The notes beneath the pieces are model-generated. The model searched no databases. It saw only the letters and a list, made by a program, of their open reading frames with translations, and was not told where the DNA came from. From Streptosporangium carneum (lineage in GTDB: Bacteria; Actinomycetota; Actinomycetes; Streptosporangiales; Streptosporangiaceae), in contig NZ_BSEV01000033.1 of NCBI RefSeq assembly GCF_027922005.1, positions 1-64,000 of the forward strand: 64,000 nt of DNA, given 5' to 3'. Position 1 is the first letter of the stretch. Each line of letters begins with the position of its first letter. Shown here one piece after another: positions 1 to 64,000 of the stretch. The position numbers and the translations under genes are program-made.

Positions 1-9
1 CGTGTTCCC

Positions 10-39
10 ATCCTATCATGTCCGCCCGGTTCGTGTCAA
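10..39 (-). promoter_or_regulatory. Strong housekeeping promoter firing off the left edge
   Basis: Read on the minus strand, a perfect -35 TTGACA (34-39) is followed after 18 bp by -10 TAGGAT (10-15). Transcription would begin near position 3 and leave the window. Such a near-consensus promoter is typical of stable-RNA or highly expressed operons. The transcribed gene lies outside the window, so its identity is unknown. Confidence 0.55.
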
Positions 40-45
40 ACTGTC

Positions 46-431
46 GCTTTTCGCTTCAGCCCGCACTCACCCGGCCGACCCTCCAGGAGTCCTGCCTGCC
101 CCGTCTCCGGAGCAACCCTTCTAACTTACCGAGACATTCGGTCCTTGTCCAATCGTCCGCAGACAACCTGGACACCTCTGCCGAAGCAAGAAGAAGGGGG
201 TTGCTGAGCGGTTCGCCGCTCCGGAGGCCCTCTGGCCTCCGCGGTCTGCCGCTCTGCGAGAAGAACACTACCAGTCCTCACGTGTCACAGAGACAACTTG
301 CCAACCATCCCCAGCACTCGCGCGTCCCAAACGTTCGTAGGCAGTCGAAGCTGCGCAAGCGCTTAGCAAGCCCTTCGCAATCGGCTCTGGATACGAAGAA
401 GGCACGAGGGTCAGGATCCTGACTCCACCGT
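46..431. other. Non-coding upstream region, no gene seen
   Basis: This stretch is less GC-biased than its surroundings and neither strand shows actinobacterial codon bias. It holds a hairpin with arms GGAGGCC (223-229) and GGCCTCC (234-240). On the minus strand there is a weaker promoter-like pair, TTGGAC and TAAGTT about 18 bp apart, near 125-155. It probably serves the leftward transcription unit whose main promoter is at 10-39. Confidence 0.4.
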
Positions 432-444
432 GGAGGTGAGCACC

Positions 445-846
445 ATGACCCGTTCAGAGTTCGACGACATCCGCGCGCACATCGACGCGGAGGCGGATCA
501 CCCAGGTGACCTGCTCAGGCTCGCCAGGTCACTGCTGAGCGACCTCGAGGACGCGCGGATGCGCGAGGCCATGCTCCGCGCCCAGCACCTGCGTCTCCTC
601 ACCGCGGCTCGGGCGACGGCCGCCGCCGAGGCGGCGGGGTGCTCGACTCCGCTGACCTACGTCACAGAGGAACTCGCCCGCCAGGGCCAGCTTCCCCTCA
701 CCGAGGACGAGGTGAACCAGATCCTGGTGGACGCCCGTACCGCGACCGCGTTGGCGACTCGCCTGGAACAGACCCCGACGGTCGTGAACGGAGGCGGGCC
801 TCGCGTCCGCAGATGTTCCGGCACGAGCCGCAGTCTCCCCAGATGA
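445..846 (+). CDS. Small hypothetical protein
   Basis: A 133-residue acidic, Ala- and Arg-rich, largely helical protein with no recognised domain. The ATG at 445 is preceded by a strong Shine-Dalgarno, GGAGGTGAG (432-440), which favours it over the in-frame GTG at 430. Codon bias is normal for about the first 115 residues. The last 20 residues (Arg/Gly/Ser-rich) look less constrained, so the C-terminus may be poorly conserved. It contains a short predicted helix-turn-helix-like stretch but nothing decisive. The function is unknown and it has no operon partner. Confidence 0.6.
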   Translation: MTRSEFDDIRAHIDAEADHPGDLLRLARSLLSDLEDARMREAMLRAQHLRLLTAARATAAAEAAGCSTPLTYVTEELARQGQLPLTEDEVNQILVDARTATALATRLEQTPTVVNGGGPRVRRCSGTSRSLPR

Positions 847-899
847 GGCGTTCCGCGTCATTGACCTGGCCTTGAACCAAGATCTGCAACACTTCAGGC

Positions 900-1127
900 A
901 TGTGGCGGCGGGGGCTGGATTGGGGCGCGACGACCCTCGTGGGGGTCTTCGGTGTTCTCTGGAGCGGCGTGGTGGTGTTCGCGGCGGCCGAGGGGACGAT
1001 GTGGACGCGTCTCGGGCAGGGGGCCTTCGGGGCGTTCCTCATCGGCTGGTCCCTCTACAAGGCCGCTGTGCTGCTACGCCCCTCCCGGCCTCGGGCCAAG
1101 GCGCGGCACCGCAGAGTCAGGGCCTGA
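900..1127 (+). CDS. Small two-helix membrane protein
   Basis: A 75-residue protein with two hydrophobic segments (about residues 10-28 and 40-60) and an Arg/Lys-rich C-terminal tail predicted to be cytoplasmic. It starts at ATG 900 with only a weak ribosome site. It lies 53 bp after the preceding hypothetical gene on the same strand and converges with the PH-like membrane protein gene; a palindrome at 1153-1175 separates them. No family is recognised. Confidence 0.55.
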   Translation: MWRRGLDWGATTLVGVFGVLWSGVVVFAAAEGTMWTRLGQGAFGAFLIGWSLYKAAVLLRPSRPRAKARHRRVRA

Positions 1128-1152
1128 CGGTCTTTCAGAAAGCGGTCCTGTC

Positions 1153-1175
1153 CTTTCAGAAACCGGTTCTGAAAG
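1153..1175. terminator. Palindrome between convergent genes
   Basis: The inverted repeat CTTTCAGAA-CCGGT-TTCTGAAAG sits where the rightward small membrane gene and the leftward PH-like gene converge. It overlaps the stop codon of the latter (1156-1158). It probably acts as a bidirectional terminator, although there is no clear U-tract. The TTTCAGAAA half-site also occurs just upstream, near 1134-1142. Confidence 0.4.
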
Positions 1176-1584
1176 CGCGAAGCTCATCGGCGACCTCCTG
1201 GCACGGGACACCGAGGTCGAACCGGCTGAGGAGGAAGATCTCCTCTCCGGTGTCGATCTCCAGATACTCCGTGCGCGAGGAGAAGCGGGTCCGCCTGTCG
1301 ACCCGGATCCGCTCGATCGCACTCCACGGCACCCGCTCCGCCCCGGCGAACCCCCGCACCACGACGAGTCCCTCGCCGTCGGCGCTGAGTCGTACCGGCG
1401 CGAGGAGGTCGCGCAGGGCGAGCCCCGTGGCCACCAGGGCCGCGACGCCCGCGAGGACCGCCCCTCGCGGATCGTCGAGGCTCAGTACGGCGAGCACGGC
1501 GAGCACCAGCGCCGCGACGACCTTGACGACGAGGAGCTCCCTGCGTACGCGCCAGCGCAGGACCGGCTCTGACATGTCAGCCAC
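1156..1584 (-). CDS. PH-domain-like membrane protein
   Basis: A 142-residue protein. Two hydrophobic segments (about residues 18-36 and 44-62) are followed by a beta-rich C-terminal half with the pattern of bacterial PH-like (bPH/YdbS-type) domains: a 'VPWSAIERIRV' strand, a basic patch, and alternating strands ending in a short helix. The family is common in actinomycetes as small membrane proteins of unknown role. It lies about 100 bp downstream of the ABM-haemoglobin gene on the same strand and could be co-transcribed with it. The assignment rests on overall pattern, not on catalytic residues. Confidence 0.6.
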   Translation of the reverse strand: MADMSEPVLRWRVRRELLVVKVVAALVLAVLAVLSLDDPRGAVLAGVAALVATGLALRDLLAPVRLSADGEGLVVVRGFAGAERVPWSAIERIRVDRRTRFSSRTEYLEIDTGEEIFLLSRFDLGVPCQEVADELRAFRTGF

Positions 1585-1683
1585 ACCTGCACGCTAACCG
1601 CTCGCTCCCCCGGACCGCTCGCTCCCCGCTCGTTCCGTGCGCCCCGGTTCCCGCCCCTCCGGCCCCTTCGCCCCCTCTGTCGC

Positions 1684-2451
1684 TCAGCTCTCCGGCACGT
1701 ACGGCGGCGCCACGCCCCACCCCCAGCGCGGCACGGGCGCCTGGGCGATCGGGGTGGCGCCCGGCTGGGAGTTGGCCAGAGCCAGCCGGGTCCCCCACTC
1801 GACGTAGCCGACGAACGCCGCGCGGAACTCGGGATCCGCGGGGAGCCCGACCTCGTCGGCGGCGTCCAGGAGCAGGTTCACCCAGCGGCGGCGCTGCGGT
1901 TCGCCGATGCCCTTGCCGATGTGCTGGGAGAGCATGTGGGGATAGCCGCCGCGCTCACGGGTGTAGCGGGCGGGGCCGCCGAAGACCTCGCTGAGCCACA
2001 TCGCCACGTACGCGGGATGGCCGGGATCCATGCCGGCGAAGAGCGGCCCGATGAGATCGTCCTTCTTCACATGGTCGTAGAAGACCTCGGTGAGCCGCTC
2101 GAAGGCCTCGGCCCCGCCCGCCCACTCGTAGAGCGACGGCACGGCCGAGCCCTGCCCCCGGACTCCGGTCGGCGCGTAGTGACGCATCTCCTCGATGGCG
2201 GAGACGTAGGGCCGGATCTCGGCGAAGAACGCCCCGAACAGAGGACCCTCCCTGAACCCCCGAAGGTGCTCCTCCGCCGAGGTCCAGGTGATCCTGAGGA
2301 TGTAGCCGCCCGGCTCCTCCACACAACGTGTGAGCTCGTAGTCCACGCACTCGGGAGCGTCGGCGAGCGGCTTGGCGGCTCGCCGGTAGGCGGCCTCGAA
2401 CTCGGATGACGACTCTTCGGGCACGCGGTAACGAATGTATTCGACGATCAT
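1684..2451 (-). CDS. ABM domain-truncated haemoglobin (group II) fusion
   Basis: A 255-residue fusion. Residues about 1-95 form an antibiotic-biosynthesis-monooxygenase (ABM) ferredoxin-like domain beginning MIVEYIRYRV. Residues about 105-235 form a group II (TrHbO) truncated haemoglobin. Visible globin landmarks are the FY pair in the B helix (VFYDHV), the proximal-His candidate in LSQHIGKGI, and the Trp of QRRRWVNLL at the position of the conserved G8 Trp. ABM-TrHb chimeras are known from Streptomyces and relatives; proposed roles are O2, NO or reactive-oxygen chemistry on small aromatic substrates. The upstream AT-rich stretch (2470-2510) probably contains its promoter. The domain calls are sound; the substrate is unknown. 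Confidence 0.85.
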   Translation of the reverse strand: MIVEYIRYRVPEESSSEFEAAYRRAAKPLADAPECVDYELTRCVEEPGGYILRITWTSAEEHLRGFREGPLFGAFFAEIRPYVSAIEEMRHYAPTGVRGQGSAVPSLYEWAGGAEAFERLTEVFYDHVKKDDLIGPLFAGMDPGHPAYVAMWLSEVFGGPARYTRERGGYPHMLSQHIGKGIGEPQRRRWVNLLLDAADEVGLPADPEFRAAFVGYVEWGTRLALANSQPGATPIAQAPVPRWGWGVAPPYVPES

Positions 2452-2585
2452 GATTCGCCCTTCATCGGAAGACGATCTACATAATCACTGTAATCATGTA
2501 ATTGTCTACGAGGCGCGGCATGAACGGGCCGGGCGAAAGGCGGGAGGTTCCGAGAAGAGGACGGGAATCGGAGGCCGCAACGAGA

Positions 2586-2616
2586 AAGGCCCTGATCTCC
2601 AGGAGATCAGGGCCTT
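2586..2616 (-). terminator. Intrinsic terminator of first initiator tRNA
   Basis: A perfect inverted repeat with arms AAGGCCCTGATCTCC and GGAGATCAGGGCCTT lies 8 bp beyond the tRNA 3' end. On the transcribed minus strand it is followed by TTTCTCG. The stem is long and the loop tight. It is copied almost exactly at 2989-3019. Confidence 0.85.
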
Positions 2617-2624
2617 CTCATCAG

Positions 2625-2698
2625 TAGCGGGGACAGGATTTGAACCTGCGACCTCTGGGTTATGAGCCCAGCGAGCTACCGAGCTGCTCCACCCCGCG
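2625..2698 (-). tRNA. Initiator tRNA-fMet (CAT), copy 1
   Basis: A 74-nt tRNA without encoded CCA. It has a CAT anticodon in the loop CTCATAA. Three consecutive G-C pairs (GGG/CCC) flank the anticodon, and the 1-72 position is a non-Watson-Crick C-U mismatch; both are hallmarks of initiator tRNA. The T-arm reads GGTTCAAATCC. It is part of a 125-bp duplicated cassette that includes its terminator. Confidence 0.95.
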
Positions 2699-2711
2699 TC
2701 GGTATGTTTAA

Positions 2712-2740
2712 AGATTACCGGCCCCCGCGGCCAAGAGCAA
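2712..2740 (-). promoter_or_regulatory. Promoter of first initiator tRNA
   Basis: On the minus strand, TTGCTC (2735-2740) and TAATCT (2712-2717) are separated by 17 bp and lie just upstream of the mature tRNA 5' end. The second copy has the matching -10 TAGTCT (3115-3120) but a poorer -35. The two tRNA genes therefore probably have separate promoters of different strength. Confidence 0.6.
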
Positions 2741-2988
2741 ATCGGCTGCGTGACGCGCCCGTCCCTGCCGCTCCCCGCCCCGGATCCCGGCCTCCTGGAT
2801 TCCTTCTCGGCGGGCCGACGATGAGGGCTCGTCGTGGCGCGGGGGTTCGCCGGGTCAGGGCGGACGCTGTGGAGCGCGATCGGGCGGACCCGTTTCGCCT
2901 CACGCACGGAGCTCCGACAGACTCCGGCAGGAGGCGCGGGCGGCACGGCCCGGGCTCTTCGACGGGAGGCGGCCCTCGGGGAACGAGA

Positions 2989-3019
2989 AAAGCCCTGATC
3001 TCCAGGAGATCAGGGCCTT
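2989..3019 (-). terminator. Intrinsic terminator of second initiator tRNA
   Basis: Same hairpin as at 2586-2616, one base changed near the foot of the stem. It lies immediately downstream of the second tRNA on the minus strand and would prevent read-through into the first copy's promoter region. Confidence 0.85.
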
Positions 3020-3027
3020 CTCATCAG

Positions 3028-3101
3028 TAGCGGGGACAGGATTTGAACCTGCGACCTCTGGGTTATGAGCCCAGCGAGCTACCGAGCTGCTCCACCCCGC
3101 G
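3028..3101 (-). tRNA. Initiator tRNA-fMet (CAT), copy 2
   Basis: Identical over all 74 nt to the copy at 2625-2698: CAT anticodon, GGG/CCC anticodon-stem pairs, C-U mismatch at the acceptor end, no encoded CCA. A -10-like TAGTCT lies at 3115-3120. Two initiator genes double the dosage of the translation-initiating tRNA. Confidence 0.95.
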
Positions 3102-3164
3102 TCGGTGTGTCTGAAGACTACCCGGCTTTGGCGGTGGAAGCGAATCAATAACTCGGAGCGGCCC

Positions 3165-6143
3165 CTAGGGACTCGACGAGGGCGATGGGGACGGGGGCGG
3201 CGAAGCCGTTCCCGAAGGCGTCGGGGCGGGAGTCGCCGACGACGACGGAGCCGGGGTGGCCGACGACGACGGGGTCGGGCCGGCCACCGGCGTCGAGGCG
3301 TTCTTCACCTTCTCCAGGGCGCTCTTCAGGGCCTTCTGCGCCTCGCCGTACTTCGTCCAGTCCGGCGGGTTGGCCGTCAGGGCCTTCTGCGCGTCGTCGT
3401 AGGCCTTCTGCGCCTCGGCGATCGCCTGGCTCAGCGCGGTGCTGGGCTGGGCGGGCACGTCTGGCTTGGTGACGTCCGGCTTGGTCTGCTGGGCGCCCTC
3501 GCCGAAGACCTGCTGCAGCGCTCCCTCGAGGGTCTCGGCGAAGCCGACCCTGTCCCCGTAGGAGACCAGGACCCTGCGGAGGATGGGGTAGGGCTCCTGC
3601 CCCGAGGAGGCCGCCGTCTCCACGTAGACCGGCTCGATGTAGACCAGGCCGTCGGCGAACGGGAGGGTCAGCAGGTTGCCGTAGCGGACCTTCGCCCCTC
3701 CGATGTTCAGCAGGTTGAGCTCGCCGGAGAACTTGTTCTGGAAGTTGTTCTGCACCTGGCCTGGGCCGGGGATGGTGGTGTTGGAGGGCATCCGCAGGAT
3801 GCGCAGCTTGCCGTAGTCGGGGCCGGGCGTGGCGTCCACGGACATGAACGCGGCGAGGTTCGGACCCTGCCGTGGCACGAACGTGGTCGTCAGCGAGAAC
3901 GTCGGCTCCGTCGTGTTCGGCATCCTGACCGACAGGTAGTACGGCGGCTGCTTGACGTCGCGCTCGCCGGAGGACGGGTCGTTCGGGACGTTCCAGAAGT
4001 CCTGGCCGCTGTAGAAGGCGTTCGGGTCCTCGATGTGGTAGCGGGACAGCACGTCACGCTGGACCTTGAACAGCGCCTCCGGGTAGCGCAGGTGCTGCTT
4101 GAGGCCGTCCGTCATCTCGTTCTGCGACTTGATGAGGCCGGGGAAGACCTTGCGCCAGGTCTGCAGGATCGGGTCCTTGTCGTCCCAGGCGTACAGGGTG
4201 ACCGTGCCGTCGTAGGCGTCCACGGTGGCCTTGACCGCGTTGCGCATGTAGTTGATCTTGTCGCGCGGCTGCTGCACCACCAGGCGCGGGTCGGTGACCA
4301 GGTCCCGCGTCATCGCCTCCAGGCTCCTGCTGTCGGAGTAGGGGTAGGAGTTGGAGGTGGTGTAGGCGTCGGCGATCCAGACCACCCTGCCGTCGACGAT
4401 GGCGGGGTAGGGGTTGTCGTCGAGGCTCAGGAACGGCGCGACCTTGGCGATGCGCTGCTGCGGGTTGCGTTCGTAGAGGATCTTGGACTTGTCGTTGATG
4501 TCGCCCGACAGCAGCAGGTTCGTCTCACCGTACTTGGCCGCGTAGAGCATGCGGTTGAGGAACGAGCCGACCGGGACGCCGCCCTTGCCGGTGTAGGTGG
4601 TGTTCTGCTGACCGGTGCCGCTGCTCTCCGGGTAGTCGAGCTCCTGTCCCGGCTTCCTGTCCCCGCCGACGATGACGTACTGGGGAGCGGACGGGGACTC
4701 TCCGAAGTAGATCCGCGACTCCTTCAGACCGGTCTGCTGGGCCAGCGAGCCGGTGACCGGCATGTCCTTGGCGTCGAAGGCGGGCAGGCCCTGGGAGTCG
4801 ACCTCGTTGCCCGGTGCGGCGACGAAGCCGTATCCGTGGGTGTAGACGAGGTGCCGGTTGATCCAGTTGTCCTGCTCCCTCGGGGGCCCCGTGAGCTCCC
4901 TGACCGCCACCACGGTGTCGCGCATCTTGCCCGACGCGTCAGGGTAGCGGTCGACGTCGAGCGGGTCGTGGAAGTCGTAGTAACCGCGGATGCGCTGCTT
5001 CTGCTGGTAGGTCTTGGCGACCAGGTTGGGGTCGAGCAGTCGCACGCCGGAGATGGAGCTGTCGGTGGTGACGTTGACCTTGGAGGGGTCACCCTGCGCC
5101 GCGTACTCGATGACCTCGGTCTTGTCGATCCCGTAGGCCTTCCTGGTCGCGGCGATGTTGCGCTTGATGTACGGCTGCTCCCTGTCCTGCTGGTTCGGCT
5201 TGACCTGGAACTGCTCGACCAGGGCCGGGTAGACCCCGCCGATCAGGATGGCCGAGAGCACGAGCAGGCCGAAGGCCACGCCGGGCAGCATGCCGCCTGA
5301 GCGCACGACCCCCGCGAAGAACAGGACGGCGCAGATGAGAGCGATGATCGCCAGGATGGTCTTGGCGGGAAGCACCGCGTTCACGTCGGTGTAGGACGCG
5401 CCGTAGGCGAAGCCCCGGTCGGAGAAGACCAGTCCGTACCGGTCGACCCAGTAGGCCACCGCCTTCAGCAGCACGAAGACGCCGAGCAGCACCGACAGGT
5501 GGACCCTGGCCGCGCGGGAGGCGTGCAGCCCGGGCGACTGGATCCTGAAACCGCCGTACAGGTAGTGCACGACCGCCGCCATGATGGCCGACAGCACCAC
5601 CGCGGTGAACAGGAAGTTCAGCACCATCCGGATGAACGGGTAGGTGAACATGAAGAACGACAGGTCCAGGCCGAACTGTGCGTCCTTCTCGTTGAACGGG
5701 GTGGCGTTGAGGAACTCCAGCCACGTCTTCCACTGCCCGGCCAGTGACGATCCCGAGAACAGGGCGAGCACGCCGACGCCGATCAGGAAGATCAGTTTGC
5801 GGTGTGGGTCGAGGGCCATCCGATAGCGGTCCGCGCCGCTGGCGCCGCCGAACATCCCCGGGCCGAACATGGGCCGAACCCGGTAGGCCAGCAGCATGTT
5901 GCCGCCCACGAGGCCGACCATCACCACGACGCCCACGATGAAGAGCAGGATCTGCGTGACGACCACACTGGAGAAGACCGCCGTGTAGTCGACCGAGTCG
6001 TACCACAGGTAGTCGGTGTATATGCCTGCAAAAAGGAAGAACAACGCGACAACCGCGACTATCGCGATCGCGACAGGTAGCAGCAGTCGTGGCCGGCGGG
6101 GCAAGCGCATCGCCCTACCGGCTCCGGGGGTCCGGAAGCTCAA
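3165..6143 (-). CDS. UPF0182 family large membrane protein
   Basis: A 992-residue protein of the UPF0182 (COG1615) family. The N-terminal third has about seven transmembrane helices. It is followed by a roughly 600-residue extracytoplasmic domain and a Pro/Ser/Ala/Thr-rich tail over the last 40 residues. The family is nearly universal in actinobacteria (Rv3193c in M. tuberculosis) and its biochemical role is unknown. I prefer the TTG at 6143: AAGGGG lies six bases upstream of it. A TTG at 6149 abuts the same ribosome site, and an ATG at 6110 is a further option. It is followed by the PDZ-Lon protease gene in conserved order, though the two are divergently oriented in neither copy. Confidence 0.9.
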   Translation of the reverse strand: MSFRTPGAGRAMRLPRRPRLLLPVAIAIVAVVALFFLFAGIYTDYLWYDSVDYTAVFSSVVVTQILLFIVGVVVMVGLVGGNMLLAYRVRPMFGPGMFGGASGADRYRMALDPHRKLIFLIGVGVLALFSGSSLAGQWKTWLEFLNATPFNEKDAQFGLDLSFFMFTYPFIRMVLNFLFTAVVLSAIMAAVVHYLYGGFRIQSPGLHASRAARVHLSVLLGVFVLLKAVAYWVDRYGLVFSDRGFAYGASYTDVNAVLPAKTILAIIALICAVLFFAGVVRSGGMLPGVAFGLLVLSAILIGGVYPALVEQFQVKPNQQDREQPYIKRNIAATRKAYGIDKTEVIEYAAQGDPSKVNVTTDSSISGVRLLDPNLVAKTYQQKQRIRGYYDFHDPLDVDRYPDASGKMRDTVVAVRELTGPPREQDNWINRHLVYTHGYGFVAAPGNEVDSQGLPAFDAKDMPVTGSLAQQTGLKESRIYFGESPSAPQYVIVGGDRKPGQELDYPESSGTGQQNTTYTGKGGVPVGSFLNRMLYAAKYGETNLLLSGDINDKSKILYERNPQQRIAKVAPFLSLDDNPYPAIVDGRVVWIADAYTTSNSYPYSDSRSLEAMTRDLVTDPRLVVQQPRDKINYMRNAVKATVDAYDGTVTLYAWDDKDPILQTWRKVFPGLIKSQNEMTDGLKQHLRYPEALFKVQRDVLSRYHIEDPNAFYSGQDFWNVPNDPSSGERDVKQPPYYLSVRMPNTTEPTFSLTTTFVPRQGPNLAAFMSVDATPGPDYGKLRILRMPSNTTIPGPGQVQNNFQNKFSGELNLLNIGGAKVRYGNLLTLPFADGLVYIEPVYVETAASSGQEPYPILRRVLVSYGDRVGFAETLEGALQQVFGEGAQQTKPDVTKPDVPAQPSTALSQAIAEAQKAYDDAQKALTANPPDWTKYGEAQKALKSALEKVKNASTPVAGPTPSSSATPAPSSSATPAPTPSGTASPPPSPSPSSSP

Positions 6144-6343
6144 GGCCAACCCCTTGTCGTAAGAGCACGGTCCGTGTTTGGAAACCTACACCGGCGGGGC
6201 TACGGCCGGGCTGAGCCGCTCAGGCACGGTCCGGCCACAACTCCTCACAGAGCAGGCTTCAACAGTGCCAACGTACGAGATTCCGGATGAGTGCCCTGTC
6301 TCCGGTTCCAACGCCGAAAACCGGCCCCGTGCATCGGACGCAT
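6144..6343. other. Intergenic region upstream of UPF0182 gene
   Basis: The 327 bp between the UPF0182 start and the PDZ-Lon stop hold no credible gene. Short ORFs here on both strands lack codon bias. The right part is occupied by the 21-bp tandem repeat. Confidence 0.5.
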
Positions 6344-6427
6344 GAAGGCAGGCCCCGGACGCCCGAAGGCAGGCCTCGGACGCCCGAAGGCAGGCCTCGG
6401 ACGCCCGAAGGCAGGCCTCGGACGCCC
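6344..6427. repeat. 21-bp tandem repeat, four copies
   Basis: Four head-to-tail copies of a 21-bp unit (GAAGGCAGGCCTCGGACGCC plus C) run from 6344 to 6427, with a degenerate fifth unit after it. The first copy differs by one base. The array lies beyond the stop codon of the PDZ-Lon gene. The length is a multiple of three, but the reading frames through it look non-coding. Confidence 0.9.
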
Positions 6428-6470
6428 GGAGGCGGGCCGGACCCGCCGGGACGCCCGCGCGCGCCGGAGG

Positions 6471-7517
6471 TCAGCCCGCCGAACACGCGGGCACGGTGCC
6501 CGTGCCCGTGCGGATCACGTCGATCGCCTTCACCGCGTCGTGCAGGGTGGCGACCCTGTAGAGCTTCATCCCGTCAGGAACGGCCTTGACCGCCTCGGCG
6601 CAGTTGTCGGCGGGCGCGAGGAAGACCGTCGCGCCCGACCTCCGGGCGCCCACCATCTTCTGCTGGATGCCGCCGATCGGACCGACCTTGCCCTCCGGGG
6701 TGATCGTCCCGGTTCCCGCGATCGACTTCCCGCCGGTCATCCCGCCCGGGGTGAGCTTGTCCACGATGCCCAGGGAGAACATCATCCCTGCGCTCGGGCC
6801 GCCGACGTCACCGACGTTGATCTTCACTTTGAAGGGGAACTTGTAGCTGATCCGCATGGTGATGCCCACGATCGGTGTGCCGTCCTTGGCGGCGACCGTC
6901 GGGACGGCCACGGTCATGCTGCGCTCGCCGCGGTTGACGGTGAAGGTGACCGTCTCCCCCGCCTTGTGCTTGCGGACGATGCCGGAGACGCTCTCCCTGT
7001 CGGTCGCGGGAACCCCGTCGACCGAGACGATCTCGTCGCCGGTCTTGAACTTCCCGTCGGCGGGGAAGCCCTTCTGCGTGGAGGCGACGGTCACCACCGA
7101 GGTGTAGGGGATCTTCAACTCGGTCAGCGCCGCCGCGGTCGCGTCGTCCTGGGAGTTGGTCATCTCCTGGGTGTTCTGCTGCTCGACCTCCTCCGCCGTG
7201 CTCGTCGGCGGGAAGATCGTCTCCTCGGGCACGACCGCGATCGTCGGATCGATCCAGCCTCTGAGCGCGCTGAACAGGTCGATCCTGTTGCCGGGGCCGC
7301 CCTGGTAGGCCACGGTGACCAGGCTCAGTTTCCCGTCCGTCGGATAGGTCTCGTGCCCCTCGATGCTGATCACCGGTTTGCCCTTGACGTCGCCGATGGT
7401 GTTCTCCGTCGGCCCTGGGCTCAGCACGACGTACGGCACGGGCAGCAAGGCGCCGACAACGCCGAGCACAAGCGTGAGGAAGCCTGCCACCATCAATGTC
7501 AGCGCTCGTCGGGACAT
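6471..7517 (-). CDS. PDZ-containing Lon-like serine protease (YlbL type)
   Basis: A 348-residue protein. An N-terminal membrane anchor (about residues 5-28) is followed by a PDZ domain (about 120-200) with the ligand loop near 'KTGDEIVSVDG', then a Lon (S16) proteolytic domain. The catalytic Ser lies in GGPSAGMMFSL and the Lys in GIQQKMVGARR, as expected for the Ser-Lys dyad. It is therefore an extracytoplasmic membrane-tethered protease. Homologues (Rv3194c, B. subtilis YlbL) sit beside UPF0182 genes in actinobacteria. The start is placed at ATG 7517 (MSRRALT); in-frame starts further upstream (to 7562) add a stretch without similarity. Substrates are unknown. Confidence 0.88.
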   Translation of the reverse strand: MSRRALTLMVAGFLTLVLGVVGALLPVPYVVLSPGPTENTIGDVKGKPVISIEGHETYPTDGKLSLVTVAYQGGPGNRIDLFSALRGWIDPTIAVVPEETIFPPTSTAEEVEQQNTQEMTNSQDDATAAALTELKIPYTSVVTVASTQKGFPADGKFKTGDEIVSVDGVPATDRESVSGIVRKHKAGETVTFTVNRGERSMTVAVPTVAAKDGTPIVGITMRISYKFPFKVKINVGDVGGPSAGMMFSLGIVDKLTPGGMTGGKSIAGTGTITPEGKVGPIGGIQQKMVGARRSGATVFLAPADNCAEAVKAVPDGMKLYRVATLHDAVKAIDVIRTGTGTVPACSAG

Positions 7518-7689
7518 GGGAGGAAGCCTATTCCGTGTGACCGGTCGAGGAGCCGCACGCACGCGCCGTCATCTTCCCGATCGTACGGTGCGCGCCCGTC
7601 TCCCCGTCGCGGGCCCCCTGGCCGCGAGCCGCCGGACGCGGGCGCCCCGCGGACGTTCGGGCGGGGCCGAGCAGAGCGGGGCCGGGCGG

Positions 7690-8115
7690 TCAGTCGCAGG
7701 CGCCGACCCACTCGGTCGAGCCGTCGGCGAAGATCTGGTTCTTCCAGATGGGGACCTCGCCCTTGAGGTCGTCGATCAGGCGCCGGGAGGCCGCGAAGGC
7801 CTCGTCCCTGTGGGGGGAGGCGACCGCCACGATGACGGCGATGTCGCCGAGCTCGAGGTCGCCGACCCGGTGCACCGCGGCCAGCGCGGTGATCGGGAAG
7901 TCGGCGGCGACCTTCTCCGCCACCCGGCGCAGCTCGCCGGCCGCGCCGGGGTGCGCGGAGTAGGACAGCCGGGTGACCGGCTTGCCGTGGTCCTGGTCGC
8001 GCACGGTGCCGACGAAGATCGTCGTGCCGCCCGCGGCGTGGTCGCCGATCGCGGAGAACACCTCGTCCACGGAGAGCGCGCTGTCGCGAATGTCGAGCAA
8101 CCGGATGACGTCCAC
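7690..8115 (-). CDS. moaE: Molybdopterin synthase catalytic subunit MoaE
   Basis: A 141-residue protein matching MoaE over its whole length. MoaE receives sulfur from the MoaD thiocarboxylate and converts precursor Z (cyclic pyranopterin monophosphate) to molybdopterin. The C-terminal 'KGEVPIWKNQIF' carries the two conserved active-site lysines, and the Arg/His-rich 'GTVRDQDHG' loop is present. No moaD or moaA is nearby, so its partner is encoded elsewhere. It is followed closely (53 bp) by the dehydrogenase gene on the same strand. MoeZ, which can activate MoaD, lies at 50.6 kb. Confidence 0.93.
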   Translation of the reverse strand: MDVIRLLDIRDSALSVDEVFSAIGDHAAGGTTIFVGTVRDQDHGKPVTRLSYSAHPGAAGELRRVAEKVAADFPITALAAVHRVGDLELGDIAVIVAVASPHRDEAFAASRRLIDDLKGEVPIWKNQIFADGSTEWVGACD

Positions 8116-8168
8116 GGCAAAAGGCTACCGCCCCGGGGAAACCGTCCCCGGGTCGCGGCGCGGACGGT

Positions 8169-9239
8169 TCAGACGCGGCGCTTCTTGCGCGCGGCGCGGA
8201 CGATCGCGGCGGTGCCGAGGACCGCGACGGTCGCGCCCGCGGCGGTGAGCGTGGCCTCCTTGCCGGACAGGCGACGGCCGACCACCGCGTGCTTGCCCTC
8301 ACGCAGCTCCAGGAGCTGCGTGAACGCGGCCTCGTTGCTCCACATCGGCTTCCACCCCGCCTCGCGGAGCGCGGCGCAGTCGACCACCCACGGGTAGACG
8401 ACGTAGTGCAGGTCGGTCGCGGGGGCCGGGGTGATGCCGAGACGGTGCAGGCGCTGGGCCGTCCCGAAGGTCAGCCCGGCGGGGAGCTCGAAGCGGCGCA
8501 GCCCCGAGAGCTCCTCCACCTGGTCCTGCTCCAGCCACCCCTCGCCGCCCACGCCCACCACTCCGGAGACGCCGCCGAGCGCGGCCACCTCCAGCGCGGA
8601 GACCAGGTCGTCCACGTGGCAGAACTGCCAGCGGGGGCTGCAGCCCTTGACGCTGAGCAGCCTGGGCGCCTCGAAGTGACGGGTCACGACGCTGTCCACG
8701 CCGGGACCCACCACGGCGGCGGGACGGATCACGGTCACCTCGAGACCGGGATGGCTGCGCAGCGAGCGCCGGACCAGTGCCTCGATCTCCAGGTGGTCGC
8801 CGACGATTCCGGTGTCCGGTTCCGCGGCCACCGCCGAGTCCTCGGGCAGCGGGACGGGGTTGTCCGGCGTCGCCCCGTACACCATGGCGCTGGTGACCAG
8901 CACGACGCGGCGCACCCGGGCGGCGGCGCTCGCGGTGAGCACCGTCTGGGCGGCGCGCAGGTTGTAGGCGCGCCGTTCGGCCGGGTCGGCGTCGAGGGCG
9001 TAGTCACCCGCCAGATGGACGAGGACGTCGATGTCGGAGATCCGGTTCGCCAAGAGCGGATCTCTGACGTCGAGCACTCTCCAGGTGACGTCGGGCACGT
9101 CGCCGCGCTGCTCGTCGATGGCCACGACCCTGCGGAAATCCGCAGACGAGGCGACCTTCGCGAGGAAGGCACGGCCGATACCCGAGGCCGCGCCGGTTAC
9201 GGCGACGACCGGGAGCCGGGGGCGTTTCGAGGTAGGCAC
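8169..9239 (-). CDS. NAD-dependent epimerase/dehydratase (extended SDR)
   Basis: A 356-residue extended short-chain dehydrogenase. The Rossmann motif VTGAASGIGRAF lies near the N-terminus, followed by 'DVLVHLAG'. The catalytic Tyr is in 'TSAMVYGAT', but the usual YxxxK lysine is not obvious. The C-terminus adds a hydrophobic helix (about 330-347) and a basic KKRRV end, suggesting membrane association. The start is GTG 9239: GTGAGGAC precedes it, and in-frame codons further upstream run into the divergent DUF2342 promoter. Homologues are widespread in actinomycetes with unknown substrate. Confidence 0.82.
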   Translation of the reverse strand: MPTSKRPRLPVVAVTGAASGIGRAFLAKVASSADFRRVVAIDEQRGDVPDVTWRVLDVRDPLLANRISDIDVLVHLAGDYALDADPAERRAYNLRAAQTVLTASAAARVRRVVLVTSAMVYGATPDNPVPLPEDSAVAAEPDTGIVGDHLEIEALVRRSLRSHPGLEVTVIRPAAVVGPGVDSVVTRHFEAPRLLSVKGCSPRWQFCHVDDLVSALEVAALGGVSGVVGVGGEGWLEQDQVEELSGLRRFELPAGLTFGTAQRLHRLGITPAPATDLHYVVYPWVVDCAALREAGWKPMWSNEAAFTQLLELREGKHAVVGRRLSGKEATLTAAGATVAVLGTAAIVRAARKKRRV

Positions 9240-9321
9240 CAGGTCCTCACTTTGCACTGACCCACCATGCGACGGATAACGTGGCGGATGTGGACTCCTC
9301 CATCCTGCACGAGGTAGAGCG

Positions 9322-10659
9322 GTGACTGACTTGCCAGGTCGGGAAAACGACCCCAATGAGAATCCGTTCGCCATGTTCGGCGACCCGGAGCAGATCGCAG
9401 CGGCCATGCGCCAGTTCGCCGACATGCTGTCCGCGCCGCAGAGCTCCGGTCCCGTCAACTGGGACATGGCGAAGAACATCGCCCGGCACGTCGTGGCCGC
9501 CGAGGGCGACCCGAGTGTCATGGAAGGCGAGCGGCGTCAGATCGTCGACGCGCTCAACCTCGCCGACCTGTGGCTGAACGAGGCGACCGCGCTCCCGAGC
9601 GGGGTGAACAACCCTCAGGCGTGGAGCAGGTCCGAATGGATCGAGAAGACCGTCCCGGTCTGGCGGCAGCTGTGCGACCCGATCGCGGCCCGCATGGTCG
9701 AGACCATGAGCGGCACCCTCGGCGCCGCGGGCCTGCCCGCGGAGGCCCAGGCGATGGCCGGGCCGCTGATGGGCATGATGAAGCAGATGGGCAGCATGAT
9801 GGTCGGCCAGCAGATCGGCCAGGCCCTCGGCTCGCTCGCCCGTGAGGTGGTCGGCTCGACCGACATCGGCCTGCCGCTGTCCGACAACGCCGCTCTGCTG
9901 CCCGGCGGCATCGCCGCCTTCAGTCAGGGCCTGGAGACGCCCGCCGAGGAGATCCGGATCTATCTCGCCCTCCGCGAGGCGGCCCACCACCGGCTGTTCC
10001 AGCACGTTCCGTGGCTGCGCGCGCACCTGCTCGGCGCGGTCGAGGAGTACGCCAGGGGCATCACGGTCGACGTGTCCGCCCTCGAGGAGCAGCTGCGCGG
10101 GCTCGACATCAACAACCCGGAGCAGCTCCAGCAGGCGCTGAGCGGCGGCAACCTGCTCAAGCCCGAGGAGACCGAGCGGCAGAAGGCCGCCCTGGCCCGC
10201 CTGGAGACCATGCTCGCCCTGGTCGAGGGCTGGGTCGGCACGGTCGTCGACGGCGCCGCCGACGGCAAGCTGCCCTCCTCCGCCGCGCTGGCCGAGACCG
10301 TACGGCGCCGCAGGGCGACCGGCGGCCCCGCGGAGCAGACCTTCGCCACCCTCGTCGGCCTCGAGCTGCGCCCGCGTCGCCTGCGTGAGGCGGCGACCCT
10401 GTGGCAGGCGCTGGAGCGCGACCGGGGCGTCGACGGCCGCGACGCGGTCTGGAGCCACCCCGACCTGATGCCGACGGCCGACGACCTCGACAACCCCGAG
10501 GGCTTCGTCAGGGGCGAGCCCGAGCTGGACCTGTCCTCCCTTGAGGCGTCGCTGAACGAGCCCCCGTCCGAGCGCGACAAGCCCGCCGGGAACGGGAACG
10601 CCGAGGGTTCCGACGGCCCCGAGGGCCCGGAGAACGGCGGCCGGGGCGACACCGCGTGA
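9322..10659 (+). CDS. DUF2342 (zincin-like) putative metalloprotease
   Basis: A 445-residue protein of the DUF2342/Zincin_2 family, sometimes called coenzyme F420 biosynthesis-associated hydrolase; the family includes Rv3195. The Met- and Gly-rich middle (about 145-165) and the 'HVPWLRAHLLGAV' helix are typical. The presumed metal site reads REAAHH rather than canonical HExxH, so the first His is replaced by Arg. The last 60 residues are acidic and disordered. The GTG start at 9322 follows GAGGT with good spacing. It is divergent from the dehydrogenase gene and overlaps the following Nudix gene by 4 bp. The protease label is family lore, not shown by the motif. Confidence 0.82.
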   Translation: MTDLPGRENDPNENPFAMFGDPEQIAAAMRQFADMLSAPQSSGPVNWDMAKNIARHVVAAEGDPSVMEGERRQIVDALNLADLWLNEATALPSGVNNPQAWSRSEWIEKTVPVWRQLCDPIAARMVETMSGTLGAAGLPAEAQAMAGPLMGMMKQMGSMMVGQQIGQALGSLAREVVGSTDIGLPLSDNAALLPGGIAAFSQGLETPAEEIRIYLALREAAHHRLFQHVPWLRAHLLGAVEEYARGITVDVSALEEQLRGLDINNPEQLQQALSGGNLLKPEETERQKAALARLETMLALVEGWVGTVVDGAADGKLPSSAALAETVRRRRATGGPAEQTFATLVGLELRPRRLREAATLWQALERDRGVDGRDAVWSHPDLMPTADDLDNPEGFVRGEPELDLSSLEASLNEPPSERDKPAGNGNAEGSDGPEGPENGGRGDTA

Positions 10660-11201
10660 GCCTGCACGCGCACGCACGGGCGGTCCTCACGGCGTGGAGG
10701 GCTCCGACGGCCGAGGAGGAGGTCCTGCGTGAGGAGTTCCTCCAGCACGTGCACGCCTACGAGGACGCGATGTGGCGGGAGTGCGCGCCGGGTCACCTGA
10801 CCGCCACGACCGCGGTCGTCTCCCACGACGGCGAGCGTGTGCTGCTGACGCTGCATCCGAAGGCCGGGATGTGGCTTCCCATGGGAGGCCACTGCGAGCG
10901 GGACGACCCCTCGCTCGACGCCGTGGCGCTGCGGGAGGCCACGGAGGAGTCCGGCATCCCCGGCCTGCGACTGCTGCCGGGGCCGCTGGCCCTCGACCGG
11001 CACCGCGTCTGGTGCCACCCTCCGTACAGCCACCACCTGGACGTGGAGTACGGCGCGGTCGCCCCGGCGGACGTGGAGGCCGTGATCAGCGACGAGTCGC
11101 TCGACCTTCGCTGGTTCCCGATCGACGAGATCCCCGAGCTCTCCGACGAGGCGACCCGCAGGCTGGCCAGACGCGCCCGCGACGCGATGCGCTCCGCCTG
11201 A
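10656..11201 (+). CDS. Nudix hydrolase
   Basis: A 181-residue protein with a Nudix box ending REATEESGI (metal-binding Glu residues present). The preceding GGHCERDDPSL replaces the usual GGxxExGE segment, a variant common in actinomycetes. It should cleave a nucleoside diphosphate linked to another moiety; the substrate is not predictable. Its GTG start overlaps the DUF2342 stop as GTGA, implying translational coupling. The function is conserved but unspecified. Confidence 0.85.
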   Translation: MSLHAHARAVLTAWRAPTAEEEVLREEFLQHVHAYEDAMWRECAPGHLTATTAVVSHDGERVLLTLHPKAGMWLPMGGHCERDDPSLDAVALREATEESGIPGLRLLPGPLALDRHRVWCHPPYSHHLDVEYGAVAPADVEAVISDESLDLRWFPIDEIPELSDEATRRLARRARDAMRSA

Positions 11202-11479
11202 GAGGCGCTTTTTCGTGTCGTCGGGGATCTCCGCGACGTCCGGAGGCTCGCTCCGTCGAAGCCCCGCGCCGGGACACCCCTGTGACGCGCGGGGGCTTCA
11301 CCCTGCCGGAGGCTCCCGTCGTGTCGGGGTGCTCCCGCCGCGTCGGCGAACCCGGCCCGCAGGGCGGGCCTCGGTGACGGGCCGGCGAACAGCTCCGTAT
11401 GGTTGGACCGTTTTACACCCGTCTCACGTGGCCGTGGATATCGTCATCCCGTCGAGGTGAGCGAGCGAATCGAGGCAGT
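11202..11479. other. Intergenic, no gene seen
   Basis: A 278-bp gap between the Nudix and EEP genes with no credible coding potential. AT-richer bases near 11400-11450 probably contain the promoter of the EEP gene, but I cannot pick out a clear -35/-10 pair. Confidence 0.4.
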
Positions 11480-12496
11480 GTGAGCGTGGACGTCTCGGCG
11501 GGCACGAACGTGGTTGGCGGCGCGGTCACGACCCCGCCCCGGCGACGCTGGCGCATCCCCAAGGCCCTGGTCTGGGCCGCGGTCACCCCGTTCGCCGCGT
11601 GGGCCGCGGCCAGGGTGACCGGACTCGAACGCGGATCCCTGACCACCCAGCTCATGACCGCCACGCCGTACGCCGCGGCGGGGTCACTCGTTCCCCTGCT
11701 CCTGGCCGCGGCGACCCGCAGGCGCGCGGCCACCGCCGTGGCGCTGGTCACCACCGCGGCGTTCGGCTTCAGCGTCCTTCCCCGCGCCCTCGGCTCCGCC
11801 GAGGCGACGTCCGGGACGCCGCTGCGGGTGCTCAGCCTCAACATGCTGTTCGGCCACGCCGACCCCGAAGCGGTGATGGACCTGGTCAGGCGGTTGAAAC
11901 CCGATGTGCTGAGCACCCAGGAGCTGACTCCGGGGATGGCCGACGAGTTGGACGCGGCCGGTCTGAAGGACCTCATGCCGCACCGGGTGCTGCAGACCGC
12001 GTGGAGCGCGAGCGGCAGCGGTCTGTACTCCCGGCACTCCCTCACCCCGCTGGAGAACCTGTTCCGGCCGATCGGCCACAACATGCCGGCCGCCGTGGTC
12101 AGCGTCCCCGGGGCCGGGGACGTCGAGATCGTCGACGTCCACCCCTTCCCGCCGCTGGGCAGCCAGGTGCACGAGTGGACGGCGGCCCTCGACTCCTTCC
12201 CCGCCGCGTCGACAGACCGGATCCGCCTCTTCGCGGGCGACTTCAACGCCAGTCTCGACCACGCCGCCATGCGCGCCTTCCTCGGCCGGGGCTACGCCGA
12301 CGCGGCCGACAGGGTCGGTCAGGGGCTGATCCCGACCTGGCCCGCCAACAAGAAGACCCCGGCGCTCATCACCATCGACCACGTCGTGGTCGACCAGCGG
12401 GTGAACGTGAACGCGGTCAGCGTCCACACCGTGCCGGGCACCGACCACCGGGCCGTCTTCGCCGACCTGCGCCTGCCCCGCCTGCCCTCGTCCTGA
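11480..12496 (+). CDS. Membrane-anchored endonuclease/exonuclease/phosphatase family protein
   Basis: A 338-residue protein. The N-terminus has three hydrophobic segments (about residues 20-110), then a C-terminal EEP (DNase I-like) domain with the diagnostic motifs: SLNMLFG (metal-binding Asn), QEL (Glu), GDFNAS and TDHRAVFADL (the catalytic Asp-His pair). The active domain is predicted outside the membrane. The family includes phospholipases, phosphatases and nucleases, so the substrate is open. The start is GTG 11480 (GAGG four bases upstream) or GTG 11486. It is a single-gene unit, convergent with the GT-A-like gene. Confidence 0.83.
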   Translation: MSVDVSAGTNVVGGAVTTPPRRRWRIPKALVWAAVTPFAAWAAARVTGLERGSLTTQLMTATPYAAAGSLVPLLLAAATRRRAATAVALVTTAAFGFSVLPRALGSAEATSGTPLRVLSLNMLFGHADPEAVMDLVRRLKPDVLSTQELTPGMADELDAAGLKDLMPHRVLQTAWSASGSGLYSRHSLTPLENLFRPIGHNMPAAVVSVPGAGDVEIVDVHPFPPLGSQVHEWTAALDSFPAASTDRIRLFAGDFNASLDHAAMRAFLGRGYADAADRVGQGLIPTWPANKKTPALITIDHVVVDQRVNVNAVSVHTVPGTDHRAVFADLRLPRLPSS

Positions 12497-12536
12497 GCCG
12501 GCCGTCCTCCGTCCGGGTCACGCCGCTGCGGCCTGT

Positions 12537-13139
12537 TCAGGAGGAGAGCAGCGCCCGGGTGTTGTCCCAGCCCTCAAGGCCGGGGTCGAGCCTGTGGATG
12601 TCGCGGGGGTCGCGCAGCCGGTGCCAGCCCGGGCCCGTGGCGACCGTCCTGGGGCCCGGCGCGCGGGCGCGCAGGGACCTGACCGGTTCGGGGTCGTCGA
12701 ATCCCACTTCGGCCCAGTCGGGAAGGGGCAGGTGGGCGGCGATCGCCACGGCGCCGCCGTCCGCCGCCGGGCAGACGGCGACGCGGGCCCTGCCCAGCTC
12801 CCGGAAGAGCTTTCCGATCAGCAGCGGCGGCAGGTCGGGCGCGTCGGCGCTCAGCACGACCGCCTGCCCGCCGTACGGCAGCGCCTCGAAGGCGGCCCTG
12901 ACCAGCTCGGCTCCTGACAGGTCGGGGATCTCGACGACAGGCGTGCCCGGCCAGACGATCTCCTCCATCCCCGGCACGCTCGTCACCAGGACCGGGGTGA
13001 CGAAGTCGAGAGCGGCGACGAGCTCGTAGGCGTCCTCGGCCACGGCTGTCAGGAAACGCGCCGGATCCGTCCCCGGCGGGGCCCCGGCCGACATCGAGGA
13101 CGTGACGACGACCGCGACCGTCCGCTCCTCGGTCAACAC
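12537..13139 (-). CDS. GT-A/CofC-like nucleotidyltransferase or glycosyltransferase
   Basis: A 200-residue protein whose central motif LSADAPDLPPLL resembles the metal-binding segment of DUF2064/CofC-type nucleotidyl-diphosphosugar transferases. The beginning (TVAVVVTSS) and alternating strands fit a Rossmann-like GT-A fold. I cannot separate a DUF2064 enzyme from a CofC-like guanylyltransferase by eye. Its GTG start at 13139 overlaps the stop of the upstream protease gene by 7 bp, and GGAGGA abuts it, so a TTG at 13136 is also possible. The two genes form a coupled pair. Confidence 0.6.
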   Translation of the reverse strand: MLTEERTVAVVVTSSMSAGAPPGTDPARFLTAVAEDAYELVAALDFVTPVLVTSVPGMEEIVWPGTPVVEIPDLSGAELVRAAFEALPYGGQAVVLSADAPDLPPLLIGKLFRELGRARVAVCPAADGGAVAIAAHLPLPDWAEVGFDDPEPVRSLRARAPGPRTVATGPGWHRLRDPRDIHRLDPGLEGWDNTRALLSS

Positions 13140-13669
13140 TCCTCCGCGGCGCCCGCCGCCATGGAGAATCCCTCGAGGAATCCCCGTGCGCGTTCGGCCT
13201 TGGGATAGTGTTCGACCAGGGCCCAGAACCGAGGACCGTGGCTCGGCACGAGCAGGTGCACCAGCTCGTGCATGATCACGTAGTCGACCACCCACGACGG
13301 CATGCCCCTGAGCCGGGTGGAGATCCTGATGGTGCCGTGATCGGGGGTGCACGATCCCCATCGGTGCTGCTGGTTGTCGACCCAGCGCACGCTCGACGGC
13401 TTCGCCCTTCCGTCGAGATAGCGTGCGGAAAGCTCACTCGCCCGTTCGAACAGGTCGTCGTCGGAGGGGCGTCTCCGCTGCTCCTTGGCCGCGAGCCGGT
13501 CGAGCATCCGGCGTACCCATTGTTCCTCGTCGGTGCTGCTGAGGCCGGCGGGGAGCAGCACGATCGTTTTCTCGCCGTCGCGGTACGCGGAAACCGTCCG
13601 CCGACGACGAGAACTTCGACGGACCTCGACTGTCTCGGGGGGCACATATGAACGGTAGCCGAGAATCAC
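13133..13669 (-). CDS. YgjP-type zinc metallopeptidase
   Basis: A 178-residue protein with the metallopeptidase motif HELVHLLVPSHGPRFW, that is HExxH followed by a downstream His and Trp/Phe, as in the YgjP/DUF45 (WLM, M48-related) family. The N-terminal half is basic (RRSSRRRR) and beta-rich. It is a putative cytosolic protease of unknown substrate. Start GTG 13669 has no visible ribosome site, so a start at GTG 13645 is possible. It is coupled to the downstream GT-A-like gene by a 7-bp overlap. Confidence 0.83.
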   Translation of the reverse strand: MILGYRSYVPPETVEVRRSSRRRRTVSAYRDGEKTIVLLPAGLSSTDEEQWVRRMLDRLAAKEQRRRPSDDDLFERASELSARYLDGRAKPSSVRWVDNQQHRWGSCTPDHGTIRISTRLRGMPSWVVDYVIMHELVHLLVPSHGPRFWALVEHYPKAERARGFLEGFSMAAGAAEEC

Positions 13670-13765
13670 GAATTCACACCAGAGGGCCGAAGACGTTCTG
13701 GCTGGTCAATCCCTGTTCGTTGATTGTTCAGCGAGACCGGTTGGTTATGGCTGCGACTTATCGAA

Positions 13766-14572
13766 TTAACCGGGATATCCGGCGTCTCGGGACTCTCCGA
13801 ATCGCGGGGCCCGCCGCTCCCGTTGCGCGGCCAGCCCTTCGAGCAGGTCGTCCGAGACCATGGTGACAGGCTGGGCGAGGGATTCCCAGCGCAACGCGGC
13901 GTCGAGGTCGGCGTGTCCGCCGCCCGCGAGGGCGACCTTGGTGAGCCGGGTGGCGACGGGGGCGTTCGCCGCGGTCCTCGACGCGATCTCCAACACCTCG
14001 GCCGTCAGCGACTCGCGAGGGAAGGCCCTGGTGACCAGGCCCGAGGACGCCGCCTCCACGCCCGACATGGTCCGTCCCGTCAGGAGCATCTCCCTGGCCA
14101 CCCCGACCCCGGCGACCCTGGGCAGCAGGTAGGTGGCCGCCATTCCCGGGTGCAGGCCGAGCGAGGTGAAGGGGGCGAGCAGTTTGGCCTCCTCCGCGGC
14201 GTAGACCAGGTCGCAGGCGAGGGCGAGGCACAGTCCCGCCCCGACGGCGGCGCCGTTGACGGCGGCGATGGTCGGCACCTCCAGGTCCGCGACCGACAGC
14301 CAGGTCCGGTAGAAGCCCAGCATCCTGTCGCGCAGGTCCGGCACGTTCTCCGCGCCGCGGTCCGCGAGCCAGGAGAGGTCTCCTCCCGAGCAGAACGCGC
14401 TGCCCGCCCCCGTGACGACCACGCACCGCACGTGCCGGTCGCGACGCAGATCGGAGATGGTCCGCCGCCACTGCTCCGTCATCCCGTCCGTCATCGAGTT
14501 CCGCCGGTCAGGGCGGTTGAGCGTGAGCACGACGACGCCGTCGCTCCGCCGGTCGACCAAGAGCTCGTCCAT
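13766..14572 (-). CDS. Enoyl-CoA hydratase/isomerase family protein
   Basis: A 268-residue crotonase-fold protein. The oxyanion-hole and CoA-binding regions are visible: 'VVTGAGSAFCSGGDL' and 'AAVNGAAVGAGLCLALACDL'. The segment 'LGLHPGMAATYLLPR' occupies the position where hydratases usually carry the first catalytic Glu; none is seen there, so the reaction may be isomerase or hydrolase type. Members act in fatty acid or amino acid catabolism in the cytoplasm. It is a monocistronic gene diverging from the E1-like gene. Confidence 0.88.
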   Translation of the reverse strand: MDELLVDRRSDGVVVLTLNRPDRRNSMTDGMTEQWRRTISDLRRDRHVRCVVVTGAGSAFCSGGDLSWLADRGAENVPDLRDRMLGFYRTWLSVADLEVPTIAAVNGAAVGAGLCLALACDLVYAAEEAKLLAPFTSLGLHPGMAATYLLPRVAGVGVAREMLLTGRTMSGVEAASSGLVTRAFPRESLTAEVLEIASRTAANAPVATRLTKVALAGGGHADLDAALRWESLAQPVTMVSDDLLEGLAAQRERRAPRFGESRDAGYPG

Positions 14573-14780
14573 GGCGGGGAGCGTATTACATCGAAGTTAT
14601 CCACAGGCGGCGGGAAACCCGTCCGGGATCTTGAGGGGGCGTGGCACGCTGACACGCCCCGAGCCTGAGACCTCGGGGTCGTGGGACCCGGGGCGTGAGG
14701 CCCGGAGGTCCCGTGGCGCCGAGGTCCCGTGATCCGCCGAGTCCCCCTGAGGACGAGTCCCCCCAAGGAGAGGGTGTCCC

Positions 14781-15887
14781 ATGAGGCCACGCCTGAAGCC
14801 CGTCCTGCGCAGGATCGCGCGTGACGAGCGCACCCTGCAGTTCGGCCTGCACCCGCGGCACGCGGTGGTGCTGACCGATCTCGAGCCCGAGGTCCGCCGC
14901 TGGGTCGAGAGCCTGGACGGCGTGCGCGACGTGGCCGGGGTGCTGGCCGGGGCCGCCGAGGCGGGGATCGGGCGGGAGCGCGGCCGTGCCCTGCTCGACC
15001 TGCTGGTCGAGCGCGGCGTGGTCGACGACGCGGCGGCGCGGCCCGGCCCGCTGCGTCTGCTCACCCTGGCCGAGCGCGACCGGCTGCAGCCCGACCTGGA
15101 CGCGCTTTCCCTGCTTCCCGGCACGACCGACGGCGGACTGGCCACGCTGGAGCGCAGGCGCGGCGCCCAGGTGCGGGTGTACGGCGCGGGCCGCGTCGGC
15201 GCGCAGGTCGTCGCCCTGCTCGCCGCCTCCGGGGTCGGCGGCCTGTGCGTCGTCGACCCCGGCCCCGCCCGTCCCCGGGACGTCGTCCCCGGCGGGCTGA
15301 CCCGGGAGCAGGTGGACATGGGCATGAGCAGACAGGAAGGCGCGGTCGCGCTGGCCAGGGAGGCGGCGCCCTCGGTCACCGCGTGGACCGGTGACCACGC
15401 GGCCCGTCCGGCGGACGGCGCCCGGCCGCCGGACCTGGCGGTGCTCGCGCCGGTCGGGCCGCTCGACGGCCTGCTGGCGGGCGAGCTGCTGTCCTGCAGG
15501 ATCCCGCACCTGCTCGTGACCGCCTACGAGGGCTTCGGATCCGTCGGCCCGCTGGTGTTGCCTGGGCGGAGCACATGCCTGCGGTGTCTAGATTTGACAA
15601 GGCGCGATCGCGATCCCGGATGGCCGGTCGTCAGCGCCCGCCTCGGCGGCTTCCCCGCGGGGGAGATCGGGTGCGGCACGGCCATGTCCACGCTGGTCGC
15701 GGCCATGGCGGTCGGCCACGCGCTTGCTTCGATCGACGGGTCGGAGTCAGCTGTGACCAATGGCACAACAGATGTATTGCCTGATTGGAGATGGAAGCGG
15801 CGATCCTGGAGTGTTCATCCTCAATGTCGTTGCTTCCAGAACGACTTGGGTTCGCTGACAATGGTCGCGTCGGCGACCTGCCGCTGA
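14781..15887 (+). CDS. E1-like (ThiF/TOMM cyclodehydratase-like) protein
   Basis: A 368-residue protein. The first 100 residues are helical and resemble the leader-peptide-binding part of TOMM cyclodehydratases. Residues from about 130 form a ThiF/E1 Rossmann domain with VYGAGRVGAQVV. Zinc ligands are likely CLRCLDL and the C-terminal HPQCRC. No precursor peptide, YcaO or dehydrogenase gene lies nearby, so it is an orphan E1-like protein whose substrate is unknown. AAGGAGAG gives a strong ribosome site 9 bases before ATG 14781. It is followed 47 bp later by the ABC1 kinase gene, which is conserved beside it in related genomes (recalled, not checked). Confidence 0.78.
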   Translation: MRPRLKPVLRRIARDERTLQFGLHPRHAVVLTDLEPEVRRWVESLDGVRDVAGVLAGAAEAGIGRERGRALLDLLVERGVVDDAAARPGPLRLLTLAERDRLQPDLDALSLLPGTTDGGLATLERRRGAQVRVYGAGRVGAQVVALLAASGVGGLCVVDPGPARPRDVVPGGLTREQVDMGMSRQEGAVALAREAAPSVTAWTGDHAARPADGARPPDLAVLAPVGPLDGLLAGELLSCRIPHLLVTAYEGFGSVGPLVLPGRSTCLRCLDLTRRDRDPGWPVVSARLGGFPAGEIGCGTAMSTLVAAMAVGHALASIDGSESAVTNGTTDVLPDWRWKRRSWSVHPQCRCFQNDLGSLTMVASATCR

Positions 15888-15934
15888 CAGACACCACACC
15901 GAAGGGAGGGAGCGGCGTCTCGCTGTACGGGGAC

Positions 15935-17287
15935 ATGCCGCGAGCCAAGGTGAGTGACCTTCCGCGCCGCGCAGTCGCGCGATCGGCCAAGTTGGCGGCT
16001 CTGCCGATCGGATTCGCCGGCCGTACCGCCCTCGGGCTGGGAAAACGGATCGGAGGAAAGCCCGCGGAGATCGTCGCCCAGGAGATCCAGCAGCGTACCG
16101 CCGAACAGATCTTCAAGGTTCTCGGAGAGCTCAAGGGCGGGGCGATGAAGCTCGGCCAGGCGCTGTCCATCTTCGAGGCCGCGCTGCCCGCGGAGGTCAT
16201 CGGCCCCTACCGCGCGACCCTCACCAGGCTCCAGGACGCCGCTCCGCCGCTGCCCGCCAAGACCGTGCACAGGGTTCTCCTCGAACAGCTCGGCGACGAC
16301 TGGCGGGAGAACTTCCGGTCGTTCGAGGACCACCCGACCGCCGCGGCGTCGATCGGGCAGGTGCACAAGGCCGTCTGGCACGACGGCAGGACGGTCGCGG
16401 TCAAGATCCAGTACCCCGGAGCGGGCAAGGCGCTGCTCTCCGACTTCAACCAGCTCGCCAGGCTCGGCAAGCTCTTCGGGGTGCTGCTTCCCGGCCTCGA
16501 CATCAAGGCCGTCCTCAGCGAGCTGCGAGAGCGGGTGGCCGAGGAGCTCGACTACCTGCGTGAGGCGGAGGCGCAGCACGCCTTCGCCCTGGAGTTCAAG
16601 GACGACCCCGACTTCCTGATCCCGGACGTCATCGCCGCCAACGAGCAGGTGCTCGTCTCCGAGTGGGTGGACGGCGTCCCGCTGTCGCGGATCATCTCCG
16701 AGGGGACCAAGGAGCAGCGTGACCGGGCCGGGCTCCAGCTCGTTCGTTTCCTGTTCTCCTCGCCGGCCCGGGTGGGCATGCTCCACGCGGACCCGCATCC
16801 GGGAAACTTCCGGATCGTCGAGGACGGACGGCTGTGCGTGCTCGACTTCGGCGCCGTCAACCGGCTGCCCGACGGTTATCCCCCCGCCTTCGGGAAACTG
16901 ACCCGCATCTTCAACAACGGCGACATGGGGAACGTGGTCCAGGGACTGCGCGACGAGGGGTTCATCCTCCCCCACATCGAGATCGACCCCGAGGCGCTGC
17001 GGGCCTTCCTCGCCCCCTACGTGGAGCCGACGGCGGTGGAGGAGTTCACCTTCAGTCGCGAGTGGCTGCAGGAGCAGGCGGCCACGGTCACCGACCTGCG
17101 CCCGAGCAACGTGGCGCGCCAGCTCAACCTGCCGGTGTCCTATGTCCTCATCCACCGGGTGCACGCGGCCGGGCTCGGCGTGCTCTGCCAACTCGGCGCC
17201 ACCGCCCGTTTTCGCGAAGAGGTGATCCGCTGGGTTCCCGGCTTCGCCGAGGAGGATCCGCAGGAGCAGGCGGTCGCCGCGAGCTGA
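15935..17287 (+). CDS. ABC1/AarF (UbiB) atypical kinase
   Basis: A 450-residue protein of the ABC1/ADCK/UbiB family. Visible are the KxGQ motif (LKGGAMKLGQALS), the Ala-rich ATP loop (AAASIGQVH), the VAL(VKIQYPG) lysine, the catalytic DPHPGNF and the metal-binding LDFGAV. The family couples ATP hydrolysis to membrane lipid or quinone metabolism. It corresponds to Rv3197, next to whiB7. The start is taken at ATG 15935; longer in-frame starts to 15785 exist but overlap the E1-like gene and lack a ribosome site. It is convergent with the whiB7 region. Confidence 0.9.
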   Translation: MPRAKVSDLPRRAVARSAKLAALPIGFAGRTALGLGKRIGGKPAEIVAQEIQQRTAEQIFKVLGELKGGAMKLGQALSIFEAALPAEVIGPYRATLTRLQDAAPPLPAKTVHRVLLEQLGDDWRENFRSFEDHPTAAASIGQVHKAVWHDGRTVAVKIQYPGAGKALLSDFNQLARLGKLFGVLLPGLDIKAVLSELRERVAEELDYLREAEAQHAFALEFKDDPDFLIPDVIAANEQVLVSEWVDGVPLSRIISEGTKEQRDRAGLQLVRFLFSSPARVGMLHADPHPGNFRIVEDGRLCVLDFGAVNRLPDGYPPAFGKLTRIFNNGDMGNVVQGLRDEGFILPHIEIDPEALRAFLAPYVEPTAVEEFTFSREWLQEQAATVTDLRPSNVARQLNLPVSYVLIHRVHAAGLGVLCQLGATARFREEVIRWVPGFAEEDPQEQAVAAS

Positions 17288-17565
17288 GACATCCCTTCCC
17301 CACCATCCGTTCCCCACCGCCCCTTCCCTTTCCGGCCCCTTTTTCAGCTTTCTCACCGTGGTTCCGTGGCCGACGGCCTCGGGCTCTGGCAGCGCGCCGG
17401 AAAACCCCGCGCCCGGCGCACGGAAAAGGGGCCTCCCGCGCGACGACAGGGCCCGCCCACTCCGCGCCCGGCCCATGGAAAAACTCCGCGCCCGGAAAAG
17501 GGGCGCGTCCCGCACGAGAACAGAGCCGGTCCCGTTTTCACGCCCGGCGCACGGAAAACGGAAAA
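17288..17565. other. Intergenic region with imperfect repeats
   Basis: Nearly 280 bp between the ABC1 stop and the terminator hold no convincing gene. The sequence CGCCCGGCGCACGGAAAA recurs at about 17408 and 17541, with shorter partial copies between (for example near 17466 and 17490). The repeats look like degenerate non-coding duplications. Confidence 0.45.
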
Positions 17566-17590
17566 GGGGTGGCCCGGGTGGGGCCACCCC
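17566..17590. terminator. Bidirectional intrinsic terminator
   Basis: A perfect 10-bp stem, GGGGTGGCCC and GGGCCACCCC, with a 5-base loop. On the minus strand it is followed by TTTTCC, giving an intrinsic terminator for the leftward small-protein gene. It also lies downstream of the rightward ABC1 kinase gene. Confidence 0.8.
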
Positions 17591-17671
17591 TTCGGGGTCG
17601 GTTCTCAGCGGTCAGACGCTCCGGGGTCCTCGGCGGTCGGACAGCTGTGGCCTCTCGGCGATCAGCCGAGG

Positions 17672-17875
17672 TCAGACAAGCCGCAGAAGCGCGTGACGCA
17701 GGCGTGAGGAGGCGCGTTCCGCGTCACGGCGGGCACGCCTCAAACGCAGGATGCCATTCACACGACGCTCCTCCTCCGCCTCCCGGTGGAGGGTTCGTAT
17801 TCGGTCCCGAACCAGTTCTTGTTGCATAGAGAGGGTGTCGAGACCGAAGGAGCTGGTGCTGTTGAGGTAAGTCAT
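17672..17875 (-). CDS. Small charged helical protein downstream of whiB7
   Basis: A 67-residue, strongly basic, probably coiled-coil protein (residues 18-60 are almost all Glu, Arg, Leu and Ala). AAAGGA lies about 10 bases upstream of ATG 17875. It follows whiB7 by 56 bp and is likely in the same transcript. Its N-terminus (MTYLNSTSSFGLDTL) has a faint likeness to the start of the whiB7 leader ORF, which reads SSQFGLTSM. No known function. Confidence 0.65.
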   Translation of the reverse strand: MTYLNSTSSFGLDTLSMQQELVRDRIRTLHREAEEERRVNGILRLRRARRDAERASSRLRHALLRLV

Positions 17876-17931
17876 CGGAAGTGGTCCTTTCGGGAACGCC
17901 TTGATGGTTCTGGTTGATCGGGTGTTGCCGG

Positions 17932-18201
17932 TCAGGCAGCGACCGGAGTCTTGCGGGGACGGCCACGCGGGCGCTTCCGCGGGACGATCGCGCCCCGCAG
18001 GATGAGCTCGCCGCCCCAGACGCCCCAGGGCTCCTCGCGCTCGAGCGCGCGGGCCAGGCAGGCCTGCTGGATCGGGCAGCCTCCGCAGAGCGCCTTGGCG
18101 AACTCCACATCCTCCGGAGACTCTGCGAACCAGAGGTCGGGGTCGGTACGACAGGGGATTGCGGCTTCGTCGATCAGGTCCATGATCGTCTGGGCCCCCA
18201 T
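17932..18201 (-). CDS. whiB7: WhiB7 iron-sulfur transcription factor
   Basis: An 89-residue WhiB protein. Four Cys ligands (residues 17, 39, 42 and 48; CGGC plus C) bind a [4Fe-4S] cluster, GVWGG (60-64) contacts sigma factor, and an AT-hook RGRPRK (79-84) is the signature of WhiB7 among WhiB proteins. WhiB7 activates intrinsic antibiotic-resistance genes with the primary sigma factor. I prefer ATG 18201: AGAGGTGA sits at good spacing, whereas GTG 18210 overlaps that site. Its mRNA has a roughly 520-nt leader with an upstream ORF and attenuator (see those entries). Confidence 0.93.
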   Translation of the reverse strand: MGAQTIMDLIDEAAIPCRTDPDLWFAESPEDVEFAKALCGGCPIQQACLARALEREEPWGVWGGELILRGAIVPRKRPRGRPRKTPVAA

Positions 18202-18279
18202 CTGCTTCACCTCTCAGTTAGGTGTTGATCTTCGGTTACCTCTGGGTGGGGGGACAGGAATAACGCGGACAAACAAGAA

Positions 18280-18357
18280 GGCCGCGGATCCTGGTGTGGA
18301 TCCGCGGCCTGGAGGCTCTTTCTCTCGGTCAGATTATGACCGGAGGTCGCCTCCAGG
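18280..18357 (-). promoter_or_regulatory. whiB7 attenuator: terminator and competing antiterminator hairpin
   Basis: On the minus strand a 12-bp perfect hairpin (GGCCGCGGATCC, plus positions 18280-18291 and 18298-18309) followed by TTCTTGTTTG is an intrinsic terminator inside the leader. Just upstream, CCTGGAGGC (plus 18349-18357) is complementary over 9 bp to GCCTCCAGG (plus 18308-18316). The latter includes the first two bases of the terminator stem. The two hairpins should thus compete. The 5' arm of the antiterminator lies within the last codons of the leader ORF, and that ORF's stop lies in the loop. Confidence 0.72.
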
Positions 18358-18673
18358 GGTGCGGACCACGCCATCCACCATTTGCGGTGTGCTTGGTCGG
18401 TGCATAGCCGCCGGCCTCAGGAGCCGGAACAGCCTCGACACCCGTCGCCGCGAAGGCGATGGGCAGACGGCTGGCCAGAACCTGGGTCCGGGCAGACTGA
18501 CGCTGCTGGAGCTGGATGTCCTGCTGAACCTGGATGTCCTGCTGGAGCTGGGTTTCCCGTCGCAGTCGGGCAGCCGGATCGGCCGAGAGGACGACATGGC
18601 GGCCATGGGACAGGGGCATGCCGAGGCGCATGGAAGTAAGCCCGAACTGGGAGGACATCAGTATCTTCTTCAC
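18329..18673 (-). CDS. whiB7 leader ORF (upstream regulatory ORF)
   Basis: A 114-codon ORF starting at GTG 18673 with a very strong Shine-Dalgarno (GGAGGTGAG, 7 bases upstream) and ending 19 nt before the terminator hairpin. It encodes a Gln-rich tandem repeat (QLQQDIQVQQDIQLQQ) in its middle. Codon bias is good in the first 60 codons and fades afterwards. WhiB7/wblC leaders in other actinomycetes use upstream ORFs for ribosome-mediated attenuation, so the peptide may be only a sensor. It is much longer than the short uORFs I recall from mycobacteria, so it may also be a genuine small protein. Confidence 0.6.
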   Translation of the reverse strand: MKKILMSSQFGLTSMRLGMPLSHGRHVVLSADPAARLRRETQLQQDIQVQQDIQLQQRQSARTQVLASRLPIAFAATGVEAVPAPEAGGYAPTKHTANGGWRGPHPWRRPPVII

Positions 18674-18732
18674 CGCGGACTCACCTCCATTCGTGGATCG
18701 TCGGACAGGAGTGTCCGACTTGCTTGACCATG

Positions 18733-18770
18733 ACCCTAAACCCCGGTTGCGGGGAGGGGCAACATATTTT
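18733..18770 (-). promoter_or_regulatory. WhiB7-type autoregulated promoter
   Basis: On the minus strand, TTGCCC (18757-18762) and TAGGGT (18733-18738) are spaced 18 bp. An AAAAT (plus 18766-18770) lies exactly 3 bp upstream of the -35. That AT-rich element just upstream of the -35 is the recognised arrangement of WhiB7-dependent promoters, which the AT-hook contacts. It lies directly downstream of the tesB stop. The sequence suggests positive autoregulation of whiB7. Confidence 0.65.
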
Positions 18771-18782
18771 CTACCTGCAGTT

Positions 18783-19664
18783 TTACAACTGACTCACGCG
18801 AATCAGGGCCTCCTGGACCACCGACACGGCCAACTCACCGGAACGGGTGAACATCTCTCCCCTGGCCAGCCCCCGCGCGGTGCCCGACCAGGGCGACTCC
18901 TGGGCGTACAGCATCCAGTCGTCCACGCGGAAGGGACGGTGGAACCACATCGCGTGGTCCAGCGAGGCTCCGGCGACGTTCGGGGTTCCCCAGGCCTGGC
19001 CGTGGGCCAGCAGCACGGTGTCCACCAGGGTGAAGTCGGAGGCGTAGGCGGCGAGCACGACGTGCAGCAGCGGGTCGTCGGGCAGCTCGGCCTCGTAGCG
19101 GAACCAGACGTTCGTCGTGGGGCGGCTCAGCGAGGGGTCGTGCAGGGCCTCCAGGGGGACCGGGGTCGCGTAGCGCGCGTCGAGGGGGCGCTGCCGGGCC
19201 AGCCACTCCCGCCACGGGGACTCCTGCCCCGCGGCCCCGGCCGCCTCGCGCACCCGCTCGTGGAAGGGCGCGATGTCCTCGGGAGCGGCCGCCTGCGGCA
19301 TCACCGCGGCCTGGTGCTCCAGACCGGGCTCCTCAATGTGGAAGGAGGCCGACATGGTGAATATCGCCTTGCCGTGCTGGATGGCGACGACTCTTCTGGT
19401 GGTGAAGGAACGGCCGTCGCGGACGCGCTCCACGTTGTAGACGATCGGGATCGCCGGATCGCCGGGGCGGATGAAGTAGGCGTGCAGCGAATGGACGCGA
19501 CGGTCGTCCTGAACCGTCCTTCCCGCCGCCACCAGCGCCTGGGCCGCCACCTGGCCGCCGAAGACCCGCTGGATGTGCTCGTCGGGACTGCGGCCCCGGA
19601 AGATGTCGAGCTCGATCTGTTCCAGGTCGAGCACATCGAGCAGCTCCTTGAGCGCCTCGTTCAC
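18783..19664 (-). CDS. tesB: Acyl-CoA thioesterase II (TesB)
   Basis: A 293-residue double-hotdog protein. Two hotdog halves are evident: the first ends with 'HIEEPGLEH' and the second begins near residue 155 with 'RYATPVPLEA'. The 'FGGQVAAQAL' helix of the first half and 'SLDHAMWFHRPFR' of the second are typical of TesB. It hydrolyses medium- and long-chain acyl-CoA. Its start overlaps the uvrD2 stop by 4 bp on the minus strand, so it is translationally coupled to the helicase. Transcription probably stops before the whiB7 promoter, just beyond its stop codon. Confidence 0.92.
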   Translation of the reverse strand: MNEALKELLDVLDLEQIELDIFRGRSPDEHIQRVFGGQVAAQALVAAGRTVQDDRRVHSLHAYFIRPGDPAIPIVYNVERVRDGRSFTTRRVVAIQHGKAIFTMSASFHIEEPGLEHQAAVMPQAAAPEDIAPFHERVREAAGAAGQESPWREWLARQRPLDARYATPVPLEALHDPSLSRPTTNVWFRYEAELPDDPLLHVVLAAYASDFTLVDTVLLAHGQAWGTPNVAGASLDHAMWFHRPFRVDDWMLYAQESPWSGTARGLARGEMFTRSGELAVSVVQEALIRVSQL

Positions 19665-21736
19665 ACGTCCTCCGTCCGGTCTGCGGCCGCACGGCAGAGA
19701 GCGAACACCGCCTCGCCGTACCGGTCCAGTTTGACGCGTCCGATGCCGGTGATCGCCAGCAGGTCCTGTTCACAGGTCGGCGCGCGCTCGGCGATGGCCT
19801 GGAGGGTGACGTCGGTGAAGACCACGTAGGTCGGGATCTTGGCCTCCTTCGCCACCGCGGTACGCCAGGCCCTGAGGCTCTCCAGCAGGGCCTCGTCGTA
19901 GTCGGCGGGGCAGGTGGCGCATCTGCCGAGCTTCTGCTCGGCGGCGACGGCGAGGGTCTTTCCGCAGATCCGGCAACTCACCGGCGCGGCGACCTGGCGG
20001 CGTTCCGCGGGAGACGGAGAGGAAGGAGAGGTACGGCGCTGCGGCGCGGAACGGCCGGTGAGGCCGTCGAGGAAGCGGGAGGGCTTCCTCGACCTGCGGC
20101 CGCCCGGCGAGCGCGCCAGCGCCCACGACAGCGCCAGGTGTGCCCTGGCCCGGGTGACGCCGACGTACAGCAGGCGACGCTCCTCCTCGATCTGGTCGGG
20201 CGTCTCGGCGTAGATGATCGGCATCATGCCGTCGGTGACGCCGACCAGGAAGACCGCGTCCCACTCCAGGCCCTTCGCGGCGTGCAGCGACGCCAGCGTC
20301 ACGCCCTCGACGGGCGGCGCGTGCTGCTCGCCGGCCCGCCGTTCCAGCTCCGCCACGAAGGCGGCCAGGTCCGCGCCCCGCGTGGCCAGGTCCTCCGCGA
20401 GGTCGGCGAGGGCCTTGAGCGACTCCCACTTCTCGCGGGCCTTGCCGCCGCCGGGCGCCTCGGGGGTGAGGCCGATGCCGGAGAGGATGTGGTGGACGGT
20501 CGGGGCCAGTTCGTCGTCACGGGCGGCGGAGCGGGCCGCGCCGCGCAGCAGCACGACTGCGTGGCGGACCTCGGGGCGTTCGAAGAACCGGTCGGCGCCG
20601 CGCAGCAGGTAGGGGACGCCCGCGTTGGCGAAGGCCTGCTCGTAGGCCTCGGACTGGGCGTTGACGCGGAAGAGCACGGCGATCTCGCGGGCGGGCACCC
20701 CGCTGTCCGTGAGGGCGCGCACCGCACGCGCCACCCCCTCCGCCTCCGCTTGCTCGTCGTCGTACTCGGTGAAGACGGGCTCGGGGCCGTCGGGGCGCTG
20801 GGCGATCAGGGCGAGCTTGTGCGGCGTCCTCGACCGGTCGAGGAGCCGGTTGGCCAGGGAGACGACCTGGGGGGTCGACCGGTAGTCGCGGACCAGCTTG
20901 ATCACGGTGGCGTCCGGGTGCTCGACCGGGAAGCCGGTCAGGTATCTGGGCGTCGCGCCGGTGAAGGAGTAGATCGTCTGGTTGGGGTCGCCGACCACGC
21001 ACAGGTCGTCGCGCCCGCCGAGCCAGGTGTCCAGCAGGAGCTTCTGCAGCGGGTTGACGTCCTGGTACTCGTCCACGACGAAGTAGCGGTACTGCTGGCG
21101 GATCTGCGTGGCCACCTCGCGGTGCTCGGTCATCACCGCCGCGGTGAGTTCGAGGATGGTCTCGAAGTCGACCAGGTGCCGGTCGCGGCGGAGGGTCTCG
21201 TAGGCGTCGTAGAGCCGGAAGACCTCCTCGGCCGGCACCGGCGGGGTCCTGCCCGCCTTCCTCGCGGCCTCGGCGTAGTCCTCCGGGCCGATCTGGGTGG
21301 CCTTGGCCCACTCGATCTCGGAGGCGATGTCCCGCAGTTCGGACCGGTCGGGGTTCTTCCTGACGGAGCGGCAGGCGTCGATCAGCAGCGGCAGCTTCGA
21401 CTCGATCACCTTGGGCGGATCGCCGCCGATGACACGCGGCCAGAAGTAGGTGAGCTGGCGCAGCGCGGCGGCGTGGAAGGTGCGGGCCTGCACCGCCGGC
21501 GTGCCGAGCTCGCGCAGCCTCTGCCTGAGCTCGCCCGCGGCGCGTGTGGTGAACGTCACGGCCAGCACGCTCTGGGCCTCGACCGCACCGCTGCGCACCG
21601 CGTGGGCGATGCGGTGGGTGATCGCCCGCGTCTTGCCCGTCCCCGCTCCGGCGAGCACGCAGACCGGGCCGCGCACGGCCTCGGCCACCTCCCGCTGCTC
21701 GGGGTCCAGCCCCGCCAGGACGTCGTCGAACTGCAC
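19661..21736 (-). CDS. uvrD2: DNA helicase UvrD2
   Basis: A 691-residue superfamily 1A helicase. Walker A AGAGTGKT (29-36), Walker B 'VVDEYQDVNP' and motif III 'GDPNQTIYSFTG' are intact. After the helicase core come a tetracysteine motif (CRIC ... CATC, about residue 600) and an HRDC domain (about 620-690). That tetracysteine-HRDC layout is the hallmark of actinobacterial UvrD2. It unwinds DNA and is coupled to tesB by a 4-bp overlap. In mycobacteria it lies in the same place, after whiB7. Confidence 0.94.
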   Translation of the reverse strand: MQFDDVLAGLDPEQREVAEAVRGPVCVLAGAGTGKTRAITHRIAHAVRSGAVEAQSVLAVTFTTRAAGELRQRLRELGTPAVQARTFHAAALRQLTYFWPRVIGGDPPKVIESKLPLLIDACRSVRKNPDRSELRDIASEIEWAKATQIGPEDYAEAARKAGRTPPVPAEEVFRLYDAYETLRRDRHLVDFETILELTAAVMTEHREVATQIRQQYRYFVVDEYQDVNPLQKLLLDTWLGGRDDLCVVGDPNQTIYSFTGATPRYLTGFPVEHPDATVIKLVRDYRSTPQVVSLANRLLDRSRTPHKLALIAQRPDGPEPVFTEYDDEQAEAEGVARAVRALTDSGVPAREIAVLFRVNAQSEAYEQAFANAGVPYLLRGADRFFERPEVRHAVVLLRGAARSAARDDELAPTVHHILSGIGLTPEAPGGGKAREKWESLKALADLAEDLATRGADLAAFVAELERRAGEQHAPPVEGVTLASLHAAKGLEWDAVFLVGVTDGMMPIIYAETPDQIEEERRLLYVGVTRARAHLALSWALARSPGGRRSRKPSRFLDGLTGRSAPQRRTSPSSPSPAERRQVAAPVSCRICGKTLAVAAEQKLGRCATCPADYDEALLESLRAWRTAVAKEAKIPTYVVFTDVTLQAIAERAPTCEQDLLAITGIGRVKLDRYGEAVFALCRAAADRTEDV

Positions 21737-21912
21737 GGAGACTCCTTACACGGGTTGAACAGGCCGGACGGAAACATCCTTCCAGCCGGTGGCCAAGCAT
21801 CGCCCATTCTGGCAACATGCCGCCGTCAACCTATGTCGTTCCCGAAGATGCGTAAAAAGGGCGGTTCCTCCACAATGGTGACCGATCTGAGCTCGGGGGA
21901 AGGAAGAGACCT

Positions 21913-23157
21913 GTGAGAACCGCGGTGACCGTGAGTACTCTCGCCCTGGCGGCGTTGGTGATCGGGCCCGCGGCGTTGCAGGCGACTTCGGCCGCGCACG
22001 CCCTCTCCGCTTCCCCGCAGCCGGTGGGCACGTCGCAGGAGGGCGGGGAGAACACGGCCTCGCCCGACAAGACGCCGCTGTGGGCGGAGATCGTCTCGTC
22101 CGCGAAGGCGGGCGCGCAGGCGGGCCAGGCAGGCAAGGCCGGGAAGGCCGGCACCTCGGCGAAGACGGGGACCGCGGACACGGCGGAGACTGCGGGCACG
22201 GCGGAGACCGCGGGCGCGGCCGGCACGGCGGGGACGTCGGCGCAGACGGCGAAGACGGCGAAGGCCGATCCCACCGCGACGCCGACTCCGACCTCGACCT
22301 CGACCTCGAAGGCGACCTCGACCGCCAAGCCGAAGAAGCCGACCCCCACCTCGTCGCCGGCTCCGACGGACAACCCCCTGCTCCAGGGAACCGTCATCAA
22401 CACCGTCGCGTACGGCCCGCACGCCCGCCAGCGGATGGACGTCTGGCACCAGACCGACGGTCTCAAGCGACCCGGCGTCTTCCTGATCCACGGCGGCTGG
22501 TGGTCCTCCGGCGACAAGAAGTACATGACCGAGATCACCAAGAGCTACGCCGAGCAGGGCTACACGGTCTTCAACATCAACTACCGCCTCTCCGGTGAGG
22601 CGGCCTGGCCCGCCCAGCGGGTCGACGCGCTGGACGCCATCGCCACCGCGCGCAGGCACGCCTCCCTGTGGTCCTTCGACCCCAACAACTACGTGGTCGT
22701 CGGCTTCTCCGCGGGAGGCCACCTGGCCGCCGCCGTCGGAACCTACGGGGACGGGCTGCCGGGGCTGCGCGGGGTCGTCGGCATCTCCCCGGTGACCTCG
22801 CCGATGCTCGCCTACGAGGAGGGCGGCACCGACGTCTTCGACCTCAACAAGCGCAAGCTGCGCGAGGCGGCCATCCAGCTCGCCGGGGGCTGCGAGCCCG
22901 CCAAGTGCCCGAAGATCTGGGCCAGCATGGAGGTGTCGCGGCACGCGAGCCGTGGCGACGTGCCGGAGCTGGCCGTGCACTCGGAGGAGGAGTTCGTCCC
23001 CGTCGAGCACAGCCTCCAGCTCAAGGAACGCCTGCGCTCGTTCGGCGTGGGCATGACGGTGCTGACCGAGCCCGGCATCGAGCACAGCGCGCCGATGTAC
23101 CGGCTGCCCGGCGTGGCCGAGAGGGTTCAGGACTGGGTCGCCGGAAAGCTCCTCTGA
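21913..23157 (+). CDS. Secreted alpha/beta-hydrolase (esterase-like)
   Basis: A 414-residue precursor. A signal peptide (cleavage after about residue 30) is followed by a low-complexity Ala/Thr/Gly linker (about 45-150) and an alpha/beta-hydrolase domain. The oxyanion motif HGGWW, the nucleophile elbow GFSAGG and a C-terminal His (EHSAPMY) form the catalytic set of BD-FAE/prolyl-oligopeptidase-like esterases. Four Cys in the C-terminal half (for example GCEPAKC) may be disulfide-bonded. The start is GTG 21913 with GGAAG upstream. The substrate is unknown; the linker suggests cell-surface display. Confidence 0.82.
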   Translation: MRTAVTVSTLALAALVIGPAALQATSAAHALSASPQPVGTSQEGGENTASPDKTPLWAEIVSSAKAGAQAGQAGKAGKAGTSAKTGTADTAETAGTAETAGAAGTAGTSAQTAKTAKADPTATPTPTSTSTSKATSTAKPKKPTPTSSPAPTDNPLLQGTVINTVAYGPHARQRMDVWHQTDGLKRPGVFLIHGGWWSSGDKKYMTEITKSYAEQGYTVFNINYRLSGEAAWPAQRVDALDAIATARRHASLWSFDPNNYVVVGFSAGGHLAAAVGTYGDGLPGLRGVVGISPVTSPMLAYEEGGTDVFDLNKRKLREAAIQLAGGCEPAKCPKIWASMEVSRHASRGDVPELAVHSEEEFVPVEHSLQLKERLRSFGVGMTVLTEPGIEHSAPMYRLPGVAERVQDWVAGKLL

Positions 23158-23235
23158 GCGGCGGGAAGATGAATGGCTCTCACTTTGTTGGCAATGAGCG
23201 CTGCACATCTCACGACATGAGGGGATAGTCCACAA

Positions 23236-23472
23236 ATGGCGCTGACGGTTTACACCACCACCTGGTGCGGCCCCTGCAAGCGGCTCAAGAGCCAGCTCAC
23301 CCGTGAGGGGATCTCCTACCGGGAGATCGACATCGAGCAGAACCCCGACGCCGCTCAGTTCGTCATGAGTGTCAACAACGGCAACCAGACCGTGCCGACC
23401 GTCCTGTTCGAGGACGGCACGGCCGTGACCAACCCCTCGGTGATCGAGGTCAAGGCCCGGCTCAACGCCTGA
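23236..23472 (+). CDS. mrx1: Mycoredoxin 1
   Basis: A 78-residue glutaredoxin-fold protein with catalytic CGPC (residues 11-14) and the cis-Pro segment TVPTVLF. It should reduce mycothiol-mixed disulfides, so it acts in cytosolic redox homeostasis. M. tuberculosis Mrx1 carries CGYC at the same site. It faces nudC convergently; that arrangement is conserved with Rv3198A/Rv3199c. GAGGGG lies about 11 bases before ATG 23236. Confidence 0.92.
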   Translation: MALTVYTTTWCGPCKRLKSQLTREGISYREIDIEQNPDAAQFVMSVNNGNQTVPTVLFEDGTAVTNPSVIEVKARLNA

Positions 23473-24450
23473 TCACCAGTCTCCTGTGAGCGGCTCGCCG
23501 TACCAGGTCTCGATCAGTCTTCGGGCGATCGAGACCTCGGACGGCAGACGCACCTCGCCGCTGTCCAGCGCGGCCCGCAGCTCGGCGCGGCTGAACCAGC
23601 GGGCCTCCGCGATCTCCTCCGGGTCGAGCGCGAACTCCGTCGAGACCGCCCGCGCGAAGAAGCCGAGCATCAGGCTGCGCGGGAAGGGCCACGGCTGGCT
23701 GCCGAGATAGCGGGCGTCGACGACGCGCACGCCGACCTCCTCGGCCACCTCCCTGGCGACGGCGTGCTCCAGCGACTCACCCGGCTCGACGAACCCGGCG
23801 AGCACGGAAAGGCGCCCCTCCGGCCACTGCGGCCCCCGGGCCAGCAGGCACCGGTCCTCGTCGTCGTGGACGAGCATGATCACCGCGGGGTCGACCCTCG
23901 GGAAGTGCTGGCTGCCGTCCTCGAGACAGGCTCGCACGTGCCCGCCGGCCCGCACCTCGGTACGGCTGCCGCACCGCGGGCAGAACTCGTGGGTGGCGTG
24001 CCAGGCCTCAAGGGCGACCGCGTAGACCAACAGCCCGGCGTCCAGGTCCTCCAGCAGCGAGCCGACCTGGCGCAGCCCGACGGCGACGGCCTCCCCCTCC
24101 CGCAACGCCGACAGGGCGACGGGCGCGACGATCCGCCCCGCCGAGCCCGGGTGCTCGGCGTCCGCCAGTGAGGCCGCGACGGCGAAGTAGGCGATGCCCT
24201 CGGCGTCCACGCCGAGCAGGTAGCGCTCCCCCTTGGGCGCCTCGGCCGTCGGCAGCAGGACCAGCGCGACTCCCTCTCCTCGCCGCCGGACCAGCGCCTG
24301 CCCGTCGTCGACGACCACGACCCGGGTCGCGCCGTCGGCCCACGCGCGTTCGAGCCACTCCGCGTCGCCGCGCAGCAGCGCCGAGCGGTCGATGGCGCCG
24401 CGCGCGAGCAGCAGCGGTCCCAGTAGTCCTTCTCCTGTGGTGATTTCCAC
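23473..24450 (-). CDS. nudC: NAD(+) diphosphatase NudC
   Basis: A 325-residue Nudix protein. The N-terminal regulatory domain is followed by a zinc ribbon (CPRCGS ... AC), the Nudix box GFVEPGE ... REVAEEVG and the NudC hallmark SQPWPFPRSLM, which contacts the nicotinamide. It cleaves NADH or NAD to NMNH/NMN and AMP and can decap NAD-capped RNA. The fourth zinc ligand is not a Cys here (ACLED), as in some actinobacterial relatives. GTG start at 24450. It is convergent with mycoredoxin and divergent from the siderophore operon. Confidence 0.93.
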   Translation of the reverse strand: MEITTGEGLLGPLLLARGAIDRSALLRGDAEWLERAWADGATRVVVVDDGQALVRRRGEGVALVLLPTAEAPKGERYLLGVDAEGIAYFAVAASLADAEHPGSAGRIVAPVALSALREGEAVAVGLRQVGSLLEDLDAGLLVYAVALEAWHATHEFCPRCGSRTEVRAGGHVRACLEDGSQHFPRVDPAVIMLVHDDEDRCLLARGPQWPEGRLSVLAGFVEPGESLEHAVAREVAEEVGVRVVDARYLGSQPWPFPRSLMLGFFARAVSTEFALDPEEIAEARWFSRAELRAALDSGEVRLPSEVSIARRLIETWYGEPLTGDW

Positions 24451-24669
24451 GCCGTCCCCGCTTCCCAGACCGACTGGCCATCCTATGCCGCAGGAAACGA
24501 CCGCCCTTCCCGGGTCTCACCCAGCGCCGCCTTCGACGGCCGGGGGCCGTCGACCCGGCGGTCGTGGACGCCCCTCGGCGAGAACGGATGTGAGATCTCG
24601 TGCCTCGTTCACGGGGCGGGCGTATACGGTGAATACCCGATCACATCAGCGAGATGATCTCCATGCAGC
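24451..24669. other. Intergenic region upstream of siderophore operon
   Basis: A 268-bp divergent gap between nudC and the siderophore operon. The AT-richer segment 24615-24675 and the -10-like TAGGAT (24670-24675) near its right end precede the iron box. No additional gene is visible. Confidence 0.45.
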
Positions 24670-24683
24670 TAGGATGCACCGAG

Positions 24684-24702
24684 TTAGGTTAGGCTTACCT
24701 GA
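24684..24702 (+). promoter_or_regulatory. Iron box (DtxR/IdeR/DmdR-type operator)
   Basis: TTAGGTTAGGCTTACCTGA (24684-24702) matches the actinobacterial iron box palindrome TTAGGTTAGGCTAACCTAA closely. It sits 14 bp before the TTG start of the first siderophore gene and just downstream of a -10-like TAGGAT (24670-24675). Bound iron-loaded repressor would block transcription, so the four-gene operon should be induced by iron starvation. Confidence 0.92.
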
Positions 24703-24718
24703 TTATCGGGGGTCTGCA

Positions 24719-25876
24719 TTGCGGCTGTACCTCACCGCGCTCAAGCCGACAGACTCGGTCACCGACGGGTTCCTCCCGGCCGCGCGGGCGCTGGGCTGCG
24801 ACGTCACTGTACTGACCGACCGGCCCGAGCGCCATCTGGACTCGGGAGCCGAGGTGCTCGGATGTGACGTCCGCGACGCCCGCGCGGTGATCGACGTCAT
24901 CGCGCACCACCACGCGCCGGACGCCGTCTTCTCCAACTCCGACCACCTGCAGGCGGAGACGGCCATGGCCGCCGCGTACTTCGGCCTGCCCGGCAAGGAC
25001 TGGCGGGCCTGCGTCGCCGCGAAGAACAAGGCGCTCACCCGCAGGCGCCTCGCGGCGGCGGGCGTGGAGACCGTCCGCTCGGCGCGGCTCGCGCCGGGCG
25101 ACCCCGCGCCCGCGGACATGCCGTTTCCCCTGGTCGTCAAGCCTCGCGAGGGCGTCGCCAGCGAGGACGTCGTGCTGGTGCGGGACGAACGCGAGCTCGC
25201 CGTGGCGCTGCGGGAGATCCGGGAGCGGCGTCCCGGCGAGGCGCTGGTCGTCGAGGAGTACCTCGAAGGTCCCCTGCACACGCTGGAGACGCTCGGCGAC
25301 GGCGGCGAACCGCTGGTGCTGGGCGGGTTCAGGACCACCCTCGGGCCGCTGCCGCACTTCGTCGAGGAACGGCTCGACTGGGAGCCGCCGCCCGCGCGGG
25401 AGCACGTGCTGCGGGCGCTCTCCGCGCTGGGAGTCGGCTTCGGCGCCTGCCACACCGAATACGTGATGACGCAGGCGGGCCCCAGGATCATCGAGGTCAA
25501 CTACCGGGTGATCGGCGACCACTGCGACTTCCTCCTCGGCGACCTGCTGGGCGTCCCGCTGTTCGAGCGCGTCCTCGGCGTCCATCTGGGAGCCCCGGCC
25601 GGAGACCTGGGAGACGTCCGGGGACACGGGACCGCGCTGAGCGTGGTCGCCGGCAGGCGGGGAACCGTGGTCGCGTCGCCGGGGACGGTCGTGCCCGCCC
25701 CCGGCGACCCGGTCAGGATCTGGCACAGACCGCTGCGCGCCGTGGGCGACCGCGTGGAGCCGAACAACACCAACCGCGACTACCTGGGCGTCGTGCGCGC
25801 GATCGGCCCCGACAGGGCGAGCGTCGACGCGGCGGTGGCGGCCTTCGAGACGGACGCCCCATGGGTGATCGCGTGA
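24719..25876 (+). CDS. ATP-grasp ligase of siderophore operon (PvsA-like)
   Basis: A 385-residue ATP-grasp protein. It carries 'FPLVVKPREGVASEDVVLV' (ATP-binding Lys loop) and the catalytic 'RIIEVNYRVIGDH' metal-binding segment. An N-terminal Rossmann-like half resembles carbamoyl-phosphate/biotin carboxylase-type ligases. In the vibrioferrin pathway, PvsA is an ATP-grasp enzyme of similar size that builds an amide. The TTG start at 24719 has GGGGG at 6-base spacing; the iron box is immediately upstream. The gene overlaps the next by 16 bp or 4 bp, depending on the NIS start. The exact amine and acid substrates cannot be read from the sequence. Confidence 0.8.
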   Translation: MRLYLTALKPTDSVTDGFLPAARALGCDVTVLTDRPERHLDSGAEVLGCDVRDARAVIDVIAHHHAPDAVFSNSDHLQAETAMAAAYFGLPGKDWRACVAAKNKALTRRRLAAAGVETVRSARLAPGDPAPADMPFPLVVKPREGVASEDVVLVRDERELAVALREIRERRPGEALVVEEYLEGPLHTLETLGDGGEPLVLGGFRTTLGPLPHFVEERLDWEPPPAREHVLRALSALGVGFGACHTEYVMTQAGPRIIEVNYRVIGDHCDFLLGDLLGVPLFERVLGVHLGAPAGDLGDVRGHGTALSVVAGRRGTVVASPGTVVPAPGDPVRIWHRPLRAVGDRVEPNNTNRDYLGVVRAIGPDRASVDAAVAAFETDAPWVIA

Positions 25877-27546
25877 TCGGCGGCGACCGCGCGGCCGGAT
25901 GGGGTGGCGGAGACGACGGCGGCCACGCGGCCGGCGGGGGCGTCGGGAGCGGGCGGGAGCCGTACCTGGCCTCCCGCGTCCTGGACGCGCTGCTGCGCGA
26001 GGACTACGGCGGTCTGGCCGGGCGGATGACCAGGGGCAAGGACGGCGTCGCACTGATCCTGCCCGGCGGGCGCAGGGTGAGGCTCGTGCCGGGTTCGCTG
26101 TTCCAGGACTTCGTGGTCGCCCCCGAGGAGACACTCGGCCTGCGGGAGGTCCTGCTGGCGCTGGAGGAGGTCTCCGCGCCCGCCGACGGCCCCGGGGTCG
26201 AGGCGTTCGCCCGGGAGTGCGGGGAGGCTCTGCGCGCCCTCGACCTCCACGACGCGCACCGCGACAGGGTCCTCGCCAGGCTCCGCCACGGGACGCCCGC
26301 GGAATCCGCCACCCGCTACGAGACGCTGGCCGCCTTCGTCGACCACCCCGTCTACCCGACGGCCCGGTGCAGAACCGGCCTGTCCGACGACGACCTGACG
26401 GCGTACGCGCCCGAGTTCGCGCCCTCCTTCGAGCTGCGCTGGGCCGCCGTGCCCAGGGAACGGGCCGCGGGGGCGGAGATGCCGGGCGCGCCGGAGTTCG
26501 CCGCCGTCGGGCTGCCCGCGTCCCTGGCGGCGACACACGTGCTGTTCCCCGTGCACCCGCTCACGGTTCCCCTGGTCGAGGAGATCCCGTGGGCGACGCC
26601 GGGGCCGAAGCCGTACCTCGGGGTCACCCCGACGCTGTCGACGCGCACGGTGGCGATCGACGCCGGCACCCACGTGAAGCTGCCGCTGCCCACCAGCACC
26701 CTGGGGATGCGCAACCGGCGCTCGATCAGGCCGGGCACGCTGGCCGACGGGGCGCGGGCCGAGCTGCTGCTGCGCGAGATCCCCCATCCCGGGGTGCTCC
26801 TGGCCGACGAACAGACCTACGGCCACGCCGGGCACGAGTATCTCGGCTGGCTCGTCCGCCGCCTGCCGCCCGGCGAGATCGTCCCGGTCGCCGCGCTGCT
26901 CGCGCCCGCGCCGGGCGGCGGACGCGTCGTCGAGGAGCTCGCGGGACGCTGGTACGGAGGGGACGTGGCGCGGCTGCTCGGGGAGTATCTCCGGCTGCTG
27001 TTCGGCTTCCACGTGCGTCTCTTCGTCCGGTACGGCACGGCCCTCGAGACCCACCAGCAGAACCTCTCGCTGGTGCTGGGAGACGGCCCGCCCCGGCTGC
27101 TGGTCAAGGACAACGACGGGCTGATGACCTCTCCGGGACGCCTGCGGGCCGCGGGCCTCACGGTGCCCGATTTCGCCGACGAACGGATGCTGACCGACGA
27201 CCCGCACGCGCTCGCCGACATGTTCGTGACCATCACGCTCCACCTGGCCGCCGCGGCGGTGGCCTTCGGCGCGCTGCCGCCCCCGCACGCCTGCGCGCTG
27301 CTGCGCCACGCGCTCGGGGAGGCGCTGAACGAGCACGGAGACGACCCGATGGCCAGGCTGCTGCGGGCCAGGACCCTCGACGCCGCCAGGCTCGTCGGGA
27401 AATCGATGATCACCGCGGGAACCCTGGTGGACAAGGCGCGCACCGGGGCGCGCGACGTGAACAAGTTCTACGGCACCAGCGGCCCGAACTACCTGCGCCA
27501 GCCCCCTCATGCCATCCAGAACATGACCATGCGAAGGACGCCATGA
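25861..27546 (+). CDS. NIS synthetase 1 (IucA/IucC family)
   Basis: A 561-residue IucA/IucC-type siderophore synthetase. It activates a carboxylate as an acyl-adenylate and condenses it with an amine or alcohol. The adenylation site segments are visible: 'DHPVYPTARCRTG' (the HP-x-HP-like region), 'TLSTRTVAID ... HVKL', 'ETHQQNLSLVL' and 'LVKDNDGLM'. The first start ATG 25861 overlaps the ATP-grasp gene by 16 bp; GTG 25873 would give the 4-bp GTGA overlap used by the other junctions, so it is an alternative. The substrate class (A, B or C) is not assigned. Membership in the iron-box operon supports the role. Confidence 0.88.
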   Translation: MGDRVIGGDRAAGWGGGDDGGHAAGGGVGSGREPYLASRVLDALLREDYGGLAGRMTRGKDGVALILPGGRRVRLVPGSLFQDFVVAPEETLGLREVLLALEEVSAPADGPGVEAFARECGEALRALDLHDAHRDRVLARLRHGTPAESATRYETLAAFVDHPVYPTARCRTGLSDDDLTAYAPEFAPSFELRWAAVPRERAAGAEMPGAPEFAAVGLPASLAATHVLFPVHPLTVPLVEEIPWATPGPKPYLGVTPTLSTRTVAIDAGTHVKLPLPTSTLGMRNRRSIRPGTLADGARAELLLREIPHPGVLLADEQTYGHAGHEYLGWLVRRLPPGEIVPVAALLAPAPGGGRVVEELAGRWYGGDVARLLGEYLRLLFGFHVRLFVRYGTALETHQQNLSLVLGDGPPRLLVKDNDGLMTSPGRLRAAGLTVPDFADERMLTDDPHALADMFVTITLHLAAAAVAFGALPPPHACALLRHALGEALNEHGDDPMARLLRARTLDAARLVGKSMITAGTLVDKARTGARDVNKFYGTSGPNYLRQPPHAIQNMTMRRTP

Positions 27547-29117
27547 CCAGCCTCGCACTCGACTCCTGCCCCGCCGCCCTCGCCGAGGAGGCGTCGGTCG
27601 CGGCGCTGCTGCGCTGCTGCGTCAGGGAGGTGGCCGGGCCGCGCGGGCAGGTCTGGCAGGCCGAGCCGTACGTGCTGCTGCGCGTGGCGGACACCCTGCT
27701 GCGGGTCAGGACGCACGGCGGGCTCGCGCTCCGCTTCGACGGCCCGCCCGAATGGCTGGAGCACGGGTGCTGGCAGCCGCTCGGCGCCGACCGGCTCGTC
27801 GGGCTCGTGGAGGCGGAGCTCGGCGGAACGGAGCTCGGCGAAAGGAACGAGGAGTTCGCCGCCCAGGTGGGCGCGAGCCGGGAGGCCATGGCGGCGCTGC
27901 TGGCCGCCAGACGGGAGACCCCCGCCCCCGCCGACCCGTGGCTGGCCTCGGAACAGGGACTGGTCCTCGGACACCCGTTCCATCCGAGCCCCAAGGCCCG
28001 TGACGGCGAGGGCTGGCTGCGCTACGCCCCCGAGGCGCACGCGAGCTTCCCGCTCAGACTGCTCGGCGTCCGCGACGACGTGCTGGCGGAGGCGGGCGAG
28101 ACCGGCGCGCTCGACGACCTGGGTCCCGCGCCCTCCGGCTACTCGCCCCTGCCCGCGCATCCGTGGCAGCTCGACCTGCTCGCGGCGGAGCTGGCCGCGC
28201 CGCTGGCCGACGGGCGGCTGATCGACCTGGGGTACGGCTCCCGCCCGGCGATCCCCACCTCGTCGGTCCGCACGGTCTACGAGCCGAGGATCGACCGGTG
28301 CCTGAAGTTCAGCCTGGACGTGCGGATCACCAACTGCGTGCGGAAGAACTCCTGGTACGAGCTGGCCGGGGCGGTCGAGCTGACCCACCGCCTCGGACCG
28401 GTCTTCGAGGACCTGTCGGCCGTCTTCCCCGGAACCCGCTGGCTCGCCGAACCCGGCTACCGCTCCGCCGAGCTGGGCACCCGGCTCCTGGAAGGGCTCA
28501 GTGTGATCATCAGAACCAGCCCGTGGTCGGTCTGCACACCGGGGGTGACCCCCCTGCTGAGCGGCGCGCTGGCCGTCCCCGGCGCCCCGCCCCCGGACCC
28601 CGTGCGCTGGTGGCGCGCCTACGTGGAGCACGTGGCGCTGCCGGTGCTGGAGGCCTACCTGAGCCACGGCGTGGTGCTGGAGCCCCACCTGCAGAACGTC
28701 CTGGTCGGCGTGGACACGTCGGGACTGCCCGTTGAGGCGATCTTCCGCGACCTGGAGGGCACCAAACTCGTCGCGGGACGGCACGACCTGTCGGGGCTGC
28801 CGGGACGGATCGCGGAGGCCCTCACCTACGATCCCGGCAGGGGCTGGGACCGGGTGGTCTACTGCCTGATGGTCAACCACCTCTCCGAGATCGCCGCCTC
28901 CCTCGCGGGGCGCGAGTCCACCAGGGAGCTGTGGGCGGTCGCCGGGGAGGTGCTGACCGGATACGCCGCCCCCAGGGGATGGCCGCGACCGCTGGCCGAC
29001 CTGCTGGCCGGGGCGCCGCTGCCCGCCAAGGCCAACCTCTCCGTCAGATGGGCGCGCTCGGCCGACCGCTCCGCCGGGTACGTCCCGGTCGCCAACCCGC
29101 TGGCGGTGCTGTCGTGA
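27543..29117 (+). CDS. NIS synthetase 2 (IucA/IucC family)
   Basis: A 524-residue second IucA/IucC synthetase, more canonical than the first: it has GHPFHPSPKAR, 'SSVRTVY', 'KFSLDVRITNCVRKNS', 'EPHLQNVLV' and 'FRDLEGTK'. Two different NIS enzymes in one operon indicate that two carboxylates of a central acid, probably citrate, are derivatised separately, as in vibrioferrin (PvsB and PvsD) or staphyloferrin B. ATG 27543 overlaps the upstream stop as ATGA. The next gene overlaps its stop as GTGA. Confidence 0.9.
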   Translation: MTSLALDSCPAALAEEASVAALLRCCVREVAGPRGQVWQAEPYVLLRVADTLLRVRTHGGLALRFDGPPEWLEHGCWQPLGADRLVGLVEAELGGTELGERNEEFAAQVGASREAMAALLAARRETPAPADPWLASEQGLVLGHPFHPSPKARDGEGWLRYAPEAHASFPLRLLGVRDDVLAEAGETGALDDLGPAPSGYSPLPAHPWQLDLLAAELAAPLADGRLIDLGYGSRPAIPTSSVRTVYEPRIDRCLKFSLDVRITNCVRKNSWYELAGAVELTHRLGPVFEDLSAVFPGTRWLAEPGYRSAELGTRLLEGLSVIIRTSPWSVCTPGVTPLLSGALAVPGAPPPDPVRWWRAYVEHVALPVLEAYLSHGVVLEPHLQNVLVGVDTSGLPVEAIFRDLEGTKLVAGRHDLSGLPGRIAEALTYDPGRGWDRVVYCLMVNHLSEIAASLAGRESTRELWAVAGEVLTGYAAPRGWPRPLADLLAGAPLPAKANLSVRWARSADRSAGYVPVANPLAVLS

Positions 29118-30169
29118 TCCCGGATGAACTGCCCGCCTACGTCTACGACCTCGCCTCACTCGACGCCCACGCGGCGGCCGTACGGGCCGCCCTGGGAGAG
29201 GTGGAGCTCTACTACGCCGTGAAGGCCAACCCCGACTCCCGGCTGCTGCGGGTGCTCGCCCGGCACGTGGACGGCTTCGAGGTCTCCTCGGGCGGGGAAC
29301 TGGCACACGTGCGCTCGCTGTTCCCCGACATCCCCGTGGCCATGGGCGGTCCGGGCAAGACCCGCGCCGAGCTGGCGGCCGACGTCACCCGCCTGCACGT
29401 GGAGAGTCCCGGTGAGTTGCGCCGCCTGCTGGAGACCGGACACCCCGCCGACGTGCTGCTACGGGTCAACCTCGACGTGCCGGTGACCGGGGCGTCGCTG
29501 GCCATGGGCGGCGGAGCGACCCCGTTCGGCATGGACCCCGACGGGATCGCCGAATGCCTGGCCCTCCTGGCCGACCGGCCAGGCCGGGGCGCCGTACGGC
29601 CGCGCGGGATCCACGCCCACCTCGCCAGCGGGCTCGACGCCCCCGCGCTGCTGGAGCTCGCGCGGGCCGTACTCGCATGCGCCAGGGAACTGGGCGTCTC
29701 GGAGGTCAACCTCGGCGGGGGCATGGCGGTGTCCTACGCCGATCCCGACACACGGTTCGACTGGCGCTCCTACGGTGAGGGCCTGGCGGAGCTGCGCCGT
29801 CAGGGAGAGGTGCTGCGCGTCGAGCCGGGACGGGCGCTGACCGCCTACTGCGGGCGGTACGTGACCCGGGTGATCGACGTGAAACGGGTCCACGGCGAGC
29901 TGTTCGCGGTGGTCGCGGGAGGCACCCACCACCTGCGCACGCCCGCCGCCAAGGGCCACTCCCAGCCCCTGTCCGGCGACCTCCCCGAGGGGGAGCCGAT
30001 CACGATCGTCGGCCAGCTCTGCACGCCCAAGGACGTCCTGGCCCGCCGTGTGCCGGTGAGCCTGGCCGTCGGAGACGTCGTGGAGTTCGCCATGGCCGGG
30101 GCGTACGCCTGGAACATCTCCCACCACGACTTCCTGATGCACCCGGAGCCCGGCTTCCACTATCTGTGA
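29114..30169 (+). CDS. PLP-dependent decarboxylase of siderophore operon (PvsE/SbnH-like)
   Basis: A 351-residue fold-III PLP decarboxylase (DAP/ornithine decarboxylase type). The PLP Lys lies in YYAVKAN (residue 37), the phosphate-binding 'NLGGGM' is at about 200, and the active-site Cys is in 'LCTPKDVLAR'. In vibrioferrin and staphyloferrin B pathways the homologues PvsE and SbnH remove a carboxylate from a citryl-linked amino acid, which supports the same role here. GTG 29114 overlaps the previous stop by 4 bp. It is the last gene of the operon; no exporter, receptor or transporter follows. Confidence 0.88.
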   Translation: MIPDELPAYVYDLASLDAHAAAVRAALGEVELYYAVKANPDSRLLRVLARHVDGFEVSSGGELAHVRSLFPDIPVAMGGPGKTRAELAADVTRLHVESPGELRRLLETGHPADVLLRVNLDVPVTGASLAMGGGATPFGMDPDGIAECLALLADRPGRGAVRPRGIHAHLASGLDAPALLELARAVLACARELGVSEVNLGGGMAVSYADPDTRFDWRSYGEGLAELRRQGEVLRVEPGRALTAYCGRYVTRVIDVKRVHGELFAVVAGGTHHLRTPAAKGHSQPLSGDLPEGEPITIVGQLCTPKDVLARRVPVSLAVGDVVEFAMAGAYAWNISHHDFLMHPEPGFHYL

Positions 30170-30194
30170 CCCGCCCCCCTCTCCCCTGTCTGTC

Positions 30195-30326
30195 CTATCT
30201 GTGCCCTGGGCCGCACACCCCCTCGGAGGTGTGGGCGGCGGCGTTCGCGGAGCCGATCGGAGCGACCGCGAGCGCCGTCGCCGACAGCGCGCCGACCATG
30301 AAGAGCCGGGTGATCCTGACACCCAT
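30195..30326 (-). CDS. Tiny secreted peptide
   Basis: A 43-residue precursor. A signal peptide (basic start MGVRITRL, hydrophobic core, ANA cleavage site after about residue 28) is followed by a mature peptide of roughly 15 residues with a single Cys ending CGPGHR. AAAGG lies 8 to 10 bases upstream of ATG 30326. It faces the decarboxylase gene tail to tail. It may be a genuine secreted peptide, or a truncated remnant of a longer secreted protein. Confidence 0.5.
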   Translation of the reverse strand: MGVRITRLFMVGALSATALAVAPIGSANAAAHTSEGVCGPGHR

Positions 30327-30390
30327 CTCACGAGCCTTTCTGTCGAGAGCGGCTGTGTCCGCCGCCACGGCGAGCAGAGTGGCCCAGAGG

Positions 30391-30462
30391 GCTTCACGTT
30401 CCCTGTACGGCGGAGCCTGCCTTCGGCGAAACCGCCCACCGGTCGAAAAGGAAATGTGAAGC
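30391..30462. repeat. Imperfect terminal inverted repeat, 72 bp
   Basis: GCTTCACGTTCC (30391-30402) and GGAAATGTGAAGC (30450-30462) are near-complementary arms enclosing about 47 bp, upstream of the tiny peptide gene. GCTTCAC recurs at 30474-30480. It could be a weak stem-loop or a small decayed mobile element; there is no target duplication visible. Confidence 0.35.
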
Positions 30463-30534
30463 CGCAGCTCACCTGGCTTCACACCGGCCGTCGAGCACCC
30501 TGTCGGCCAGGCGACGCCTCTCGTCCGCCACCGG

Positions 30535-32277
30535 TCAGGCGCACGTGACCGTGTGGGACGCGACCGGTGTCTCGTACTCCTTGCCCTTGTGCGTCACCGT
30601 CAGCTTCCACTGGCGGGTCTCGGTGTTCGAGACCTTCCAGGGGTAGATCAGCGAGCGTGTCTCGAACTCGTCTCCCCTGAAGCTGACCCCGCCCCGTGAG
30701 CCCCAGTCGGCCCATCGGCCGTCGGCCGTCTTCCTGGCCCACTGGTACACGACGCTTCCGGACAGGCCGCGCGCGATGATCGTGGCACGGTTGTGGACGA
30801 AGACTCCCGGTCCCTCACTGCTGCACGCCCCGGCGTGGTCGGGCACCGTCGCGATGAGGGTGAGGTCGCGCTCCTCGCCCGCGCAGGCCGAGCTGTAGTT
30901 GAGCGCGGGGGAGACACCGCCGTCGTTGTGGATTTTGATCGCCACGGAGCCGGAGGCGTCCTGCTCCTTCTGCAGGGAGAGTCTGATGACGTCCCACTTC
31001 CACGGCCCCGTGCCCGTGGAGGCGGCCTCGTCGGTGAGCTCGATGGGCCTGCCGTTCTTCACCCACTCGTAGGTGATCGTGGCGGGTCCGCGCGGAGCGC
31101 TGATCACACCCGAGGCGAGCATCGATATCGGTTGCCCGCACGGTCCGGACCTGGTGCCGGCGTAAGCGATGTCGGTGACCGTCGCGCGTGCCCCGGCGGG
31201 GTTGCCGTCCTGGCACCTCACCGTGAAGTCGATCGTGGACTCCGCGACCTTCGGGGTGAGGACCCGGAGCGTGACCGTCCCCGCCTCCCCCTTCTCCACC
31301 CGACGGTCGTAGGGGATGACATCCTCCGAGCCGGGCGCGCCGGTGAACGTGAGCACGTCCGAGGGGCCCTTTCCGCCACGGCTGTCGACCCACTCGTACG
31401 CCACCTCCGCAGGCACTCTGTCGACCGTCACCTTTCCGGTGAAACGCACCGTGGCAGGACACGGACCGCTGTAATGCTGCGTTTCGGTGGCGGCGGCCGG
31501 AGTCGCCACCGGTTGTCCCGAACCGCAGGTGACGGTGTAGTTCGCCCGGGTGGAGACGGCGCCCCCCGGGCCGAGGGTCCGGACGGCTTTCCAACCGCCG
31601 CCGCTCGCCGTCACCGTGAGGGAGGCGGAGACGGTACGGCTGCGCCCGGTTCCCGCCCCGAAGTCCGCGTACTGCAACGGGCCCTCGCCCGTGAGGCTGT
31701 CCACCCACCGGTAGGCGACCCGCGCGGGCACCCTGGAGACCTGCAGGGTGGCGGTGAAACCGACGGTCGCCGGACAGGCACCCGAGTGGCTCGACGGTGT
31801 CGCGGTGACCGAGGCGGCTGTGCGCACCGGGTCGGTCCGGGAACCGGGCGGTAGCGGGTGGCCGCCGTCGTAGACCGGCTCAAGGCCACCGCACTTCACG
31901 GAGAACGCCGCCTTACCGGAAAGTTTGGGCTTGACGCCGAAGAAACGTATGGCCTGCCACCCCTTGGTGTCCTTGTCGAACACCTGCCGGTCCCGGACGA
32001 CCACCGTCTTTCGGCCCTGGACTTTGAGCGTTCTCACCGGTGCCCGCGTGCCGTCGGAGCGCCCCCAGTGATAACGGACGACGCCCGATCCCTTGACGGT
32101 GATTCTGGCCGAGAACTCCACGACGACCGGGCACTTGCCCGTGTGTCGCGCGGGCGAGGCCTTCACCCTCGTCACCGAGACCCTGACTTCGGCCTCCGCG
32201 CCCGCCGGAAGCGCGGGGAGCCCCATTCCCAGAACCAACGCCAATCCCAGTAACCACTGCAACGCTCTCAAACCCAC
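30535..32277 (-). CDS. Secreted protein with five tandem Ig-like repeats
   Basis: A 580-residue precursor with a signal peptide (cleavage after about residue 27). Five tandem repeats of about 105 residues follow, each beginning near a 'HSGACPATV'-like Cys, containing a conserved Trp in 'VAYRWVDS'-like strands and ending in a second Cys (YTVTC, FTVRC). The Cys pair and Trp are the pattern of disulfide-bonded Ig-like beta sandwiches. Repeats two and three are most alike; four and five are more diverged. There is no membrane anchor or sortase motif. The start may be GTG 32277 or TTG 32271. The function is unknown; adhesion or matrix binding is a guess. Confidence 0.75.
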   Translation of the reverse strand: MGLRALQWLLGLALVLGMGLPALPAGAEAEVRVSVTRVKASPARHTGKCPVVVEFSARITVKGSGVVRYHWGRSDGTRAPVRTLKVQGRKTVVVRDRQVFDKDTKGWQAIRFFGVKPKLSGKAAFSVKCGGLEPVYDGGHPLPPGSRTDPVRTAASVTATPSSHSGACPATVGFTATLQVSRVPARVAYRWVDSLTGEGPLQYADFGAGTGRSRTVSASLTVTASGGGWKAVRTLGPGGAVSTRANYTVTCGSGQPVATPAAATETQHYSGPCPATVRFTGKVTVDRVPAEVAYEWVDSRGGKGPSDVLTFTGAPGSEDVIPYDRRVEKGEAGTVTLRVLTPKVAESTIDFTVRCQDGNPAGARATVTDIAYAGTRSGPCGQPISMLASGVISAPRGPATITYEWVKNGRPIELTDEAASTGTGPWKWDVIRLSLQKEQDASGSVAIKIHNDGGVSPALNYSSACAGEERDLTLIATVPDHAGACSSEGPGVFVHNRATIIARGLSGSVVYQWARKTADGRWADWGSRGGVSFRGDEFETRSLIYPWKVSNTETRQWKLTVTHKGKEYETPVASHTVTCA

Positions 32278-32443
32278 CCCTTTCTCCAGAAAGCCCCATG
32301 ATCACCTAACGTGGAGACGCGCACGACAGGAACCGGTGTTTTCCTCGCCGAGCTCACCGGCACCGGAATGGGTTCACCGTTTTCACGTCGCGTTTCCGAA
32401 ACGGAACAACGGTCGTCGCCGACAATCGACGTCGACATGCCCA
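32278..32443. other. Divergent promoter region, no gene
   Basis: This gap between the Ig-like gene (leftward) and the kinase gene (rightward) totals 325 bp including the 8-bp repeat array. It has AT-richer stretches at 32290-32330 and 32395-32430 but no coding potential of its own. Confidence 0.4.
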
Positions 32444-32506
32444 TTCGCGGGTTCGCGGGTTCGCGGGTTCGCGGGTTCGCGGGTTCGCGGGTTCGCGGGT
32501 TCGCGG
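32444..32506. repeat. 8-bp tandem repeat (TTCGCGGG)
   Basis: Nearly eight uninterrupted copies of TTCGCGGG lie in the divergent intergenic region, about 100 bp upstream of the kinase start and 167 bp upstream of the Ig-like gene start. A unit of 8 bp is not a multiple of three, so copy-number slippage would alter spacing rather than reading frame. Confidence 0.95.
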
Positions 32507-32602
32507 TGGAGGGTGACCGCGAGTCCGGCTCCGGCGAGCTCGTCGGAAGCGTCGTCGGGTCCGCCGTAAACCAGGTGCGCCGAGACGTCCGGCGCGGGCA
32601 GG

Positions 32603-33214
32603 ATGACGGCCATGGTCGCAGCCGGGGGAACCGACGCCCACGAAGCCGACGCCCACGGAGCCGACGCGGACAGCCCGCACGCGCCCGGATGCCTGATCGT
32701 CTCGGGGCTCCCCGGGGCGGGCAAGACCACGGTGTCCCGACTGGTGGCGGCGCGGTTTCCCCGATCGGCTCGCATCGACGGCGACGACGTCGCCAACATG
32801 ATCGTCAATGGCCGGGTCCGCGTCGACCATCCCGGTGAGGAGTCCAAACGGCAGCTGCGGCTTCGAGCCCGCAACATCTGCGTGCTGGCAGGCAGCTTCG
32901 CCGAGGACGGGTTCACGCCGGTCATCGACCACGTCGTCCCCGACCGGCGGACGCTGGCCTTCATGGTCGACCGTCTCCGGCCTCTCCCGGTCATGTTCGT
33001 CGTCCTCGCGCCGCCGCTCGAGGTGTGCCGCCGCCGTAACCTCGCACGGCACGTCAGGGAGCGCGTCGACTTCGACTTCGGCCCGCTCGACCGGTCGATG
33101 CGCGACGAACTGGACGGAGTCGGCTGGTGGCTGGACACCGCCGACATGACGCCCGAGGCCACCGCCGCGGCCATCGCGGCCCACGCCCGCCGACGAGCCC
33201 TCGTCGCGACCTGA
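32603..33214 (+). CDS. P-loop kinase-like ATPase
   Basis: A 203-residue protein. Walker A GLPGAGKTT occurs at about residue 36. A long acidic/His-rich N-terminal extension contains the repeated DAHEADAHGADAD. The C-terminal half resembles the small-molecule phosphotransferase or adenylate-kinase-like group, with 'DHVVPDRRT' and an Arg-rich lid. It is not an obvious zeta toxin or chloramphenicol kinase. The start is ATG 32603 or 32612; neither has a strong ribosome site. It stands alone, convergent with adnB. Confidence 0.65.
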   Translation: MTAMVAAGGTDAHEADAHGADADSPHAPGCLIVSGLPGAGKTTVSRLVAARFPRSARIDGDDVANMIVNGRVRVDHPGEESKRQLRLRARNICVLAGSFAEDGFTPVIDHVVPDRRTLAFMVDRLRPLPVMFVVLAPPLEVCRRRNLARHVRERVDFDFGPLDRSMRDELDGVGWWLDTADMTPEATAAAIAAHARRRALVAT

Positions 33215-33369
33215 ACGCCTCCTCCCGCCGCCTGCCCCTGGATCCTCGGAGGTCCACGCATCGTGTGGTCGTGGAGTTCGGGACCTGATTCAGGGGGGCG
33301 CGGCGGAGAGACGAGGGACACGGCCCGAGCACGACCGGCTCAGGAGGGTTACCCGCGAGACGGGAGGGT

Positions 33370-36300
33370 TCAGCCGATCGTGGGGACCGACTCGATGAGG
33401 GCCGTCAGGCCGCGTTCGTCGAGGAGGTTGACCGGGCGGACCGTCTCGTTGAGGCGGACGTAGTGGAAGGCGGCGCTGACCTGGTCCAGGGGGACGGCGG
33501 CCAGGTGGGACCAGGCCAGGCGGTAGGCGGCGAGCTGTACGGCCGCCGCGGCCTCGGCCTTCTTTCCCCTGGGACGTTGCCCGGTCTTCCAGTCGACGAC
33601 CTCGTAACCGCCGCCGGGAATCTCGAAGACCGCGTCCATCCGGCCTCTGACCAGCCTGTCGGCGATCATCGTCTCGAACGGGACCTCGATGTCCAGCGGC
33701 TCCCTGCCCGCCCACTCGCTCTCCTCGAAGCGCTCGCGCAACTCCTCGAGATGGGCGTCCGCGACCTCCTCCACGTCGTCGGACGAGCCGGGCAGGTCGA
33801 GCTCGTCGATCAGCCTCTGCTGGCCCCAGCGGGACTCCAGCCAGCTGTGGAAGGAGGTGCCCCTGCGGGCGAGCGGGGCGGGTTTCCTCGGCACGGGGCG
33901 GCGGATCTGGCGGGCCAGGGCCTTCGGGTCGGAGGCCAGGGTGACGAGGGAGGAGACGGTCAGGTGGGTGGGCAGCTCGACCCGGCCGGGACCGCGCCGC
34001 CGGTTCAGCTCCCGCTCCCTGAGCAGCAGCTCGATGTCACGCTCCCAGGCCTTCGCCCGCTCCCTGTCCCAGCCGCGCAGCTCTCCCTGCGCCGTGGACC
34101 ACCCGTCCGCAGGACGCGCCGCCTGCTCTCGACCGTCCGGTTCCTGGGCGTCCGGTTCCTGGGCGTCCCACTGCCGCTCGTCCCGCTCCCGGGCATCCTG
34201 CCGACGTCCGTCCCCCTCCCGAGCGTCAGGGAAGGCGGGAAAGTCGTCGAAGCCCGCCAGGTCCTCGGGCTCCACGAGGTCCTCGAAGTCGCCGAAGTCC
34301 TCGAAGGACTCGAACTCCTCGGGGAAGGGGACGCCCTCGAAGGGCTCGAAGTCCGGGGGGGCGTCGGGGAAGGGGACGTCCTCGTCCTCGGGAACCCCGG
34401 CGACGGAGCCGTCCGCGCCGAGAGCGACCGTGGCGGAGACGTCCGACCGGGAACCCGCCGGGATCGTCCGCCCCGAAGGAGCGGGCCCCGTGGCGGCCAG
34501 GGCGGCGAGGGCGGCCTCGACCATGGTCGCGCCGTCCTGTACGGCCTCGTAGCGCAGCCCGTCGGGGGTCACCGGCCATTCGGACTCGGCGGGGTCGGCC
34601 AGCAGGGGGTTGGTCGCGCCCTCCTCCGCCTCGGGAGCCCAGGTGGACACCCTGCCGCAGGTGTCGCGGATCTCCATCAGGAAGTCGGAGGGCTCAAGGG
34701 GCTTGGACGCGCTGCCCCAGCGGTATCCGGAGGCGATCAGCAGGTAGTGGGCGCGGGTGACGGCGACGTAGGCCAGGCGGCGCTCCTCCATCAGGTCGCG
34801 GTCGCGGCAGCGCTCGTCGAACTCGCCCAGCTCGTCCTTGGAGAGCCCGGCCAGCTCGGGCAGGTCGGAGGCGTCGCCGCGCAGCGGGTAGGGCAGCTTG
34901 CGCGCGTTCTCCGTCCACTTGGGGCTGACGGCGGGCCTGGCCGGGAACATCGTGCCGACGGTCAGCGTCCCCGCCTTCGACAGCGCCTGGGACATGCCGG
35001 GCACCACGACGACCGGCCACTCCAGGCCCTTCGAGGCGTGGATGGTCATCAGCTTTACGCTGTTGCTCTCGCCGACCCGGCCCGCGTCGAGACCGTTCTC
35101 CTCCTCGTCGGCGGCCTTCAGGAACGCCAGGAACGCCCCCAGCGTCGGATCCTCCGAGTCTCCGGCGAACCTGGCCGCGGCGTCCAGGAAGGCGTCGAGG
35201 TCCGCCCGCGCGGCGAACACGCCGACGGCCGTCCCCCTGGCCGCGACCTCGATGTCCAGGCCGAGCCTGCGCTCGATCTCGGTGATCAGGTCGGGGAGCG
35301 GCTGCCCGGTGTGGGCGCGCAAAGTCCGAAGCTCCTGGGCCAGGGCGAGCAGGCGCACCCTGGCGAGGGAGGAGAACAGGTCCTGCCACTCGGGGCGGTC
35401 CGGCAGCTCGTCGAGGGCGTCGACCAGGCTGCCGCGCTCCTCCGCCATGTCCGCCACGACCTGGTCCAGCGGGTCGGCCACGACGGAGGGCCCCTCGCGG
35501 TGTTCCCTGTTCAGGTCGCGGGCCCGCTCCCCCAGCTCCTTCAGGTCGGCGGGGCCGATCCGCCAGCGGGGGCCTGACAGCAGTCTGACGAGGGCGTCTC
35601 CGGCCGTCGGGTCGTAGATCACCCGCAGTGTCGCGACGATGTCCGCGACCTCCGGCACGGTCAGCAGTCCGCCGAGCCCGACGACCTCGACGGGGATGCC
35701 CCTCGCCTCGAGGGCCCTGCGCAGCGCGGGGAACTGCGACCGTTTGCGCGCCAGGATCGCCACGTCGTGGGGCTGCAGGCACTGGGGGCCGCCCCAGGAG
35801 CTCTGCTTGGCCTTCTTGCGCTCTCCGTCGCCCCACGGAAGGCCGTCGGGGGCGCTCTCGCTCCCCAGCAGTCTGCCGACGCCGTCCGCGACCCACTCCG
35901 CCTCGTCGTCGGCGGTCTCGTGGAAGGCGCACACCACCCGGCCCCGCTCGACGCGGTTGCCCCCCGGCACCAGCACCGGCACCTCCCTGGCCTCCAGGCG
36001 CAGCGGGATCTGCACCCTGGCCGCGACGTCGAGGACGGCGTCGCCGTTGCGGAAGCTGACCGACAGGCGGCGGACCGGGGCGGTCTCCCCCGAGGGGGTC
36101 CTGAAGTCGCGGGGAAAGCGGGTGAGGTTGCCGGAGGACGCGCCGCGCCAGCCGTAGATGGACTGGCAGGGGTCGCCGACGGCGGTCACCGGGTGGCCGC
36201 CGCCGAACAGCGAGCGGAGCAGGACGAGCTGGGCGTGGCTGGTGTCCTGGTACTCGTCAAGCAGGACGACGGCGAAGCGGCCCCGCTCGATCTCCCCGAC

Positions 36301-37056
36301 TTCGGCGTGCCTGGCGGCGATGCGGGCGGCCAGCGCCATCTGGTCGCCGTGGTCGACGACCTCGCGGCCGCGCTTGAGCCGTTCGTAGGCCTCGACCAGC
36401 GGCAGCAGCTGCTCCCTGGCCCGCTGCGTGGCCAGGGGTCTGCGCTGGAGCTGGACGGGCGTTCCCGGGAGCTCGGCGTACCGTTCGGCGAGCCAGGCGC
36501 CGACCTCCCGCACCTCCTGCGGGGTGCGCAGGTGCTCGGCCAGCTCTCCGGCCAGTTCGAGCACGGCGCGGGTGACGGTGGCCGGTCCCCACTCGATCTG
36601 CTCCATCGGCCCGTCGTAGCCGCTGACGACCCGTCCCGCGAGCTGCCACGAGACCGCGGGGCTGACCAGGCGCATGGTGGGCTCCAGCGCCTCCCGCAGG
36701 GCGTGCTCGGTGACCAGCCTGGCCGCGTACGCGTGGTAGGTCGAGATGGTCGGCTCGCCCTCCAGCAGCTCGGCGGGGACCTGCTCGGCGGCGACCAGGC
36801 CGTTGAGCCGCTCGCGGACACGGATCGCCAGCTCTCCGGCGGCCTTCCTGGTGAAGGTCAGGCCGAGCACCTGTTCGGGGCGGACCAGGCCGTTGGCCAC
36901 CAGCCAGACGACCCGCCCCGCCATGGTCTCGCTCTTGCCCGACCCGGCTCCGGCGACCACGACCATCGGTTCGAGGCCGGCCTCGATCACCTCGGCCTGC
37001 TCGGGGGTGGGGGGGAGGATGCCCAGCTTGGCGGCGAGCTGGATCGGGCTCAGCAC
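33370..37056 (-). CDS. adnB: AdnB: helicase-nuclease subunit of AdnAB
   Basis: A 1228-residue protein. An N-terminal UvrD-like motor has Walker A AGAGSGKSE (35-43), 'LLDEYQDTSHAQ' and 'VGDPCQSIYGWRG'. A C-terminal RecB-type nuclease has 'YEVVDWKTGQ' and 'QLAAYRLAW'. Between them lies a 100-residue acidic, Phe/Pro/Glu-rich segment (about 885-985) followed by QEPD-type repeats. AdnAB is the actinobacterial double-strand-break end-resection machine. Start GTG 37056 overlaps adnA by 7 bp. Compared with about 1095 residues in mycobacterial AdnB, this one is longer because of the insertion. Confidence 0.92.
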   Translation of the reverse strand: MLSPIQLAAKLGILPPTPEQAEVIEAGLEPMVVVAGAGSGKSETMAGRVVWLVANGLVRPEQVLGLTFTRKAAGELAIRVRERLNGLVAAEQVPAELLEGEPTISTYHAYAARLVTEHALREALEPTMRLVSPAVSWQLAGRVVSGYDGPMEQIEWGPATVTRAVLELAGELAEHLRTPQEVREVGAWLAERYAELPGTPVQLQRRPLATQRAREQLLPLVEAYERLKRGREVVDHGDQMALAARIAARHAEVGEIERGRFAVVLLDEYQDTSHAQLVLLRSLFGGGHPVTAVGDPCQSIYGWRGASSGNLTRFPRDFRTPSGETAPVRRLSVSFRNGDAVLDVAARVQIPLRLEAREVPVLVPGGNRVERGRVVCAFHETADDEAEWVADGVGRLLGSESAPDGLPWGDGERKKAKQSSWGGPQCLQPHDVAILARKRSQFPALRRALEARGIPVEVVGLGGLLTVPEVADIVATLRVIYDPTAGDALVRLLSGPRWRIGPADLKELGERARDLNREHREGPSVVADPLDQVVADMAEERGSLVDALDELPDRPEWQDLFSSLARVRLLALAQELRTLRAHTGQPLPDLITEIERRLGLDIEVAARGTAVGVFAARADLDAFLDAAARFAGDSEDPTLGAFLAFLKAADEEENGLDAGRVGESNSVKLMTIHASKGLEWPVVVVPGMSQALSKAGTLTVGTMFPARPAVSPKWTENARKLPYPLRGDASDLPELAGLSKDELGEFDERCRDRDLMEERRLAYVAVTRAHYLLIASGYRWGSASKPLEPSDFLMEIRDTCGRVSTWAPEAEEGATNPLLADPAESEWPVTPDGLRYEAVQDGATMVEAALAALAATGPAPSGRTIPAGSRSDVSATVALGADGSVAGVPEDEDVPFPDAPPDFEPFEGVPFPEEFESFEDFGDFEDLVEPEDLAGFDDFPAFPDAREGDGRRQDARERDERQWDAQEPDAQEPDGREQAARPADGWSTAQGELRGWDRERAKAWERDIELLLRERELNRRRGPGRVELPTHLTVSSLVTLASDPKALARQIRRPVPRKPAPLARRGTSFHSWLESRWGQQRLIDELDLPGSSDDVEEVADAHLEELRERFEESEWAGREPLDIEVPFETMIADRLVRGRMDAVFEIPGGGYEVVDWKTGQRPRGKKAEAAAAVQLAAYRLAWSHLAAVPLDQVSAAFHYVRLNETVRPVNLLDERGLTALIESVPTIG

Positions 37057-40000
37057 ACCTGGTCTCCGTTCTTGCTGACCGGGCAGCTCGCCCGCACGGC
37101 GCAGGTGCGGCAGCCGTCGTTGACCTTGGCCTGGAAGAACGGCCCCGACATGCCGATCGCCACGGTGTCGACCATGTCGCGGGCCCAGCCCGGCTCCGCG
37201 TCCTCGGACAGGGGCGTCTGGATCTGCTCCTTGGCGTTCTTCTTGCCCGAGGCGTCGCCCACCTGGACCAGCGCCGCGCCGCCGGGCTCGGTCATCCCGT
37301 GCCGCTCGAAGGCGCCGAGAAGCGCGGCGAGCTGGTACACGCCGAGCTGGGGGTGGCGGTCGAGGTCGACGTCCTTGGGGCCGTTCTTGCCGGTCTTGAT
37401 GTCGATGATCACCGCTCGGCCCTCGCCGTCGCGCTCGACCCGGTCGACCCGCCCCTTGATCTGCACGCCCTCGGAGACCATGGCGGTGAACGCCTCCTCC
37501 AGGCCGACCAGCTCCCTGGGGTTCTCCTGGTGCCAGCGGACGAACTTGGAGATCATCTCCTCGGCGACCTTGCGCTGCTTGCGGTTGTACCAGGCGCCGC
37601 CGAAGTCCAGCTCGTGCCAGACGTCGTCGAGGCGCTTGCCGAGCGTCTCCTCGGTCGGCATGCCGGTCGCGGCGAGCACGGCCAGCGCGTGGATGACCGT
37701 GCCGAGCCCCCTGGCGACGTCGGTGCCGCCCGCTCCGACGGAGGTCTCAAGCAGCCAGCGCAGGCCGCACTTGCTGAAGCTCTCGACCGCGGAGGGCGAG
37801 ATCCGCACGATGTCGTCGGGCCAGCTCAGCGGGCGGTCGTCGGAGATCGGCGTCAGGGCGTACCAGTCGTTGGGGTGGGCGCCCGGCACCCCGGCCGCGG
37901 CGAGCCTGGCCAGGTGCGCGGCGGCGGCCCTGCGGAGCGGGTCGGGCCTGGTCGGGTCGGTGACGGCCGAACGCAGGTCGGCGACCAGGGCGGACATGCT
38001 CAGCCAGCGGGAGCGCTCGTCGATGGCCGTCTCCCCGGTCTCGCCGGGGGCCAGCTCGGCGAGGAACCTGGAGGGCCGCTCCTCGGTGTCCTCGCCGCCG
38101 ACCGCCGTGACGACCAGCCTGCTCCTCGCCCTGGTGGCCGCGACGTAGAACAGGCGGCGCTCCTCGGCCAGGAGCTGGGAGGCGAGCGCGGCGGAGACGG
38201 CCGCGGGGTTCTCGTGCTCCGAACCCGCCGCCCTGGCGACCATGTCGTCGGTGCTGAGGATCGACCCGCGCAACCGCAGGTCGGGCCACGCCCCCTCCTG
38301 AACCCCGGCGACGACGACCACGTCCCACTCAAGGCCCTTCGAGCGGTGAGCCGTCATGATGCGCACCGACTCGCTGTCGGGGGCGCGTTCGGCGAGGGAG
38401 TCGCCGGGGATCTCCTGGGCGACCAGGTCCTCGACGAACACCTCGACGCCCGCGTGCGGCAGCCGGTCGACGAACCTGGCCGCGTGGTCGAACAGCGCGA
38501 CCACCGCGTCGAGGTCGCGGTCGGCCATCGTGCCCCGGAAACCTCCGGAGACGCTCGTCTCCGTCCACTTGTCGGCCAGTCCCGTGGCGTTCCAGACGCC
38601 CCAGAGCACGTCCTCCGCGGTTCCGCCGCGCCGTACGGCCTCGGCGGCGCCCGCGATGAGCCGGGCGAGCCTTTCCGCGGGGAACGCCACGTGCGGCTCG
38701 ACGCGGACCAGCTCCCGTTCGTCCTTCAACGCGGCGACCAGCAGCTCCCCCGAGGAACGCGGTCCCGAGGCGTCGCGCTCGCCCGTGTGGTCGGCCGTCT
38801 CGCGTTCGAGGTCGCGCTCGTCGGGGTGCGTCATGGCCTCGTGCTCGGCGATGCGCAGGGCTCTGCGCAGGCGTCGCACGCCGATCATGTCGGTGCCGCC
38901 GAGGGCCCCGGTCAGCAGCTCCTCCGCCATCGCCTCGTCGAGGTCCTCCGGGTGGAGGGCGACCTGGATCAACCTGATCAGGGGCCGGACCCCCGGCTCC
39001 TGGAACAGCGGCAGCTCACCGCCGCCGACCACGACCGGCACCCCGGCCGTGACGAGGGCCCGGCGCAGCAGCGGCACCTGACGCGTGGCGGAGCGCACCA
39101 GCACGGCCATGCGCGACCAGGGGACGCCGTCGAGCAGGTGGGCCCTGCGCAGCGTGTCGGCCACGAGCGCCGCCTCCTGGGCGGCCCCGTCGGTCACCAG
39201 CACCCGCACGTCGCCGGGGTCGGCCTCGGGGAGGGCCTTCAGCTCGCGGTGCGCCGCGCCGCCTCCCGGAGGCGCGGGAAGGCGGGCGGTGACGCGTCTG
39301 GTGGCCCGCAGAAGCTCCTGGCCGCTGCGGCGGCAGACGCGCAGGGCGATGACGGGCGCCTTCTCGCCGTCGGCGGTGCGGAACCTGTCGGGGAACTCCA
39401 TGATCCCGCGCACGTCCGCGCCGCGGAACCCGTAGATCGACTGGTCGGGGTCGCCGACCACGACGAGGTCGCGTCCCTCCCCGGCGAGCTGCTGGAGCAG
39501 GAACTCCTGGGAGGGGTCGGTGTCCTGGTACTCGTCGACGAAGACGGCGTCGTAGGCGGCGCGCTCGCGCAGCCGTACCTGGGGGTCGGTGAGCAGGCCC
39601 GCGGCGGCGCGGATCAGCTCCGAGTAGTCGAGCACCGGCTCCAGGTCGAGGTCGAACCTGGCCTGGTAGCGGTCGGCGAACCGGCCCGCGGCCACCCAGT
39701 CGGCGCGGCCGTGCGTGCGGCCCAGCTCGACCAGGTCGGCGCCGTCGAGACCGCGCTCGGCGGCGCGGGCCGTGAAGTCGCGGAGCTCCTGGGCGAAGCC
39801 CCTGGTCTTGAGCGCCTCGCGCATGTCCTCGGGCCACAGGGGCGCGCCGTCCTCCAGCTCGCCGTGGAGCAGGCGGCGGACCTCGAGGAGCTGCTCGGGC
39901 GCGGTCAGCACCCGGGGCGGGACGCCTCCCGCCAGGACGGCCTCGCGGCGCAGCAGCGCGTAGGCGTAGCTGTGGAAGGTGAGCGCGAGGGGGGTGCGGG

Positions 40001-40280
40001 TGGTGCGGCGCATCCGCCCCGTGATGCGCTCGCGCAGCTCCTCGGCGGCCTTGCGGCTGTAGGTGAGGACGAGCACCCGCTCGGGGTCCACGCCCCGGCG
40101 CTCGACGCGGTCCACCACGCTCTCCACGATCGTGGTGGTCTTGCCGGTGCCCGGTCCCGCCAGGACGAGCAACGGGCCGTCCCCGTGGGCGACGACAGCC
40201 CGTTGGTGCTCGTCAAGCACGGGGGCAACAGCCCTCCCCGCACCCTCACGACGCACCAGCCGCCAGCCTTGACCACTCAC
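37050..40280 (-). CDS. adnA: AdnA: helicase-nuclease subunit of AdnAB
   Basis: A 1076-residue protein. The helicase motifs are GPGTGKTT (42-49), 'VFVDEYQDTDPSQ' and 'VVGDPDQSIYGFRG'. A C-terminal nuclease domain has 'IIDIKTGKNG'. It also has the Fe-S ligands: a Cys in SKCGLRW and the C-terminal CRTCAVRASC cluster. Together these four Cys are expected to hold a [4Fe-4S] cluster as in AddB-like nucleases. Motor motifs I-III look intact here, although mycobacterial AdnA is described as having a vestigial motor. Start at GTG 40280. It is the first gene of the adnA-adnB pair and is convergent to nothing nearby; the 381-bp upstream gap separates it from the ArsR operon. Confidence 0.92.
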   Translation of the reverse strand: MSGQGWRLVRREGAGRAVAPVLDEHQRAVVAHGDGPLLVLAGPGTGKTTTIVESVVDRVERRGVDPERVLVLTYSRKAAEELRERITGRMRRTTRTPLALTFHSYAYALLRREAVLAGGVPPRVLTAPEQLLEVRRLLHGELEDGAPLWPEDMREALKTRGFAQELRDFTARAAERGLDGADLVELGRTHGRADWVAAGRFADRYQARFDLDLEPVLDYSELIRAAAGLLTDPQVRLRERAAYDAVFVDEYQDTDPSQEFLLQQLAGEGRDLVVVGDPDQSIYGFRGADVRGIMEFPDRFRTADGEKAPVIALRVCRRSGQELLRATRRVTARLPAPPGGGAAHRELKALPEADPGDVRVLVTDGAAQEAALVADTLRRAHLLDGVPWSRMAVLVRSATRQVPLLRRALVTAGVPVVVGGGELPLFQEPGVRPLIRLIQVALHPEDLDEAMAEELLTGALGGTDMIGVRRLRRALRIAEHEAMTHPDERDLERETADHTGERDASGPRSSGELLVAALKDERELVRVEPHVAFPAERLARLIAGAAEAVRRGGTAEDVLWGVWNATGLADKWTETSVSGGFRGTMADRDLDAVVALFDHAARFVDRLPHAGVEVFVEDLVAQEIPGDSLAERAPDSESVRIMTAHRSKGLEWDVVVVAGVQEGAWPDLRLRGSILSTDDMVARAAGSEHENPAAVSAALASQLLAEERRLFYVAATRARSRLVVTAVGGEDTEERPSRFLAELAPGETGETAIDERSRWLSMSALVADLRSAVTDPTRPDPLRRAAAAHLARLAAAGVPGAHPNDWYALTPISDDRPLSWPDDIVRISPSAVESFSKCGLRWLLETSVGAGGTDVARGLGTVIHALAVLAATGMPTEETLGKRLDDVWHELDFGGAWYNRKQRKVAEEMISKFVRWHQENPRELVGLEEAFTAMVSEGVQIKGRVDRVERDGEGRAVIIDIKTGKNGPKDVDLDRHPQLGVYQLAALLGAFERHGMTEPGGAALVQVGDASGKKNAKEQIQTPLSEDAEPGWARDMVDTVAIGMSGPFFQAKVNDGCRTCAVRASCPVSKNGDQVC

Positions 40281-40598
40281 AACTCGTCATTCCACCAGAT
40301 CCCAGGCGATGATCGTGCCGAGTCAGGCAGTACGACATGCCACACCTCGGTCCGGACAGCCGAAAACCGACATTCACCGCACCGATGACGTGCCCATTCG
40401 CCCTGGAGTCCCGATCCGAGCCGACGAAGGTCGTCCGCGAGCGGGCCTCGCCTCATCTCCGCGCTCGGCGCGTCCCAGGCTCGGGCTTGGGCACGCGGTC
40501 ACCGCAGGGGTCCGGGTCGCACCCGATCATCGGCGTGTACGGCGGAAGGTCCCGTCCGCACGGCGGGAGGTCCCGCCGCACGGCACACGATCACGCCC
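40281..40598. other. Intergenic region upstream of ArsR operon and adnA
   Basis: This divergent gap holds no credible gene. Short ORFs in it lack codon bias. A direct repeat of about 20 bp, 'GGCGGAAGGTCCCGTCCGCAC' versus 'GGCGGGAGGTCCCGCCGCAC', lies at 40541-40582 close to the ArsR promoter. Confidence 0.5.
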
Positions 40599-40639
40599 TT
40601 GACAGACCCCGGACCCACCACATATAAAACCAACTGGTT
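40599..40639 (+). promoter_or_regulatory. ArsR operon promoter with overlapping operator
   Basis: TTGACA (40599-40604) and TATAAA (40623-40628) are 18 bp apart, close to consensus. The palindrome AACCA-AC-TGGTT (40628-40639) overlaps the 3' end of the -10 and the transcription start. That placement is typical of a repressor operator, so the ArsR gene probably represses its own operon. Confidence 0.7.
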
Positions 40640-40661
40640 ATAGAACCGAAAGGTAATCAAT

Positions 40662-41003
40662 GTGAGTGTCGATGTCCTCGACGCGACGTTCGCCGCGCTG
40701 GCCGACCCGACCCGGCGGGCCATCCTGGCCCGGCTGGCCGAGGGCGAGGCCACGGTGACCGAGCTGGCCGCGCCGTTCGCGATGTCCCAACCGGCCGTCT
40801 CCAAGCACCTGAGGGTGCTGGAGCACGCCGGTCTGATCTCCCGCGGGCGCGACGCGCAGCGCAGGCCGTGCCGGCTTGAGGCCGCCCGGCTCAAGAACGC
40901 CATGGACTGGCTGGCCGACTACCGCGGCTACTGGGAGGAGAGCTACCAGCGCCTGGACGACCTGCTCGGCGAGCTCGACGCCGGACAGGAGGAGGCTCCG
41001 TGA
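40662..41003 (+). CDS. ArsR-family repressor
   Basis: A 113-residue winged-helix regulator. The DNA-recognition helix is visible in 'MSQPAVSKHLRVLE', with the wing 'RDAQRRPCRLE'. There are no obvious metal-binding Cys pairs; the single Cys is in the wing. GTG 40662 is preceded by GAAAGG. Its gene overlaps the SRPBCC gene by 4 bp, and its promoter contains a palindrome suited to autorepression. This ArsR-SRPBCC pair is common in actinomycetes and usually linked to small-molecule or stress sensing. Confidence 0.87.
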   Translation: MSVDVLDATFAALADPTRRAILARLAEGEATVTELAAPFAMSQPAVSKHLRVLEHAGLISRGRDAQRRPCRLEAARLKNAMDWLADYRGYWEESYQRLDDLLGELDAGQEEAP

Positions 41004-41506
41004 CGCCGCCGCGGCACGACGCCGAGGGCCTGTCGGTGACCGCGCCCTCCGACACGGAGCTCGTGCTGAGCAGGACGTTCTCCGCGCCCCGCGCGCTCGT
41101 CTTCGAGGCGTTCACCCGCCCCGAGCTGCTGCGGCGCTGGCACGGCGCGCGCGGCTGGCACCTCGTCGTCTGCGAGGTCGACCTGCGCCCGGGCGGCGCC
41201 TGGCGTTTCGTCTCGCGAGGCCCAGGCGGCGCCGAGCTGGGCCAGAGCGGGGTGTATCTCGAGGTCGAGGCTCCTGGCAGGCTCGTCCAGACCGAGACCC
41301 ACGACGGCTGGGACGTGGGCGCCGCGCTCGTCACCACCGTCTTCGACGAGGGCGAAGGCCGGACGGCGATGACCGCCACGGTCCGCTACCCGTCGCGCGA
41401 AATCCGCGACAGCGTGCTGCGCACCCCCATGGAGCGCGGTGCGGGCGAGGCGTACGACCGCCTGGCCGAACTGCTCGCGGAAACCCCCCGAACAGAAACC
41501 CCCTGA
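41000..41506 (+). CDS. SRPBCC (AHSA1-like) protein
   Basis: A 168-residue START/Bet v1-type protein. The typical 'RTFSAPRALVFEAFTRPELLRRWHG' opening and 'LRPGGAWRFV' strands are clear. Members of this AHSA1 group bind hydrophobic ligands and are often encoded after an ArsR repressor. GTG 41000 overlaps the arsR stop as GTGA. The stop codon lies inside the first unit of the 15-bp repeat array, so the last residues (PRTETP) derive from it. Confidence 0.85.
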   Translation: MTPPRHDAEGLSVTAPSDTELVLSRTFSAPRALVFEAFTRPELLRRWHGARGWHLVVCEVDLRPGGAWRFVSRGPGGAELGQSGVYLEVEAPGRLVQTETHDGWDVGAALVTTVFDEGEGRTAMTATVRYPSREIRDSVLRTPMERGAGEAYDRLAELLAETPRTETP

Positions 41507-41579
41507 ACGGAAACCTCCTGAACAGGGATCCCCTGAGCGGAGATCCCCAGGACAGGGATCCGTCGGACAGGGATCCCCG
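41490..41579 (+). repeat. Degenerate 15-bp tandem repeat, six units
   Basis: Six 15-bp units related to GAACAGGGATCCCCT run from 41490 to 41579 between the SRPBCC stop and the VOC start. Each unit carries a BamHI-like GGATCC or a variant of it, and units diverge by 2 to 6 bases. Two-thirds of the array is outside any gene. No function is evident; spacing or mRNA structure are possibilities. Confidence 0.75.
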
Positions 41580-41607
41580 CGTCGAAAACCCCGAAAGGAC
41601 AATCCGG

Positions 41608-42069
41608 ATGACCGACTCCCAGCCTGCCCAGGTCCCGGCGGACACGCCCGCGCAGGCGGCCACGCCGCCCGTCCCGCCCGGCACGCTCCTGCTCGAACTC
41701 GTGCCGGTGCCCGTCTCCGACATCGACCGGGCCAAGGCCTTCTACGCCGAACGCCTCGGCTTCACCGTGGACGTCGACGTACAGCCCCAGGAAGGCGTTC
41801 GCGTCGTTCAGCTCACCCCGCCGGGCTCGGCCTGCTCGATCACCCTGGCCGAGGGCATCGCGTCCCTCGACATGCCCGTCGGCACGCTGCGCGGCCTGCA
41901 CCTCGTGGTGAGCGACATCGAGGCCGCCCGCGCGACGCTCGTCGAACGCGGCGTGGACGTGGCCCCGGTCGAGGACCTCGGCGGCGTTCACTACGCCCAC
42001 TTCGCCGACCCCGACGGCAACACCTGGACCCTCCAGTACATGCCCTGGCGCGTCGAGAAGAGCACATGA
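41608..42069 (+). CDS. VOC superfamily protein
   Basis: A 153-residue vicinal-oxygen-chelate (glyoxalase/bleomycin-resistance-like) protein. 'VSDIDRAKAFYAERLGF' and 'HFADPDGNTWTLQY' are diagnostic. The N-terminal 25 residues are Ala/Pro-rich and disordered. It is the third gene of the ArsR operon, starting ATG 41608 with GAAAGGAC upstream. It lies about 100 bp downstream of the SRPBCC stop, across the repeat array. The substrate is unknown; a metal-dependent dioxygenase or binding protein is possible. Confidence 0.85.
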   Translation: MTDSQPAQVPADTPAQAATPPVPPGTLLLELVPVPVSDIDRAKAFYAERLGFTVDVDVQPQEGVRVVQLTPPGSACSITLAEGIASLDMPVGTLRGLHLVVSDIEAARATLVERGVDVAPVEDLGGVHYAHFADPDGNTWTLQYMPWRVEKST

Positions 42070-42167
42070 CAGCCCGCGAGCCGTCTTCGCCGCGAGTGAG
42101 CACGCGGTCGCCGCACCGGCGCGGTGTCGACGCCTGACGGTCGTCCCCGCTCGCGTGGGGACGACCG

Positions 42168-45068
42168 TCAGGGGGTGAAGACGTGGTCGACCAGTCTGGC
42201 CGCCGCCTTGCCGTCGTCTCTGGGGACGTACAGGCTCCTGAAGCGTTCGTAGCGTTCCGCGTGGACGGCGGCCAGGGTGTCGATCGACTTGAGGGCCTCG
42301 ACGACGTCGGCGCTCGTGGTCAGCAGCGGACTCGGGGCCTCGGCGGCCAGGTCGAGGTAGAGGCCGCGCTTGCCCGAGTAGCGCTGCAGGTCGTGGGTGA
42401 ACAGGAGAATGGGCCGGCCTGTGGCGGCGAAGTCGAACATGATGGAGGAATAGTCCGTGACCAGCACGTCGGCGACCAGTAGCAGGTCCGTCACGTCCGG
42501 GTAGGCCGTGACGTCGAGCCCGAGGCCCTCGGGGACGTTGGGGGCCGCCTGCATCGGGTGCGCCCTGATGAGGAACTCGTGCCCGGGCCCCAGCACCTGA
42601 CGCGCCCGCTTCAGGTCCAGTTTGACCGTGGAGCTCTTGCGGTCGTAGTCGCGGAAGGTCGGCGCGTACAGGACCAGCCGAGTGTCCTGGGCGACGCCGA
42701 GCCTGCGGCGCACCCGCGCCGCCAGCTCGTCCCGGTCGGGGGCGGAGAGCACGTCGTTGCGCGGGAAGCCGGTCTCCAGGACCTCGCCCTGGTATCCGAA
42801 CGCCTTGCGCAGGATCGGGGTCGCCCACGGGCTCTGGGACAGCAGCAGGTCCCAGCCGCGCACCTCGACGGCCTGCCGGTGCCAGGCGGGCGGCTTCGGG
42901 TCACGGGACATGTGCGGCAGGTCGTTGCCCAGGCGCTTGAGCGGGCTGCCGTGCCAGGTCTGCACGACCGTCTGGTCCTCGCGGGCCCTGAACCACTGCG
43001 GCAGGAAGCCGTTGGTCACCACGTGTCGCGAGCGCGCGAGCACGGCGTAGTGCTCGCGGCTGCCCGCCCTGACGACCCTGGGCCTGATGTCGGAGCCGAA
43101 GCCGAGTTCGGCGGAGCCCGGAGGCGTGAACGCGCCGTCCTTGACCACCCAGACGTGTTCGCGGTCGTCGCCGCGCCGTACGAGCTCCTCGTAGATCGCC
43201 CGGACGTTGCCTTCGTACTGGCGGCCGTCGTAGGCCACGTAGACGGTCGCCTCGTCCAGCTCGCGGGCCCGCTCGGCCGGGTAGAACGAGCGCTGCAGGG
43301 CGTACAGGCCGCCGGCGCCCTTCTCGTCGTCGGGCCTGTCCTCCGCGACGGTCAGCACCGGCACGTCGAACCGGGTGGACAGCAGGCGGTACGCCCGGCC
43401 CTCGCGGATCCGCGGTTCCTCGTCCAGCGTGGCCAGGGCGGCGTGGTCGACGCGGAAGGGCACGACCTCCCCCGAGGAGGCGCGGGTCGTCATGCTCCAG
43501 GTGCCGCTGCCCAGCGCCGCGGCCTCCCCGAACCTGGGCATGGCCGAGGGCGTGAACCGCAGGGAGAAACGCCCTTCGGCACGCTCCATGGGCACGGTGT
43601 GGGTCACCCCGCCGCGGTTCCTGAGCGTCAGCTCGGCGGCCCCCGAACCCGGGTAGGAGCCTTCGAGCGTGAGGACGCCCTGGTCGTCCCAGGTCGCCGA
43701 GGAGATGACAGGGCGGATCCGGTGCGCGGAGACGATGACGCGGTCACGCCGGTCGCCCAGCACGGTGATCTCCCGGTCTCCGACGACCGTGCGGCTCTCC
43801 TCGGCTTCGCCGATCATGACGGGCGCGGCGGGGTCGCCCTTCGGCTCGATCCAGAGCCTGCCGCCGTCGCGCTCCTGCAGCAGCGAGTCGACGGCGAGCG
43901 GGACGACGACCCGTGTGCCGCCCTCGACGGCGGTGAACTCGGCGGACATCCGGTGGCCGTCCAGGCGCGCCTGTCCTCTGCCCTCGCTCCTGCCGGGCAG
44001 GAACACCGTCAGCTCCAGACGGTCGCCGTCGAGACGCACCCCGGTCAGCTCGGCCCTGGTGGGCTGGAGCGCGATCTGGAGGGCGCGGTCGGAGGTCCAG
44101 ACAGGGCGCACCCACCAGCCGCCGGGCAGCCCGAGCCCGGCGGGGCGTTCGGTCCGCCCGATCGAGGGGCCGCGGAGCAGGCCGGTGGCGCGCGCGCCCC
44201 GGCTCCAGATCACGATCTCGGCGCGCCAGGTCGTGGTGTCGGGAACGGTCGCCCGGTGGCGAAGCATCCTCCTGACCCCGTGCACGAGGGACCGCACGCC
44301 CCCGCGCCAGCGCAGCGGCCAGGGGCTCAGCTCGGCGACGAACCCGGACCAGTCGTAGTTGCAGCCGGGCTCGTCGGCCCCGTGGGTGGCCTCGGGGTGG
44401 AAGACCCTGCGGGTGCGCAGCCGTACCGGCGGCAGCCAGCGGGGGCCGCGCAGCACGACCGTCGCCCGGTTGAACCGGGGGCCGCGGACGGAGAGCCCCG
44501 CCAGGTAGGCGTGGCCGCTGACCCGCAACCGCCCCTGCGACCAGGAGATGTCCTCGACCTGCGTCATCGGGATCAGGTCGGAGGCCCGCAGGCGGTACAT
44601 GGCCTCGGGCAGCTCGTCCTGGAGCGGCAGGTTGGCGTACCAGCGCAGCCGCCTGCGGACCCTCCTGGACGGCTCGGCGGCGGCGGCGGTGAGTTTCTGG
44701 AGCGCGTCGCCGTCGGCGAGGTCGTCCACGTCGCGGTGCTCGACCAGGTGGAAGGCGATCCTGCGGGCGACCGGCAGGTCGCGCTTGACCCGCTCGTCCA
44801 CCCCGGCGAGGTAGGGCTTGAAGAGTGTGACGAACTCGCGGCGGCGGGCCGCGCCGCGTTTGACCGCCAGGTCCAGGCGGGAGCCGAGCGGACCGGCCAG
44901 CACCCCGGCGTCGAAACGACGGCGCTGGGCGGGCGTCAGCCCCTCGGCCAGCACCGCTGTCGCGATCGATTCGAGCGGTTCTCCCCGGTCACAGAGATCC
45001 TGAACAGCTCGGAGGCGATCCACGACTGGATCGCCGCCGGCTCGGGCGGACGTGACGCCGGTGGCCAT
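42168..45068 (-). CDS. CDP-glycerol/teichoic acid polymerase-like (TagF family)
   Basis: A 966-residue protein. The C-terminal half (about 600-966) is the CDP-glycerol glycerophosphotransferase catalytic domain, with QTWHGSPLKRLG, VLETGFPRND, LYAPTFRDY, LIRAHPM and VTDYSSIMFDFA. Those are the GT-B active-site motifs of TagF-type teichoic acid polymerases. The N-terminal 600 residues (helical at first, then beta-rich) are unlike standard TagF and may bind the membrane or acceptor. It would extend a polyol-phosphate cell-wall polymer at the cytoplasmic face. I use ATG 45068 (AAAGGCGG upstream); the in-frame region to 45218 has poor bias. Confidence 0.85.
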   Translation of the reverse strand: MATGVTSARAGGDPVVDRLRAVQDLCDRGEPLESIATAVLAEGLTPAQRRRFDAGVLAGPLGSRLDLAVKRGAARRREFVTLFKPYLAGVDERVKRDLPVARRIAFHLVEHRDVDDLADGDALQKLTAAAAEPSRRVRRRLRWYANLPLQDELPEAMYRLRASDLIPMTQVEDISWSQGRLRVSGHAYLAGLSVRGPRFNRATVVLRGPRWLPPVRLRTRRVFHPEATHGADEPGCNYDWSGFVAELSPWPLRWRGGVRSLVHGVRRMLRHRATVPDTTTWRAEIVIWSRGARATGLLRGPSIGRTERPAGLGLPGGWWVRPVWTSDRALQIALQPTRAELTGVRLDGDRLELTVFLPGRSEGRGQARLDGHRMSAEFTAVEGGTRVVVPLAVDSLLQERDGGRLWIEPKGDPAAPVMIGEAEESRTVVGDREITVLGDRRDRVIVSAHRIRPVISSATWDDQGVLTLEGSYPGSGAAELTLRNRGGVTHTVPMERAEGRFSLRFTPSAMPRFGEAAALGSGTWSMTTRASSGEVVPFRVDHAALATLDEEPRIREGRAYRLLSTRFDVPVLTVAEDRPDDEKGAGGLYALQRSFYPAERARELDEATVYVAYDGRQYEGNVRAIYEELVRRGDDREHVWVVKDGAFTPPGSAELGFGSDIRPRVVRAGSREHYAVLARSRHVVTNGFLPQWFRAREDQTVVQTWHGSPLKRLGNDLPHMSRDPKPPAWHRQAVEVRGWDLLLSQSPWATPILRKAFGYQGEVLETGFPRNDVLSAPDRDELAARVRRRLGVAQDTRLVLYAPTFRDYDRKSSTVKLDLKRARQVLGPGHEFLIRAHPMQAAPNVPEGLGLDVTAYPDVTDLLLVADVLVTDYSSIMFDFAATGRPILLFTHDLQRYSGKRGLYLDLAAEAPSPLLTTSADVVEALKSIDTLAAVHAERYERFRSLYVPRDDGKAAARLVDHVFTP

Positions 45069-45135
45069 GGGGAAGGCACCGCCTTTCGGACAGAGCGCTG
45101 TCCTAGGCAATGGTAGTGGGCCACGCAGAAGCCGG

Positions 45136-45456
45136 TTACGCGGTGATTTCCGGCAGCCCGTCCCACCTCGCCGCCCGCATGTCGGCGCGCTCGCCCCGCA
45201 GGGGCGTCTCCTCCTCACGCCACCTGGTCAGACAGCGCGCCTCGTGGCCCGGAGCGGGGGTTCCGTCCGCGTGGACGACGCGCCACCACGGCACGCCGCC
45301 ACCCCAGGTCGACATGACTCTCCCGACCTGGCGCGGACCGCCCTCACCGAGGTACTCGGCGATGTCGCCGTAGGACATCACCATGCCGCGCGGGATGCGT
45401 TCGACCAGGTCGAGCACCCGCTCGGCGTACGGGGTCGGGTGGCCTACTGACTCCAT
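45136..45456 (-). CDS. Alkyltransferase-like (Atl) DNA-base-binding protein
   Basis: A 106-residue MGMT-fold protein: 'PRGMVMSYGDIAEYLG' recognition helix, the Arg finger in 'VGRVMS', and PWWRVVHADG at the site where the repair enzyme has PCHR. The nucleophilic Cys is replaced by Trp, so it cannot transfer alkyl groups. Atl proteins flip O6-alkylguanine and flag it for nucleotide-excision repair. Start ATG 45456 overlaps the upstream hypothetical gene by 13 bp. It corresponds in order to Rv3204. Confidence 0.9.
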   Translation of the reverse strand: MESVGHPTPYAERVLDLVERIPRGMVMSYGDIAEYLGEGGPRQVGRVMSTWGGGVPWWRVVHADGTPAPGHEARCLTRWREEETPLRGERADMRAARWDGLPEITA

Positions 45457-45812
45457 ACGGTCGGTCCGGCCGCGAGGATCTCGTCGAGCTTGCCGAACTC
45501 GTAGGCCGTCGAACCGTTCAGCTGCTCGACGAGGCCGTCACGGATGGCGTACGACTCTCCGTCCTCGCCGACCAGGCGCGCGCCGAGCAGGGCGGACGCC
45601 CTGGCCAGCTGTGCCACCTGCCAGTCGGACCCCGGTGTGCCGGAAAGGGAGCCGTCCCATGTGGCGATGGGGTGCACCCCGTCGCGGTGGCGAGCCAGGA
45701 CCTCGCCCTTCTCCTGTGAACCACGGAACTCGAACCCCGCCTGCCCCAGCACAGTCGCGAGCTCCGCGAAGGCGAGAGGCGCCGGGCGCTCCACGCGCAA
45801 CTCGTACCCCAT
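45444..45812 (-). CDS. Conserved hypothetical protein upstream of atl
   Basis: A 122-residue acidic protein starting MGYELRVERP (ATG 45812, with an AAGGT ribosome site 10 bases upstream). Its reading frame overlaps the atl gene by 13 bp, so translation is coupled. Domain structure is not recognised. Its place corresponds to Rv3205c in the conserved order (recalled). The in-frame extension to 46013 lacks support. Confidence 0.75.
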   Translation of the reverse strand: MGYELRVERPAPLAFAELATVLGQAGFEFRGSQEKGEVLARHRDGVHPIATWDGSLSGTPGSDWQVAQLARASALLGARLVGEDGESYAIRDGLVEQLNGSTAYEFGKLDEILAAGPTVWSQ

Positions 45813-46054
45813 GATGCGCGACCTTAGCGAATGTTTGACGGTTACCGGACCATGTGAGCCGCCATCGGGCCGACCGCGTCCGAACAGTGTCCAAAAAGCG
45901 TTCGAATCGAATTCAACACGGCTCGTGTTCCGCGGAGGCCAGGACACCACGGCGGTACGGACGGCGGCGCGGACGGCCGTGCGCCCGCCCGGCGCGGAGG
46001 GCCGTCGGCCCATGGGCCCACCCTACGCCCGCCGACCCGTCGGCCGCCTTCCCC
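45813..46054. other. Intergenic region, no gene seen
   Basis: A 242-bp gap between the conserved hypothetical gene and the subtilase module. There are AT-richer stretches near 45830-45850 and 45890-45915. It probably contains the promoter of the downstream (leftward) atl pair. No RNA gene or terminator hairpin stands out. Confidence 0.4.
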
Positions 46055-47305
46055 TCACCCCGCGGGGCCGGGACCCCGCGGCCCGCCGGTCCCCGCGGTG
46101 AACGTCCCGGCCCGCTCGGAGCGGCGGGTGAGCGTCACCACGGCCCAGCCGAACGCCAGCAGGCCCATGAGCAGGCCCACGCCGTACAGCCAGAGCCTGA
46201 CGGGCTCGGGACCGGGACGGGCGGGTTCGCGGGGCAGGGGGCCCTGGCCGAAACGGCGGTTCTCCGGCTGCGGCGTCTGGGCCGCGCCGCGCATGAGCTC
46301 TCCCGCCCTGGCCAGTGCCGCGCTCGCATCGACCACGCCGAAGCCGACGTGATCGTCGTATCCGGCGGTGGGGGCGGAGGTGGCGGTCGAGGTCAGCGCC
46401 CGCGACACCAGATGCGGCGGGATATCCGGATATTTCGCTTTTATGAGTGCGACCACTCCGGCGACCAGCGCGGCCGCCGAACTGGTCCCGTCCGAGGAGC
46501 CGTACCCCCCGCCGGGGATCGCCACGGGCACGTCCACGCCCGGCGCGGAGACGAGGACCGAGAGGTTGTCGCTGCTGAAACCCGCGGGCTCGTCCGCCTC
46601 GTCGACCGCGCCGACGCCGATGACCCCCGAGTATCCCGCGGGGAAGTTCCAGAAGGAGGTGTCGTTGTTGACGGAGTACACCGAGCCGCCGTCGTTGCCG
46701 ACGGCCGCGACCAGTACCACTCCCCGGGACAGGGCGTACGAGACCGCGTCGCGCTCGGCTCTGTGCGCGCCGTACGCGCCCAGCGACATGCTGACGACCT
46801 TGGCCCCGTGGTCCGCGGCGTAGCGGATCGCGCGGGCCAGCGGGCTGTCCTCGCGCGTCCGCGAGTCCTCCTCCGGCGGCACGAAGTCGCCCTCCGGCGT
46901 CTCCTCCCGCAGGATCAGCGGCAGGGACAGGATCCTGGCCTCGGGCGCGACGCCGAGAAGCCCGCCCTTCCCCTTGCCCGCCCCGGCGATGAGCGAGGCC
47001 ATCGCGGTGCCGTGCCAGCCCGCGGAGGGGTCGCTCCCGTCGAACTCGACCGAGCCCATCTCCGGCCCCGAGATCACCCGTCCGCGCAGCTCGGCGACCT
47101 GGTCGTCGACGCCGCTGTCGACCAGGGCGACGGTCACCCCCGCTCCCCTGGTGACCTTCCACGCCCGCTCGACGTTCATCTTCTCCAGCACCCAGCGCTG
47201 GTCCTGGCGCACGTCGGCCGCGCCCGCGGGGGCGCAGACCGGAGCGCAGGTCGCCAGGAGGACCGCGACCAGGGCGCTCGCGGCCCACGACCGCCGCCTC
47301 AACAC
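46055..47305 (-). CDS. Mycosin-like subtilase (S8), module copy A
   Basis: A 416-residue subtilase. Signal peptide (about 1-35), then the catalytic triad motifs: Asp in ALVDSGVD, His in WHGTAMASLIAG, Ser in GTSSAAALVAG; the oxyanion Asn lies in AAVGNDGG. A C-terminal helix (about 368-390) should anchor it in the membrane with a short basic cytoplasmic tail. That layout matches type VII-associated mycosins, but no ecc genes are in the window. The preferred start is GTG 47305 (VLRRR), 7 bp into the upstream gene's stop. GTG 47323 is an alternative. It forms a coupled pair with the ectodomain gene. Confidence 0.85.
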   Translation of the reverse strand: MLRRRSWAASALVAVLLATCAPVCAPAGAADVRQDQRWVLEKMNVERAWKVTRGAGVTVALVDSGVDDQVAELRGRVISGPEMGSVEFDGSDPSAGWHGTAMASLIAGAGKGKGGLLGVAPEARILSLPLILREETPEGDFVPPEEDSRTREDSPLARAIRYAADHGAKVVSMSLGAYGAHRAERDAVSYALSRGVVLVAAVGNDGGSVYSVNNDTSFWNFPAGYSGVIGVGAVDEADEPAGFSSDNLSVLVSAPGVDVPVAIPGGGYGSSDGTSSAAALVAGVVALIKAKYPDIPPHLVSRALTSTATSAPTAGYDDHVGFGVVDASAALARAGELMRGAAQTPQPENRRFGQGPLPREPARPGPEPVRLWLYGVGLLMGLLAFGWAVVTLTRRSERAGTFTAGTGGPRGPGPAG

Positions 47306-48369
47306 ACGTTTCCCTGCGTGCACTGGGGCACGGCACTGGGCTCGTCACCCAGGGCACGGGCTATGTGCCCGGTGATGGACTGCGCGGTCGGCCACAGCTC
47401 GCTGTGCAGGATCTCCTCGGGAGGGATCGCCTGGCGGGTGCGGCCGTCGGCGTAGCCCGCCGTGGAGAAGACGAGGTAGGGGCCGGCCGCGACCCAGCCG
47501 TTGCGCTGCCGCTGGGCGGCGCCGAACGACTCGCTCGCCGTGCCGCGGAAGGCCACGGGCCGCACCCCCACCCGGTCGTCGACCGCCAGCTGCCCGGTCG
47601 CGGCGATCCGTCTCTCCTCGTCCGGCAGGACGGCGATGCCCACGGTGAAGACGAATGTGGACGTCTGGTCGGTGTAGGTGGCCCGCAGCAGGGTGCGGCA
47701 GCCGTGCTCGGCGAGCACGGAGCCGACCGGGGCGTCCAGGCCCGCCCCGCATGAGGTCTCCGGCGCGAGCCCGACGCGCCGGGCGTACTGCTGCGCGCGG
47801 CCGAGGCCGAGGTACCGCACCTCGGTGGGAAAGATCATGTCGGCGGGCCAGGTGTGCCAGCGCCGCGCGATGTCGTCCTGGATGTAGCGGGCCTGCTCGG
47901 CGGCGGTCAGCGGGCGGGCCCTCGTCTCGCGGAACAGCCCGACCGTGCCCGCGAGCACGTTGCTCGCGGCGATCGCCAGGATGATGCCCATCAGGACCAG
48001 GAAGACGGCGCGCAGCCGGACCCCCCGCTCCAGGGCCTCCAGCTCGGCGCGCTCGACGGCCAGGCGGTCACGGCCCGCCGCGGGCCAGGCGCGGACCCTC
48101 GCCCGTCTGCCCGAGGTCCCCGGCGGCCCCGTGGACCCGTCCATGGGGGCTCCCTGGACGCCGGGGCGCCGGGCTCGCGTTCCCGCGGAACGCGGCACCT
48201 GGGAGCCGCCCTGAGGCCAGCTCCCGGCAGGCGGCGCCCAGGAGCCGCCCTGGGGCCGGCTCCCGGCACGCGGCGCTCGGGAACCGTCCTGAGGCCGGTC
48301 ACCGCCGGTGTGCGGTCCCGAGGCTTCCAGAGGCCGTTCAGGCTCCTGGGACCGCCCGGGCTTCGACAT
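47299..48369 (-). CDS. Single-TM ectodomain protein paired with subtilase A
   Basis: A 356-residue protein. A long disordered N-terminal cytoplasmic stretch (about 1-85) is full of PQGGS- and PPAGS-type repeats, then one transmembrane helix (about 120-145). An extracytoplasmic domain of about 210 residues follows with four conserved Cys (PETSC, HGC and a terminal CxxxxxC). Motifs shared with the 49753-50487 paralogue: WPA-IFP, GCR-LRATY-D, FTVG, FRGT, GPYLV and DGR. No known domain. Its stop overlaps the subtilase A start, so they are co-translated, suggesting a substrate, inhibitor or partner of the protease. Confidence 0.72.
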   Translation of the reverse strand: MSKPGRSQEPERPLEASGPHTGGDRPQDGSRAPRAGSRPQGGSWAPPAGSWPQGGSQVPRSAGTRARRPGVQGAPMDGSTGPPGTSGRRARVRAWPAAGRDRLAVERAELEALERGVRLRAVFLVLMGIILAIAASNVLAGTVGLFRETRARPLTAAEQARYIQDDIARRWHTWPADMIFPTEVRYLGLGRAQQYARRVGLAPETSCGAGLDAPVGSVLAEHGCRTLLRATYTDQTSTFVFTVGIAVLPDEERRIAATGQLAVDDRVGVRPVAFRGTASESFGAAQRQRNGWVAAGPYLVFSTAGYADGRTRQAIPPEEILHSELWPTAQSITGHIARALGDEPSAVPQCTQGNVC

Positions 48370-48418
48370 AGTTCGATGCTACGTCGCGCGACTTCGCCGC
48401 CCTATCGCCGGAGTGTGT

Positions 48419-49759
48419 TTATCCGGTCGCGTCGCGTTCACCCTCCGGGCCGGGGAGGTCGGGAGGAGGGGCGCTCACCGAGCGTATCCGTCCGACGGAC
48501 ACGCCTATCGCCACCAGGGACGCGGCGGCGCCGAGCACGGCGACCAGGGCGATCGCCCCGTAGAGGTTGATCCTGTCGCGGTCCCGGCGGACCACCCGCA
48601 CGGGCTCGGCCGCCCCGCCCATCGGACGGGCGGGGTCGTGGACGCCCTCGCCCTTCGCGGTGAGGGTGTGCCGGGAGATCCTGGCGGCCTCGGCGAGCGC
48701 CCTCGGGGCGTTGACGACGCCGAAGCCCACCCCGGTGTCGTACCCCCCGCTCGGCCGCCTGGTCGCTCCCGCGGTGAGCGCCTGCGCGACCAGCGCAGGC
48801 GACATTTTCGGATATTTCGCTTTTATGAGGGCGGCGACACCGGAGACCAGCGCGGTCGCCTGGGAGGTGCCCCGGCCGACCCAGTACTCGTCACCCGGCC
48901 CGGCGCCGAGAATGTCCACTCCCGGGGCCGCCACCAGGACCGAGGGGTTCCAGTTGGAGAACGACGCCCTGCGCAACCGGCGGTCGGCCGCGGCGACCGA
49001 GACCACACCGGGGAAGGCCGCCGGATACGAGTAGGGGGCGTAGCCGGTCGGGGCGGGCTTTCCCGCTCCCTCGTTCCCCGCCGCCGCGACGAGCACGACC
49101 CCCTTGGAGATCGCGTAGCGGACCGCCGCCCGTTCCTCCCTGGTCGCCAGCTCCTTCGAGATCGACATGTTGATCACGTCCGCGCCGTGGTCGACGGCGT
49201 ACCTGATGCCCCTGGCCACCACGTTCTCGAACCGTTCCGCGGTGTTGAACTCCCGGAACCCCGGCTCCTCGTCCTCCAGGATCACCCGCACCGACAGGAT
49301 CCTCGCCCTCGGCGCGACGCCGATCACGCCGAGGGCCCCGCCGGGGCCGTGGCCGTGCCCCGCGATGAGCGAGGCCATGTAGGTGCCGTGCAGCCGCGAG
49401 GGGACCACCCCCCGCGGGTTGGCCCCCGCCGTGAAGTCCTTGCCCTCGACGACCGAGCCCGCCAGGTCACGGTGGCCGGGGTCGACCCCGGAGTCCAGGA
49501 CCGCCACCGTGACGTCCCCGCCCTTCGACACCCGCCAGGCGTCGGGCAGGTCCAGGGTCCGCAGCACCTGCCGCTGGCCGCCGCGCACGTCGTCGGCGTG
49601 CGCGGCGGGAACGGCGAGGCACGGCCAGACGGCGGCCAGAGCCAGCGCCGCCGCGCTTGCCGCGCCCGCCATGCCCGTCCGCCGTCCCCGGCGCCTCGGC
49701 GCCCTTTGCGGACCTCCCGGCGCCGCCTCGGCCCTCGGCGTCGCCCCGCGTCTCAGCAC
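48419..49759 (-). CDS. Mycosin-like subtilase (S8), module copy B
   Basis: A 446-residue subtilase with signal peptide (about 20-45). Triad motifs are AVLDSGVD, LHGTYMASLIAG and GTSQATALVSG; the oxyanion Asn is in AAAGNEGA. The C-terminal helix (about 400-425) again suggests a membrane anchor. It starts at GTG 49759, VLRRG, overlapping the ectodomain gene's TGA by 7 bp, exactly the arrangement of copy A. The two subtilases are moderately similar, consistent with an old duplication. No type VII secretion genes are near, so mycosin function is unproven. Confidence 0.85.
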   Translation of the reverse strand: MLRRGATPRAEAAPGGPQRAPRRRGRRTGMAGAASAAALALAAVWPCLAVPAAHADDVRGGQRQVLRTLDLPDAWRVSKGGDVTVAVLDSGVDPGHRDLAGSVVEGKDFTAGANPRGVVPSRLHGTYMASLIAGHGHGPGGALGVIGVAPRARILSVRVILEDEEPGFREFNTAERFENVVARGIRYAVDHGADVINMSISKELATREERAAVRYAISKGVVLVAAAGNEGAGKPAPTGYAPYSYPAAFPGVVSVAAADRRLRRASFSNWNPSVLVAAPGVDILGAGPGDEYWVGRGTSQATALVSGVAALIKAKYPKMSPALVAQALTAGATRRPSGGYDTGVGFGVVNAPRALAEAARISRHTLTAKGEGVHDPARPMGGAAEPVRVVRRDRDRINLYGAIALVAVLGAAASLVAIGVSVGRIRSVSAPPPDLPGPEGERDATG

Positions 49760-50487
49760 CGCCACCGCCCCGAACCGCAGACGGGCCGCGCGGGCGTCGA
49801 CAGGTCGGCGAGGATCCGGTCGGCGATGTCGCCGGTGAAGGCGAACATGGTCGGCCGCTGCTCCCCGACGGCCTTGGCGGGCCTGCCGTCGACCTGGCCG
49901 ACCGTGGTCATCACCACGTACGGCCCCGCCTGCCGTACCAGGCTGCCCTGCCTGCCCGCCGAGGTGAACCTGTCGGTGACCGTCCCGCGGAAGGCCAGCG
50001 CCCGCAGGCCGGGAGAGGGACGTCCCGTCCTCGGCAGCGCGGCCCTGGCCGCGGCGGCCCCCTTCTCCCCGGCGAAGGCCGCCACGCCGACGGTGACGAC
50101 GACTCCCTGGAGCGCGTCGAGATAGGTCGCGCGCAGCACCCCCTGGCAGCCCGCGCGCCGCAGCGTCTCGCGCAGTCCCGCGTCCACGGCCCTGTCGCAC
50201 CGCGTCTCCGGCGAGATGCCGACCCGGTGCGCCCTCTCCTCGCCGCCCTGCTCGGCCGCGTAGCCGATGCTCTCCGGGAAGATCCGCTCAGCGGGCCAGG
50301 ACAGCCAGCGCCCCGCCATCTCGACGGCGGCGGCCCGCTCGACCTCCGCCTGGTTGGGGCCGCGCGTGAGCTCCGCCCCCGCGGTACTCGAGGCGACCCC
50401 CGCCACGGCCGCGCAGACGAGCGTCAGCACGGACGCCGTGATCAGCACAGGCCAGGCGAGCCGTCGCTGACCTGGGACCACATTCAC
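49753..50487 (-). CDS. Single-TM ectodomain protein paired with subtilase B
   Basis: A 244-residue protein. A short N-terminus, one transmembrane helix (about residues 12-32), then an ectodomain sharing with its paralogue RW-WPAERIFP, RVG-PET-C, GCQ-LRATY-D, TVGVA, AFRGT, GPYVV and a terminal CxxxxxxC. It lacks the paralogue's 80-residue Pro/Gly-rich cytoplasmic tail. Its GTG start (50487) is preceded by AAGGTCAAGGA. Its last codons overlap the subtilase B start, so the two are translationally coupled. Family and function are unknown. Confidence 0.72.
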   Translation of the reverse strand: MNVVPGQRRLAWPVLITASVLTLVCAAVAGVASSTAGAELTRGPNQAEVERAAAVEMAGRWLSWPAERIFPESIGYAAEQGGEERAHRVGISPETRCDRAVDAGLRETLRRAGCQGVLRATYLDALQGVVVTVGVAAFAGEKGAAAARAALPRTGRPSPGLRALAFRGTVTDRFTSAGRQGSLVRQAGPYVVMTTVGQVDGRPAKAVGEQRPTMFAFTGDIADRILADLSTPARPVCGSGRWRC

Positions 50488-50543
50488 ATCCTTGACCTTA
50501 ATTCGGCCAGTGAGACCGCATTCGCCCGGTCCCCGGACAACGG

Positions 50544-50579
50544 GACGCCCCGCGGAGCCGTGAGGCTCGGCGGGGCGTC
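50544..50579 (-). terminator. Hairpin after moeZ
   Basis: GACGCCCCGC (50544-50553) and GCGGGGCGTC (50570-50579) form a 10-bp stem, extended by GAGCC/GGCTC inside. It lies 21 bp past the moeZ stop on the minus strand. There is no U-tract, so it could be a weak or Rho-assisted terminator, separating moeZ from the subtilase module. Confidence 0.6.
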
Positions 50580-50599
50580 GGCCGTGCGTTCGGATCGGT

Positions 50600-51781
50600 C
50601 TAGTAGGTGGGCAGGCTGGGATCGATCGTCTTGATCCAGCTCAGCACGCCGCCGCCCACGTGGACCGCGTCGGAGAAGCCGGCGTTCTTGACGATCGCCA
50701 GGACCTCCGCGGAGCGCGCGCCGGACTTGCAGTGCAGGACGATGCGCTTGTCCTGCGGGAGCTTCTCCAGCGCGGAGCCGTTGATGAACTCGCCTTTGGG
50801 GATGAGCACGGCGCCGGGGATGGAGACGATCTCGTACTCGTTCGGCTCGCGGACGTCGATCACGTAGATGTTCTCGCCCGCGTCCTGCAGGGACTTGAGG
50901 TCGGCCGCGGTGATCGTGGACCCCGAGGCGGCCTCCTGGGCCTCCTCGGAGACCGCCCCGCAGAACGCCTCGTAGTCGTCGAGGAGCTGGGTGACCGTCG
51001 GGTTCTTGCCGCAGAGCACGCACTCGGGGTCCTTGCGGACCTTGACCGAGCGGTAGTTCATCTCCAGGGCGTCATAGATCATCAGACGGCCGACCAGGGG
51101 CTCGCCGATGCCGGTGAGGAGCTTGATGGCCTCGTTGACCTGGATGGAGCCGATCGACGCGCACAGCACGCCGAGCACGCCGCCCTCGGCGCAGGAGGGG
51201 ACCATGCCGGGGGGCGGGGGCTCGGGGTAGAGGCAGCGGTAGCAGGGGCCGTGCTCGGCCCAGAACACGCTGGCCTGCCCGTCGAAGCGGTAGATCGAGC
51301 CCCAGACGTAGGGCTTGCCCAGCAGGACGGCCGCGTCGTTCACCATGTAGCGGGTGGCGAAGTTGTCGGTGCCGTCCACGATCAGGTCGTAACCGGAGAA
51401 GATCTCCATGACGTTGTCCGTGGTCAGCGCCACGTTGTGGACGACCACGTCGACCAGCGGGTTGATCTCCTTGACACTGGCCGCGGCGCTCTCCGCCTTC
51501 AGGCGGCCGACGTCCGACTGGCCGTGGATGACCTGGCGCTGCAGGTTGGACTCGTCGACGACGTCGAAATCGATGACGCCGAGCGTGCCCACACCCGCGG
51601 CCGCGAGGTACAGCAGGGCGGGGGAGCCGAGACCGCCGGCGCCCACACAGAGCACCTTGGCGTTCTTCAGGCGCTTCTGCCCTGCCATGCCCACGTCGGG
51701 GATGATCAGGTGGCGCGAGTAGCGACGCACCTCGTCGACGGTCAGCTCGGCTGCCGGCTCTACCAGCGGTGGCAACGACAC
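50600..51781 (-). CDS. moeZ: MoeZ/MoeB: adenylyltransferase-sulfurtransferase
   Basis: A 393-residue protein. The E1-type adenylation domain (1-250) has 'VGAGGLGSPALLYLA', the catalytic 'DGTDNFATRYMVND' and a Cys-rich CVLCG zinc site. The C-terminal rhodanese domain (about 285-390) has the persulfide Cys in HCKSGARS. MoeZ activates ubiquitin-like sulfur carriers (MoaD, CysO, ThiS) and delivers sulfur in molybdopterin, cysteine and other pathways. In M. tuberculosis Rv3206c it plays that role; the order is conserved. ATG 51781 has no strong ribosome site, and the next gene upstream is divergent in neither direction. Confidence 0.93.
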   Translation of the reverse strand: MSLPPLVEPAAELTVDEVRRYSRHLIIPDVGMAGQKRLKNAKVLCVGAGGLGSPALLYLAAAGVGTLGVIDFDVVDESNLQRQVIHGQSDVGRLKAESAAASVKEINPLVDVVVHNVALTTDNVMEIFSGYDLIVDGTDNFATRYMVNDAAVLLGKPYVWGSIYRFDGQASVFWAEHGPCYRCLYPEPPPPGMVPSCAEGGVLGVLCASIGSIQVNEAIKLLTGIGEPLVGRLMIYDALEMNYRSVKVRKDPECVLCGKNPTVTQLLDDYEAFCGAVSEEAQEAASGSTITAADLKSLQDAGENIYVIDVREPNEYEIVSIPGAVLIPKGEFINGSALEKLPQDKRIVLHCKSGARSAEVLAIVKNAGFSDAVHVGGGVLSWIKTIDPSLPTY

Positions 51782-51861
51782 AGTTCTGCTCCCGTTTCAG
51801 GGGGTCTTGACGGTACGGCTAGCACAGCACGCACCATTGACAACCTAGTCTGGTGCCCCGG

Positions 51862-52785
51862 TCATTCCCCAATCGGGACAAGGGCGCTCTCCGCCATCAG
51901 ACGGCGCGCCTCCCTGGCCACCCTGTCCGGCAGCTCCATCTGCGCCACGTGCCCGGCGTCCGGCAGCAGCACCAGCCTGACGTGCGGGAACGTCCGCCCC
52001 GCCCGGGCGGCCATGCGCGGGTTGACGAGCCGGTCGTGGCGGCCGTGGATCACCAGCGTCGGCGCGGCGACCAGGGCGGCCAGACGCCACAGGTTCTCCT
52101 CGCCCCGCCTGAAGTACTCGGCCACGATGCCGCGCGCCGAACCGATCAGCGCGTCCGCCGCGTACGGCAGGCCGTCCCTGCGGCGGAGCTCCTCGGCCGC
52201 CTCCTCGAGGCGCAGCGGGTGGACCCTGGCGAGGTCGGCGTAGCACATGCCGAGTGTGGCGCTGAGCCTGCGCTCGGCGGGCACGACCCGCAGCCGCTCA
52301 GCGACCCACTCGCCCAGCCTGGGCACGGTCGACAGGGCCACCCGCGCCGGGCCGTACCGGGGAAGCAGGTCGGGCAGGGCCGGGGAGACGAGCGTGAGCG
52401 AACGGACCAGGTCCGGCCTGGTCGCGGCGATCCGCACCGAGACCGCCCCGCCGAGGGAGTTGCCGAACAGGTGGACGGGGGCGTCGGAGACGTGCTCGAT
52501 CAGCGCGGTGACGGTCCGGGCGTGAGCGGTGACGGAGTAGTCGCCGCCGGACGGCTCCGGCGAGTATCCGGCGCCGGGCAGGTCGATCGCGTGACCTCTG
52601 GCCACGTCGGACAGCTCGCCCATCAAGTCGGTCCAGTTGGTGGCCGACCCGGCGAGACCGTGCACGTAGACGGCGGTCTCCGCGGGCCCGCGCGGGGTCG
52701 ACCGCACATGGACGCGCTGCTTTCCCTGACCCACCGGCAGGTCGACCAGCTCTCCAGGCCACCTCGGAATCGGCTCGGCAACCAT
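51862..52785 (-). CDS. Alpha/beta-hydrolase (LipV-like)
   Basis: A 307-residue alpha/beta hydrolase. Motifs: oxyanion HGLAGS, nucleophile elbow GNSLGG, acid in HGRHD and the catalytic His in 'GHVAQME'. No signal peptide. GGGAGGAAGG lies directly before ATG 52785, so that start is favoured over the ORF's 52857. The likely class is lipase/esterase or meta-cleavage hydrolase; the substrate is unknown. It could be a relative of Rv3203 (lipV), which lies in the same conserved block. Confidence 0.85.
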   Translation of the reverse strand: MVAEPIPRWPGELVDLPVGQGKQRVHVRSTPRGPAETAVYVHGLAGSATNWTDLMGELSDVARGHAIDLPGAGYSPEPSGGDYSVTAHARTVTALIEHVSDAPVHLFGNSLGGAVSVRIAATRPDLVRSLTLVSPALPDLLPRYGPARVALSTVPRLGEWVAERLRVVPAERRLSATLGMCYADLARVHPLRLEEAAEELRRRDGLPYAADALIGSARGIVAEYFRRGEENLWRLAALVAAPTLVIHGRHDRLVNPRMAARAGRTFPHVRLVLLPDAGHVAQMELPDRVAREARRLMAESALVPIGE

Positions 52786-53071
52786 GCCTTCCTCCCTTGT
52801 TCGCCCTCCGTTCCGACGATAGCTCCCCGCCGTGCAGCTCGTGCACAAAAGCGACATTAAAGACTTATCGCATCAAAACAATTAATAAGAGTCCAACGCC
52901 GTCAATAAAGAGATAAGGAGAGAGTAAAAGCCACCGATCGCCGTTTGGTGCACGACGTACACGGAAATCATGAGTGCGAAGGATGACCCGTTAACGGCCA
53001 TCCGGGACATTTTTCACCAAGTTCGAAAAATGTCGAGTGCGGGCAACCGATCCTTTCAAGGGGGAAACGCA

Positions 53072-53419
53072 ATGCCCAAGTTCAAGAATGTTCTGGCAGG
53101 GCTCGCAATCAGCACCGCCCTCTCCGGCGGAGTCGTCGCCCTGGGCGCGGCCACCGCGGAGGCCAGCGCAGGCGTGCCCACCGCGTCCGTCCAGACCGGC
53201 ATCGGCTTCACCAGCTGGGGCTGCGGCCGTCGCTTCCGCGGCGGGTGCGGCTGGGGCTGGGGCTGGCGTCGTCACCACCGTCACAACCGCAGGCTCGTCA
53301 TCATCAACACCAACAACGTCGGCGCCGGCGGTGGCGGTGGCGGTGGCGGCGGCGCCGCCAGGAACTTCAACGAGAACGAGAGGGACCGGGACCACGACGG
53401 GCGCGGCCCGCTCCAGTAA
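53072..53419 (+). CDS. Gly/Arg/His-rich secreted protein
   Basis: A 115-residue precursor. A signal peptide (cleavage about residue 30) is followed by a Trp/Gly/Arg-rich stretch (FRGGCGWGWGWRRHHRHNRR), a run of nine Gly, then an acidic tail with the repeat NENERDRDHD. AAGGGGG lies 9 bases before ATG 53072. The AT-rich region 52855-52935 upstream probably contains its promoter. Composition suggests a cell-envelope or metal-binding protein, but no family is recognised. Confidence 0.68.
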   Translation: MPKFKNVLAGLAISTALSGGVVALGAATAEASAGVPTASVQTGIGFTSWGCGRRFRGGCGWGWGWRRHHRHNRRLVIINTNNVGAGGGGGGGGGAARNFNENERDRDHDGRGPLQ

Positions 53420-53995
53420 CTCTCAGGACGTCTGACCTGCGAACCGGAGCGCGCTCCACGCTGATCGCGGCGCGCGGTCGCACCACGGACCGCACGCATC
53501 CGGCTCCACGGTCACAATGAGCTCCTGGCCCATGGCGGAGGGGCACAGTGCCCGCGTTCACCACGATCGAGTCCTCGCCGTAGGACGAAGGCGCACGGGG
53601 GACGCGGGCACTCGGGAGCAGAATTGCATACTTCGCTTTCCGGATGAACACGGGATGGACCATCCGTGAGAATCCGGCGAGGGCTCCAGGGATTTCCATA
53701 TTCCCTGGAGCCCGTCGCCGTGTTTCCCCGATTCCCGCACCGCGCGGGAGAAGGCACGCGAAAGTCTCCCGGCGCACGGGAAAGGACGGACCGGAGCCTC
53801 CCGTCGCGGGAAAGGACACGCCGCGCGACGCCATTCGTGTCAGAACGGCTCTCCTCGTGCCATGACTCTCAGGAAGGGCCGAACCTCCCCGGTGGACGCG
53901 GCTCCCGGGACGCGGCCGGACCTCCCAGGCGAGGCGGCTCTCAGCCGAACAGCCCTCGGACACACGCCCCCTCGGACGTCTTGGACGGGCACGTG
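53420..53995. other. Gene-free region before Ku
   Basis: About 575 bp between the secreted protein and the Ku-flanking repeats with no plausible gene; ORFs here have the wrong codon bias. It contains a perfect 12-bp inverted repeat (GGGCTCCAGGGA 53681-53692, TCCCTGGAGCCC 53702-53713) that may be a terminator or structured RNA element, and an imperfect GC-rich repeat near 53740-53830. Confidence 0.45.
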
Positions 53996-54080
53996 CCCCT
54001 CAGACGCCTTGGACACGCGCCCCTCGGACGCCTTGGACACGCGCCCCTCGGACGCCTTGGACACGCGCCCCTCGGACGCG
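53996..54080. repeat. 24-bp tandem repeat, about 3.5 copies
   Basis: Units of about 24 bp (CCCCTCGGACGCCTTGGACA plus CGCG) are repeated at 53996, 54020, 54044 and partly at 54068; a degenerate unit precedes them near 53967. The array ends 7 bp before the Ku stop codon. It is outside any convincing reading frame. Confidence 0.8.
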
Positions 54081-54086
54081 CGGTTC

Positions 54087-55043
54087 TCAGGCGGGGCGCG
54101 GCGTCTTCTTCCTCCCCTGAGCCTTCTCCCGCCCGACGTCCTTCTCGCCCGATCCAGCCGGCTCTCCCGTCTCCGAGGCCCGGCCCGAGCCCCCCGCCGC
54201 GCCCGTCTCGCCCGCCGTGCCCCGGGAGGCGGCCGGGCGTCCGCCCCGGGCGCCCCGGGCACCCTCGAGGCGCTCCCTCTTGGCCGCCTCGACGCTGGCC
54301 CGCAGCGCGGCCATCAGGTCGGCCGTCGGCCCCGGCTCAGGCGGCGGCCCGACGGAGACGACCTCCCTGCCCGCGACCTTCGCCTCGATGACCTCCTGGA
54401 GCGCCTCCCGGTAGGAGTCCCGGTAACGCGAGGGGTCGAAGTCGGCGGCCATGCTCTCGATCAGCGACTCGGCCATCCTCAGCTCCTGCGGCCTGACCTC
54501 GGCCTCCTCCTCGAGGAAGGCGAAGTCCGCGGAACGCACCTCGTCCGGCCAGAGCATGGTCTCCAGCACGAAGACCCCGTCCCTGACCCGCAACGTCGCG
54601 AGCGACTCGCGCTGCCTGAGCGCGACCTTCACGATCGCCACCCGCCCCGAGCGTTCGAGCGCGTCGCGCAGCAGGGCGTACGGGCCCACGGCCCCGGCGT
54701 CCGGCTCCAGGTAGTAGGACCTGCCGAGCAGGATCGGGTCGATCTGGTCCGCCGGGCTGAACTGGAGCACCTCGATCCGGTGCGAGGTGGACAGCGGCAG
54801 GTCCTCGAAGTCGCCGCTCTCCAGCACCACCACGTCGCCGGTCGGGAGCTCGTATCCCTTGGCCACGTCGGCGTAGGGGACCTCCTCCTCGCAGACGGAG
54901 CAGAACCTGCGGAACCTGATGCGGCCCGCGTCCTCCCGGTGCACCAGGTTGAAGGTGACGTTGCGTTGCTCGGTCGCGGTGTACAACCTGACCGGAATCG
55001 TGACCAGTCCGAACGAGACCGCGCCGTTCCAGATGCTCCGCAT
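54087..55043 (-). CDS. ku: Ku protein (NHEJ)
   Basis: A 318-residue bacterial Ku. The conserved core starts MRSIWNGAVSFGLV and continues with CSVCEEEV and the homodimerisation region; it forms a ring that binds DNA ends and recruits ligase D. The C-terminal 60 residues are a Lys/Arg/Gly-rich extension of low complexity, which often aids DNA binding. No ligD or polymerase gene is in the window. It is monocistronic and diverges from the small acidic protein gene. Confidence 0.93.
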   Translation of the reverse strand: MRSIWNGAVSFGLVTIPVRLYTATEQRNVTFNLVHREDAGRIRFRRFCSVCEEEVPYADVAKGYELPTGDVVVLESGDFEDLPLSTSHRIEVLQFSPADQIDPILLGRSYYLEPDAGAVGPYALLRDALERSGRVAIVKVALRQRESLATLRVRDGVFVLETMLWPDEVRSADFAFLEEEAEVRPQELRMAESLIESMAADFDPSRYRDSYREALQEVIEAKVAGREVVSVGPPPEPGPTADLMAALRASVEAAKRERLEGARGARGGRPAASRGTAGETGAAGGSGRASETGEPAGSGEKDVGREKAQGRKKTPRPA

Positions 55044-55241
55044 GACGTCTCCCTGGCTTGGAGCTTCCCATCAAGTTTCGCACGCACGTTCGGAAGTACT
55101 ACCGGGCGGGTGCAAACACTCACCAATCAGGCAGGTACCCCTCATGGGGGATCCGATGCCCTGCCTTTCTCAGCGGGCGGCGCCCGAGGTCGTACGCTGG
55201 GCGATGTCCGGTGTTCTCGATGGAACGGCCAGGGAGGACGG

Positions 55242-55466
55242 ATGTCGGAGATGGATGTTCGTGGCGAGGGCGCCGAGGAGGAGCCGGAGGAGGCCTTCCC
55301 CGAGGAACTCGGCATCGAGACCTCGGCGGCGGACGCGGCCGAGCAGCACCGTCCGGTGCGCGACGAGGGCCCTGAGTGGCCTGATCACATCCCGCCCGAG
55401 GCCGATCCCGCGGACACGGCCGAGCAGAGCCGCAGCGTGGATCTTGACGAGGACGATTATCGCTGA
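55242..55466 (+). CDS. Small acidic conserved protein
   Basis: A 74-residue, very acidic protein (Glu/Asp about 35 percent), ending SVDLDEDDYR. AGGGAGGA lies 4 bases before ATG 55242. It precedes the TetR gene by 60 bp on the same strand. Members of this family are found next to Ku or TetR genes in actinomycetes (impression, unverified). No domain recognised. Confidence 0.6.
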   Translation: MSEMDVRGEGAEEEPEEAFPEELGIETSAADAAEQHRPVRDEGPEWPDHIPPEADPADTAEQSRSVDLDEDDYR

Positions 55467-55526
55467 CCTGGATTACCCGCGCGTAGGATGATGCGAGACA
55501 GCATGAGCACCCGCGAGGAGAACGCC

Positions 55527-56156
55527 GTGACGACTACCCCGGACGCCAAGCCCCGGGGCACCCGGCTGCCCCGGCTGGCCCGTCGCCGCCAGTTGCTGAG
55601 CGCGGCGCAGGAAGTGTTCGTCGAGAACGGCTACCACGCGGCCGCGATGGATGAGATCGCCGAGCGCGCCGGAGTGAGCAAGCCGGTCCTCTACCAGCAC
55701 TTCCCGGGCAAGCAGGAGCTCTATCTGGCCCTGCTCGACCTGCACGTCGACGACATGATCGCCCGCTGCCGCGACGCCCTCGCCTCGACCACGGACAACA
55801 AGCAGCGCGTCCAGGCCGCGATCGGCGCCTTCTTCGACTTCGTCTCCGGCCAGGGCGAGGCGTTCCGCCTGGTCTTCGAGTCCGACCTGCGCAACGTCGC
55901 CCCGGTCCGCCAGCGCATCGAGCGCAACCTGCGCGAGAGCGCCGAGATGATCAGCCAGGTCATCCAGGAGGACACCGGCTGCTCCAGCGACGAGGCCCGT
56001 CTGCTCGGCGTCGGACTGGTCGGCATGGCCGAGGTCAGCGCGCGTTACTGGACCAGCGGCGCGGGCTCCATCTCCAAGGAGGCCGCGACCCAGCTCATCG
56101 CCCGCCTGGCGTGGCGCGGCATCTCCGGCTTCCCTCGGACCACCGCCGACCACTGA
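55527..56156 (+). CDS. TetR-family transcriptional regulator
   Basis: A 209-residue TetR regulator. The N-terminal HTH (about residues 20-64) has 'AAMDEIAERAGVSKPVLYQHFPGKQELYLAL', nearly the family consensus. The ligand-binding domain follows. I use GTG 55527 (strong GAGGAG upstream); the ORF opens at 55488 with alternative ATGs. It corresponds to Rv3208 in the conserved order. The regulated genes are not evident from the sequence. Confidence 0.85.
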   Translation: MTTTPDAKPRGTRLPRLARRRQLLSAAQEVFVENGYHAAAMDEIAERAGVSKPVLYQHFPGKQELYLALLDLHVDDMIARCRDALASTTDNKQRVQAAIGAFFDFVSGQGEAFRLVFESDLRNVAPVRQRIERNLRESAEMISQVIQEDTGCSSDEARLLGVGLVGMAEVSARYWTSGAGSISKEAATQLIARLAWRGISGFPRTTADH

Positions 56157-56246
56157 TCCGGCTGTTCGCTTGACGCGATCAACCGGCGCGTCGTGTCCCC
56201 GATGGGGCGACCATGGGACGAGCAACCCTCGTCGAAAGGGAGCAAC

Positions 56247-56477
56247 ATGGAAATCAAGATCGGCGTGCGTTCGGTGCACCGTGAACTCGTGGTGGAGACG
56301 GACCTCACGACCGAGCAGGTCGAGGAGGAGCTCGGCAAGGCCCTCGCCGCCGACCGTGGGATCTTCTCCATCACCGACAGCAAGGGCCGCAGGGTCCTCG
56401 TCCCCATCGCCTCACTCGGTTTCGTGGAGATCGGCGAGGAGGAGACGCGTCCCGTCGGTTTCGGCGGCACCCTCTGA
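56247..56477 (+). CDS. DUF3107 (TB9.4-like) small protein
   Basis: A 76-residue protein of the DUF3107 family (Rv3208A/TB9.4), found only in actinobacteria. It starts MEIKIGVRS; the fold appears beta-alpha with a conserved 'GRRVLVPIASLGFVEIG' end. GAAAGGGAG gives a ribosome site 6 bases before ATG 56247. It follows the TetR gene by 90 bp, so it may be co-transcribed. Function unknown. Confidence 0.82.
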   Translation: MEIKIGVRSVHRELVVETDLTTEQVEEELGKALAADRGIFSITDSKGRRVLVPIASLGFVEIGEEETRPVGFGGTL

Positions 56478-56925
56478 CCGATCACCCGGTCCGGCTCGCG
56501 CCAGGTCGTGGCATCGCATCGGCCATGGCGCGGTCCGTGGACCGTCCCTGACGCCCGCCGTCCTCGGCGAGGCGTCTCAGCACTCTCCGGGACGTTCGTC
56601 CCGTTCCCCGAACCCGCAACCCCGGGGACGGCGGAATCTACGGGCGTGATGCCCGTCCGAGGGGACCGCCGGACAGTCGGCGCTCCCCCTGCGCAACACC
56701 GGACGCGAAGTCCAGAGGTTCGGTCCACATCTCGTCAAGGAACTGCCGTAGCGGCGCGAGGCCCTCATGTCTCGCACGTTACAACCGTTTGGCACCCCAA
56801 CGCGTGGCTCTCACAAGGATGCTTCGCTCCCGGCCCACTCCCGTCTCTCCCACAACAGCCCCTACGGCACACGGCTCCCGGACATCCGGTGCCGCAACGC
56901 CGCCAGGCGTCGCGAACGAACGCCC
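56478..56925. other. Gene-free region
   Basis: A 448-bp stretch between the DUF3107 gene and the ferritin-like gene with no supported gene. Several overlapping ORFs on both strands lack third-position GC bias. In M. tuberculosis Rv3209 sits here, but I see no homologue. Confidence 0.5.
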
Positions 56926-57576
56926 TCAGGGTCCCGGGGTCAGGCCGAGGGCGGCCATTCGCTTGCCGTGCGCCTCGGTGAGGCGGCCGAACATCCGGGT
57001 GATGTCCTCCCCCGCGGCCTCGACCAGCAGGCTCGCCAGCTCCGGCCTGGCGGCCACCACGTGCTGTCCCTGGCTCAACGCCTCGCCCACCAGCCGCCTC
57101 GCCCACAGGGCCAGGCGGCCCGCCTGCCTGGGGTCCTCCTGGATGGCCGCGCCGACCCGGTCGACCGCGAACTGGGAGCGTCCCTCGTCGACGAGCACCT
57201 CCTCGACGAGCTCACGCGTCTCCGCGTCCACGTGGGCGGCGGCCTCGCGGTAGAAGTCGAGCGCGATCCCCGTGCCGACGTAGGCCTTGACCAGGGCCTC
57301 GAGCCAGTCTCCCGGCGCGGTCTGGGCGTGCCAGTCGTCCAGCGGTCCGGCGAAGGGCGCCATCGCCTCCTCCGGGTCGAGCCCGAGGGAGGCGATCCGG
57401 TCGCGGAGAAGGCGGAAGTGGGAGTACTCGGTCGCGGCCAGGTCACCGAGCGCGGCCCTGTCCGTCAGTGTCGGGGCGTGCCGGGTGGCGTCCTCGGCGA
57501 GCCTGAGGAACGCTGTCAGCTCGGCGTAGGCGAGCACGCCGAGCAGCTCGGCGACGCCGGGAGGGGAATCACTCAT
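56926..57576 (-). CDS. Ferritin-like domain protein (MiaE-like)
   Basis: A 216-residue helical protein with the paired Glu/His residues of a diiron carboxylate ferritin-like fold: 'ATEYSHFRLLRDRI' and 'VLVDEGRSQFAVD'. It belongs to the actinobacterial ferritin-like/tRNA hydroxylase (MiaE-related) group, represented by Rv3210c. It starts ATG 57576, diverging from the DEAD-box gene. A tRNA-modifying or oxygenase role is an inference. Confidence 0.78.
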   Translation of the reverse strand: MSDSPPGVAELLGVLAYAELTAFLRLAEDATRHAPTLTDRAALGDLAATEYSHFRLLRDRIASLGLDPEEAMAPFAGPLDDWHAQTAPGDWLEALVKAYVGTGIALDFYREAAAHVDAETRELVEEVLVDEGRSQFAVDRVGAAIQEDPRQAGRLALWARRLVGEALSQGQHVVAARPELASLLVEAAGEDITRMFGRLTEAHGKRMAALGLTPGP

Positions 57577-57653
57577 GCAGGCAGCCTATGAGTTGAGTGG
57601 CCTGCCGATTCAGCTGGAATACGAAGAAATCGGTTCCTCGTTGTGGTATCGAG

Positions 57654-57853
57654 TACACTGCTCTGTGAAAGTGCGACCGCCCTGTGTTAATCCAGGAGAT
57701 TCTGCTCCCGGACGCCCCCGAAGTCGGCATGACGCCGCAGCGGTCGCTGATGGCATTGAGAGGGCTAGCCCTTCCGCGAGGACACGGCACGGGGAAACTT
57801 ATGCGCCCGCGGTCCCGGCAGGACTGCCTTCAACGGAGATTAGGCAGGCCAAG
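57654..57853 (+). promoter_or_regulatory. Leader region of DEAD-box gene with possible short uORF
   Basis: A -10-like TACACT (57654-57659) predicts transcription from about 57665. Codons between 57665 and 57840 have low third-position GC (about half), unlike the rest of the gene, so this is likely leader. Within it, an ATG at 57801 (preceded by GGGG) opens a 19-codon ORF that stops at TGA 57855-57857, overlapping a CTG at 57854 in the helicase frame. Whether these elements are used is unknown. Confidence 0.4.
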
Positions 57854-59857
57854 CTGACGACGTTCCGAGACCTCGGAGTCACACCAGAGATCGCAGACGC
57901 CCTCGAGACCGAGGGCATCACCACGCCGTTTCCGATCCAGGAGATGGCCCTTCCCCTGGCGTTGAACGGCCAGGACATCATCGGCCAGGCGCGCACCGGC
58001 ACCGGCAAGACCTACGCCTTCGGCGTGGCCATGCTGCAGCGTGTCGGCAAGCCCAGGAAGAACCGCAAGAAGCCCCGCGGGCTGGTCGTCGTGCCGACCC
58101 GCGAGCTGGCCGTACAGGTCACCGAGGACCTGGTGACGGCCGCCGGCAAGCTCGGCTCGCGGATTCTCACCGTGTACGGCGGGCGCGCCTACGAACCCCA
58201 GATCGAGGCGCTCAAGCAGGGCGTCGACGTGATCGTCGGCACCCCGGGCCGTCTGCTCGACCTGGTCAAGCAGAAGCACCTCGACCTCGGCCAGATCGAC
58301 GCGCTCGTCCTCGACGAGGCCGACCGCATGCTCGACCTGGGCTTCCTGCCCGACATCGAGCGCATCATCAAGCTCATCCCGGCCAAGCGGCAGACGATGC
58401 TGTTCTCCGCGACGCTGCCGGGCGAGATCGTCGCGCTGTCCCGGCGTTACCTCAACCGTCCCACGCACGTGCGGGCGGAGAACAACGACGCCGAGGCCGA
58501 GGCGACGCCGCAGACGACCCAGTTCGTCTGGCGCGTGCACCGGATGGACAAGATCGAGATTCTGGGCCGCCTGCTCCAGTGCGAGGGGCGCGGTCTCACG
58601 ATGATCTTCTGTGAGACCAAGCGCGCCTGCGACATGGTCGTCGAGCAGCTCAAGGAGCGCGGCTTCGCCGCCGCGGCCGTCCACGGCGACCTGGGGCAGG
58701 GCCAGCGCGAACAGGCCCTGCGCGCCTTCAGGAACGGCAAGATCGACGTCCTGGTCGCGACGGACGTCGCGGCGCGCGGCATCGACGTCGACGACGTCAC
58801 CCACGTCGTCAACTACGACTGCCCGCAGGACGAGAAGGCCTACGTGCACCGGATCGGCCGCACGGGCCGGGCCGGCAAGACCGGCGTCGCGGTGACCTTC
58901 GTCGAGTGGGAGGACATCACCCGCTGGAAGGTCATCAACAACGCGCTCTCGCTCGACTTCGCCGAGCCGGTCGAGACCTACTCGACCTCCCCGCACATCT
59001 TCAGCGAGCTGGGCATCCCCGAAGGCACCAAGGGCGTGCTGCCGCACGCCAACCGGTCCAGGGCGGGTCTGGCGGCCGAGGAGGTCGAGGATCTCGGCGA
59101 GACGGGCCGTGTCCGCTCGCGCGGTTCCCGCAGGAGCCGCGACGAGGAGCGGGAGGAGCGCCGCGAGCGTCCCGCCCGTGCTCCCCGGGAAAGGCGCCGC
59201 ACCCGCGGCGGCCGGAGCGGCGTGGAGATCGCGGAGGCCGTCGAGCCCGCCGAGGCCGTCAGTGCCGCCGAACCCGCGGAGGCGGCCGTCCCCGAGACGC
59301 CGCAGGCCGAGGAGCCCAGGCGTCGCCGTTCACGCGGCGGCCGCCTCACCGACGACTCCTCAGCGCCGGTCGCGGCGCGGGAGGTCCAGAGCCCGATCGC
59401 CGAACCCGCCGAGCCGGAGGTGGATGTGACGTCCCACAAGGACTTCCGTGACGATCGTCCTGCCGAGACCGCGCCCCGCAGGGGCCGGACCAGGAAGGCG
59501 GGTCTGAACCCCGAGGTGAGCCTCACCGAGGAGAGCGGGGCCCAGTCCCGCAGGGAGCCCGTGACCGAGGAGACCGGCAGGTCTCGCCGCAGGCGTGAGC
59601 CGGTGGTCGAGGCCCCGCTGTGGGACGACGAGCCCGCGACGGACGACTGGGACGACGAGCCGGTCGCCGAGACGCCCGCGCCCAGGCAGCAGCCGGAGAA
59701 GATCATCCCGCCCAGCCCGTTCGCGGTGATCTTCCAGTCGCCCGACCTGGCGACCGACGACGACGAGATCGCGCCGTCCGCCGCCTCTGAGCGGGCGCAG
59801 AACCGCCGCCGCCCGCCGGTCAGGGGCCAGCAGCGGGGCCCTCGCCGTCAGGGTTAG
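57854..59857 (+). CDS. DEAD-box RNA helicase (RhlE-like)
   Basis: A protein of about 667 residues from the first reliable codon. The Q-motif 'TPFPIQEM', motif I ARTGTGKT, Ia PTRELA, DEAD box DEADRM, SAT, and the C-terminal 'HRIGRTGRAG' are present. The last 210 residues are Arg/Glu-rich and disordered, a common RNA-binding tail. The start is unresolved: the frame stays open to 57575, and GTG 57665 or the CTG at 57854 (in the cTGA overlap) are possible. It corresponds to Rv3211. Its mRNA ends at the terminator at 59872-59902. Confidence 0.88.
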   Translation: MTTFRDLGVTPEIADALETEGITTPFPIQEMALPLALNGQDIIGQARTGTGKTYAFGVAMLQRVGKPRKNRKKPRGLVVVPTRELAVQVTEDLVTAAGKLGSRILTVYGGRAYEPQIEALKQGVDVIVGTPGRLLDLVKQKHLDLGQIDALVLDEADRMLDLGFLPDIERIIKLIPAKRQTMLFSATLPGEIVALSRRYLNRPTHVRAENNDAEAEATPQTTQFVWRVHRMDKIEILGRLLQCEGRGLTMIFCETKRACDMVVEQLKERGFAAAAVHGDLGQGQREQALRAFRNGKIDVLVATDVAARGIDVDDVTHVVNYDCPQDEKAYVHRIGRTGRAGKTGVAVTFVEWEDITRWKVINNALSLDFAEPVETYSTSPHIFSELGIPEGTKGVLPHANRSRAGLAAEEVEDLGETGRVRSRGSRRSRDEEREERRERPARAPRERRRTRGGRSGVEIAEAVEPAEAVSAAEPAEAAVPETPQAEEPRRRRSRGGRLTDDSSAPVAAREVQSPIAEPAEPEVDVTSHKDFRDDRPAETAPRRGRTRKAGLNPEVSLTEESGAQSRREPVTEETGRSRRRREPVVEAPLWDDEPATDDWDDEPVAETPAPRQQPEKIIPPSPFAVIFQSPDLATDDDEIAPSAASERAQNRRRPPVRGQQRGPRRQG

Positions 59858-59871
59858 CCGTACGATGAGGA

Positions 59872-59902
59872 AAGGGGCGCGACCACTGGTGGCGCCCCTT
59901 TT
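59872..59902 (+). terminator. Intrinsic terminator after helicase
   Basis: AAGGGGCGC and GGCGCCCCTT form an imperfect stem around an ACCACTGGT loop, with TTTT at the 3' side. It lies 15 bp after the helicase stop on the plus strand. Confidence 0.75.
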
Positions 59903-59969
59903 CGCGTCCGGAGACGCACGTCCCAAGACGCACAGAGCCATGTCACCAAGAGAGGTATCGTGGGGCCAC

Positions 59970-60842
59970 GTGAGTACGCCGCGATTTCTGACCCTGCCTC
60001 CAGGCGTCCATGCCCGTCGGATCGACACGGCGGTGGGTGCGTTCTCCGCGCTGGAGGCGATGCCGGGCAGCGGCGTCGCCGAGCGCTGGCCCGCTCTGCT
60101 GGTGCCCGGTCTCACCGGCAGCAAAGAGGACTTCATCGCGGTCCTGCAGACGCTCGCCCAGTCGGGACGCCAGGTCGTCGCGATCGACATGCGGGGGCAG
60201 TTCGAGACGAGCGGCCCCGACGACCCCCGGGCCTACACGCGCGCGGCGCTCGGCAACGACGTCGACGTGCTGGCCCAGCTGATCGGCAGGGGTGAGCCCA
60301 TCCACCTGGTCGGGCACTCCTTCGGCGGGCTGGTCACCCGGGAGGCGGTCATCGACGGCCGCACCAAGTTCGCGTCCTACACGCTGATGAGCACCGGCCC
60401 CGCCGCGATCGTCGGCCCCCGTGAGCGCGCGGGCAGGGCGATGCTGGCCGAGCTTCCCCAGGTCGGCGTCGAGCAGATGTGGGACACCCGGATGGAGCCG
60501 GAGGCCCTGGCCGCCGGGGTGCCCGACGAGATCATCGCCTTCCTGCGCAAGCGCCTGTTCGCCAACTCCCCCATCGGGATGTCCACGATGACCAGGGAGG
60601 TGCTCTCCGCCCCCGACCGCTGCGACGAGCTCATTCAGGTCGGCGTCGCGACCCTGGTCCTGTTCGGCGAGCACGACGACGGCTGGCCCCCGGCGACGCA
60701 GTCGGAGATGGCCGACAGGCTGAACGCCGAGTGCGTCGTCGTGCCCGGCGCGGCCCACTCCCCCGCCGTCGACGCCCCGGAGACGACGGCGGCGGCGCTC
60801 GTCCGCTTCTGGAACGCGGCCGAGTCACGCCTGCGAAGCTGA
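59970..60842 (+). CDS. Alpha/beta-hydrolase
   Basis: A 290-residue protein. The nucleophile elbow GHSFGG, the acid region FGEHDD and the catalytic His in 'GAAHSPAVD' mark an alpha/beta hydrolase. No signal peptide. The start is taken as GTG 59970 with GGGG four bases upstream; the reading frame is open to 59865, overlapping the terminator. Its function is not predicted beyond esterase, lipase or acyltransferase. It is convergent with pqqE. Confidence 0.8.
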   Translation: MSTPRFLTLPPGVHARRIDTAVGAFSALEAMPGSGVAERWPALLVPGLTGSKEDFIAVLQTLAQSGRQVVAIDMRGQFETSGPDDPRAYTRAALGNDVDVLAQLIGRGEPIHLVGHSFGGLVTREAVIDGRTKFASYTLMSTGPAAIVGPRERAGRAMLAELPQVGVEQMWDTRMEPEALAAGVPDEIIAFLRKRLFANSPIGMSTMTREVLSAPDRCDELIQVGVATLVLFGEHDDGWPPATQSEMADRLNAECVVVPGAAHSPAVDAPETTAAALVRFWNAAESRLRS

Positions 60843-60975
60843 TGGCGTTCACCGCGTTCCCGGCGACGCCTTCGGCGTCCCGGGGCGTGGGCGCGCCCAA
60901 GCCGAAACCCGTCCTGCCACAAGCACGCCCGATCTTATGACAGCGCCTGCGGCGTCGTGAGGCCTGGGGCGGGGC

Positions 60976-62268
60976 TCAGTCGGCCGCCGGAGTGGCCGAG
61001 CCGACTCTGGAGGGGGCGGGAGAGCGCGCGGGCCGTTCGGGACGCCGGTAGACCAGTGTTCCCTCGCCCGCCGACTCGACCAGCTCGGTGATCAGATGGT
61101 GGTCGGGCGCGAGCCCGCACGCCGGGTCGGTACGGCGCGCGTCCCCCGTGAGCGCGTACGCCTGGCAGCGGCAGCCGCCGAAGTCGACGTCCCTGCGCGA
61201 GCAGCTCATGCACGGCTCGCTCATCCAGGCCGTGCCCCGATAGGCGTCGAACGCCTGCGACCGCTCCCAGATCCACGCCAGCGAGTGGTCGCGGACGTTC
61301 GGGAACTCCAGCGGCAGGTCGTAGGCGGCGGGGCAGGGGAGGACGGAGCCGTCGGGGCCGACGGTCAGCGAGATCGCCCCCCAGCCCCCCATGCACGGTT
61401 TCGGCACGCCGTCGAAGTAGTCGGGGACGACCCAGATCAGCTCGACGCCCTCAAGGCGTTCACGCCACCGCTCCACGCTCTCCTTGGCGCGGGCCAACTG
61501 GTCGCGGGTGGGCAGCAGCGCGCGCCGGTTGCGCAGCGCCCAGCCGTAGAACTGGGTGTTGGCCAGCTCGACGCGCTCCGCCCCCCACTTCAGAGCCAGC
61601 TCGACGATCCCGTCGACGGAGTCGAGGTTGCGCCGGTGGAGCACGACGTTGAGGCCGAGCGGCAGCCCCGTCTCGCGAACCAGCTCCGCGGCCTTCTCCT
61701 TCGCGGCGAAGGAGCGGGTTCCCGCGATGAGGTCGGAGGCCGCCGCCGTCGCGTCCTGCACCGAGAGCTGGACGCTGTGCAGCCCCGCCTCGACCAGCTC
61801 CGCCAGCCGCGCCCGGTCAAGGCCGACGCCGCTGGTCACGAGCTGGGTGTAGATCCCGGCGCGCGCGGCGGCCGCGGTGATCTCCGTCAGGTCGGCCCGC
61901 AGTAACGGCTCGCCGCCGGACAGGTGCGCGTGGACGACCCCGAGGGCGGCGGCCTCCCGCATGACCCGCACCCAGTCGGCCGTGGCGAGCTCGCGGGAGC
62001 GCGGGATGAGGCCGACCGGGTTGGAGCAGTAGGGGCAGTGCAGCGGGCAGCCGTGCGTGAGCTCGGCCAGCATGGCCCACGGCGGCGCGGGCTCACCCGC
62101 GGCGGCCGGGCCGCCCACGGCAACGGTCTCGTCCGTGCCGCCCGAGGCGCCGACCGCTGCGGCCTGCTCACTCGTGGCGGTCGGGCCGCCCACGGCAACG
62201 GTCTCGTCCGTGCCCGCCGGGGCGTCGGCCACGACGGCCTGCTCGCCCGTGGCGACCGGGTCGCTCAT
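60976..62268 (-). CDS. pqqE: PQQ biosynthesis radical SAM enzyme PqqE
   Basis: A 430-residue radical SAM enzyme. CPLHCPYCS supplies the CxxxCxxC [4Fe-4S] ligands. SPASM-domain Cys residues (KPCMG, LPCPAA, EPCMSC, GCRC and the last Cys near the C-terminus) hold auxiliary clusters. PqqE links the Glu and Tyr of PqqA. Before the core lies an 80-residue Thr/Ala/Gly-rich extension containing two identical 32-bp stretches, a 25-codon tandem duplication. The ATG at 62268 overlaps the pqqD stop by 4 bp. Without PqqA in view, the operon's precursor lies upstream, off the right edge. Confidence 0.92.
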   Translation of the reverse strand: MSDPVATGEQAVVADAPAGTDETVAVGGPTATSEQAAAVGASGGTDETVAVGGPAAAGEPAPPWAMLAELTHGCPLHCPYCSNPVGLIPRSRELATADWVRVMREAAALGVVHAHLSGGEPLLRADLTEITAAAARAGIYTQLVTSGVGLDRARLAELVEAGLHSVQLSVQDATAAASDLIAGTRSFAAKEKAAELVRETGLPLGLNVVLHRRNLDSVDGIVELALKWGAERVELANTQFYGWALRNRRALLPTRDQLARAKESVERWRERLEGVELIWVVPDYFDGVPKPCMGGWGAISLTVGPDGSVLPCPAAYDLPLEFPNVRDHSLAWIWERSQAFDAYRGTAWMSEPCMSCSRRDVDFGGCRCQAYALTGDARRTDPACGLAPDHHLITELVESAGEGTLVYRRPERPARSPAPSRVGSATPAAD

Positions 62269-62528
62269 CGCACCCACCCCTCGGCACGCACCTGGGCGAG
62301 GAACTCGGGGACGTCGGCGGCGACCGGTGCCTCGGGGAAGTCGCCGCGAAGCTCGTCGACGATCTCCGTGACGGTCCTGCCGCCGTCGCACAGGCGCAGC
62401 ACGGCCGCCGCCTCGTCGTTGAGCATCACGATCCGCTCCGGCATGACCAGCAGGTCGGTCCCGCGCACCGGGTCGTGCCGCAGGATGACGGCGGGGGCGA
62501 CCGCGGGCCGCCACGCGCCGGTCGTCAC
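62265..62528 (-). CDS. pqqD: PQQ biosynthesis chaperone PqqD
   Basis: An 87-residue winged-helix-like peptide-binding protein (RRE type), recognisable by 'RIVMLNDEAAAVLRLCDG' and 'VTEIVDEL'. It delivers PqqA to PqqE. GTG start at 62528 overlaps the pqqC stop as GTGA, and its own stop overlaps pqqE as ATGA. Confidence 0.88.
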   Translation of the reverse strand: MTTGAWRPAVAPAVILRHDPVRGTDLLVMPERIVMLNDEAAAVLRLCDGGRTVTEIVDELRGDFPEAPVAADVPEFLAQVRAEGWVR

Positions 62529-63211
62529 GCCTGGTCCACGGCGTCGAGCAGCGCCCACAGCACGTCGCACTTGTAGGCGAGCGCGGCCACCGCCCGCTCC
62601 TGCTCCGCCCGTCCGCGCGCCCACTCCAGGACCAGCTCGATCGCCTCGCCGCTGTCCTGCCGTCCCTGGCTGATCCTGCCCCTGAAGTACTGCAGCCCCT
62701 CGGAGTCGAGCCAGGGGTAGTGCTGCTCGAAGGCGGCGATCCTGGTCCGCATGATGTCGGGCGCGAACAGCTCGGTCAGCGACGCGGCGACGGCCTCAAG
62801 AGGCGTTCCCAGCCTGCAGAGGTTCACATATCCCTCGACCGCGAGCCGTACGCCGGGCAGGACGCCCTCACCGGACAGCAGGACCTTGCGGTCCAGGCCG
62901 GCGGCCTCGCCCAGGCGGAGCCAGCGTTCGATGCCGCCCTCGCCCACGCGCCTGCCGTCATGGTCCTGGATGCGGCGGATCCACAGGCGGCGCAGTTCGG
63001 GCGTCTCCAGCTTGGCCAGGATGAGCGCGTCCTTGATCGGGATGTGCCGCTGGTAGTGGAAGCGGTTCAGAATCCACCGGCGGATCTCCTCCTGAGTCAG
63101 CTCTCCGGCGTGCATGCGCACGTTGAAGGGGTGGAGGTGGTGGTAACGCGCCTCGGGCACGGCCCGCAGGCGGGCCTCGAACTCGGCGGGTGTCCAGGAT
63201 TCGGCGTTCAA
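62525..63211 (-). CDS. pqqC: PQQ synthase PqqC
   Basis: A 228-residue all-helical oxidase. 'YHHLHPFNVRMHAGEL' and 'NRFHYQRHIPIKDA' carry the conserved active-site residues, and 'RRIQDHDG' and 'GRQDSGEA' are present. PqqC catalyses the final eight-electron oxidation and ring closure to PQQ, with O2 and no cofactor. The start is TTG 63211, overlapping the pqqB stop as TTGA. Slightly shorter than Gram-negative PqqC (about 250). Confidence 0.92.
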   Translation of the reverse strand: MNAESWTPAEFEARLRAVPEARYHHLHPFNVRMHAGELTQEEIRRWILNRFHYQRHIPIKDALILAKLETPELRRLWIRRIQDHDGRRVGEGGIERWLRLGEAAGLDRKVLLSGEGVLPGVRLAVEGYVNLCRLGTPLEAVAASLTELFAPDIMRTRIAAFEQHYPWLDSEGLQYFRGRISQGRQDSGEAIELVLEWARGRAEQERAVAALAYKCDVLWALLDAVDQA

Positions 63212-64000
63212 AGCTCGATCACCATTCCGTCGGCGGCCACCTCGACGCCCAGCTCGGCCAGCCTCTTGTGCTGGGGCGCGTCCGGGTCGACGAGGGGGTT
63301 GGTGTTGTTCAGATGTGTGTAGAGGCACCGCCCGGGAAGCCGGGCGAGCCGCTCGGCGGTCGCCTCGATGGGCAGGTGCCCCATCTCGGTGGCGGTGCGG
63401 GAGGAGATCCCGGTACGGCGCGGCTCCTCGTCGTCCCAGAAGGTGCCGTCGACGATCACACAGTCGGCCTCGGCCATGGCCTCCTCCAGCCGCGCGGACC
63501 AGACACCGAAGGCGGGGGCGTACAGGCACGTCCCGCCGGTGGCCGGATCGGTGAACCGCAGGGCGACCACCCAGTCAGGGGCGGGCGCGTCTCCCGCGGC
63601 GTAGCGAGGCCGTTTGTCGGAGACCGGCACCGCCTGGACCCGCACCCCGCAGGTGAGAGACACGTGGCCGTCCCGCGTCAGGTCACGCCAGCGGAGTTCG
63701 GCGTACGGGGAGAGCACCTCCTCCAGCCTGAGCCCGCGCGTGAGCGCCTCGCGGACCACGGGCGTGGCGATGATCTCCAGCTCGTCGGCCTCGCGCAGCC
63801 GGGGCAGCCCCAGGGTGTGGTCGAGCTCGGCGTCGGTGAGGATCACGCGCATGACACGTGTCCGCCCCGCGTCGGGGCCGGCGGCCGGGACAGGGCCGGG
63901 GGACGGATCGGGGACGGGGGACGGGCCCGGACGCAGCCACTCGCACGACTCGATGTGCTCGGCGATGTCAGGAGTGGCGTTGACGATGTGATTCTCGACG
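63208..64000 (-). CDS. pqqB: PqqB metallo-beta-lactamase-fold protein (partial, runs off edge)
   Basis: The frame is open to the right end, leaving 263 residues; the first 40 or so of the protein are off the edge. Visible: 'NHIVNATPDIAEHIESCEWL' near the cut, then 'VMRVILTDAELDHTLGLP' with the metal-binding Asp/His, and 'THLNNTNPL'. This fold hydroxylates the Tyr of the processed PqqA. A Pro-rich insert (about 25 residues, PSPVPDPSPGPVP-like) lies between the two regions. The apparent ATG at 63852 is internal, not the start. Confidence 0.88.
   Translation of the reverse strand, partial: VENHIVNATPDIAEHIESCEWLRPGPSPVPDPSPGPVPAAGPDAGRTRVMRVILTDAELDHTLGLPRLREADELEIIATPVVREALTRGLRLEEVLSPYAELRWRDLTRDGHVSLTCGVRVQAVPVSDKRPRYAAGDAPAPDWVVALRFTDPATGGTCLYAPAFGVWSARLEEAMAEADCVIVDGTFWDDEEPRRTGISSRTATEMGHLPIEATAERLARLPGRCLYTHLNNTNPLVDPDAPQHKRLAELGVEVAADGMVIEL

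Follow-up and report, generated by a model that had tools for sequence, protein, structure and literature searches.

A candidate iron-regulated operon for a vibrioferrin-type siderophore in Streptosporangium carneum

We analyzed a 64,000-nucleotide stretch of Streptosporangium carneum DNA (the window), in which positions 24684 to 30169 hold an iron box with a single mismatch, followed by four genes that overlap one another, in the order ATP-grasp, IucA/IucC, IucA/IucC, and fold-III PLP decarboxylase. Sequence comparisons indicate that the operon is probably repressed by iron and directs synthesis of a vibrioferrin-type citrate siderophore, in an exporter-less four-gene form, apparently as in avs of Streptomyces avermitilis. 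Vibrioferrin scavenges iron and is familiar chiefly from marine vibrios. The assignment would make a siderophore type known mainly from marine Gram-negatives a regular feature in rare actinomycetes.

We found this operon type across Streptosporangiales and in Streptomyces, and gene B was present in all 16 Streptosporangium genomes searched. The sequence-only reading had highlighted the vibrioferrin enzyme set in an actinomycete. The cluster type is neither special to this organism nor new to actinomycetes. Streptomyces has a recorded example, the four-gene avsABCD cluster (SAV7320-7323) of S. avermitilis, named for a "vibrioferrin-like polyhydroxycarboxylate siderophore" (PMC9394381). In addition, a Streptomyces antiSMASH region is listed as vibrioferrin, 18% (PMC7385001). 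Beyond the naming in PMC9394381, the sections of the literature available to us contained no functional report of the product from an actinomycete. A vibrioferrin-like cluster in Streptomyces is therefore already known, and what is new here is the missing pvsC, an uptake locus on contig C39, the unlinked decarboxylase, and a change in PvsB.

Gene layout and the iron box

Open reading frames, Pfam, and the box match confirmed the iron box, the four enzyme types, and the 4- to 16-bp overlaps that had been read from the sequence (Table 1). Gene B has two alternative starts, ATG at 25861 (16-bp overlap with gene A, 561 aa) and GTG at 25873 (4-bp overlap, 557 aa); by the open reading frame coordinates, the B/D and D/E overlaps are 4 bp each. 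All Pfam matches were above cut-off: ATP-grasp_3 and ATP-grasp_4 in gene A, IucA_IucC and FhuF in both gene B and gene D, and Orn_Arg_deC_N and Orn_DAP_Arg_deC in gene E. None of the four genes scored at or above the cut-off of any NCBIfam model. The AlphaFold model of gene A has a pLDDT of 93.5, with the L-amino acid ligase 3vot as its best PDB match, and a phage search with gene A as the query gave no match.

Table 1. Positions of the iron box and the four genes in the window
Feature	Position	Strand	Basis or remark
Iron box TTAGGTTAGGCTTACCTGA, presumed IdeR/DmdR type	24684..24702	+	Starts 35 bp ahead of gene A's TTG codon
Gene A, pvsA-like ATP-grasp ligase, L-amino-acid-ligase fold, 385 aa	24719 (TTG)..25876	+	Pfam, PvsA identity, AlphaFold
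Gene B, pvsB-like IucA/IucC synthetase, 561 aa	25861..27546	+	Pfam, PvsB clade, SbnC fold
Gene B motif KDNDGLM codons	27106..27126	+	PvsB from outside Streptosporangiales has Arg as the final residue
Gene D, pvsD-like IucA/IucC synthetase, AcsD-related, 524 aa	27543..29117	+	Pfam, PvsD and AcsD clade
Gene E, pvsE-like fold-III PLP decarboxylase, 351 aa	29114 (GTG)..30169	+	Pfam, PvsE identity

The box, TTAGGTTAGGCTTACCTGA, differs from the pattern TTAGGTWAGSCTNACCTAA by one mismatch, and we take it to be an IdeR/DmdR-type site. Allowing up to three mismatches to TTAGGTWAGSCTNACCTAA, the genome contains 19 forward and 19 reverse matches, compared with 1 and 0 for a reversed control pattern. The box survey covered 113 loci (4 of them duplicates of others); 4 were not scorable, leaving 109. 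At 84 of these, the closest box match ahead of gene A had at most two mismatches, and none of 2,180 shuffled upstream regions scored below four. Within Streptosporangiales, a box with at most two mismatches was found at 73 of 74 distinct loci, the lone exception being a truncated contig. The box is present and conserved, and transcription of the operon may be iron-regulated.

The pvsE-like gene is unlinked from the operon in 10 of 25 operon-bearing genomes of the family. None of 13 readable unlinked loci has an iron box (at most four mismatches within 400 bp); at a 14th locus the contig breaks off. The lack of a box at the unlinked genes speaks against a simple iron-controlled regulon.

Relation to the Pvs enzymes and a proposed pathway

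The sequence-only reading had equated the four enzyme types with those of pvsABCDE and suggested alignment to the Pvs proteins as a check. We compared complete pvsA-B-C-D-E clusters (two Vibrio records, one Cupriavidus, and one Rhodococcus, plus Pantoea soli and Streptomyces regalis), and in every one each of our four proteins best matched its positional counterpart PvsA, PvsB, PvsD, or PvsE, in order. The A-B-D-E order, which was also to be compared among related actinomycetes, matched in the Rhodococcus and Streptomyces pvs clusters. Gene A shares 38-60% identity with five PvsA counterparts over near full length, and the Pantoea soli record labels its ATP-grasp "siderophore biosynthesis protein PvsA." Identity of gene E is 42-58% with the five PvsE counterparts and 39% with AcsE. 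In the synthetase tree, gene B falls inside the PvsB clade (support 98/99) and gene D in a clade with PvsD and AcsD (support 98/97). The operon has these features of a vibrioferrin cluster: a PvsA-type ATP-grasp first, a PvsB-type synthetase, and a PvsD-type synthetase and PvsE-type decarboxylase last. The positional matches and the tree support the earlier proposal of an operon for a vibrioferrin-like or related carboxylate siderophore.

Best matches of all four enzymes to desferrioxamine or other non-citrate pathways were not seen in the sets compared: among solved structures, gene D was nearest by sequence to AcsD (E 2e-56) and gene B had only weak matches, the best being IucC at E 7e-7. 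The nearest solved fold to the gene B model is SbnC (7cbb).

The operon might instead make another known citrate or hydroxamate siderophore, such as achromobactin, staphyloferrin B, aerobactin, or desferrioxamine, as NIS synthetases and a PLP decarboxylase are common with achromobactin and staphyloferrin B. We consider this very unlikely. There are two synthetases rather than three, an ATP-grasp ligase is present, and diaminobutyrate and diaminopropionate genes are lacking. Pfam found no marker of desferrioxamine or aerobactin (hydroxylase, acyltransferase) among the four operon genes, and neither a Lys/Orn monooxygenase nor an acetyltransferase is encoded by them. Both gene B and gene E lie closer to their Pvs than to their Acs relatives, and in no set compared did all four best matches go to one such pathway.

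For the vibrioferrin-type assignment, we infer the following course, including the substrate of each step. In low iron, an IdeR/DmdR1-type repressor would come off the box at 24684, allowing all four genes to be transcribed as a single unit. The PvsD-like synthetase would couple L-serine with citrate, and the PvsE-like enzyme would decarboxylate that product to give an ethanolamine unit. L-Alanine would be added by the PvsA-like ATP-grasp ligase, and the PvsB-like synthetase would attach a carboxylic acid as a cap to the amine of the alanine; this acid is 2-oxoglutarate in vibrioferrin and possibly another here. An ABC system with an iron box on contig C39 might take the ferric complex back up. 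Several observations weigh against the vibrioferrin-type assignment: the missing PvsC ortholog, the PvsB change, the unlinked pvsE genes that lack a box, the uneven presence of the C39 SBP, and NCBIfam scores below cut-off. Reviews, too, assign some steps of the vibrioferrin pathway differently (PMC5577590, PMC6836290).

The PvsB substitution, export, and uptake

Three residues after the KDxD motif of PvsB, Leu or Met occupies 74 of 74 Streptosporangiales rows and Arg 33 of 33 others, counted by alignment column with all 107 rows included. In our gene B, the Arg of KDNDxxR is Met (residue 418 in the 557-aa numbering). The same column is Lys or Arg in the PvsD, AcsA, AcsC, and AcsD rows, the three Acs synthetases being those of Sodalis, and Tyr or Asn in the two hydroxamate-cluster synthetases of the S. 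carneum genome. With the PvsB Arg replaced across Streptosporangiales, the operon may make a compound other than vibrioferrin. Coupling of this change to loss of pvsC was rejected, as 15 of 15 loci lacking pvsC outside Streptosporangiales retain the Arg.

Authentic vibrioferrin, identical to the Vibrio parahaemolyticus product, is a reasonable possibility that falls somewhat short of an even chance. It is favored by the gene-for-gene relation and order shared with pvsABDE. Of 378 positions in PvsA, PvsB, PvsD, and PvsE that are at least 95% conserved outside Streptosporangiales, 20 are changed in the whole order (a position counts as changed when fewer than half of the rows keep the original residue, or when at least 80% share a different one); this also favors the vibrioferrin-type assignment in general. 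The lost basic residue of PvsB and the failure to find PvsC argue against it. Alternatively, the altered PvsB could use a different acid or acceptor, giving an analogue with a cap other than 2-oxoglutarate. The fixed Leu/Met and the residues found in related synthetases make this a tentative possibility, although the argument turns on one residue and many other PvsB positions are invariant. The fixed PvsB change, together with a decarboxylase gene outside the operon in some species, offers a natural experiment on what the Pvs enzymes do chemically; a 2017 review describes their functions as untested (PMC5577590).

The operon has no pvsC at the usual place of this MFS exporter gene, between genes B and D, and it lacks adjoining receptor or uptake genes. 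The sequence-only reading had likewise noted no MFS exporter or uptake genes in the window. Its further proposal, that export is encoded elsewhere, did not hold for the known exporter. A genome-wide search with Streptomyces regalis PvsC found no ortholog (best match E 2e-4; the positive control, the S. regalis genome, gave back the protein at 100%), nor did the same query in 17 other genomes of the family (18 with our own). A Rhodococcus PvsC query found none in 22 family genomes at E<=1e-10, in a search without a positive control, and the 73 Streptosporangiales loci of the tree have none. No conserved exporter or multi-TM neighbor is shared next to the operon or the unlinked pvsE genes. An iron-boxed 10-TM protein on contig C2 was rejected as the exporter, being an ammonium transporter. 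With no PvsC ortholog in this or the 17 other genomes, the product would be without a known way out, which poses the question of how a carboxylate siderophore leaves a Gram-positive cell without the usual exporter.

These absences could mean that the product stays inside the cell as an iron chelator or buffer, which we consider improbable. Unrelated exporters are common and lie beyond the reach of homology, the Streptomyces loci lacking pvsC nest among those with it in the tree and many keep an FhuF_C-type gene, and the iron-boxed uptake locus co-occurs in part. That locus, an ABC system with an iron box on contig C39, is a plausible receptor candidate; of the 25 family genomes that bear the operon, 6 lack its SBP or have a distant one. 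A broader scenario, in which Streptosporangiales form a distinct pathway branch that permanently lost the exporter, released the decarboxylase gene from the operon in some of the genus, changed the PvsB active site (Arg to Leu/Met), and makes a new non-vibrioferrin citrate siderophore leaving by another route, is a possibility that we consider less likely than not.

In Streptomycetaceae, genes of a cluster with an FhuF_C domain (Pfam checked for 2 of 19), or at two loci of a SIP-type cluster (1 checked), are found upstream on the opposite strand, pointing to ferric-siderophore reduction. Contig C7 of our genome carries a separate NIS cluster with a monooxygenase.

Comparison with known siderophore systems

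In the achromobactin (acs) cluster of Sodalis pSG1 (L189), AcsD and AcsE are close relatives of genes D and E, respectively, and the sequence that comes closest to the PvsB clade from outside is AcsA, placed on a long branch. That cluster has three NIS synthetases and a diaminobutyrate transaminase, with no ATP-grasp listed, whereas our operon has two synthetases and no transaminase.

PvsC-type MFS genes occur at 15 actinobacterial loci (Streptomyces, Kitasatospora, Nocardia, and Rhodococcus). Thirteen also have A, B, D, and E; the other two, from Nocardia and one Streptomyces, are on contigs that end after pvsC. A pvs-type SBP is present at 13 of the 15. Full Streptomyces and Kitasatospora clusters (e.g., L139, L163, and L166) encode the same four enzymes at about 42-61% identity but, unlike ours, have pvsC between B and D, and most have permeases, an ATPase, and an SBP upstream in the same gene run.

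Compared with Vibrio-type pvsABCDE, our operon has no detected PvsC, no adjoining receptor or uptake genes, and an altered PvsB motif. The A-B-D-E order and near full-length similarity are common to it and the pvsABCDE clusters of Vibrio, Pantoea, Cupriavidus, and Rhodococcus. The exporter-less Streptomyces loci compared, all other than SAV7320-7323, differ from ours in keeping the PvsB Arg, in 15 of 15. In a published table, avsABCD comprises three genes for "siderophore synthetase components" plus a decarboxylase of the diaminopimelate type, with no exporter among the four (PMC9394381); this composition would agree with the operon described here if one of the three is an ATP-grasp ligase.

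Operon structure and predicted iron control

The sequence-only reading placed an iron-regulated operon for a vibrioferrin-like or related citrate-based siderophore here, and the operon is real: an iron box precedes four open reading frames that overlap each other by 4 to 16 bp. Our analysis supports a real, iron-boxed operon of the vibrioferrin type. Its genes A, B, D and E are named after the pvs genes, and the window is C33:1-64000 within a genome of 9.84 Mb. The genus is Streptosporangium; over the portion of gene B compared, the loci of two genomes from this genus match records named S. minutum and S. violaceochromogenes.

Features of the operon in the window
Feature	Coordinates	Type or sequence
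Iron box	24684-24702	TTAGGTTAGGCTTACCTGA
Gene A	24719-25876	ATP-grasp
Gene B	25861 (alternative start 25873)-27546	IucA/IucC (NIS) synthetase
Gene D	27543-29117	IucA/IucC (NIS) synthetase
Gene E	29114-30169	fold-III PLP decarboxylase

One flank of the operon has genes for a NudC-type NUDIX protein, an alpha/beta hydrolase and a UvrD helicase; the opposite flank has two UvrD-plus-nuclease (AddAB-like) genes. These neighbors are mostly kept in the family: of 26 distinct loci, some of them incomplete, 24 have the NudC-type gene, 21 have UvrD and 15 have the first AddAB-like gene.

Allowing up to 3 mismatches, the iron-box pattern matched 19 times per strand of this genome, versus 1 and 0 times for the reversed control. 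We surveyed 113 loci, including 4 duplicates, and 84 of the 109 scorable loci had a box with at most 2 mismatches upstream of A; none of 2,180 shuffled upstream regions came below 4 mismatches. Within the Streptosporangiales, the box was upstream of A in 73 of 74 distinct loci (the sole exception being a truncated contig), mostly starting ~28 to 45 bp before the A start and up to 153 bp before it in Actinomadura. Most full Streptomyces pvs clusters lack a box directly upstream of A, as expected where A sits within a longer gene run, although in one locus (L141) the box is missing with no uptake genes ahead of A.

Enzyme identities and proposed chemistry

Aligning the four proteins to PvsA, PvsB, PvsD and PvsE, a comparison within named sets, supported the vibrioferrin-type assignment. 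Four complete pvsA-B-C-D-E clusters were compared, from two Vibrio plasmids, Cupriavidus pHG1 and one Rhodococcus plasmid; in every one of them each protein's best match was its positional counterpart, with identities of 38 to 49% (A), 32 to 42% (B), 29 to 43% (D) and 41 to 55% (E). Gene A is also 42% identical to a Pantoea soli ATP-grasp that is annotated as PvsA. Among 25 NIS synthetases placed in a tree, B falls inside the PvsB clade (98/99) and D inside a joint clade of PvsD and AcsD, from the achromobactin cluster (98/97). The latter clade takes in two Streptomyces synthetases from the PvsB-less clusters L036 and L039, so a PvsD-like enzyme alone is no proof of a vibrioferrin pathway. Gene E is closer to PvsE (42 to 58%) than to Sodalis AcsE (39%) or to the genome's own second decarboxylase on contig C7 (36%). 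The structures nearest to the AlphaFold models are L-amino acid ligases, e.g., 3vot, for A (pLDDT 93.5) and SbnC, 7cbb, for B (pLDDT 88.4). All four proteins scored below the cut-off of every NCBIfam model.

Based on these relations to known enzymes, D would form a citrate-serine ester, E would decarboxylate it, A would attach L-alanine, and B would attach the terminal acid. AcsD makes citrate-serine ester, and 2-oxoglutarate is a substrate of SbnC. The proposed assignment departs from passages in two reviews that assign the ester to PvsA and free serine to PvsE (PMC6836290, PMC5577590); a passage in the latter describes the Pvs enzyme functions as untested.

Among 378 positions conserved at ≥95% outside the Streptosporangiales, 20 are changed within the order (A, 2; B, 4; D, 7; E, 7). 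The clearest is the B position three residues after KDxD, which is Leu (71) or Met (3) in all 74 Streptosporangiales rows, Met in the window, and Arg in 33/33 rows outside, pvsC present or not. PvsD and AcsA/C/D carry Lys or Arg at this position; the two C7 synthetases have Tyr or Asn there. Because of the adjoining motif, this residue probably lies in the active site.

Exporter, uptake and decarboxylase genes

Of 15 actinobacterial loci with the exporter gene pvsC, 13 visibly contain A, B, C, D and E; the other two, one Nocardia and one Streptomyces contig, end after pvsC. A pvs-type substrate-binding protein (SBP) is visible in 13 of the 15. On a tree of 103 loci, pvsC was not found in any of 73 Streptosporangiales loci, and its distribution requires at least 8 changes. 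Searches with Streptomyces regalis PvsC, which recovered itself at 789 bits as a positive control, gave at best 29% identity (E 6e-9) across 18 family genomes, E 2e-4 in the window's genome, and E 2e-6 and 4e-5 in two Streptomyces genomes with pvsC-less loci.

Contig C39 of the same genome carries an iron-boxed SBP (52% to a Rhodococcus pvs SBP) divergent from two FecCD-type permeases (51 and 42%) and an ATPase (58%; these three to S. regalis). Orthologs of this SBP (≥69%) occur in 19/25 operon-bearing versus 0/12 operon-less family genomes; 5 of the latter have distant relatives (41 to 52%), and the remaining 6 operon-bearing genomes have no match at E ≤1e-40 or only 38 to 39%. Because the genomes are related, this co-occurrence is only suggestive of a link between uptake locus and operon, and the SBP tree leaves orthology unsettled.

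A PvsE ortholog (≥61%) is present in all 25 operon-bearing family genomes, unlinked from the operon in 10 and inverted beside it in 3. In two genomes (G014, G004), short pvsE fragments interrupted by an in-frame stop lie no more than ~8 kb from the operon and are probably remnants. Eleven of 13 unlinked copies and two inverted ones form one group in the tree (94/93, below the starred level). No iron box (≤4 mismatches, within 400 bp upstream) was found at unlinked pvsE in the 13 readable of 14 loci.

Other likely siderophore loci and known systems

The genome holds further iron-related loci. A second NIS cluster with an iron box ahead (C7, ~336 to 349 kb; L043:16420-20000, L044:1-8746) encodes a fold-III decarboxylase, class-III aminotransferase, PLP decarboxylase, NIS, Lys/Orn monooxygenase, MFS protein, second NIS and glutamine-synthetase-like protein, and looks like a hydroxamate-citrate siderophore cluster. 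Two adjacent iron boxes precede chorismate-binding and AMP-ligase genes in a likely catecholate cluster (C7, ~323 kb; L043:2973-6432). Another likely siderophore cluster (C18, L045-L047) has very large genes (>2,400 codons), presumably NRPS. Next to them are genes for a chorismate-binding enzyme and a Lys/Orn monooxygenase, along with two uptake systems and multiple iron boxes. At L170 (box at C2:149075), L187 and L188, an iron-boxed siderophore SBP gene is transcribed divergently from genes for an ammonium transporter, P-II and a GlnD-type protein (called by Pfam for L170, by similarity for the others). This hints that iron and nitrogen regulation may be shared in the three genomes concerned.

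Elsewhere, L036 and L039, on Streptomyces plasmids, pair a PvsD-like synthetase with a different first synthetase and are apparently other citrate-siderophore clusters; L036 includes a PvsE-like gene, and PvsA was not found in either within the stretch covered. In 19 Streptomyces pvs loci (among L138-L166, e.g., L139:2708-3553), a ~280-aa gene family lies upstream on the opposite strand; it is perhaps a dedicated ferric reductase, because both tested members carry an FhuF 2Fe-2S C-terminal domain. L037 has a SIP protein in its place. Large plasmids of Cupriavidus necator H16 (pHG1, L040) and Rhodococcus WAY2 (L038) carry complete pvsABCDE-like clusters, each with an SbnG-like gene of the aldolase/citrate lyase family after it.

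Searching 60 genomes, 37 of them from the family, we found strong gene B matches (E ≤1e-90) in 25/37, including 16/16 of the genus Streptosporangium. A class-wide sample gave 30/394 at E ≤1e-20, and at least 484 relatives were confirmed in named genomes, the best 80 of which were retained. The vibrioferrin-type reading is supported, but the operon is not special for an actinomycete, its kind being already known: a passage in PMC9394381 calls Streptomyces avermitilis avsA-D, with three synthetase components and one decarboxylase, a cluster for a vibrioferrin-like siderophore.
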